Positions 1 to 32,287 of a stretch of DNA of 32,287 nucleotides are shown here, in pieces. Positions within the stretch are counted from its first letter, which is position 1, and every line of letters begins with the position of its first letter. Position numbers and translations under genes: made by a program. Location of the stretch: NCBI GenBank assembly GCA_026992315.1, contig JALXAG010000280.1:1-32287 (forward strand), read 5' to 3'. The stretch comes from Sneathiellales bacterium (GTDB taxonomy: Bacteria > Pseudomonadota > Alphaproteobacteria > Minwuiales > Minwuiaceae). Under the pieces are notes generated by a model that saw only the letters and a list, made by a program, of their open reading frames with translations, had not been told where the DNA came from and did no database searches.

Positions 1-182
1 TCGTATCCATGCATGTCAGGCAGGTTCAGATCGAGAATGATGATGTCGTAATCATAGAGCTTGCCGAGATCGAGCCCTTCTTCCCCCAGATCCGTCGAAT
101 AGACATTGAAGCCTTCATTGCCGAGCATCAGTTCGATGCTCTGGGCCATGGCTGAATCGTCTTCGATCAATAAAACCCGCAT
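1..182 (-). CDS. ctrA: CtrA, cell-cycle response regulator (5' end only)
   Basis: Sixty codons of the N-terminal receiver domain are present; the gene runs off the left edge of the window. The protein begins [20 protein letters not shown], nearly identical to what I remember of Caulobacter CtrA. The acidic pair (D8, D9) and the phosphoacceptor Asp51, in [10 protein letters not shown], are visible. CtrA is an OmpR-type DNA-binding regulator that controls DNA replication, cell division and flagellar genes in alphaproteobacteria, phosphorylated through the CckA-ChpT relay. The start is supported by a strong ribosome site, GGAGGA, about 8 bases upstream of the ATG. A GAATC (GANTC) site lies inside the first codons at 154-158. 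The gene is divergent from fliI and shares a long upstream region rich in TTAA elements, which fits autoregulation. The output domain is outside the window. Confidence 0.93.
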
Positions 183-452
183 ATCGTCTTTCTCCTCCGC
201 CATATGGCCGGAAGCACGCGGCAAAGCAGGAATTGCACATTCGCTGCAGGCGCTTCGTCCAATCGTTCGCTTCGCCTGATCCTTCCTGCCTGCCCGAAAC
301 CGGCGCGGATCAATTCCGTATGCGCCACCGGTATTCGGGCCGGTTCTGCCCTGTCCTTCATCCCGTACGGCCGCTTTCTGCTGCCTGGCCAGTTTCCTGG
401 CCGATCCTTTGGCGGCGAGATCCGGCCGACCGGATTTTAGACATATTCGTGC

Positions 453-497
453 CTAACTTGGTTAAAGTGTTAACGGTTAAGTTTAATTATTCCTTAA
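453..497. promoter_or_regulatory. Cluster of CtrA-like boxes between ctrA and fliI
   Basis: Five TTAA tetramers occur in 36 bases (462-465, 470-473, 477-480, 483-486, 494-497), preceded by CTAA at 453-456. The pair at 483-497 is a perfect TTAA-N7-TTAA, the established CtrA consensus. On the minus strand two TTAACC half-sites (475-480 and 460-465) face ctrA. The cluster lies about 300 bases upstream of the ctrA start and about 220 upstream of fliI, so it could serve CtrA autoregulation, fliI activation, or both. Binding is inferred from the motif only. Confidence 0.65.
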
Positions 498-683
498 CGC
501 CGCGCCAAAGACCATGAAAATGTGAAACGGTCGGCCGATGGCGGCAGGGAGGTTGCCTTCGTCTTCGGCACATCGGCAATTCCGCCCCGCCTGCAATGAT
601 GCCCGGCCGGATGGTCCAAGCGGTATTTTCATAAAATTTTACACATTCTTAAAATGCCATGGTCAAGATCGGCCCATGGCAGT

Positions 684-700
684 GATTCCGCTTTCGATTC
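684..700. promoter_or_regulatory. Two GANTC (CcrM-type methylation) sites upstream of fliI
   Basis: GATTC occurs at 684-688 and again at 696-700, 12 bases apart and ending 15 bases before the fliI start codon. GANTC is the target of the cell-cycle methyltransferase CcrM in alphaproteobacteria. Whether these sites overlap the fliI promoter or only its leader is not known. Confidence 0.45.
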
Positions 701-715
701 AGGCAAAGGTGTAGC

Positions 716-2077
716 GTGCACGGGCTGATTTCCGATCTGAAACGCATTCCCCCTTATCGCATTTACGGGCGCGTGGCGGCCATTCAGGGCCTGTTGGTCG
801 AGGTGGCCGGGGTGGAAAGGCGCCTGTCCATCGGCGCCCGTGTTCATCTGATGCGCCGCGATAACAGCCTGATCGACAGCGAGGTGGTCGGTTTCAAGGC
901 CAACCGGGCGCTGTTGATGCCCTTCGGGGCGCTGGATGGCATCGGCATGGGATCGAAGGCGCTGGTCGGCACGGCGGATCCGGTGGTCTATCCGGATGCC
1001 TCATGGCTTGGCCGGGTCGTCAATGCCCTGGGGGAGCCGATCGACGGCGGCCCGCCGCTGCATCATGGCCTGAAGGCCTGTTCCCTGCGCGCATCGCCGC
1101 CCCGGGCACATGAGCGCGGGCGCGTCGGCGGTAAGCTGGATCTGGGCGTGCGCGCGATCAATACCTTTCTTTCCTGCTGCCGTGGGCAGCGCATGGGTAT
1201 TTTCGCCGGCTCCGGCGTCGGCAAATCGGTGTTGTTGTCGATGCTGGCCCGTTATACGGCCTCCGATGTCAATGTGATCGGGCTGATCGGCGAACGCGGC
1301 CGCGAAGTGCAGGAATTCATCGAGGACGATCTGGGTCCCGAAGGGCTGGCACGCAGTATTGTCATCGTTTCCACATCCGATGAGCCGGCGCTCATGCGCC
1401 GCCAGGCCGCCTATATGACCCTGACGTTGGCGGAATATTTCCGGGATCAGGGCAAACAGGTTCTCTGCCTGATGGATTCGGTTACCCGATTCGCTCAGGC
1501 GCAGCGGGAAATCGGCCTCTCCGGCGGCGAACCCCCGGCGGCGAAGGGATATACGCCCACCGTTTTTGCCGAACTGCCGAAACTGCTGGAACGTGCCGGA
1601 CCGGGAACGGGCGGCGGCGCCATTACCGGCCTGTTCACGGTGCTGGTGGAAGGGGACGATCACAACGAGCCGATAGCCGATGCCGTGCGCGGCATTCTCG
1701 ACGGGCATATCGTGCTGGAACGCTCGATCGCCGAGCGGGGGCGCTACCCCGCGATCAATATTCTGCGGTCGATATCACGCACCATGCCCGGCTGTAACAA
1801 TGAGGAGGAGAACGCCCTCGTCTCCCGCGCGCGGGAATTGCTGGCCGCATATGATGACATGGCCGAGATGATTCGCATCGGCGCCTATCGCGAAGGGGCC
1901 GATCCGCGTATCGACGAGGCGATCCGCTATCAGCCGGCGCTGGAGGCCTTTCTGTCGCAGCGCAAGGACGAACCGGCAAGCCTGGAGGAAGGATATGCCC
2001 GTCTGGCCGAAATCCTGGGCATGCCGGCTCCCGGTGCCGGGATGGCTGAGCCCCCTCCGACGGGTGATGGCGAATGA
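716..2077 (+). CDS. fliI: FliI, flagellar type III export ATPase
   Basis: FliI is the cytoplasmic ATPase that, with FliH and FliJ, feeds substrates to the flagellar export gate. The 453-residue length is normal. An N-terminal beta-barrel region (about 1-90) is followed by the RecA-like core with Walker A GSGVGKS at residues 165-171, the [11 protein letters not shown] motif near 191, a Walker B-type strand ending in [14 protein letters not shown], and a C-terminal helical part. The start is a GTG at 716, chosen because the homologous N-terminus ([18 protein letters not shown]) begins there and AAAGGTG lies just upstream. fliI overlaps fliJ by four bases (ATGA), so the two are translationally coupled. 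A CtrA-like box lies about 220 bases upstream. The partner fliH is in the separate fliF operon on the other strand. Confidence 0.96.
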
Positions 2078-2532
2078 AGGCGCTGAAGACTCTGATTCGC
2101 CTTCGCAATCTGGAACTGGACCGCCAGAGGCGCCAATTGACGGCCATGGAGGAGGAACGGGCGCAAATGCTGGCTGCCCTCAGGGAACTGGATGAGCAGC
2201 AGCAACAGGAGGCCTCGTTGGCCGGTGCGGTGATCGCTGCCGATGCCACAGCCGATGGCGCGGCCAATCCGGCCCTGTTCGCCTTCGGCGCCTATGCCAA
2301 TGCCTTGTTGCAGCGCCGTGAGGATCTGAAGATGGCGATTGCGGAAATCGACGAACGTATCGAAACCCAGCGCGAGCGCACGGCGGCGGCGTTTCGCGAA
2401 GTGAAAAAGTTTGAAAAGCTTCTGGAAAACCACCTCCGCCGTGAAAAACGGGAGGCCGACCGCCGCGAACAGGCCATGCTCGATGAAATCGCCCTGACCG
2501 GCTTCAGAAACAAGAAAGGCGCCGGTTGCTGA
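2074..2532 (+). CDS. fliJ: FliJ, flagellar export chaperone
   Basis: A 152-residue, charged, almost wholly alpha-helical protein of FliJ size, rich in Glu, Arg, Gln and Lys with coiled-coil heptads at both ends (about 10-50 and 75-140). An Ala-rich segment (about 50-72) probably forms the turn of the hairpin. FliJ sits in the centre of the FliI hexamer and links it to the export gate protein FlhA, which is encoded at 8881-10986 here. FliJ sequences diverge strongly, so the call rests on length, coiled-coil character, and position directly after fliI with a four-base ATGA overlap. A 113-base gap separates it from the downstream kinase gene. Confidence 0.85.
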
Positions 2533-2645
2533 AGCTTTCGCCGGGGAGGGAGCCGATGCTGTTAAAGAAGCGTTCTTTGCTGTAATATCCTTGTGGTGCA
2601 ATCGCGATTAAGAATAAAGAAAAATCAACTGCCCCGGAGGGCTGC

Positions 2646-4436
2646 TTGAAATTACGCACCATTCTGACCCTGGCTTTTATTACGGTGGCGATCGTTCCCC
2701 TGCCGTTTATCTGGGTGTTCATGGAGAGGACGGTTCTCTCCCGGGAGGTCAGTGCCGCGCAGGAGCAGCTGCGGCTCAGGGCCGACAATCTCGCTAATGC
2801 CATTGCCTCCTATATTGACGATCTCGACAGCCTGGTCAGGGTTATCGCCGAAGAGAGCGGGCCCCTGCCCACGGCGCTGAACGATCTGGCCGCCGACAAG
2901 GCGGTCAATGAAGTCTATATCGAGACAGAAAGGGCAGGGGGCTGGCGCGCCCGTCTGGGACGCGGCAAGGGCTGGCGGCCCGATACATCCATGAGCGCAT
3001 CCATGACTGCCGATTTGCGCGCACGGGCATCGGCGAAATTGCAATTCCTGCCTGTCGGCGCGGTTGCCGTTCCTGACGGGGACCTGCTCGCCTTCATGCT
3101 TTCTGATCAGGGAAAATTGATTCTGGTCCTGATCGGCACGGAGAATATTGCCGCCATGCAGCGGCGGGTGCAGTTCGGGCGCAAGGGCCATGCCGCCATC
3201 GTCGATGTCAACGGTCGGGTTCTGGCCCATCCAAAGCGCGAATGGCGCCTGGCGCATAAGGATCTGTCCTCATTGCCGGTGGTCAGGGCAATGATGGCCG
3301 GGCGAAGCGGCATCATGCAGTTTTACTCGCCGGCGGTCGAAGCCCGGATGGTTACGGCATATACGGTTGTCGGGCGTACGGGGTGGGGGGTTATGGTTCC
3401 CCAGCCATTGTTCGAATTCGAAGACATAGCGGCATCCACAGGTCGGGCCGTTCTGCAGTTCGGTGCCATCGGTATCGTTCTGGCGGCGCTGGTCGGCTGG
3501 CTGCTGGCAGGGGTGCTGACCCGGCCGATCGGACGGATTACCGATGCAGCACGGCGTATTGCCGCCGGCGATGACGATGTCAGGGTCGCGCCGGGCGGCA
3601 TATTGCAGCCACAGGAATTTGCGGCGCTCAGCAGTGCCTTTGACAGCATGTCGGCCCGGGTGTCCCAATCGCGCCGGCAGATGGAGGAAGCCGTGGAGGA
3701 GGCCCGCCTGGCGGATCGGGCGAAAAGTGAGTTCCTCGCCAATATGAGCCACGAACTGCGCACGCCGCTGAATGCGGTCATCGGTTTTGCCGAAGTCATG
3801 CAGATGGAGCTGATGGGGCCGCTCGGCAACGATGCCTACAAATCCTATGTCGAGGATATACGGGCATCGGGCAAGCATCTGCTGACGCTGATCGAGGATA
3901 TTCTGGATCTGTCCAAGATCGAAAGCGGCATGATGGAAATCGAGGAAGAGGACGTCGATCCTGCCACGGTCATCGAAGCGACACTGGCCCTGACCAGGGT
4001 TCCGGCAGCCCGCAACAACATTCATGTCGAAACCGATATTCCGGTTCCCTGCCCGGTCCTGCGCGGGAATGCCACGCGTCTGAAACAGGTGCTGATCAAT
4101 CTGGTCAGCAACGCCATCAAATTCACCGAGCCGGGCGGCAGGTTATGGATCCGCTGCTGGCAGGAGGAAAACGGCGGTATGGGCATTTCCGTTCGCGACA
4201 ATGGCATCGGCATGAGCGAGGAGGAGATCGCCATTGCCCTGAGCCCGTTCGGGCAGGTGGAGACGGTGCTTTCAAGCAAGTTTTCCGGTACGGGGTTGGG
4301 ATTGCCCCTGGCCAAACGCCTGACGGAGATTCTCGGCGGGGAGATGACGATCCGAAGCAAACCCGGCGAAGGCACCGTCGTGATCCTGTTCTTCCCTGCG
4401 GCAAAAATCGTGCCGCCGGTTGTGCCGGTCACATAA
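2646..4436 (+). CDS. Membrane histidine kinase, Cache-HAMP-HisKA-HATPase, PleC/DivJ-like
   Basis: A 596-residue sensor kinase. A hydrophobic segment (about 5-25) and a second one (about 272-292) flank a periplasmic region resembling a Cache-type sensor (HAAIVDVNGRVLAHP near 182-196). A HAMP linker follows (about 290-345), then HisKA with the phospho-acceptor His369 in FLANMSHELRTPLNAVIGFA. The ATPase domain has an N box (NLVSNAIKFTE, from 485), G1 DNGIGM (518-523) and G2 GTGLGL (548-553). The HisKA stretch with MGPLGN...Y..YVEDIRASGKHLL resembles the PleC/DivJ/PdhS family that acts on DivK, so a role in the CtrA network is possible but inferred. Start is TTG at 2646 with CGGAGGG just upstream. 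No receiver domain or adjacent response regulator is present; the nearest one is ctrA, about 2.5 kb upstream. The sensed ligand is unknown. Confidence 0.85.
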   Translation: MKLRTILTLAFITVAIVPLPFIWVFMERTVLSREVSAAQEQLRLRADNLANAIASYIDDLDSLVRVIAEESGPLPTALNDLAADKAVNEVYIETERAGGWRARLGRGKGWRPDTSMSASMTADLRARASAKLQFLPVGAVAVPDGDLLAFMLSDQGKLILVLIGTENIAAMQRRVQFGRKGHAAIVDVNGRVLAHPKREWRLAHKDLSSLPVVRAMMAGRSGIMQFYSPAVEARMVTAYTVVGRTGWGVMVPQPLFEFEDIAASTGRAVLQFGAIGIVLAALVGWLLAGVLTRPIGRITDAARRIAAGDDDVRVAPGGILQPQEFAALSSAFDSMSARVSQSRRQMEEAVEEARLADRAKSEFLANMSHELRTPLNAVIGFAEVMQMELMGPLGNDAYKSYVEDIRASGKHLLTLIEDILDLSKIESGMMEIEEEDVDPATVIEATLALTRVPAARNNIHVETDIPVPCPVLRGNATRLKQVLINLVSNAIKFTEPGGRLWIRCWQEENGGMGISVRDNGIGMSEEEIAIALSPFGQVETVLSSKFSGTGLGLPLAKRLTEILGGEMTIRSKPGEGTVVILFFPAAKIVPPVVPVT

Positions 4437-4663
4437 TCGCGTATGAAGCCGGTGCGGGTGCTGCCTGTTTGGGGTATTTTGCCGGTATTGCCTTGCGTTC
4501 GTCGGGCGGATTATCTGGAAGCGGCGGCGCCTGTTCGATGCCGGTTTGCAGCGGGAAAAGAGCGTGAGCGGGCCGTGATACTTGAAATCCGTTGTCTGCT
4601 GCCTAAACTTTATTGACACGGCTTATGAGAGCCGTCTGGAAAATCTGACGATCGGGAAATGCC
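4437..4663. other. Kinase-cysE intergenic region
   Basis: This 227-base gap has no supported gene. It contains a TTGACA hexamer at 4613-4618 that looks like a -35 box for cysE, but no good -10 box lies 16-18 bases downstream. A short inverted repeat CGGCT-N6-AGCCG at 4619-4634 overlaps the end of that region. A cysE promoter here is likely from the spacing, but I cannot define it. Confidence 0.4.
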
Positions 4664-5494
4664 ATGCCCCAGACCGCCAAACGTTTTGCCACCTGCGATC
4701 CCGTCTGGGCATCGATCCGCGAAGAAGCCGTCGCCATGGCGGAAGCGGAGCCGGTTCTGGCCAGCTTCCTGCACGCGACCGTGCTCAATCATGAACGTTT
4801 CGAACAGGCGCTGAGCTACCATCTGGCGCAGAAACTGGGCAGTATGGAGGTCCCCTCCATGCTGTTGCGCCAGGTATTCGATGAGGCCTTGCTCGAACGC
4901 AACCGCCTCGGAGAAGCCGTGCGCGCCGATCTGGTGGCCGTGCGCGACCGCGATCCCGCCTGTACCAGTTTTCTGCAGCCCTTCCTGCATTACAAGGGGT
5001 TTCAGGCACTTCAGGCCTATCGCGTGTCCCATTGGCTGTGGAACAAGGGGCGCGAGGCCATGGCCCTGTTCCTGCAGAGCCGGGTGTCGGAGGCCTTCGC
5101 CGTCGATATCCACCCGGCGGCGCGCATCGGCCACGGCATCATGATCGACCATGCCACCGGTATCGTGATCGGCGAGACCACGGTGATCGGCAACAATGTT
5201 TCGATGCTGCAGGGGGTGACGCTGGGCGGCACCGGCAAGGAGAGCGGCGATCGTCATCCCAAGGTGGGCGATGGCGTGCTGCTGGCGGCCGGGGCCAGTG
5301 TGCTGGGCAATGTCACCATCGGCCACTGCGCCAAGGTCGGCGCCGGCAGCGTGGTGCTGAGCGATGTACCGGAAAATTGCACGGTTGCCGGTGTTCCGGC
5401 CAAGGTGGTCGGCTGTGCCGGCTGCGATCAGCCCTCGCGCGAGATGGATCAGCGCCTGCCCGGGGACGATCCGGAAGACGCTCCTCAGCCATAA
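4664..5494 (+). CDS. cysE: CysE, serine O-acetyltransferase
   Basis: CysE transfers the acetyl group of acetyl-CoA to L-serine, giving O-acetylserine for cysteine synthesis. The 276-residue protein has the usual two parts. An N-terminal helical domain (about 1-140, with LNHERFEQALSYHLAQKL) mediates trimer pairing, and a left-handed beta-helix of hexapeptide repeats (about 148-255) carries the active site. The catalytic pair matches the family: Asp148 in DIHPAA and His163 in MIDHATG. The substrate loop GVTLGGTGKESGDRHPK and the AGVPAKVVG close of the helix are present. The C-terminal tail is short and acidic; in enteric CysE the tail binds cysteine synthase and mediates cysteine feedback, and I cannot tell whether that applies here. 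The gene stands alone and converges on the end of the flagellar operon. Confidence 0.95.
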   Translation: MPQTAKRFATCDPVWASIREEAVAMAEAEPVLASFLHATVLNHERFEQALSYHLAQKLGSMEVPSMLLRQVFDEALLERNRLGEAVRADLVAVRDRDPACTSFLQPFLHYKGFQALQAYRVSHWLWNKGREAMALFLQSRVSEAFAVDIHPAARIGHGIMIDHATGIVIGETTVIGNNVSMLQGVTLGGTGKESGDRHPKVGDGVLLAAGASVLGNVTIGHCAKVGAGSVVLSDVPENCTVAGVPAKVVGCAGCDQPSREMDQRLPGDDPEDAPQP

Positions 5495-5523
5495 CGCCGG
5501 AGGAGCCGGAAGAGATAAAGCGC

Positions 5524-7017
5524 TCAGGCGTAGATATCGGGATGCGGTGCGCCGCCTGGGGGCGGCAGCGGCGGCAGATTCGCATCGGTGCTGAAGGCGA
5601 TCTCGCCGCCATAGCCGTATAGCGACAGGGCATCGTGAAAGATCGTTTCGATATGCCTGCGCATGTGTTCGGGCGCCGTGCGCTGGCTGCGGATGATCAG
5701 ATCGAAGCGCCGGGCCCGCACCAGCCCGTCCAGGCGCCAGCGCCCCAGCCGCGAGAATTCCAGATCCAGCATGAAGCGGGTTTCGCGCGGGTCTTCCCCG
5801 CCGCCGTCCTTGCGGCGTTTCTCCTGCCCCTGGCGGTAGTGCAGCAGGATGCGCTCGATGCGCCCGTCAGCGAGGAAGGGCAGAAACAGGCTGCGCATAT
5901 CCGTATTACCGCTGTTAGAGCGTTCCTCGGGCGCGGGCGGGGGCTGTTTTTCATGGCTCAGCCGGCGCAGCAGATCCTCCCGCCCCAGATCCCGCAATTT
6001 CTGAACCGTGGCGGCCCCGAGCCAGGCCTGCGCATCGCCGCCCAATGCCTGAAGCAGAAAAAGCATGGTGCTGGTAAGCTTCGGCCCCGGCTGCGGCAGG
6101 CGCGATTGCAGGCCGCGCGCCAGCTCGGGTGCGTGACGTAAAAGAACCGCCTGAATTTCTTCCAGCAACGGCCAGCGTTGCGCTTCGGCGCTTTTGCCGG
6201 GCAGACCGGCAGGCGAAAGGGAGGGCGAACCGGGGGGCGCGCCGGGATTGGTGGTCCGGTTTTCCTGTCCGGCTGCGGCGTCCGGCCGCGAGGGTTGCGC
6301 GGGGAAGGAAACCAGCACCGTATCGCCGGGGCGCAGATTGGCGGGCGGGCGGTGAACGGCGATGGTGGAACGACCGATGCGCAGTACCAGCTCGTTATTG
6401 CGGCTGCCGCGGCGCACCGTGGCTTCGATGCTGCCGGGTTCCGCCGTGCCGCCGGAGGGACTGATCGACAGGCGGATGTCCTGACCGGTCTTGAGAATGC
6501 GGTTGCCGCCCGGTAACGGCAGGGGCGGTCCGACGAGGCGGCCGCTGTAAAGAGGGCTTTCTTGCCCTTGGCCGCCAGGTGGCTTGTCTGCCGTAGCGCC
6601 GGCAAGGGCAATGAGCTTCAGTTCCATCTTTGGCGGCGGATCGGGCGCGATGCTGCCGATCTGCAGAAACTGGGCCAGCAATCTGTCGCCGACCTTCAGG
6701 GCAAGAAAGCGGATCGGCGTTCCAGCTTCGATGCGCCCGCCATTATCGAGAAAGGCGGAGGCCAGCCGGAAGGTGCCCCTGGGCGTCTGCAGCAGCAGAA
6801 CCGGCGGTTCCTGCTGTCCCTCGGCGGGGATGACCTTGCCGGTGAGGATTTCCCCGCGCCTGATGCCCGAGAGGGTGGCGGACAGTTCGATCAGGGAAGG
6901 CGCGGCCTCCCGGGCATTTGCCCGCTGTGGCGCCGTGCCCGCCTGTTCCCTGGACGGGCGCCGGTCGCCCTGTCCGACAGGGGTGGGCGGCGGGGCCGGG
7001 ATGAGCGGATCTGCCAT
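5524..7017 (-). CDS. FliK-like protein at the end of the fliF operon
   Basis: A 497-residue Pro/Gly/Arg-rich protein. Two probable beta-domains are seen: one near residues 55-120 (GEILTGKVIPAEGQ, then RFLALKVGDRLLAQFLQIG) and a similar one further on (ILKTGQDIRLSISPSGG, then LRPGDTVLVSFPA). Low-complexity linkers separate them. The C-terminal segment (FMLDLEFSRLGRWRLDG, then ARRFDLIIRSQR) has the pattern of the FliK/Flg_hook C-terminal domain that talks to FlhB. It lacks any signal peptide or membrane segment. The gene follows flhG by nine bases and has its own AGAGGA ribosome site. It is distinct from the canonical fliK at 19988-21355, so the window holds two FliK-related genes. A role in hook length, export switching or another flagellar step is inference; the family call is moderate. 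Confidence 0.6.
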   Translation of the reverse strand: MADPLIPAPPPTPVGQGDRRPSREQAGTAPQRANAREAAPSLIELSATLSGIRRGEILTGKVIPAEGQQEPPVLLLQTPRGTFRLASAFLDNGGRIEAGTPIRFLALKVGDRLLAQFLQIGSIAPDPPPKMELKLIALAGATADKPPGGQGQESPLYSGRLVGPPLPLPGGNRILKTGQDIRLSISPSGGTAEPGSIEATVRRGSRNNELVLRIGRSTIAVHRPPANLRPGDTVLVSFPAQPSRPDAAAGQENRTTNPGAPPGSPSLSPAGLPGKSAEAQRWPLLEEIQAVLLRHAPELARGLQSRLPQPGPKLTSTMLFLLQALGGDAQAWLGAATVQKLRDLGREDLLRRLSHEKQPPPAPEERSNSGNTDMRSLFLPFLADGRIERILLHYRQGQEKRRKDGGGEDPRETRFMLDLEFSRLGRWRLDGLVRARRFDLIIRSQRTAPEHMRRHIETIFHDALSLYGYGGEIAFSTDANLPPLPPPGGAPHPDIYA

Positions 7018-7026
7018 GGCATCCTC

Positions 7027-7836
7027 TCAGGCCCCGCCAAGCTTGCTGGCGAGGGTTTCTATGTCGCGGGCGGCATCGCAGTTGGGATGACGCGTCAGCA
7101 GGGGAGACTGGCGGCGTATGGCCTCTGCCACCCTGGCATCGCGGCGGATGACTCCGGCCAGAGGCGGAGAAATGTTCAGGAAGGAACGGCAGGCCTTGAG
7201 CAGCTTGTCATAGGTTGCCTTGCCCGCCTTGTGGCCGGAGGCCATGTTGACGACAATGCGCAGATCGGCGTTCTTGTCGCGCCCGTGGCTGACTTTGATA
7301 TAGGCATAGGCATCGGTCAGCGATGTCGGTTCGTCCGTCGTCACCACCAGCTTGGGCCCGGCGGAGCCGGAGAGCACGCGCACCGGCTGATCGACACCGG
7401 CGCCGAGATCGAGGACCACCTTGTCGTAACGGGTGGCGAGCTGGCGCAGTTCATTGCTCAGCGGACCGAGCCGGGCGGTGTTGAGATTGCCGAGAACGCC
7501 GGAACCGGATCGCCCGGCGATGATATCGAAGCCGCCGTTCTCGTAGCGGGTGATCGCGCCCTCCAGGCCGATATGGCCGCCGACCACCTGGCCGAGATCC
7601 ACTTCCGGCATCAGGCCGAGCTGGATATCCACATTGGCCAGTCCCAGATCGCCATCGAACAGCAAGGCCTTTCTGCCCGCGCGGGCCAGGGCATGGGCCA
7701 GGGATACGGAAAGCCAGGTCTTGCCGACGCCGCCCTTGCCGGATGCGACCGTGATGATATTGGCGCCTCTGGCCTGGGCGGCGGGATGGGTGGCGGGACG
7801 GCTGCGCCGTTGCAGCGGGATGGGGGAGACACTCAT
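7027..7836 (-). CDS. flhG: FlhG (FleN/YlxH), MinD-type flagellar number ATPase
   Basis: FlhG is a ParA/MinD-family ATPase that works with FlhF to set flagellar number and place. The 269-residue protein has the deviant Walker A motif SGKGGVGKTW (residues 32-41), the LLFDGDLGLANVDIQLGL stretch typical of MinD/FlhG switch regions, and a VVLDLGAGVD strand. Before the ATPase core there is a basic, Gln/Arg-containing leader (about 1-24) that in other FlhG proteins includes the DQAxxLR element activating FlhF; I do not see a clear copy of that motif here. It overlaps flhF by four bases (ATGA) and is followed by the FliK-like gene. Confidence 0.92.
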   Translation of the reverse strand: MSVSPIPLQRRSRPATHPAAQARGANIITVASGKGGVGKTWLSVSLAHALARAGRKALLFDGDLGLANVDIQLGLMPEVDLGQVVGGHIGLEGAITRYENGGFDIIAGRSGSGVLGNLNTARLGPLSNELRQLATRYDKVVLDLGAGVDQPVRVLSGSAGPKLVVTTDEPTSLTDAYAYIKVSHGRDKNADLRIVVNMASGHKAGKATYDKLLKACRSFLNISPPLAGVIRRDARVAEAIRRQSPLLTRHPNCDAARDIETLASKLGGA

Positions 7837-8873
7837 GCTGTTGCCCTGTCCTGGTTTTCAGCGAAATCGTTGGCTGAGGGATCGCATAGCAGAAGGCGCG
7901 TCATGGAAACGGGATTGAGGCCATGAAGCCCTTCGGCGATATAGGGGGAAATGCCGGCTTCGGCGATGGCCAGACGCGCGGCATGGGCGGCGGCGAGCAG
8001 GCCGCCGAAACGCCGTGCCGCATCCAGCCGGGTGAAAATGACGCTGCGCGAGCCGATGGCCCGGAAGGCGCAGGCAATATCGGCCATTTCGGCGATATCG
8101 CCGCCGGCGGGCAGAACCGTTACGATGTCGGCATTGGCGGCTTCCGCCAGGCGTCTGATGCCGTTCAGATCGTCCTCGTCAAAGGGATTGATGCCGGTCG
8201 TGTCGATCAGCGCCGATTGGATTTCAGCCCCCGATGGCGCAATGAACGCAGTGCGGATGTCCCTTTCGGCGGTGATCGGCACCGCATCCTGCTGCATCAG
8301 CCCGACCAGTTCCGATAATTGTTCGTAACCGCCGGCGCGTTCGGTATCCATGGTGAAGATGCTGACCGGAATATCCTGCAATGCCGCCTTTGCGGCCAGC
8401 TTGGCGCAGGTGACGGTTTTTCCCGCCCCGTGCGGTCCCGCCAGCAGGATTCGCCGTCCGAAACGGATGCGGGTGAAGGAAAACATTTCGTCGATGGCGG
8501 CGGCAAGGGCCAGGCTGACATCGCCCTGATCGTGATAGGCGGCGCTGCGGCACAGGCGTTCGGACAGGTCCAGCGGCAGGCCGTGATAGGCGAGGGACTG
8601 GACCAGCAGATCGATTTCCGGGGTGACCCAATCCTCTTCCTCTTCGCCCTGAAGAGAGTTGCCGCTTTCCTCCATGGGGGCGCTGGCGATGAAATCCTCC
8701 AGCGCCGCGTCTTCCCTGGCCGCGGCCGCACCCTGTTCCAGGGCCGCGGTGATATGCACGCCGATGCCGCGTTCCTCGCGGGTGCCAAGGATGATGGCAT
8801 CCTCGCCAAGGGCCTCGCGCACCTTCTGCATGGCGGCTGTCATGGTCGGGGCTGTAAAGGTCCGGATACGCAT
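7833..8873 (-). CDS. flhF: FlhF, SRP-type GTPase for flagellar placement
   Basis: FlhF is an SRP-family GTPase that marks the site of flagellar assembly. The 346-residue protein has the family N-terminus (MRIRTFTAPTMTAAMQKVRE, then ALGEDAIILGTRE), a variable acidic linker (about 45-85), a helical N domain, and a G domain with P-loop GPHGAGKT at 146-153. Further G motifs include FTMDTERAGGYEQL, the LIDTTGINPFD switch and the FTRLDAARRFGGLL specificity region. It starts seven bases after flhA ends and overlaps flhG, the usual flhA-flhF-flhG order. The linker is shorter than in many gammaproteobacterial FlhF proteins, giving a smaller total length. Confidence 0.94.
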   Translation of the reverse strand: MRIRTFTAPTMTAAMQKVREALGEDAIILGTREERGIGVHITAALEQGAAAAREDAALEDFIASAPMEESGNSLQGEEEEDWVTPEIDLLVQSLAYHGLPLDLSERLCRSAAYHDQGDVSLALAAAIDEMFSFTRIRFGRRILLAGPHGAGKTVTCAKLAAKAALQDIPVSIFTMDTERAGGYEQLSELVGLMQQDAVPITAERDIRTAFIAPSGAEIQSALIDTTGINPFDEDDLNGIRRLAEAANADIVTVLPAGGDIAEMADIACAFRAIGSRSVIFTRLDAARRFGGLLAAAHAARLAIAEAGISPYIAEGLHGLNPVSMTRLLLCDPSANDFAENQDRATA

Positions 8874-8880
8874 GATCTAC

Positions 8881-10986
8881 CTATATCTGGGCCAGGGTGC
8901 GCAGCTTGGCACGGGGGTGGATCTCGTTCTGGGACATGACGGTGGTCGACGGGCGGAAACGTTCGATGATCGAACGCACATAGGGGCGGATTCCGGGGCT
9001 GGTCAGCAGAACCGGCTCCTGCCCGGCCATGGCCATTTCCTCATAGACCTGACGGACGCGGGCGATGAATTCCTGCAGTTTGCTCGGCGGCATCGCCAAT
9101 TGCTTGTCATCGCCCTGGCCGCTCAGGTTTTCGGCGAAGGCCATTTCCCATTCGGGAGAAAGCGAGACAATGGGCAGATAACCGTCGGCACCGGCATGAG
9201 CGTTGCAGATCTGCCGTGCCAGCCGCACCCGCACATGTTCGGTGATCATGGTCAGGTTCTGGGTATAGCCGGTGGCCTCGGCAATGCCTTCCAGAATGGT
9301 CGGCAGGTCGCGGATGGAGATGCGCTCCGCCAGCAGATTCTGCAGAACCCGCTGCACGCCCGAAAGGCTGATATGTTGCGGGATCAGATCGGCGACCAGT
9401 TTCTGGTGGCGCGCGGGCAGTTCGTCGAGCAGTTTCTGCGTTTCGGCATAGCTGAGCAGATCCGCCATATTGTCCTTCAGCACTTCCGTCAGATGGGTGA
9501 TGATGACGGTCGGCGCATCGACCACCGTATAACCGCGGAAGGAGGCTTCCTCGCGCTGGGTTTCCTCGACCCACATGGCCGGCAGGCCGAAGGTCGGTTC
9601 GGTGGTTTCCTCGCCGGGCAGGGCGATGGGCTCGCCGCGCGGATCCATGACCAGCAGCTTGCCGGGGCGGACATCGCCCTGGGCGGCTTCGACCTCCTTG
9701 ACGCGGATCAGATAGGAATTGGCGCCAAGCTGCATGTTGTCGAGAATGCGCACCGATGGCATGACGAAGCCCATTTCGGTGGCGAGCTGACGACGCAGGG
9801 CCTTGATCTGATCGGTCAGGCGGTGGCCGCTTTCCTCGTTGATCAGCGACAGCAGCCCGTAGCCCAGTTCGAGACGCAGTTCGTCGATGGAGAGCAATTC
9901 GGCGATCGGTTCCTCTGCCGGTGCGATCTCCATCTCTTCCTGTTCCTGAACCTCGCGTTCTTCCGCCTCGGCCGCCTGACGCTTCTGCAGTTGCCAGGCC
10001 CCGACGCCCGTTGCCGCCGCCAGCGCCAGAAACGGAATCATGGGGATGCCCGGCAGCAGGGACATGGCGACGGCAAGAAAGCTGGCCATGCCGAGGGACT
10101 GCGGATAACCGCCAAGCTGGGCGAACAGCGCCTTGTCGGTGGTGCCGGTGACGCCGGCTTTCGAAACCAGCAGGCCGGCAGCGGTGGAAACGATCAGAGC
10201 CGGGATCTGCGATACCAGCCCGTCGCCGACGGTCAGCAGCGTATAGGTCTGGGCGGCATCGCCGAAGCTCAGCCCCATTTGCGCAACGCCGATGATGATG
10301 CCGCCGATAACGTTGATGAAGGTGATCAGCAGCCCGGCGATGGCATCGCCGCGAACGAATTTCGCCGCACCGTCCATGGCGCCGAAGAAGGTCGATTCCT
10401 GTTCGAGTTCGAGGCGGCGCTGGCGGGCCTGTTCCTCATCGATCAGCCCGGCGGAAAGATCGGCGTCGATGGCCATCTGTTTGCCGGGCATGGCGTCCAG
10501 GGTGAAGCGGGCGGCCACTTCGGCGATGCGCCCGGATCCCTTGGTAATGACGATGAAGTTGACGATGACCAGAATGGCAAAGACGATGATGCCGATCACG
10601 AAATTGCCGCTCATGACAAAGTTGCCGAAGGCCTGAATGACATGGCCGGCGGCATCCGTGCCCTCATGCCCCCTGGACAGGATAAGGCGGGTGGAGGCAA
10701 GGTTCAGCGACAGGCGCAGCATGGTCGCGATCAGCAGCACCGTCGGGAAGGAGCTGAAGTTAAGCGGCCGGTCGATGAACAGGCAGGTCATCAGCACCAG
10801 CACCGCGAAGGTGAAGGACAGCGCCAGCATGCCGTCGAGCAGCCAGCCCGGCATCGGCAGAATCAGAATGATCAGGATGGAGACGACGCCGAGCGCCAGG
10901 GCAATGTCCGGGCGCCTCAACTGTACGGGCAGGGCAAATGAAAAGCCGGTGCCGCCGCTTTGTGGCTGCGGGTTTGCGTCGCTCAT
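8881..10986 (-). CDS. flhA: FlhA, flagellar export gate protein
   Basis: FlhA is the nonameric inner-membrane protein of the flagellar export gate that uses proton motive force and docks chaperone-substrate complexes. The 701-residue length is normal. The first half (about 25-330) has the expected run of hydrophobic segments and the FHIPEP signature region (GSGRIAEVAARFTLDAMPGK, then QMAIDADLSAGLIDEEQARQ). A charged linker rich in Glu (about 345-365) precedes the cytoplasmic domain. The partner genes flhB, fliP, fliQ and fliR are not in the window. The long plus-strand reading frame opposite flhA is a codon-bias shadow. flhA lies 41 bases after flbD. Confidence 0.97.
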   Translation of the reverse strand: MSDANPQPQSGGTGFSFALPVQLRRPDIALALGVVSILIILILPMPGWLLDGMLALSFTFAVLVLMTCLFIDRPLNFSSFPTVLLIATMLRLSLNLASTRLILSRGHEGTDAAGHVIQAFGNFVMSGNFVIGIIVFAILVIVNFIVITKGSGRIAEVAARFTLDAMPGKQMAIDADLSAGLIDEEQARQRRLELEQESTFFGAMDGAAKFVRGDAIAGLLITFINVIGGIIIGVAQMGLSFGDAAQTYTLLTVGDGLVSQIPALIVSTAAGLLVSKAGVTGTTDKALFAQLGGYPQSLGMASFLAVAMSLLPGIPMIPFLALAAATGVGAWQLQKRQAAEAEEREVQEQEEMEIAPAEEPIAELLSIDELRLELGYGLLSLINEESGHRLTDQIKALRRQLATEMGFVMPSVRILDNMQLGANSYLIRVKEVEAAQGDVRPGKLLVMDPRGEPIALPGEETTEPTFGLPAMWVEETQREEASFRGYTVVDAPTVIITHLTEVLKDNMADLLSYAETQKLLDELPARHQKLVADLIPQHISLSGVQRVLQNLLAERISIRDLPTILEGIAEATGYTQNLTMITEHVRVRLARQICNAHAGADGYLPIVSLSPEWEMAFAENLSGQGDDKQLAMPPSKLQEFIARVRQVYEEMAMAGQEPVLLTSPGIRPYVRSIIERFRPSTTVMSQNEIHPRAKLRTLAQI

Positions 10987-11027
10987 GCGGGACCACCGTT
11001 GCTGGAGTTCATCTCGTCAGCCGTTCT

Positions 11028-12413
11028 TCAGAGTGCGGCACGGTGATTGCCGTCGCCGGGCATGGGCACGGGAACCCCCTCATTGCTGTACTGCTTCAGC
11101 TTGTTGCGCAGGGTTCTGATGGAAATGCCGAGAATGTTGGCGGCATGGGTGCGGTTGCCCAGGCAGTGGTTCAGGGTTTCCAGGATCAGATCGCGTTCGA
11201 CATCGGCGACCGTGCGCCCGACCAGGCTTTCGGCGGTTTTCCCCGCTGTCTCTGCCGGTGCATCCTCGCTTCCTGCGTTGCTGTTCTGTGTTTCCAGCAT
11301 CATCGCCAGCGGCCGCCCGTCGGGGGCGCGAATGGCGTCAGGGGTGATGCTGTCGCCCTGGGCCAGCAGCACGGCCCGGTGAATGGTGTTTTCCAGTTCG
11401 CGCACATTGCCGGACCATTGCGCCCGTTTCAGCAGATCCACGGTTTCTTCACTGAGCGGACGCAGGGGCACGCCATTGGCTTCACTGTATTTGACGTTGA
11501 AATGTTCGGCCAGTGCCGGAATGTCCTCGGGGCGTTCCCGCAATGGCGGGATGCGCAGGTTGAGGACGTTCAGCCGGAACAGAAGGTCTTCCCGGAAGGT
11601 GCCTTTTCTGACTTCGGCGGCGAGATCGCGGTTCGATGTCGCAATGATGCGGATATCGACCCTGATCGGCTTGGTGCCGCCGACGCGGTCGATTTCGCGT
11701 TCCTGAATGGCGCGCAGCAGCTTGGCCTGCAGGCGGATATCCATTTCGCTGATTTCATCCAGAAGCAGCGTGCCGCCGTCGGCCTCCTCGAACTTGCCGA
11801 TACGCCGGGCCACGGCACCCGTGAAAGCCCCCTTTTCATGGCCGAACAATTCGCTTTCCAGCAGGTTGTCCGGTATGGCGGCACAGTTGACCGAGACGAA
11901 AGGCTTGTTGCTGCGATCGGATTTCTGATGCAGGTAACGGGCCATGACTTCCTTACCCGTGCCGCTTTCCCCCGTGATCAGGATGGAGGCCTTCGAGGGC
12001 GCCACCTGATCGGCCAGGTGTATGACATCGGCCATCACCGGGTCGCGATAGATGACAGATTTGCTTTCCTCGGCCACGGCGGCGAGGACGGCGGCGATCA
12101 GATCGGCTTCGGGGGGCAGGGGAACATATTCCTTGGCCCCGGCGCGGATGGCGGCGACGGCGGCATCGGCATCGGATTCCGTGCCGCAGGCGACGACGGG
12201 GAGGTTGATCCGTTCCGCGGCCAGGCTGTCGACCAGCCTGGCGATATCCAGCCCGACATCGGCCATGGCGAGATCTGCTCCCTGGCCGCTGCGCAGCGCC
12301 TGCAGGGCGGCATCGATATCGGCGGCATGGGCGACCTTGGCGCCGCGGTCCATGGCGATTTTGCTGGCAGCGCCGAACTGGCCGTTGAGGGATCCGATGA
12401 TGAGAAGTCGCAT
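11028..12413 (-). CDS. flbD: FlbD, sigma-54 activator of flagellar genes
   Basis: FlbD activates late (hook and basal-body) sigma-54 promoters and represses fliF in Caulobacter. The 461-residue protein has a degenerate receiver-like domain (1-110): the acidic pocket after the first strand is replaced by GSLN, although an Asp is present at 52. The AAA+ domain has Walker A GESGTGKE (148-155) and the sigma-54-contacting GAFTGA (195-200). The C-terminal Fis-type helix-turn-helix (NRTHAANILGISIRTLRNKL) closely resembles Caulobacter FlbD. In Caulobacter FlbD is controlled by FliX rather than by a standard kinase; fliX is not in the window. Its likely targets here are the fliK sigma-54 promoter and the fliF promoter, which share a palindrome. 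Confidence 0.95.
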   Translation of the reverse strand: MRLLIIGSLNGQFGAASKIAMDRGAKVAHAADIDAALQALRSGQGADLAMADVGLDIARLVDSLAAERINLPVVACGTESDADAAVAAIRAGAKEYVPLPPEADLIAAVLAAVAEESKSVIYRDPVMADVIHLADQVAPSKASILITGESGTGKEVMARYLHQKSDRSNKPFVSVNCAAIPDNLLESELFGHEKGAFTGAVARRIGKFEEADGGTLLLDEISEMDIRLQAKLLRAIQEREIDRVGGTKPIRVDIRIIATSNRDLAAEVRKGTFREDLLFRLNVLNLRIPPLRERPEDIPALAEHFNVKYSEANGVPLRPLSEETVDLLKRAQWSGNVRELENTIHRAVLLAQGDSITPDAIRAPDGRPLAMMLETQNSNAGSEDAPAETAGKTAESLVGRTVADVERDLILETLNHCLGNRTHAANILGISIRTLRNKLKQYSNEGVPVPMPGDGNHRAAL

Positions 12414-12433
12414 TCGTGGTTCTCCCTACAGAC

Positions 12434-13300
12434 TTATTCGTCGAAATATGCAAGGCGCTGGGCCGGAGGAAGCTGGGCGTTCAACTGCAGCTCCAGGCGC
12501 CGGGGGTTTTCCTGGCGGCTGATCGAACAGGCGCCAAGCATGTACAGGGTGTTGGTCAGATATTCCCGGTCGGACAGGTTTTCCAGCTTGCCGGCCAATG
12601 GTGCGAAAATCATGTTCGCCATGACCGCCCCGTAAAAGGTGGTCAGCAGGGCGATGGCCATGGCCGGGCCGATGGCTTCCGGGTCCGACAGGTTCACCAG
12701 CATCTGCACCAGCCCGACCAGCGTGCCGATCAGCCCCATCGCGGGGGCGGTTTCAGCGGCCTTGTGCAACACCGACACCGCTTTGTGATGGCGTTCGCGC
12801 ATGGCTTCCAGTTCATGGGTCAGAATTTTCTCGACCTCGGCGGCGGGCATGCCGTCGATCACCATTTGCAGCGCCTTGTAGAGGAACGGAAAGGCTCGGT
12901 ATTTCTGGTGGATATGCTGCAGGCTCAGAACCCCCTGGCGACGGGCCTGATCGGCAAGACCGAGCATGGTGGTTGCCGCCGAATGCGAGGATTGCTGCCG
13001 GTCGATCAGCACATTGCGGATCAGCATGGTGGCGGTCAGGACTTCGCGGAAGGAATAGCTGATCAGGGTCACGGCCAGGGTGCCGCCGACCACGATCAGC
13101 AGCGAGGGCAGGTTGAGGAAGGCGGCAAAGGAGCCCCCCATCCAGATCGCAAAGATCAGCAGGGCGAAGGCGGCCAGCAGGCCGATGATGGTGCCGTAAT
13201 CGATCCGTGCCGTGACTTCGGCCCGTGCGGAAGGGGCACGGCGGCCACTGCGGGCGCCTGCCGCTGCTGCCATTGTCGTTCTGCCTGCCGTATCGCTCAC
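12434..13300 (-). CDS. motA: MotA/PomA-type flagellar stator channel subunit
   Basis: MotA-family stator subunits form, with MotB, the ion channel that turns the flagellum. The 288-residue protein has four hydrophobic segments (about 36-54, 60-80, 185-205, 215-240) and a large cytoplasmic loop with the charged MRERHHKAV stretch. The TM3-TM4 region (APAMGLIGTLVGLVQML, then GPAMAIALLTTFYGAVMANM) is closer to PomA and the Pseudomonas MotC style than to E. coli MotA. The ion used (proton or sodium) cannot be told from this subunit. A 35-residue Ala/Arg-rich cytoplasmic leader precedes TM1. No motB is adjacent, so the partner must be elsewhere. It sits between fliN and flbD, with gaps of 58 and 20 bases. 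Confidence 0.88.
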   Translation of the reverse strand: MSDTAGRTTMAAAAGARSGRRAPSARAEVTARIDYGTIIGLLAAFALLIFAIWMGGSFAAFLNLPSLLIVVGGTLAVTLISYSFREVLTATMLIRNVLIDRQQSSHSAATTMLGLADQARRQGVLSLQHIHQKYRAFPFLYKALQMVIDGMPAAEVEKILTHELEAMRERHHKAVSVLHKAAETAPAMGLIGTLVGLVQMLVNLSDPEAIGPAMAIALLTTFYGAVMANMIFAPLAGKLENLSDREYLTNTLYMLGACSISRQENPRRLELQLNAQLPPAQRLAYFDE

Positions 13301-13358
13301 TTAAGCCATCCTTTCCGCTGCGGGGCCGATGCTGTCTATTTCCGATGATTCTGTCGGG

Positions 13359-13709
13359 TCAGTGTCGGTCCGATTTGATGATTTCCGTCATGGTCACACC
13401 CAGGCGGTCTTCGACGACGACAACTTCGCCGCGGGCTACCAGGCGGTTGTTGACATAGATGTCGATCGCCTCGCCGACCTTGCGGTTCAGTTCGATGACG
13501 GAGCCGTTGCTGAGCTTGAGCAGCTCGCTGACCTGTAGCTTCGACTTGCCGAGAATGGCCGACACCTTGACCGGAATATCGAATACGCTTTCCAGGTCAG
13601 CGGCCGTGCGGCCCTGCTCTTCCTCGTATTCTTCTTCGGCGGGCTCGGCGGCAGGGGTATCGGTCCCTTCTTCCAGCTCCTCAAGATCGAGATCTTCGCC
13701 TTCAGCCAT
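13359..13709 (-). CDS. fliN: FliN, flagellar switch C-ring protein
   Basis: FliN forms the lower C-ring of the flagellar switch with FliM and FliG and anchors FliH. The 116-residue protein has a very acidic N-terminal tail (about 1-38) followed by the SpoA/FliN fold: FDIPVKVSAILGKSKLQVSE, LLKLSNGSVIELNRKVGEAI, then DIYVNNRLVARGEVVVVEDR. All core features are present, including the VNNRLVARGEVV strand pair. The gene overlaps the end of fliH by eight bases. The fliM gene is not here. Confidence 0.96.
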   Translation of the reverse strand: MAEGEDLDLEELEEGTDTPAAEPAEEEYEEEQGRTAADLESVFDIPVKVSAILGKSKLQVSELLKLSNGSVIELNRKVGEAIDIYVNNRLVARGEVVVVEDRLGVTMTEIIKSDRH

Positions 13710-14403
13710 GATCCGTTACTCCATCATTGTCACCAACCGTTGTGGCGGTCTGATATGTGTCAATTTGATTGTCGGGCAGTTCGTTACCGCCCGTATCCGT
13801 GCTTAAAAATCGTTCCACGGCTTCATCGACGGCGGTGCGGATATCGTCCGTATTCAGCTCGGCGCCGCCATCGGCCCATTCCAGACGGCAGCTGTCCGGG
13901 GATAAGGCATCGTCGGCGATAATCACGATATCGCCGGTGAAGCCGGCGGATGCCTTCAGTCGTTCCATCGGTTCGCGGATACTGTCCAACCGGGTTTCAT
14001 GGGTGCGGATCACCAAGCGGGGTTCTTCCCGCAGTTCGCTCATGCATTCCCTGAGCATGGCCTCGATTTCCGCCAGCGGATGTGCCGCCATCAGCTCCCT
14101 GGCCAGGGCCGTGCCGACGGCATGGCCAATCCGGGCGGCGGAACGTTCCATGTCCCGCTGGACGGTCTGTGTCTTTGCCATCAGGTTCTGTAACTGACTG
14201 CTCGCCTGTTCCAGCAGGGCAGCGACGGTGGCTTCAGCCTCCTGACGGGCTGCAGCACGTCCTGCGATTTCGCCTTCGGCATAGGCAGCCTGACGGGCTG
14301 CTTCCAGCTCTTCGGCGGAGAAGCTGGGTTCCTCGGGTTTTTCGGCCGCCGCTGTGCTGGCGTCGAAATCGAGATCAAACAGGAATTTTTTCACTTCCGC
14401 CAT
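13702..14403 (-). CDS. fliH: FliH (FlbE-type), FliI regulator
   Basis: FliH binds FliI as a dimer and tethers the ATPase to the C-ring protein FliN. The 233-residue protein starts MAEVKKFLFDLDFD, a short N-terminal element of the kind that docks on FliN. It continues with an acidic Ala/Glu-rich coiled coil (about 28-110, EELEAARQAAYAEGEIAGRA) and a C-terminal alpha/beta domain (EPRLVIRTHETRLDSIREPM, then SPDSCRLEWADGGAELNTDD). This matches the position of flbE in the Caulobacter fliF operon. It starts five bases after fliG and overlaps fliN. The tail after about 205 is long, polar and probably disordered. Confidence 0.9.
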   Translation of the reverse strand: MAEVKKFLFDLDFDASTAAAEKPEEPSFSAEELEAARQAAYAEGEIAGRAAARQEAEATVAALLEQASSQLQNLMAKTQTVQRDMERSAARIGHAVGTALARELMAAHPLAEIEAMLRECMSELREEPRLVIRTHETRLDSIREPMERLKASAGFTGDIVIIADDALSPDSCRLEWADGGAELNTDDIRTAVDEAVERFLSTDTGGNELPDNQIDTYQTATTVGDNDGVTDHG

Positions 14404-14408
14404 CTTGA

Positions 14409-15425
14409 TCAGTACACCAGCTCGTCTTCGCCCTTGTTATCGGCAAGCATGATTTCACCCTTGGCCGCCAGGTCTTTTGCCTGATTGACCATGGCCACCT
14501 GGGCTTCCTCGACATCGCGCAGGCGAACCGGGCCCATGGCCTCCATATCCTCGCGCATGATCTTGGCAGCGCGTTCGGACATGTTGGAGAAGAACAGGTC
14601 GCGAAGCGAATCCGACGCCCCCTTCAGCGCCAGGGCCAGCTTGTCCTTTTCGACCACGCGCAGCAGGGTCTGGATACCGGCCGGATCCAGCTTGATCAGA
14701 TCCTCGAAGGTGAACATCAGCGATTTGATGCGTTCGGCGGATTCGCGGTTGCGTTCTTCGAGCGCCGAGATGAAGCGCGTTTCCGTCTGCCGGTCGAGAT
14801 TGTTGAAGATTTCGGCCATGATCTCGTGAGAATCGCGCCTCGACGTGCGCGCCAAGTTGGTCATGAATTCCAGGCGCAGCGTTTCTTCCACCTTGTCCAG
14901 CACTTCCTTCTGTACGGTTTCCATGCGCAGCATGCGGTTGATGACCTCAAGCGAGAAATCTTCCGGCAGGGCGGCCATGACGCGTGCGGCATGCTCCGGC
15001 TTGATCTTGGAAAGTACGACGGCAACCGTCTGGGGATATTCGTTCTTCAGATAATTGGCCAGAACGGTTTCGTTCACATTGCCCAGCTTGTCCCACATGG
15101 TGCGCCCGGCCGGCCCGCGGATTTCCTCCATGATGATTTCGACCCGATCAGGGGGCAGGGAGTTCATCAGCAGCCGTTCAGTGCTTTCATAGGAACCGAC
15201 AAGGGTGCCGCCATTGGACATGCGGTTGGCGAATTCGACAAACAGCTTTTCGACGATTTCGGAACTGACCGTGCCCAGATTGGCCATGGTCTGTGAAATT
15301 TCCTTGATTTCTTCATCGTCGAGCTGTGCCCACAGTTTCGCCGAATGCTCTTCGCCGAGGGACAGCATCATGATCGCAGCCTTCTGGGTGCCGGTCAGGG
15401 TGCGGTAATCGAGATTGTCAGCCAT
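14409..15425 (-). CDS. fliG: FliG, flagellar motor switch protein
   Basis: FliG is the C-ring protein that binds FliF and contacts the stator to generate torque. The 338 residues cover the three FliG domains: N-terminal FliF-binding ([20 protein letters not shown]), middle domain with the EHPQ-equivalent [20 protein letters not shown], and C-terminal domain with the charged torque helix ([20 protein letters not shown]). The middle-domain motif reads EYPQ rather than EHPQ, a conservative change. The gene starts 12 bases after fliF and is followed five bases later by fliH. Confidence 0.97.
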
Positions 15426-15437
15426 GATTGCCCCTCC

Positions 15438-17108
15438 CTACTGATCGTCGTAAAGCCAGTTGCGCATGATATTGACCGCTTCCTCGGGATGTTTATCGAC
15501 GAGATCGGCGATCTTCTTCATCGAGGAAGCTTTCACCCGCCCTTCGATCTGGGCGACGTCGATCATGGATTCGGAGCCTTCCTCATCGGGACCGGTAAGC
15601 TGCCCCATTTCCCCGCCCTCGCCGCCAGGCCCGGCGAGGGCCGGGGTGCCGTCGGGTCCGGCAAGGGCAACCGCACCTTCCCCGGCACCGGCATGGGCCA
15701 GGGCTGGGTTGCTTTCCATACCGATGGTCATTGCCTTGGTCAGCAGCGGGCGGACCACCAGCAGCAGCACCAGTATGGCGACGATGCCGAAGACGACCAT
15801 TTCAGCGATCTTGAAGATATCGGTCTTGCTCAGCCCCAGAATGACGCCGGGCGGGGCGGAGAAGGCATCGCTGTCGGTGTTCAGTTCCGCGAATTCGAGG
15901 TTGACGACCTCGACCGTATCGCCGCGTTCGGCATCATAGCCGATGGCGGAACGTACCAGGGCGGTCAGGGCCTCGATTTCCTGGTCGCTGCGCGGCTGAT
16001 AGGTGCGGTTTCCGTCCTTGTCGGTGATATAGGTGCCGTTGACGACAACAGCGACGGAAATCCGCTTGATGGCACCGGCCTCGCGCGTGGTGTTGCGGAC
16101 GGTTTTGGTGATCTCGAAGTTGGTCGTTTCCTCGGTGCGGGCCGATTTGGACTGGATGCCGGGGCCGTTCTGGGCCTGTTCGCCGGGCAGGTTCTGTTCC
16201 ACGCTGACATTGGCCGGTCCGCCGTCGATTTCCTCGGAGGTTTCTTCGACCGTCTGGGTGGAGCGGACTACCTGACCGTCCGGGTTGTATTCTTCGGAAT
16301 TGGTGGTGATACGGCTCTGATCCAGCTCTACCGTTACTTCGGCACGGACATTGTTGATGCCCACCGTGCGCCCGAGCAGTTGCTCGATTGCCGATTTCAG
16401 GCGGTTTTCATGGTTGATGCGGATTTCCGTCAGGCGATTGGCCATGGCACTCAGCCCGTCGCCTTCCATTCCCTTGGTCAGAAGGTTTCCCCGTGAATCG
16501 ACGATGGAAACCCGGTCCGTCGTCAGTTCGGGTACGGCGGCGGCAACCAGGTTCTGAATGGCCATGACCTGGTTCTGGGTGATGCCCCCCTGCAGTTTCA
16601 ATACGATGGAGGCGCTGGGTTTGCGGTCCTTGCGGGCGAAAACCTCGCGCTTGGGCAGTACCAGATGAACCCGCGCTCCCTTGACGCGGTCGATCTGACG
16701 AATGGTTCGCGCCAGTTCCCCTTCCAGGGCCCGAACCAGATTGACATTCTGCACGAAGCTGGTTGTGCCGAGGGTGTCGGTGCGGTCGAACAGTTCATAG
16801 CCGAGAGATCCGCCGGTCGGCAGTCCCTGCTCGGCCATCTGAACGCGGATGCGCAGGACGTCCCGTTCGGGAACGTATATGGCGGTGCCGTTCTGCTGCA
16901 GCTCGTAGGGCACCTTCATCTCTTCGAGCTGGGTAACGATCCGTCCGGATTCATCCAGATCGAGACCGCTGTAGAGCAGCGACATGCCGGGCTGGCCGAA
17001 GCGCATGGCGGCAAAGCTGATGAAACCCAGGACAGCAATGGCGACGACGCCCATGATGCCCAGGCGCACAATGCCGAAATTACGCAGAAAGGATGCAAAA
17101 CCGTCCAC
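15438..17108 (-). CDS. fliF: FliF, flagellar MS-ring protein
   Basis: FliF forms the membrane MS ring, the base on which the flagellum is built. The 556-residue protein has a first membrane segment (about 15-35, IMGVVAIAVLGFISFAAM), periplasmic ring-building motifs (VPYELQQNGTAIYVPERDVL, then GARVHLVLPKREVFARKDRK), a second membrane segment (about 445-463, MVVFGIVAILVLLLVV) and a C-terminal FliG-binding tail (KKIADLVDKHPEEAVNIMRN). The start is GTG at 17108, with AGAGG just upstream. It is the first gene of a ten-gene minus-strand operon reaching 5524. Its promoter region holds a CtrA-like box and a palindrome also found at fliK. Confidence 0.96.
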   Translation of the reverse strand: MDGFASFLRNFGIVRLGIMGVVAIAVLGFISFAAMRFGQPGMSLLYSGLDLDESGRIVTQLEEMKVPYELQQNGTAIYVPERDVLRIRVQMAEQGLPTGGSLGYELFDRTDTLGTTSFVQNVNLVRALEGELARTIRQIDRVKGARVHLVLPKREVFARKDRKPSASIVLKLQGGITQNQVMAIQNLVAAAVPELTTDRVSIVDSRGNLLTKGMEGDGLSAMANRLTEIRINHENRLKSAIEQLLGRTVGINNVRAEVTVELDQSRITTNSEEYNPDGQVVRSTQTVEETSEEIDGGPANVSVEQNLPGEQAQNGPGIQSKSARTEETTNFEITKTVRNTTREAGAIKRISVAVVVNGTYITDKDGNRTYQPRSDQEIEALTALVRSAIGYDAERGDTVEVVNLEFAELNTDSDAFSAPPGVILGLSKTDIFKIAEMVVFGIVAILVLLLVVRPLLTKAMTIGMESNPALAHAGAGEGAVALAGPDGTPALAGPGGEGGEMGQLTGPDEEGSESMIDVAQIEGRVKASSMKKIADLVDKHPEEAVNIMRNWLYDDQ

Positions 17109-17174
17109 TGGTCGCCTCTGTTCTCTGTTTCTGCGGGCTTGCGCCCTTGTGCGAACCAGTTTCGGTGAATTGGG

Positions 17175-17189
17175 TAAATAGGTCGTTAA
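17175..17189 (-). promoter_or_regulatory. CtrA-like box upstream of fliF
   Basis: On the minus strand the sequence reads TTAA-N7-TTTA, one mismatch from the CtrA consensus TTAA-N7-TTAA. It lies 67-81 bases upstream of the fliF start codon, a sensible place for a CtrA-activated early flagellar promoter. I could not define a -10 box. No GG-N10-GC sigma-54 signature was seen in this region. Confidence 0.5.
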
Positions 17190-17193
17190 TTCC

Positions 17194-17207
17194 CGGCAAT
17201 TTTTGCC
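17194..17207. promoter_or_regulatory. Candidate FlbD operator at fliF
   Basis: The palindrome GGCA-N5-TGCC (GGCAATTTTTGCC at 17195-17207, preceded by C) lies directly upstream of the CtrA-like box. The same architecture, GGCA-N5-TGCC, occurs upstream of the sigma-54 promoter of fliK. In Caulobacter FlbD represses fliF from an ftr element in its promoter. The assignment to FlbD is inference. Confidence 0.5.
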
Positions 17208-17277
17208 TAGTAAGCGGAGGGTGGGGCTAATACATTGAATATTTTGCTAAAATTTTATCTATTGGGGTCAGGGAAAA

Positions 17278-17295
17278 CCGGCGCCCAAACGCCGG
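17278..17295 (-). terminator. Probable terminator after sciP
   Basis: A perfect hairpin, CCGGCG-N6-CGCCGG, is followed on the minus strand by GGTTTTCCC. It lies about 75 bases past the sciP stop codon and before the fliF promoter elements. The T run is only four long, so termination may be partial. Confidence 0.5.
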
Positions 17296-17368
17296 AGATC
17301 CCGATGCGGTCAGCCTGTGATTTCCTGTTTCCTGATATTCGTTAATAAAAAAACTTCAGGTATAGAAA

Positions 17369-17689
17369 TCATTCCGCAAGGGCATTCACACTGCCCCGGT
17401 ATTGCTGCAGGCGGGTTGCCCGCAGTCCGGCGAGGCCGTGCTTGTCGATTGCCCGCTGCCAGCTCAGGAATTCTTCGACCGAAAGCGAATAGATACGGCA
17501 CGCTTCATCCAGGCTCAGCAGTCCGCCGCGTACGGCGGCGACCACTTCTGCCTTGCGGCGAATTACCCATCGCTTGGTGTCCGGGGGCGGCAGATCGGCA
17601 CGGGTCAGTGCCGTTCCGTCGGGCCCGATCACCATTGGGCGGCGGTCATTCGTATTATAATGCGTCATCGCCTCTTCAACCTCACTCAT
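17369..17689 (-). CDS. sciP: SciP, small CtrA inhibitory protein (DUF1153)
   Basis: SciP binds CtrA in Caulobacter and blocks its transcription activation at the start of the cell cycle. This 106-residue protein carries the strongly conserved family block: VIGPDGTALTRADLPPPDTK, RWVIRRKAEVVAAVRGGLLS, LDEACRIYSLSVEEFLSWQR, then GLAGLRATRLQQYR, with a helix-turn-helix-like middle. The exact start is uncertain: ATG at 17689 gives MSEVEEAMTHYN, while ATG at 17668 gives MTHYN with a good AGAGGCG ribosome site. The gene lies between the fliF operon and flgE, as in Caulobacter. It is set off by a terminator on each side and has CtrA-like elements in its own upstream region. Confidence 0.9.
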   Translation of the reverse strand: MSEVEEAMTHYNTNDRRPMVIGPDGTALTRADLPPPDTKRWVIRRKAEVVAAVRGGLLSLDEACRIYSLSVEEFLSWQRAIDKHGLAGLRATRLQQYRGSVNALAE

Positions 17690-17793
17690 ACTCTCTCTTG
17701 GACCGGCGGGCCGGTGACGGCCCCCATTATATGACGCGGCTTATCACCGCTTTGGGACGACTCGAATGATGAGATGAAGATAGAATGCGGGGT

Positions 17794-17821
17794 TTAAAAA
17801 AAGGCTAATCCGGTTGGTTAA
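17794..17821 (-). promoter_or_regulatory. CtrA-like elements upstream of sciP
   Basis: Read on the minus strand, TTAG-N7-TTAA (17794-17808) is one mismatch from the CtrA consensus. A TTAACC half-site lies just upstream (17816-17821). The box is about 105 bases before the longer sciP start and after the flgE terminator, so sciP probably has its own CtrA-responsive promoter, giving a feedback loop. Confidence 0.45.
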
Positions 17822-17834
17822 TTGTTGCAGGGCG

Positions 17835-17860
17835 GAAAAAACCCGGCGCGGGGCCGGGTT
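17835..17860 (-). terminator. Rho-independent terminator of the fliK-flgD-flgE operon
   Basis: On the minus strand the stem AACCCGGC / GCCGGGTT with a five-base loop is followed by a run of T (complement of the A run at 17835-17841). It starts 32 bases past the flgE stop codon. The sequence is a textbook intrinsic terminator in this direction; in the plus direction the hairpin is followed by TTTCTTT and might also work. Confidence 0.85.
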
Positions 17861-17891
17861 TCTTTGCTTTCGTTTCAGGGGGGCAAGCGCC

Positions 17892-19232
17892 TTATCGTTT
17901 CAGGCGGATCAGTTCATCCAGCATCTGATCGGCGGTGGTGATGACCTTGCCGCTTGCCGAATAGGCCCGCTGGGTGATGATCATATCGGCGAATTCCTCT
18001 GCCAGATCGACGGTCGATGCCTCCAGCGCCGAAGGGGCGATCTTGCCGGCACCGCCGATACCGGCCTCATTCAGGGTGAAGTCGCCCGATTGCGATGTCT
18101 GGATATAGGCATTGCCCGATTTGTTGCCCAAACCGTTGGCATTGGGGAAGGTGGCGATCGGCAGTTTGTAAATATCCTGGCGGGTGCCGTTGTCGAAGAT
18201 CGCGGTCATGACGCCATCTTCGTTGACCTCGACACCACGCAGCGTGCCGAAGACGGCGCCGTTCACATCCGATGAGATAAGCTGCGAGGGAGCGTCGAAC
18301 TGGGTAAAGCCGTCGGTCTTGCCGTCGGTGCCGTAATCGATGGTCAGTGATGAATTGCTGACACCGCTGGAGGCGGCATACTGGATGGTCAGGGATTTCA
18401 GTGCATTGCTCGTATTGGTCAGATCCAGGGAGCCGTCGGCGTTGAAGGCGATGGTGCCGCTGGCGATCAGGCCGTTGGGGTGGGCGGTGGTGTTCACATC
18501 CGATGCCGGCTTGACATAGATTTCCGTCAGCCACTGATTGGCAGTGGTGTTTTTGAGCATGCCGAAGGTCAGGGTATGGGTCTGGCCCTGGCTGTCGAAG
18601 ATCTGTACGCTGCGCTCGAAATCAGGGGTGGTTGTGCCATTGGCGATATCCCCGGCGGAATAGGTTCCGCCGGAGACCGCGGTATTGATCGACTGACTGG
18701 CCTGAAGGTTCGCCTTCAGCGTGATTTCCGTCGATGGCGTCGCCGAGCCGGTCAAACCGCGGATATTGACGGTTTCCGTCGCGGTCAGGTCGCTGCGGTT
18801 GGTGGTGATGTTGCCCGTGTCGTCAATCTTCCAGCCGCGCAGGTAAAGGCCGGCGGCATTGCGCAGATTGCCGTTTTCATCGGGCGAGAAGGAGCCGGCG
18901 CGCGTATAGCGGTAATCGCCCGATATGGCCGTGGGGTTGGCTTCGGTATTGACGACGAAAAAGCCATTTCCCGCGATCGCCAGGTCGGTGGCCGAGGCCG
19001 AGGCCTGAAGCAGACCCTGGCGGTCGATCAGCTGATTGGGAGCGGATCTGACCCCGCCCGGGGAATAGCGCGATACGGTGGCCGATTGGGTGACGAGCGT
19101 GGAAAACTGCGTCGCGGTCTTTTTGTAACCGATCGTATTCACGTTGGAGATGTTATCGGAGATGATGCCCATGGCCTGGGCCTGGGCATTCAGCCCCGAC
19201 ACGCCGGAAAAAAGTGCGCCGAAAATACTCAT
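17892..19232 (-). CDS. flgE: FlgE, flagellar hook protein
   Basis: FlgE polymerises into the flagellar hook. The 446-residue protein has the rod/hook N-terminal motif (MSIFGALFSGVSGLNAQAQA, then MGIISDNISNVNTIGYKKT), the DLAIAGNGFFVV strand, a variable middle domain, and the C-terminal coiled-coil element (RAYSASGKVITTADQMLDEL). The ribosome site AAGGAG sits well upstream of the ATG. It is the last gene of the hook operon, 76 bases after flgD, and ends at a strong terminator. A GC-rich hairpin lies in the flgD-flgE gap. Confidence 0.97.
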   Translation of the reverse strand: MSIFGALFSGVSGLNAQAQAMGIISDNISNVNTIGYKKTATQFSTLVTQSATVSRYSPGGVRSAPNQLIDRQGLLQASASATDLAIAGNGFFVVNTEANPTAISGDYRYTRAGSFSPDENGNLRNAAGLYLRGWKIDDTGNITTNRSDLTATETVNIRGLTGSATPSTEITLKANLQASQSINTAVSGGTYSAGDIANGTTTPDFERSVQIFDSQGQTHTLTFGMLKNTTANQWLTEIYVKPASDVNTTAHPNGLIASGTIAFNADGSLDLTNTSNALKSLTIQYAASSGVSNSSLTIDYGTDGKTDGFTQFDAPSQLISSDVNGAVFGTLRGVEVNEDGVMTAIFDNGTRQDIYKLPIATFPNANGLGNKSGNAYIQTSQSGDFTLNEAGIGGAGKIAPSALEASTVDLAEEFADMIITQRAYSASGKVITTADQMLDELIRLKR

Positions 19233-19263
19233 GATGTGCTCCTTGTCACCTTGCGGGTGTGTC

Positions 19264-19285
19264 CCCGGCCCCTGGGGGCGCCGGG
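19264..19285 (-). other. Hairpin in the flgD-flgE gap
   Basis: CCCGGC-N10-GCCGGG forms a stem in the 76-base gap between flgD and flgE. No T run follows on the minus strand, so it is not a standard terminator. It could protect or process the mRNA so that hook protein is made in greater amounts than the cap FlgD; this is inference. Confidence 0.35.
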
Positions 19286-19308
19286 ATGTTCGTTCTCATT
19301 GACTGGCA

Positions 19309-19977
19309 TCAGATTCCGTCTTCCTCCGGCAGCAGGACGGACAGCACCTTGTCCGCCGGGACCGGCAGGCCGTTTATGGTCAGAAGATCCTCGCCATCTG
19401 CGGTTTCCACCGCGCTGACCCGTCCGGTGGTGGTGATGCCGGTGCCGATCTTGCCGCCGGTGATGTCGAGGGCGCTGACGCCCAGCCGGTAGGCTCCGTC
19501 GGCAACCTGCAGCCCGGCGTTGTCTTTCCCGTCCCAGACGAATTCATGCTTGCCGGCCGTTTTCACTGCCGGTGCGGTATAGATGATCTTGCCGTTGAGG
19601 TCCGTCACGGTCAGCAGGGCTTCGCTGGCGTTCTCATCCAGCGTGTATTCCCATTTCGCCGTGCCGGACTGAAGCAGGGCCTGATCGGATTCGATCCTCA
19701 CATCCTTGCCGAGATAGCCGAGCAGGGAGGTGGCATTGCCACTTTCATTCAGAGCGATCAGCTTTTCCAGATTCTTGTTGGTGCTGATGGCCTGCTCGAC
19801 GCCTGAAAACTGGACGAGCTGATTGGTGAATTCGGTCGAATCCATCGGGTTCAGCGGATCCTGATTTTTCAGCTGGGTGGTCAGCAGGGTCAGGAAGGTG
19901 TCGAAGTTTTCCGCAAGCTTGGCCTGGGATTTTCCGGTTGTATCCGTTACTGCTGCAGTGGCGGACTGAACTTCCAT
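19309..19977 (-). CDS. flgD: FlgD, hook cap / scaffolding protein
   Basis: FlgD caps the growing hook and is needed for FlgE assembly. The 222-residue protein has the family N-terminal motif NFDTFLTLLTTQLKNQDPLN, followed by PMDSTEFTNQLVQFSGVEQA, then the FlgD Ig-like and tudor-like domains (KHEFVWDGKDNAGLQVADGA, then YRLGVSALD). It lies 10 bases after fliK in the fliK-flgD-flgE operon. FlgD is exported by the flagellar system and has no Sec signal peptide. Confidence 0.95.
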   Translation of the reverse strand: MEVQSATAAVTDTTGKSQAKLAENFDTFLTLLTTQLKNQDPLNPMDSTEFTNQLVQFSGVEQAISTNKNLEKLIALNESGNATSLLGYLGKDVRIESDQALLQSGTAKWEYTLDENASEALLTVTDLNGKIIYTAPAVKTAGKHEFVWDGKDNAGLQVADGAYRLGVSALDITGGKIGTGITTTGRVSAVETADGEDLLTINGLPVPADKVLSVLLPEEDGI

Positions 19978-19987
19978 CGCTCCCTCC

Positions 19988-21355
19988 TCAGACCGTGATG
20001 TCCAGGGCGCTGGTGGTAATCACCCGCCGCGGCGCCTCGGGCATATCGGCGGGTTCCTCCGTTCCGGAAAGAACGCCGTGCCCGCCGCCCTGTGGCTTGC
20101 CGTCATCGCCGGCGGCGAAGCCCTGTCCGGCCTGCTCGCCGCTGAGGCTGAACTGCAGGCTGCCGCTGTCCGCATTCAGGCCGGCATTCTGCAGCGCCTG
20201 TTCCAGGGCGAAGGCGTCGCGGCGCAGCATGGAAAGGGTTTCGGGCCGTTCGGCCGCCACTGTGGCCAGAACCCGGCCGTCATGGCCGATTTCCAGCTTG
20301 ACTTCGACCTTGCCCAGTTCCTGCGGATGCAGGCTGATTTCAAAGCGGTTCTGTCCTTCGCCAACAGCGCGGCTGATCTGGATGGCGACCTGCTGGGCCG
20401 CCGGCTGTTGCAGGACGGGGCTTTGCTGTACAGCTTTTGCGGCCTGCAGCCCCTGTGTCTGCCCCGGGGCGCTGGCGGCCGGAAGGCCCGTAATATTGCC
20501 ATTGCCGCCCTGAAGCGCGGCTGCCTCGGCCGGTTGTTGTGCCGTGGCGGCGATGGCCGCCGGCGCCGGACCGGGCGCGGCCTGCAGGGGCAGATTGGGG
20601 TTCTGCCGGGAAGCCGCAGGGGTGTCGTTGGCGGGGATCGCGTTCTGCACCTGTTTCAGAAAATCCTGCACGGCGATTTTCTGACCACTTCTGCTGCCGC
20701 CATTGGCCTTGCCCTTGGTGGCGGCAAGACGGGCGAGCAGGGGGTCCTGATCTTCCTTCGCCTGTGCCCGGCGGGGCCTGGCGGCAATTTCAGACTCTGG
20801 CACGGCCTCCCCGTCAGCCTCTGCGCCTGTACCGGCAAGCAAGGAGGCGACGGTGCCCCGGCCCTTGCTGCCTGTTGACTCCGCCGTGGCTGTCGTGGCG
20901 GCCGCAGGGGTGTTGGCCTGCGGTGCGCCGCCCAGTCCCAGCGCCGCCAGGGCGGCAATTTCGGGCCGCGCCGACTGTTCCGCATCCGTTGCACCGTTCT
21001 TTTGGGTGGTCGTCTGCGCTGCCTTGCTGGAATCCGCCCGGGCTTCCTGCGCGGCGGTTTCGCTGTTTTCGCTGTCTTTGACCTTATGGGGGGCGGTGGC
21101 GGTTTCATCCCGGCTTTCATGCGCGGTATCTGCCGCTTGCGCCTGGGTTTCATCCCGCGGGTCCGTGCGGGAGGCCTGCGCCTCTTCCCTGGGGCGTTGT
21201 GCGGACGGGGCATCGCTTTCTTCGATGCGGTTGTCGTCGGCCTGCTCCAGGTAATCGCGGAACGGTTCCTCTGCCGGGGTGGGCATATCCTTTCTGGACA
21301 GACCGGCACCGGTGGCTGCGAACACGTCGATTACACTGTCTATCGTCATTGCCAT
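19988..21355 (-). CDS. fliK: FliK, flagellar hook-length control protein
   Basis: FliK measures hook length and switches the export gate from hook to filament substrates by acting on FlhB. The 455-residue protein has a long low-complexity N-terminal part rich in Ala, Gln, Glu, Thr and Pro (about 20-340), expected of the ruler region. The compact C-terminal Flg_hook domain (about 345-430) reads RFEISLHPQELGKVEVKLEI, then GHDGRVLATVAAERPETLSM. It is the first gene of the hook operon, directly downstream of a sigma-54 promoter. A second FliK-like protein is encoded at 5524-7017 in the other flagellar operon. Confidence 0.93.
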   Translation of the reverse strand: MAMTIDSVIDVFAATGAGLSRKDMPTPAEEPFRDYLEQADDNRIEESDAPSAQRPREEAQASRTDPRDETQAQAADTAHESRDETATAPHKVKDSENSETAAQEARADSSKAAQTTTQKNGATDAEQSARPEIAALAALGLGGAPQANTPAAATTATAESTGSKGRGTVASLLAGTGAEADGEAVPESEIAARPRRAQAKEDQDPLLARLAATKGKANGGSRSGQKIAVQDFLKQVQNAIPANDTPAASRQNPNLPLQAAPGPAPAAIAATAQQPAEAAALQGGNGNITGLPAASAPGQTQGLQAAKAVQQSPVLQQPAAQQVAIQISRAVGEGQNRFEISLHPQELGKVEVKLEIGHDGRVLATVAAERPETLSMLRRDAFALEQALQNAGLNADSGSLQFSLSGEQAGQGFAAGDDGKPQGGGHGVLSGTEEPADMPEAPRRVITTSALDITV

Positions 21356-21385
21356 GCCTCGTTCCTGTTGGCTCGCCCCTTTTCA

Positions 21386-21401
21386 AGCAAAAGGAATGCC
21401 A
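21386..21401 (-). promoter_or_regulatory. Sigma-54 promoter of fliK-flgD-flgE
   Basis: On the minus strand the sequence reads TGGCATTCCTTTTGCT. It has the invariant GG and GC separated by exactly 10 bases, and matches TGGCAC-N5-TTGC at all but one base. Transcription would start about 20 bases before the fliK ATG. FlbD, encoded at 11028-12413, is the expected activator. Confidence 0.85.
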
Positions 21402-21496
21402 AATTTGCGGCAGCCCGGATTCCCGCCCTTTTCCCTGGCCGGGCGGGGCGGATTTTCCGCGGGGGGCGGTTAAAGAAGGGGGAGATTCTTTCCCTT

Positions 21497-21513
21497 CCGG
21501 CAAAAGATGCCGG
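21497..21513. promoter_or_regulatory. Candidate FlbD enhancer upstream of fliK
   Basis: A perfect inverted repeat CCGGCA-N5-TGCCGG centred about 110 bases upstream of the sigma-54 -12/-24 element. This is the distance at which Caulobacter ftr enhancers bind FlbD. The core GGCA-N5-TGCC is the same as at fliF. It also lies just upstream of the likely promoter of the divergent gene at 21574. Confidence 0.6.
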
Positions 21514-21519
21514 GCGGCT

Positions 21520-21547
21520 TTGGTATTCCCTGCCCGTGGGGTATAAA
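21520..21547 (+). promoter_or_regulatory. Possible housekeeping promoter of the gene at 21574
   Basis: TTGGTA (21520-21525), a 16-base spacer and TATAAA (21542-21547) resemble a sigma-70 promoter. The expected start is about 20 bases before the ATG. The match is fair, and no experiment is implied. Confidence 0.4.
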
Positions 21548-21573
21548 GACAGGGTCATGCAGCGGGGGCGGAG

Positions 21574-22983
21574 ATGATCGAACTGGATGAGGTGGCAAAG
21601 GATCTGGATGCATTCGTCCGGAATCTGTCGCTGGAGGAACGGCGCAAGCTCGCCAGGGAAGCGGTAATCCGCCGCAACCAGTCGGAGAACGATCCGACCA
21701 GCCGCCTGATCCTGCGCTGCCTGGCCGACGACAAACAGGCAATGCCGCCGCGTAAACTGTCGGCACTGCGTGTGTTCTGCACCCCGTTCGAGGACCTTCT
21801 GGTCGATGACCCGAAGGAGGCAGAAGACAGCCGGGTACCGCTTCTGCCGCGCAGCATCATTCTGCCCTTATGGCGCTGGCTCGGCAGTGAGGAGGCCCTG
21901 GATGAGGCACTGGTCCGGCACACGGCGGCCATCGACGCTGCCATTGCCGGCAAGGATCCGCTGCAGATCGCCCGCCATGCCGACATTCTTCATGACCAGT
22001 GTCTGAACCTGCTGCGGCAGTTGCATGAGCAGCGACGAAACCTTCCGCTGGAGATCGAGTCGAACTTTCGTGGAGATGTGCTGACCCCGCTGATGCGGAT
22101 GATGGGCCAACGCCATGATGTTGCCCGCATGCATCGGATCGTCCCCCGGCTGGTGCGAGAGTTCAGCGGCGAGGCGGTCGAGGAGCTGCGCGAATTGTTC
22201 GAGGATATGCAGGAAGGGGATCCGGCCGATCTTTCCCTGTTGTGTGCAGCGGCGATGCTGCGCATGGCGCATCCCTATCACATTCTGCGGCTGATCCGCT
22301 CCATTTCGCGGTTTCGCCATGACGTACAGCTTGCCGAGAGCGAATTTTCCCTGGCGGTCGGCAAGCTGCTCGACGATAACGATGCCATTATCGCCAGTAT
22401 TCCTGCCTATTGTCCGGTTGCGGACAGGCCGGAAGACGTTCTGCGCCCGCTGATCCGCTTCGCCCGCCATTTCATTCGTTTTACCGGTGAGCTCAATGTC
22501 GAACGCCGCGGCCCGTGGGGGCAGCGTCTGCTGGCCCAGCGGGCCCGGGTTTCGGAACTGATGCGCGGTTATCTCTCCTCCCTCTACAGCCAGTGCATGG
22601 CCCAGCTGCCCCTGCCGCCGACAACGCCGCGCAGCCCCTATCCGCCGTTGAATCTGCGCGAAGCCCTCCGCCCGGGAGCGGTGAAACGGGCCGGCAATCT
22701 CAGCCTGTTCGTTGCCACGGCGCATAGCTATGCCGACAGGATGGCTTATGCCGGGGCCATGACCGATTGCGAACAGGATCTTTATAAGGCATTCGAATAT
22801 TACAGCGATCAGTTTCTGATCATGATACCGCTGCTGGAAGAGGAATATCACCCCCAGGCGGCGGGGCACGCCACGGTTCTGGCTACCTTTCTCAAATCCC
22901 TGGAAGGGGAGGAAATGGCCGAACTGTTCCTGCGCCGCGTGCGCCATGCCGGGCTGGATATGGATAACGCCCTCCAGCCCTGA
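21574..22983 (+). CDS. Uncharacterised soluble helical protein divergent from fliK
   Basis: I do not recognise this 469-residue protein. It begins MIELDEVAKDLDAFVRNLSL and is rich in Leu, Arg, Glu and Ala, with an even alpha-helical pattern throughout. It has no signal peptide, membrane segment, nucleotide-binding loop or metal-binding cluster that I can see. A Pro-rich break (LPLPPTTPRSPYPPLNL, about 347-363) separates a large N-terminal helical region from a C-terminal one with many aromatic residues (LYKAFEYYSDQFLIMIPLLE). A strong GGGGGCGGAG ribosome site precedes the ATG, and codon use looks like that of its neighbours, so it is a real gene. It shares a 218-base region with the fliK sigma-54 promoter, which hints at a motility link, but this is only context. 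It is followed by the iron uptake operon with a separate promoter region. Confidence 0.85.
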   Translation: MIELDEVAKDLDAFVRNLSLEERRKLAREAVIRRNQSENDPTSRLILRCLADDKQAMPPRKLSALRVFCTPFEDLLVDDPKEAEDSRVPLLPRSIILPLWRWLGSEEALDEALVRHTAAIDAAIAGKDPLQIARHADILHDQCLNLLRQLHEQRRNLPLEIESNFRGDVLTPLMRMMGQRHDVARMHRIVPRLVREFSGEAVEELRELFEDMQEGDPADLSLLCAAAMLRMAHPYHILRLIRSISRFRHDVQLAESEFSLAVGKLLDDNDAIIASIPAYCPVADRPEDVLRPLIRFARHFIRFTGELNVERRGPWGQRLLAQRARVSELMRGYLSSLYSQCMAQLPLPPTTPRSPYPPLNLREALRPGAVKRAGNLSLFVATAHSYADRMAYAGAMTDCEQDLYKAFEYYSDQFLIMIPLLEEEYHPQAAGHATVLATFLKSLEGEEMAELFLRRVRHAGLDMDNALQP

Positions 22984-23218
22984 AACATTTCCCCTCCCTA
23001 CCTTCGGAACGCAGGATGACCCGGCTGTCCCGGCATCGCTGCCGGTCCGTGCCTGTCTTCGGTCCGTCGCACATATATATGACTGCATGAATATCGTGCA
23101 ATTAATAATGACTTGCAATATCATCCGGGTGTATATAGATAAAAATAAAAGTCATGGGCACCATGCCTGAAAAACAGGTGCAGCCATGGCATATGGTCTA
23201 GAAAAAAGGATCGACGGA
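22984..23218. other. Intergenic region upstream of the iron uptake operon
   Basis: This 235-base gap has a hairpin CCGGCA-N4-TGCCGG at 23030-23045, without a following T run, that may mark the end of the preceding transcript. Further on it is AT-rich (about 23085-23155), with TATATAGATAAAA near 23132-23144 as a plausible -10 region. It also holds a possible iron-responsive operator, listed separately. Confidence 0.5.
23109..23123. promoter_or_regulatory. Possible iron-responsive operator
   Basis: TGA-N9-TCA at 23109-23123 fits the RirA iron-responsive operator pattern described in rhizobia. It lies inside a repeat of TGCAA (23097-23101) and TTGCA (23113-23117) that also recalls alphaproteobacterial Fur/Mur sites. 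It is about 95 bases upstream of ftrA. Which regulator, if any, binds is not decided by the sequence. Confidence 0.35.
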
Positions 23219-23767
23219 ATGAACGGATTGAAGCGTAGTGTGATTGCCGCGGCAGCGTTTTTCGCCGTGCCGGTGCTGCAGGCGGCGGCAGTCGAATATC
23301 CGATCGGCAAGCCGCAGCAAGGTGGCGGGCTTGAGATTGCGGCCGTGTATCTGCAGCCGGTCACCATGGAGCCGGCCGGAAAGATGCCGCCCGCCTCGGA
23401 AACCGATATTCATCTGGAAGCGGATATTCACGCCCTGGCCGACAATCCCAACGGGCTGGCCGAAGGTGAATGGGCACCGTACCTGGTTGTCAGATACGAG
23501 CTGAAAAAGATCGGCACCGCGCAGACGCAAACCGGCGTGTTGATGCCGATGATCGCCAATGACGGACTCCATTACGGGCGGAATGTCAAAATGTTCGGTC
23601 CGGGAAAATACGCCCTGACCTTCGAGATATTCCCTCCTTCCGCCAATAAGGCCGTGATGTTCGGCCGCCATGTGGACCGGGAAACCGGCGTGGCGCCATG
23701 GTTCAAGCCCTTCAAGACGCATTACGAATTCGTCTATGCCGGAACCGGAAAGAAGGGCGCTTATTGA
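23219..23767 (+). CDS. ftrA: FtrA, periplasmic Fe2+/Cu-binding protein (P19/Tp34 family)
   Basis: This is the periplasmic binding component of a ferrous iron uptake system of the Bordetella/Brucella FtrABCD type. The 182-residue protein has a Sec signal peptide (about 1-24, basic MNGLKR then a hydrophobic stretch ending QAAA). It continues with the P19/Tp34 fold: TDIHLEADIHALADNPNGLA, a Met-rich VLMPMIANDGLHYGRNVKMF, and GKYALTFEIFPPS. His and Met residues in these blocks match the metal sites known in P19. The ATG at 23219 is preferred over one at 23186 because it gives a proper signal peptide and follows AAGGA. It is the first gene of four, with a hairpin between it and ftrB. Confidence 0.88.
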   Translation: MNGLKRSVIAAAAFFAVPVLQAAAVEYPIGKPQQGGGLEIAAVYLQPVTMEPAGKMPPASETDIHLEADIHALADNPNGLAEGEWAPYLVVRYELKKIGTAQTQTGVLMPMIANDGLHYGRNVKMFGPGKYALTFEIFPPSANKAVMFGRHVDRETGVAPWFKPFKTHYEFVYAGTGKKGAY

Positions 23768-23774
23768 CCCCGGT

Positions 23775-23804
23775 GTGCCGGGCTGGCGGCCATCGGCCCG
23801 GCGC
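23775..23804 (+). other. Intercistronic hairpin between ftrA and ftrB
   Basis: A 9-base stem (GCCGGGC / GCCCGGC plus two more pairs, one G-T) with a 12-base loop sits just past the ftrA stop. It is followed only by GTTTAC, so termination would be weak. It could act as an mRNA stabiliser or attenuator that favours the periplasmic binding protein over the membrane parts; this is inference. Confidence 0.4.
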
Positions 23805-23852
23805 GTTTACATAATTGGCCAAAAGTGAAAAAAGACAGAAACGGAGACCGAA

Positions 23853-24233
23853 ATGCTGAAACGCTTCCCCCTGTACAAACATCCTGCCGTATTCGCTGCT
23901 GTATTGGCCGGCGTTCTTTCGGGCGGATCGATGGTGCTGCCCGCTGTTGCGATGGCGGGCGAAATGCCCGACTATGCGGTGGAAATGAAGGATGGCGTCG
24001 TCACGCCCACGGAAATCAGGGTCAAGGCCGGAACGACATTCAGGATTACGCTGAAGAATACGGGCAAAAGCGCCGCGGAATTCGAAAGCAAGCGCCTGCG
24101 CAAGGAGAAGGTACTGGGGCCGGGTGCCGAATCCTTTGTGGTCATCCGCAAGCTGTCGCCCGGGCGTTACGAGTTCTTCGACGAGTTCCATGAAGATATG
24201 AAAAGCGCCCGGGGCGTGATCATAGCGGAATAA
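23853..24233 (+). CDS. ftrB: FtrB, cupredoxin-like periplasmic protein
   Basis: A 126-residue exported protein of the cupredoxin_1 type, proposed in Ftr systems to oxidise Fe2+ for uptake. A signal peptide (about 1-35) ends near AVAMAGE. The mature part shows a cupredoxin-like beta pattern: VTPTEIRVKAGTTFRITLKN, EFESKRLRKEKVLGPGAES, and PGRYEFFDEFHEDMKSARGV. The classical type-1 copper Cys is absent; Glu, His and Met residues near the C-terminus (EFHEDM) could bind metal instead, as in the N-terminal domain of EfeO. It lies 85 bases after ftrA and 23 bases before ftrC. Confidence 0.82.
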   Translation: MLKRFPLYKHPAVFAAVLAGVLSGGSMVLPAVAMAGEMPDYAVEMKDGVVTPTEIRVKAGTTFRITLKNTGKSAAEFESKRLRKEKVLGPGAESFVVIRKLSPGRYEFFDEFHEDMKSARGVIIAE

Positions 24234-24256
24234 CATTTTTAGCGGGCGGCAGGCGC

Positions 24257-25096
24257 ATGTTCGGACAAACGGTCTTCATTCTGTGGCGGGAAAGCGTGGA
24301 AGCGCTTCTCGTGATCGGCATCCTCAATTCCTGGATCGGTCAGGGCGGCGGCAGGGCGCTGGCGCGGCGCTATCTCTGGGGCGGTGTGGCGGCGGGTATC
24401 TTCGCCGCCATTCTGCTTGCCCTGGGGCTGATGGGGACCGGCGCTTTCCTCGATGGCGAGATGCAGGACTATTTTCAGGCCGGGCTGTTGTTTGCCGCCG
24501 GGGGGCTGATCCTGCATATGGTCCTGTGGATGCGCCGCCATGGCGGCCGCATGAAACAGGATCTGCATGAAGGGCTGGACGATGCCGCCCGGGACGGGCA
24601 TTTCTGGGCCGTGTTCCTGCTTGCCGCCATTGCCGTGGCGCGGGAGGGGAGCGAAACGGTCGTTTTTCTCTCCGGCGTTCTCACCGGTGCATCCTCGGCG
24701 GATGTCCTGCCCCTGACAGGGGCGGCGCTGGTGGGTTTCACCCTGGCCGTTCTGACCTATGCGGCGTTGCAGATGGGCGGACGCCTCCTGTCATGGCGGA
24801 TGTTTTTCCGCGTCAGCACCGCCCTGCTGCTGATGCTGGCCTGTGCCATTTTCGTCAATGCGGTCGGAACGTTGGTTTCGCTCGGCATCCTGCCCTATAC
24901 GGATCCGCTGTGGGATACCTCCTGGCTGCTTGACGATATGAGCGTGGTTGGCGGGCTGATCGCTTCCCTGACCGGTTACCGTTCGCAGCCGGATACAGTC
25001 ACGCTTGCGACATGGGCGGTGTATTGGGCGGCGGTTTATGGCCTGCTGCGCTGGCAGGGATATCAGGCGGTGCGCCTGGCAGAGGCCCGGCAATGA
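24257..25096 (+). CDS. ftrC: FtrC, FTR1-family iron permease
   Basis: FTR1-family permeases carry iron across the inner membrane using paired REXXE motifs. This 279-residue protein has both: RESVE at 11-15 and REGSE at 129-133, each within a hydrophobic helix. About seven hydrophobic segments are visible along the chain. Length and motif spacing are normal for bacterial FTR1/EfeU proteins. It overlaps ftrD by four bases (ATGA), so permease and ferredoxin-like partner are coupled. Confidence 0.92.
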   Translation: MFGQTVFILWRESVEALLVIGILNSWIGQGGGRALARRYLWGGVAAGIFAAILLALGLMGTGAFLDGEMQDYFQAGLLFAAGGLILHMVLWMRRHGGRMKQDLHEGLDDAARDGHFWAVFLLAAIAVAREGSETVVFLSGVLTGASSADVLPLTGAALVGFTLAVLTYAALQMGGRLLSWRMFFRVSTALLLMLACAIFVNAVGTLVSLGILPYTDPLWDTSWLLDDMSVVGGLIASLTGYRSQPDTVTLATWAVYWAAVYGLLRWQGYQAVRLAEARQ

Positions 25097-26499
25097 GCAG
25101 TATCGATTCCGCCCTGGGCAGCCAGCGCCGCAGGCTGTGCATCGCCGCGGCGGGCGAATGGCTCCGCCGCCATCGCCGGGGCGTTCTGGCGGTGCAATGG
25201 GCGGTTGTCGGCTTCTATGCATTTCTGCTGATCGTGCCGGCCTTTCTGCCCCTGCCCGGGGTGGCGGCGCATATCTGGGACAATCTGACCCTGTTTGCCC
25301 AGTTCGTCTTCTGGGGGATCTGGTGGCCGGGGGTGTTGCTGTCCATGCTGCTTTTCGGCCGTTTGTGGTGCGGTGTGTTCTGCCCCGAGGGCGCCCTGTC
25401 CGAATTCGTCAGCAAGCGTGGCCGGGGCGGGGCCATTCCCCGCTGGATCCGCTGGCCGGGCTGGCCGTTTGCGGCCTTTGTGCTGACGACGGTCTACGGG
25501 CAGATGGTCAGTGTCTATCAATATCCCCATCCGGTGCTGATCGTGCTTGGCGGATCCACCCTTGCCGCCATGGCCGTGGGCTATTTCTGCGGCCGGGGCA
25601 AACGTGTCTGGTGCCGCTATCTCTGCCCGGTCAGCGGTGTCTTCGGCCTGCTGGCCAAGCTGGCGCCGGTGCATTTCGCCGTGGACCGCCAGGCCTGGGA
25701 CCGCTGCCCGCCTGCCATCATGCGCCGCCAGAACATCGACTGCGCGCCCTTGGTGGCGGTCAGGACGATGACCAGTGCCTCGCCCTGTCACATGTGCGGG
25801 CGCTGCAGCGGGTTTCGCAATGCCGTGGCGTTGCAGCTTCGTCATCCGAACGATGAAATCGAGACTGTTTCCGCCCGCACCGCCACCATGTGGGACAGTC
25901 TGCTGATTCTCATCGGTCTGCTCGGTATCGCCATAGGCGCCTTTCAATGGGCATCCAGCCCCTGGTTCGTCGCCGTCAAGCAATGGGCGGCGTTGCATCT
26001 GATCGAGGCGGATATTCTATGGCCGCTGGAAACATCCCTGCCCTGGTGGATTCTGACGAATTATCCAGGCCAGAACGACGTTCTGACCATCCTCGATGGC
26101 GCGGTGCTGCTGGGGTATATCGCGGCTGCGGCCGTGTTTCTTTCCGCCGTCGCCGCCGCTGCCCTGGCCGTGGCGGTCAGGCTGTGCGGCCCCTGGCGCT
26201 GGCAGCGCTTTCACCATTTCGCCCATGCGCTGATACCGTTTGCGGCCTGCGGCGTGATTCTCGGCTTGTCGGCACAGACCGTGACCCTGCTGACGGCCGA
26301 AGGCCTCGTTCTGGGCTGGGTGCCTGCCCTCAGGGCTCTGGCGTTGGGCGGGGCGGCATTGTGGTCCTTGTGGCTGGGCTGGCGGATCGCGCGCGGCTAT
26401 GGGGCGTCGCCGCTGCGGGCCATTGGCGCGGTTGCGGCCAGCGCCGCAGCCCTGGCGGCACCCGTCGCATCCTGGGTATTGCTGTTCTGGGTCTGGTAG
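25093..26499 (+). CDS. ftrD: FtrD, membrane polyferredoxin (NapH-like)
   Basis: FtrD is a membrane iron-sulfur protein thought to accept the electrons released when iron is oxidised at the FtrB/FtrC site. The 468-residue protein has many hydrophobic segments and the Cys motifs WCGVFCPEGALSE and WCRYLCPVSG, each a CxxxCP, plus CHMCGRC near the middle, which could ligate a 4Fe-4S cluster. The start at 25093 overlaps ftrC and is preferred over an upstream in-frame ATG at 25012, which lies inside ftrC. The second half is an extra set of membrane helices without Cys clusters. The gene ends 26 bases before the convergent HIT gene, and I see no terminator there. Confidence 0.85.
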   Translation: MSSIDSALGSQRRRLCIAAAGEWLRRHRRGVLAVQWAVVGFYAFLLIVPAFLPLPGVAAHIWDNLTLFAQFVFWGIWWPGVLLSMLLFGRLWCGVFCPEGALSEFVSKRGRGGAIPRWIRWPGWPFAAFVLTTVYGQMVSVYQYPHPVLIVLGGSTLAAMAVGYFCGRGKRVWCRYLCPVSGVFGLLAKLAPVHFAVDRQAWDRCPPAIMRRQNIDCAPLVAVRTMTSASPCHMCGRCSGFRNAVALQLRHPNDEIETVSARTATMWDSLLILIGLLGIAIGAFQWASSPWFVAVKQWAALHLIEADILWPLETSLPWWILTNYPGQNDVLTILDGAVLLGYIAAAAVFLSAVAAAALAVAVRLCGPWRWQRFHHFAHALIPFAACGVILGLSAQTVTLLTAEGLVLGWVPALRALALGGAALWSLWLGWRIARGYGASPLRAIGAVAASAAALAAPVASWVLLFWVW

Positions 26500-26525
26500 G
26501 GGCGGCCTTCGGTCAAGGACGGTCT

Positions 26526-26897
26526 TCAGTCCCTGGCCGGGCGAACCATCGAACCGCTGACCGGGCGGCCGCCGAAGACATGCACGTGAAAATGAAACAC
26601 GATCTGCCCGGCATCGGCACCCTTGTTGGCGACGATGCGAAAGCCGCTGTCCTCGACCCCGGTCATGCGGGCGACATCGTGCACGGCCTGCCAGAAACCG
26701 CAGATTTCCTCAGGGCCGGCATTGGCGGTGAAATCGGCGAAATCCGTATAGGCCCCTTTGGGAATGACCAGCACATGCACCGGCGTCAGCGGGTTGATGT
26801 CGTGAAAGGCCAGGGCATGTTCGGTTTCATGCACCTTCTTGCAGGGCAGTTCGCCGCGCAGGATTTTCGCGAACACATTATCGGGATCGTAGCTCAT
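26526..26897 (-). CDS. HIT-family (histidine triad) nucleotide-binding protein
   Basis: A 123-residue member of the Hint branch of the HIT superfamily, which hydrolyses nucleoside phosphoramidates and related AMP conjugates. The core motif is His102, His104 and His106 in IVFHFHVHVFGG. The usual leader block FAKILRGELPCKKVHETEHA and the LTPVHVLVIPKGAY strand are present. It overlaps hisE by four bases (ATGA), so it is translated with the histidine operon. The same gene pair occurs in many alphaproteobacteria. Confidence 0.93.
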   Translation of the reverse strand: MSYDPDNVFAKILRGELPCKKVHETEHALAFHDINPLTPVHVLVIPKGAYTDFADFTANAGPEEICGFWQAVHDVARMTGVEDSGFRIVANKGADAGQIVFHFHVHVFGGRPVSGSMVRPARD

Positions 26898-27232
26898 TTT
26901 CGGCTGCGGCTCCTTTTTTCCTCATGGCCGGAAACCCCTTCGCGGCGCTCCAGCTCCCCGATGACATCCTGCCAGCCGATACCGGCATCGGCCCACAGCA
27001 CCATCAGGTGAAACAGCAGATCGGCGCTTTCATCGCGCAGGGATTGCGGCCCCTCGCGCAGGGCGGCGATGACGACCTCCACCGCTTCTTCCCCGACCTT
27101 GCGGGCGATTTTTTCCGTTCCCCCATGCAGGAGGGAGGCGACATACGAACTCTCGGCGTCGCGGCCGCGCCGCGCTTCGATGGTGGCGGCGAGGCGGTCG
27201 AGAAAAGCGCCGGCTTCATGGTTCGTGCTCAT
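26894..27232 (-). CDS. hisE: HisE, phosphoribosyl-ATP pyrophosphohydrolase
   Basis: HisE removes pyrophosphate from phosphoribosyl-ATP, the second step of histidine synthesis. The 112-residue protein has the MazG-like helices and acidic metal-binding motif ([18 protein letters not shown], then [20 protein letters not shown]). The ATG at 27232 overlaps hisF by four bases. A longer frame extending further upstream reads out of hisF in another frame and was rejected. The enzyme is separate from HisI here. Confidence 0.95.
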
Positions 27233-28014
27233 GGGTTCTCGTCTCCCCTGCCGGCTTCGAGGCGGACGGGAATGCCCGCCGCCGCCATGTGGCGCTTGGT
27301 CTCCTCGATGCTGAAGGTGCCGAAATGAAAGATCGAGGCGGCCAGAACCGCCGTGGCATGGCCATCGCGGATGCCTGCGGCCATATGTTCCAGCGTGCCG
27401 ACCCCGCCGGAGGCAATGACCGGTACCCGGACCGCATCGGCGACGGCGCGGGTCAGCTCGATATCGAATCCCTCGCCGGTACCGTCGCGGTCCATCGAGG
27501 TCAGCAGCAGCTCGCCCGCGCCTGTATCGCTCATCCGCCGGGCCCATTCGATGGCGTCTATCCCTGTGGGATTGCGGCCGCCATGGGTGAAGATCTCCCA
27601 TTTGCCGGGGGCGGTGCGCTTGGCATCGATCGCCACGACGATCGCCTGGGAGCCGAATTTTTCCGCGGCTTCGCGCACCAGTTCGGGGCGGCGGATCGCG
27701 GCGGTGTTGATCGAAACCTTATCGGCGCCGGCCAGCAGCAGCCGGCGGACATCGGCCACTTCGCGTACCCCGCCGCCGACGGTCAGCGGCATGAAGCAGT
27801 GTTCGGCGGTGCGGGCAACCATGTCCAGCAGGATGTCGCGCTTTTCATGGCTGGCGGTAATGTCGAGAAAGCACAACTCGTCCGCGCCCTGGGCATCGTA
27901 GACGCGGGCCTGTTCGACCGGATCCCCGGCATCGACCAGATCGACGAAATTCACCCCCTTGACGACGCGACCGTCCTTGACGTCGAGGCAGGGTATGATG
28001 CGGGCCTTAAGCAT
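27229..28014 (-). CDS. hisF: HisF, imidazole glycerol phosphate synthase cyclase subunit
   Basis: HisF uses ammonia from HisH to make imidazole glycerol phosphate and AICAR. The 261-residue TIM barrel starts [20 protein letters not shown], with catalytic Asp11, and continues with [20 protein letters not shown] and the phosphate-binding [12 protein letters not shown] and [13 protein letters not shown] loops. The ATG at 28014 fits the family; longer upstream starts run into hisA. It overlaps hisA by eight bases and hisE by four. Confidence 0.97.
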
Positions 28015-28753
28015 CGGTATGCTCCGCCGGGTTTGCTGCGATAGCCAGGGCCTCGGCGGCATCGATACGCCCGTCATACAGGGCCCTGCCGATGATGACG
28101 CCGTCGATGCCCGGATTGGCCAGGGCCCTGATGGCCCGGATATCGGCTATGCCCGCCACCCCGCCGGAGGCGATGACCGGGATGGAGACGGCGCGCGCCA
28201 GCGCGTCGGTGGCGGTGACGTTGACGCCCTGCAGGGCGCCGTCGCGGTCGATATCGGTATAGATGATGGCCGCGGCGCCGGCATCTTCGAACCGCCGGGC
28301 CAGATCGAGGGCGTCCATGCTGCTTTCCTCCGCCCATCCCTCGACGGCGACCTTGCCGCCCCTGGCGTCAATGCCGAGCGCGATGGCCCCGGGGAACAGA
28401 CGGCAGGCTTCGCGCACCAGTTCCGGTTCGCGCACGGCCAGGGTGCCCAGTATGACGCGGCGGATGCCTTTTTCCAGCCAGGCCTCGATCGTTATCAGAT
28501 CGCGGATGCCGCCGCCAAGCTGACAGGGCAGCGATGTGGCGGCGATGATCGCTTCAACGGCGGCGGCATTGACCGGTCGCCCGGCGAAGGCGCCGTTCAG
28601 ATCGACCAGATGCAGCCACTGAAATCCGGCTTCGGCGAAGCGGCGGGCCTGATCGGCGGGGTCTTCGTTGAAGACGGTGGCTTCCTCCATCCGCCCCTTG
28701 AACAGGCGGACGCAGACACCGTCCTTCAGATCGATGGCGGGATACAAGTTCAC
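28007..28753 (-). CDS. hisA: HisA, ProFAR isomerase
   Basis: HisA isomerises the aminoaldose ProFAR to the aminoketose PRFAR. The 248-residue TIM barrel begins with [18 protein letters not shown], with catalytic Asp8, and includes the second-half motif [20 protein letters not shown]. The start is GTG at 28753, which overlaps the GNAT stop codon by four bases (GTGA); longer starts would lie inside the GNAT gene. HisA resembles HisF in fold and probably shares ancestry with it by gene duplication. Confidence 0.96.
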
Positions 28754-29283
28754 GCCTGTTTCTCCCTCAGTTTCTTGCTGTAGAAGTATCCCTCTATCAG
28801 CTCGCCGCCGACAAGGGCGTAATCCGGGCGGATTCCCCAGCGGGTATAGCCGGATCTCTCGTAAAGGCGAATGGCATCCTTCTGTGTGGCGCGGACATCG
28901 AGATCGAGGCTCATGAAGCCCATCTTCCGGGCATGATCCTCCACCCGGGCAAGCAGGGCGCGGGCCAGCCCGTGCCCGCGGGCCCACGGGGCGATGAAAA
29001 AGGTCTCCAGCCGTGCCTTATGGGCGCCGGCCTCGTTGTTGGCCGGGGGGGTGACCAGCTGCACCGAACCGGCGACCGTGCCTTCCAGCCGGGCGATGAA
29101 CAGGTGACGCTGGGGCACCAGAAGCACCCCGCTCCAATGCGCCTCCAGCACCTCGCGCGGCGGCGGGGTCAGCCAGCCGAAACCGCTGCCGTCGCGGATC
29201 GCCTCTTCCGTGGCTTCGCACAGTTCCTGCAGGTCGTTGCCCTGAAAGGCCGTCAGTTTTTCGACGCCGATATCGGTCATCAC
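28750..29283 (-). CDS. GNAT-family N-acetyltransferase inside the his operon
   Basis: A 177-residue GNAT acetyltransferase. Motif A is clear: [20 protein letters not shown], then [20 protein letters not shown], with the acetyl-CoA-binding loop RGHGLA. The C-terminal [14 protein letters not shown] block is also typical. Substrate is unknown. It is translationally coupled to hisH and hisA (four-base overlaps on both sides). Nothing in the histidine pathway needs an acetyltransferase, so its role is open; protein N-terminal, amino-acid or antibiotic acetylation are all possible. Confidence 0.9.
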
Positions 29284-29948
29284 GGATTCCAGTGCAGAAA
29301 GTTTTTCAGAAGGCGCAGCCCCGTCGCCTGACTTTTTTCCGGGTGGAACTGGGTGCCGATGATATTGTCGCGACCGATGATCGCGGTCACCGGCCCGCCG
29401 GAGATTTCCGACACGGGCGAGGAAAATTCGACATCCGCCAGAACATGGGCGGGATCCGCCGCCCGGAAGTGATAGGAATGGACGAAATAGGCATGATCGC
29501 CGGGGCCCATGCCCGCCAGGACCGGGTGCGCGGCGATATGGGTGAAATCGTTCCAGCCCATATGAGGCAGTTGCGGGCCGCCCTCAATCACGGGAAGCGC
29601 CTCGACCTGACCGCCGATCCAGCCCAGACCGGCACATTCGCCGAATTCCAGGCCGCGTTCGGCCATGAGCTGCATGCCGACGCAGACGCCGAGAAAGGGC
29701 CGTGCCCGGCGGATGACGGCCTCTTCCAGCGCTTCGGCCATGCCGTCGATGGCGGCGAGGCCGCGCATGCAGTCGGCAAAGGCGCCGTCGCCGGGCAGGA
29801 CCAGGCGGTCGGCAGCGGCCACCAGATCGGCATCGCCGGTGATGTCCACGGCGATGTCCATGCCTTCCTCGCGGCCGATGCGTTCGAATGCCTTGGCGGC
29901 AGAACGCAGATTGCCGGCGCCATAATCGATGATCGCGACCTTCATCAT
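29280..29948 (-). CDS. hisH: HisH, imidazole glycerol phosphate synthase glutaminase subunit
   Basis: HisH hydrolyses glutamine and passes ammonia to HisF. The 222-residue class I glutamine amidotransferase has the nucleophile Cys89 in [15 protein letters not shown], and His202 and Glu204 in [10 protein letters not shown], completing the triad. The start is read as [13 protein letters not shown]; the second Met (29945) is an equally possible start. It is followed by the GNAT gene with a four-base overlap. hisB lies 30 bases upstream. Confidence 0.96.
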
Positions 29949-29978
29949 GTCATGTTCTTTCCGCTTTTCCGGGCCGGG

Positions 29979-30593
29979 TCACAGGCTGCCGCCCAGCACC
30001 CCCTTGGTGGAGGGAACGTCGCCGCTGCGGCGGGGGTCCGTCTCGACCGCCTGGCGCAGGGCGCGGGCCAGGGCCTTGTAGGCGGATTCGATGATATGAT
30101 GGTTGTTCAGCCCGTAAAGCGTTTCCACATGCAGGGTCAGCCCGGCGGCCTGGGCGAAGGCCTGAAACCATTCGCGGAACAGCTCGGTATCCATCTCGCC
30201 CAGCTTGTCGCGGGTAAAGTCCACCTTCCAGACCAGCCAGGGACGGCCGGAAATATCGAGCGCCACGCGCGTCAGCGTTTCGTCCATCGGGATCAGCGCC
30301 GCGCCGTAGCGGCTGATGCCGCGGCGTTCGCCGAGCGCATCGGCCAGCGCCGTGCCGAGCGCAATGCCCGTATCCTCCGTCGTGTGGTGGAAATCGATAT
30401 GCAGATCGCCTTCGGCCCTGAGCGTGATGTCGATCAGGCTGTGACGGGAGAGCTGCTCCAGCATGTGATCGAGGAAGCCGATGCCCGTCTTCACGTCATA
30501 GCGTCCCGTGCCGTCAAGATTGATTTCGGCGCTGATACGGGTTTCCTTCGTGTCGCGCCTGCACCTGCCTGTTCGCATCTCATCCGTCCTCAA
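29979..30593 (-). CDS. hisB: HisB, imidazole glycerol phosphate dehydratase
   Basis: HisB dehydrates imidazole glycerol phosphate to imidazole acetol phosphate. The protein is the single-domain form (204 residues), without the phosphatase fusion of enterics. Conserved His-rich metal sites are visible: [32 protein letters not shown], and [17 protein letters not shown]. The start is ATG at 30593, with a second possible ATG at 30578. It is the first gene of the his block, divergent from hslV. Confidence 0.96.
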
Positions 30594-30657
30594 GCTGTTG
30601 GCTTCGCCACGGAATCCGCGCCTGCCGCCGCCGCGCGCGTCCCGTCCGCCTTGGCCG

Positions 30658-30686
30658 CATATAGCAGGAACGGCCGCTTAATGCCA
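30658..30686 (-). promoter_or_regulatory. Possible promoter of the his operon
   Basis: On the minus strand TGGCAT and TATATG are separated by 17 bases, giving a leader of about 57 bases before hisB. The -35 box is weak, so confidence is low. No attenuator with a His-codon leader peptide was found. Confidence 0.3.
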
Positions 30687-30694
30687 CCCCGCCC

Positions 30695-30726
30695 CTTGAC
30701 GGTGGGCCGCTCCGGGATACATGTTG
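30695..30726 (+). promoter_or_regulatory. Possible heat-shock-type promoter of hslVU
   Basis: CTTGAC (30695-30700) followed by GGATACATG after about 14 bases recalls the alphaproteobacterial sigma-32 pattern, and hslVU is a classical heat-shock operon. The match is partial, and the leader would be about 120 bases. Confidence 0.3.
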
Positions 30727-30844
30727 ATGGTGCCGGCGGCAGTCACGGTTCGCACTGTTCTTGCTGCCGCGGCGAGGGTTTCCTTCGCTATCTGCGCCGT
30801 ATCGTTATCACAGCAACGGACTTTCACAACAACAGCGGGTCGAA

Positions 30845-31414
30845 ATGCACGGACACGGGACAGACGTTTGCGACGCGTCGAAGTGGCGCGGCACCACCAT
30901 ATTATCCATCCGCAAGGGCGATGAAGTGGTCATGGCCGGGGACGGGCAGGTGACGCTCGGCGCCACGGTGATCAAGGCCAATGCGCGCAAGGTCCGTCGC
31001 CTGGGCGGCGGCAGCATTCTGGCCGGCTTTGCCGGGGCGACGGCGGATGCCTTCACCCTGTTCGAACGGCTGGAGGCGAAGCTGGATCAGTATCCCGGTC
31101 AGTTGACCCGCGCGGCGGTGGAACTGGCCAAGGACTGGCGCACCGACCGTTACCTGCGCCGTCTGGAAGCCATGCTGGCGGTGGCGGACAAATCGGTTTC
31201 GCTGATTCTCACCGGCACCGGCGACGTTCTGGAGCCGGAGGACGGGCTGATCGGCATCGGTTCCGGCGGCAATTACGCCCTGGCCGCGGCCCGGGCCCTG
31301 ATCGACCGGGAAGATATCGGCGCCGAGGAGATCGCCCGCAAGGCCATGGCGGTCGCAGCCGAGATCTGTGTCTATACCAATGATCGTCTGATTATCGAGA
31401 GTATCGGTCAATGA
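30845..31414 (+). CDS. hslV: HslV, ATP-dependent protease peptidase subunit
   Basis: HslV is the threonine peptidase of the HslVU (ClpQY) protease. The 189-residue protein begins with a 16-residue leader ([16 protein letters not shown]) before Thr17 in [19 protein letters not shown]. Thr17 aligns with the catalytic Thr1 that in E. coli is exposed by removing only Met. Other core motifs are present: [33 protein letters not shown], and [15 protein letters not shown]. Removal of the leader, presumably by self-processing, is needed for activity. An upstream TTG start was rejected. It overlaps hslU by four bases (ATGA). Confidence 0.95.
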
Positions 31415-32287
31415 GTGAATTCAGCCCCCGTGAGATCGTATCCGAACTGGACCGTTTCATCATCGGCCAGAAAGATGCCAAGAAGGCGGTTGCCATTGCC
31501 CTGCGCAACCGCTGGCGGCGTCAGCAGCTTCCCGAGGATCTGCGCGAGGAGGTTCTGCCCAAGAACATTCTGATGATCGGACCGACGGGTGTCGGCAAGA
31601 CCGAGATTTCCCGCCGTCTGGCCCGTCTGGCCCAGGCGCCGTTCATCAAGGTGGAGGCGACCAAGTTCACCGAGGTCGGCTATGTCGGGCGCGATGTGGA
31701 ACAGATCATCCGCGATCTGGTCGAGACCGCCCTGTCGATGATTCGCGAGATCCGCCGCCGAGAAGTGCGCGCCCGTGCCGAATTGTCGGCGGAGGAAAGG
31801 GTGCTGGATGCCCTCTGCGGCCCCAGCGCTCGCGAGGCGACGCGCGACGAGATGCGCCGCCGCCTGCGTAGTGGCGAGCTGGACGACAAGGAAATCGACA
31901 TCGAGGTGATGGATACGGCCCCCGCGATGCCGACGATCGACATTCCCGGCATGCCCGGGGCGCAGATGGGGATGCTCAATCTCGGCGAATTGCTGGGCAA
32001 GGGGTTCGGCGCCCGGACCCATACGCGCAGAATGACGGTGGCGGAAAGCCACGATATCCTGATCGCCGAGGAATCGGACAAGCTGCTGGACGAGGATTCG
32101 CTGATCAAGGATGCGATCGACGCCGTCCAGAACAACGGCATCGTCTTTCTCGACGAGATAGACAAGATCGCCAACCGGACCGAGCGCACGGGCGGCGATG
32201 TGTCCCGTGAAGGGGTGCAGCGCGATCTGCTGCCGCTGATCGAGGGCACGACGGTCGCCACCAAATACGGTGCGGTCAAGACGGATC
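31411..32287 (+). CDS. hslU: HslU, ATPase subunit of HslVU (3' end missing)
   Basis: HslU is the AAA+ unfoldase that feeds proteins into HslV. The first 292 codons are present; the gene runs off the right edge. Visible are [20 protein letters not shown], Walker A GPTGVGKT at 57-64, the [20 protein letters not shown] pore-region block, the inserted I domain (about 110-230, charged and helical with a Met/Pro/Gly-rich segment), and Walker [10 protein letters not shown] near 254. The start codon overlaps the hslV stop codon. Confidence 0.97.

Follow-up and report, generated by a model that had tools for sequence, protein, structure and literature searches.

Predicted CtrA-type promoters of ctrA and fliI in the divergent ctrA-fliI gap of a Sneathiellales bacterium

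The genes ctrA, for the cell-cycle regulator CtrA, and fliI lie divergently in the genome of this bacterium, and the 533-base gap between them contains a dense cluster of TTAA words. A sequence-only reading of this DNA had proposed that the cluster is one control region coupling both genes. The question is whether it serves both ctrA and fliI or belongs to one of them. It was addressed using the window (the whole 32,287-nucleotide stretch analysed), the remainder of the source genome and the homologous gaps of other alphaproteobacteria.

The ctrA-fliI gap and its TTAA words

The flanking divergent genes, already named as ctrA and fliI from the sequence, were confirmed by the NF045991 and TIGR03498 models, respectively. 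The first 60 codons of ctrA occupy positions 3-182 of the minus strand (start codon 182-180). The contig end cuts the gene, the rest of which is on contig C26; C26 and the window share 126 identical bases where they overlap. The C26 part, without the first 17 residues, scored 397 bits against NF045991 (cut-off 350), and a CtrA ortholog is present in the source genome, complete across the two contigs. Positions 1-6 of the window mismatch C26 while the next 126 bases match, which is probably an assembly edge. The gene for the flagellar export ATPase FliI, with a GTG start, was located at 716-2077 of the plus strand (TIGR03498, 654 bits, cut-off 587) and is followed by fliJ.

Within the gap TTAA was found at 462-465, 470-473, 477-480, 483-486 and 494-497, that is, five times within 36 bases. 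The first three are half-sites to which no strand was assigned, while the last two form TTAATTATTCCTTAA (483-497), the sole exact TTAA-N7-TTAA in the window, against a shuffle expectation of 0.01. The sequence-only reading had begun its interval at 453, where 453-456 reads CTAA rather than TTAA; its count of five TTAA in 36 bases, including one exact TTAA-N7-TTAA, stood when the positions were re-read. This density is not random: dinucleotide shuffling, done 20,000 times on the 533-base gap and 20,000 times on 160 local bases, never reached it.

Based on the spacing between box and -10 element, two putative promoters were identified. On the minus strand the exact N7 box is followed, 11 bases further, by the predicted ctrA -10 AACACT (466-471), and on the plus strand the CtrA-type box TTTACACATTCTTAA (638-652) is followed, at exactly 11 bases, by the predicted fliI -10 CAAGAT (664-669). 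This geometry would place the starts near 459 (ctrA) and 676 (fliI), with the 5' base of each box at -38. A full motif (TTAA-N7-TTAA, or its N6 form) near the -35 position was thus found at 483-497 and, as TTTA-N7-TTAA, at 638-652, both relative to predicted starts. The box and -10 of fliI (638-669) are 140 bases away from the cluster. A box and a -10 together occur three times only in the 32-kb window, all inside the ctrA-fliI gap; the third pair consists of the N7 box in the fliI direction and a -10 at spacing 12. A scan with the sigma-70 consensus gave weak plus-strand sites only, as expected for promoters without a -35 word. Elsewhere in the window, TTAACGACCTATTTA (TTAA-N7-TTTA; 17175-17189, minus strand) lies about 67 bases upstream of fliF (start 17108) and is a possible further CtrA box; the genes that follow it are fliF, fliG, fliN, a MotA-like gene, flbD, flhA and flhF.

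Across the source genome exact TTAA-N7-TTAA was found at 21 places, versus 16 for a reversed control pattern. Since this word is hardly enriched, it proves little on its own, and it is density and the comparison with relatives that carry the argument. The pattern TTAA-N1..9-TTAA-N1..9-TTAA gave seven matches, three of them inside this cluster and the other four at four separate places; its reversed control gave four. Several of the exact N7 sites are at metabolic genes or inside ORF calls. Others (L119, L123, L136) lie upstream of a Flp pilin gene, a TadE/G-like gene and a histidine kinase gene; the best models for the kinase were PdhS and DivJ, both below their cut-offs.

The gap in other alphaproteobacteria

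A total of 110 fliI loci were collected, 30 from 60 genomes and 80 from a public genome collection; 18 of the 110, judged by their titles, were non-alphaproteobacterial. Loci were kept if a gene with a ctrA-like N-terminus (>50% identity) lay divergently within 800 bases of fliI, which was the case for 70 of the 110 (22 of 30 and 48 of 80), and removal of 7 near-duplicates left 63 gaps. L040, L073 and L067 were excluded, being too far away or in the wrong orientation. L013 was below the identity threshold, yet a regulator with 46% identity is encoded divergently from fliI in that genome. The divergent ctrA-fliI order recurs widely among the alphaproteobacteria examined. One further locus, L153 (genome G043), looks as though its regulator gene had dropped out of the TTAA system: the protein encoded divergently from fliI shares only 46-47% identity with CtrA, and the 320 bases upstream of its gene contain no TTAA.

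Shuffles of the 63 non-redundant gaps gave 174.5 TTAA (sd 11.9) where 355 were observed; for nine other AT-only tetramers the z-scores lay between -4.7 and +3.0. In the 42 gaps of the second set the observed/expected ratio of TTAA was 2.00; elsewhere in the same loci, 83 non-ORF stretches gave 0.71. The distances between TTAA words in the 63 gaps peaked at 10 (27 pairs) and 11 (21 pairs), corresponding to N6 and N7, and also at 13 (21 pairs); an AATT spacing control had no comparable peak.

Motifs were fitted separately to the fliI-proximal and the ctrA-proximal 200-220 bases of the gaps. The words differed by side, TTTACC-N5-TTAA towards fliI and TnA...TTTGTTAAC towards ctrA, and both were far above mononucleotide-shuffled controls; a single motif for both sides, which was also tried, was rejected because the separate fits differ. 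The ctrA-side motif of the relatives scores poorly in the window (3.9 bits). Of the 63 gaps, 32 contained TT[AT]AC-N6-TTAA within 200 bases upstream of fliI, versus 6 on the opposite strand and a mean of 0.51 (maximum 4) in shuffles. The -10 signature nAnnnT, which is independent of the box pattern used to pick the boxes, followed the fliI box at spacing 11 in 21 of 34 cases and at spacing 12 in 12 of 34 (the other tested spacings gave 0-4 of 34). After the ctrA-type box it was found at spacing 11 in 22 of 56 cases, the other spacings giving 3-9 of 56. The A of this signature corresponds to the A at -11 described as invariant in CtrA-dependent promoters of Rhodobacter sphaeroides in the part of PMC6180460 available. 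The three-site array TTAA-N6/7-TTAA-N9-TTAA was present towards ctrA in 4 of 63 gaps (L001-L004 only) and in the reverse direction in 3 of 63, and was rejected as a general alphaproteobacterial rule.

Genomes in which the two genes no longer adjoin were found in genus g3 of the same family, where ctrA adjoins fliI in two of seven genomes and does not in the other five (L005, L007-L010). In G003, which is a single contig, ctrA and fliI are about 1.5 Mb apart; physical separation is proven for this genome only, the genes being on different contigs in the other four. In L010 (the one locus for which this was confirmed) hslU precedes fliI. In all five split genomes ctrA keeps three TTAA 56-84 bases upstream, an arrangement similar to that of the unsplit L011 and L012, although strict TTAA-N6/7-TTAA is absent from these five relocated promoters, the right half reading TTAG. 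Likewise fliI keeps TTCACCGGAAATTAA in all five, followed by the -10 signature at 11 bases. The strict fliI box was present at 2 of the 20 loci where ctrA is not adjacent and at none of the five in g3, and the pattern was relaxed post hoc to TTCAC plus the -10 check after the g3 sequences had been seen. The five split genomes are close relatives and count as about one event. CtrA-type sites are therefore conserved in orthologous promoters by density, motifs, -10 geometry and their persistence at relocated genes, and the fact that each gene keeps its own sites when apart argues that the cluster belongs to ctrA.

Control of ctrA and fliI

The TTAA words of the cluster are very probably CtrA sites, CtrA is likely to regulate its own gene, and control of fliI by CtrA is very probable as well; to this extent the sequence-only reading is upheld. 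Its proposal of one shared region coupling the two genes is not supported. Rather than a single site for both genes with neither having its own, fliI has its own box and -10, and the sites of each gene are kept when the genes are apart. We consider it probable that the cluster acts as the ctrA promoter, at which CtrA binds and regulates its own gene, and that fliI is run from its own box, so that the two genes share a regulator and a position rather than a switch.

According to this preferred reading, ctrA would be activated by CtrA bound across the -35 position, at the full TTAA-N7-TTAA on the minus strand (497-483). As CtrA builds up, the extra TTAA half-sites would be occupied as well; one of them (473-470) runs into the predicted -10 (471-466), and this would limit further transcription of ctrA. 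From the box at 638-652 and the -10 at 664-669, CtrA would switch on fliI, together with fliJ. According to the part of PMC4287350 available, Caulobacter CtrA activates from full sites at about -39 and represses from TTAA half-sites at -14. Here the full site at -38 and a TTAA whose 5' base is at -14 (470-473) belong to the same predicted start, which favours activation first and limitation at high CtrA; we infer this order from the arrangement of the sites. The TTAA at -14 may, however, merely belong to an AT-rich -10.

Further ctrA promoters may be present. The TTAA at 465-462 is at -38 of a second candidate start near 427, for which TAAAAT (434-439, minus strand) is a possible -10, so that tandem ctrA promoters are possible. 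The distance of about 280 bases between cluster and ctrA makes another promoter nearer the gene possible as well.

It is unlikely that CtrA bound to the cluster activates both genes and that the layout itself couples them. The N7 box (483-497) is nearly symmetric, a weaker -10 candidate towards fliI, GACCAT (510-515), follows it at spacing 12, and a single shared CtrA site for divergent flagellar promoters has been described for fliF2-fliL2 of R. sphaeroides in the accessible part of PMC6180460. Against this, the box and -10 of fliI are found both in the window and in many relatives, ctrA and fliI each keep a site of their own where they no longer adjoin, and by hand reading the plus-strand -10 beside the cluster is not kept at spacing 11 in L002 or L004. 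A minor contribution of the N7 box to fliI is possible, given its near-symmetry and the GACCAT candidate.

Equally improbable is that the cluster mainly represses ctrA through half-sites packed across its promoter, with activation coming from elsewhere. Four of the five TTAA fall within 462-486, spanning the predicted -10 and -35 of ctrA, and half-sites over the -10 repress in Caulobacter (PMC4287350, as far as accessible); the full N7 box nevertheless occupies the place of an activator site (-38), and the conserved spacing separates it from a -10. It is very improbable that the cluster is an AT-rich patch due to chance or that it binds a different protein: the exact N7 word is only slightly enriched in the genome and CtrA binding is itself deduced, but the gap shuffles, the genome-wide three-TTAA scan, the TTAA-specific enrichment of homologous gaps over other non-ORF stretches and the -10 geometry all speak against it.

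The ctrA leader and comparison with known systems

Transcription from the start predicted for ctrA would yield a long, GC-rich leader (183-458, minus strand), about 230 bases of which are extra: the distance from the cluster to ctrA is about 16-60 bases in near relatives (L002-L004, L011, L012 and the g3 genomes) versus about 280 here. The RNA is predicted to be strongly structured, with a fold z-score of -4.2 for the leader and of -3.7 and -4.1 for 180-459 and 180-427, respectively, whereas 40 random stretches of the window had a mean of -0.46 and a minimum of -3.06. The opposite strand of the segment also folds well (z -3.1), so that the segment may be an insertion of an inverted repeat and not a functional leader. 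The segment is present as a single copy in the genome, no Rfam family was above its gathering score (two chance-level matches were obtained), and 183-445 gave matches of only 22-34 bases, in 3 of 142 other genomes; a repeat, a known RNA or a conserved element were rejected on these grounds. Control through the leader has a precedent in Caulobacter, in which the ctrA 5' UTR is the target of the small RNA CcnA, according to the available part of PMC8959179.

In the positions of its sites the predicted ctrA promoter resembles the ctrA promoter region of Caulobacter crescentus, where a full TTAA-N7-TTAA is at -39 of P2 (-38 here) and repressing TTAA half-sites are at -14, according to what is accessible of PMC4287350. 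Unlike in Caulobacter, where ctrA has P1, P2 and P3, the activator-position and -14 sites here appear on one promoter, there is no GANTC between the cluster and ctrA (the two GANTC of the gap are both near fliI), and the predicted leader is about 245-277 bases. Several CtrA sites are also known from Sinorhizobium meliloti ctrA, there by ChIP and footprinting in the P1/P2 region; in contrast to the reading preferred here, transcriptional autoregulation was judged unimportant in that species (both from the accessible part of PMC4433202). The flgB2-fliI2 gap of R. sphaeroides is similar in having two independent CtrA sites, one per divergent flagellar promoter, and differs in that the divergent partner is flgB rather than ctrA and the half-site spacing is 6 (PMC6180460, the part available). 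Ruegeria sp. KLH11 ctrA has one half-site versus the five-site cluster here. For Rhodospirillum rubrum, an association of ctrA, cckA and chpT with flagellar genes is noted in the available part of PMC12363192. A literature search, covering titles and abstracts and few subscription papers, returned no paper treating the ctrA-fliI gap as a regulatory unit, and no claim of novelty is attached to this.

The promoter is of a known kind, well resolved by comparison, and the double site at -38 and -14 and the leader are its points of note. It is a tentative suggestion, and on balance a doubtful one, that a single promoter provides CtrA homeostasis (activation from -38, repression from -14) and that a lineage-specific structured leader of about 245-277 bases controls ctrA translation. 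If the one-promoter reading is true, a single promoter would do what Caulobacter spreads over P1, P2 and P3. With its two separable CtrA-type promoters, the divergent ctrA-fliI gap shows in a concrete and testable form how CtrA autoregulation may be built outside Caulobacter. Genomes in which fliI lies away from ctrA offer a natural test of the part that gene adjacency itself may play in coupling CtrA to flagellar assembly.
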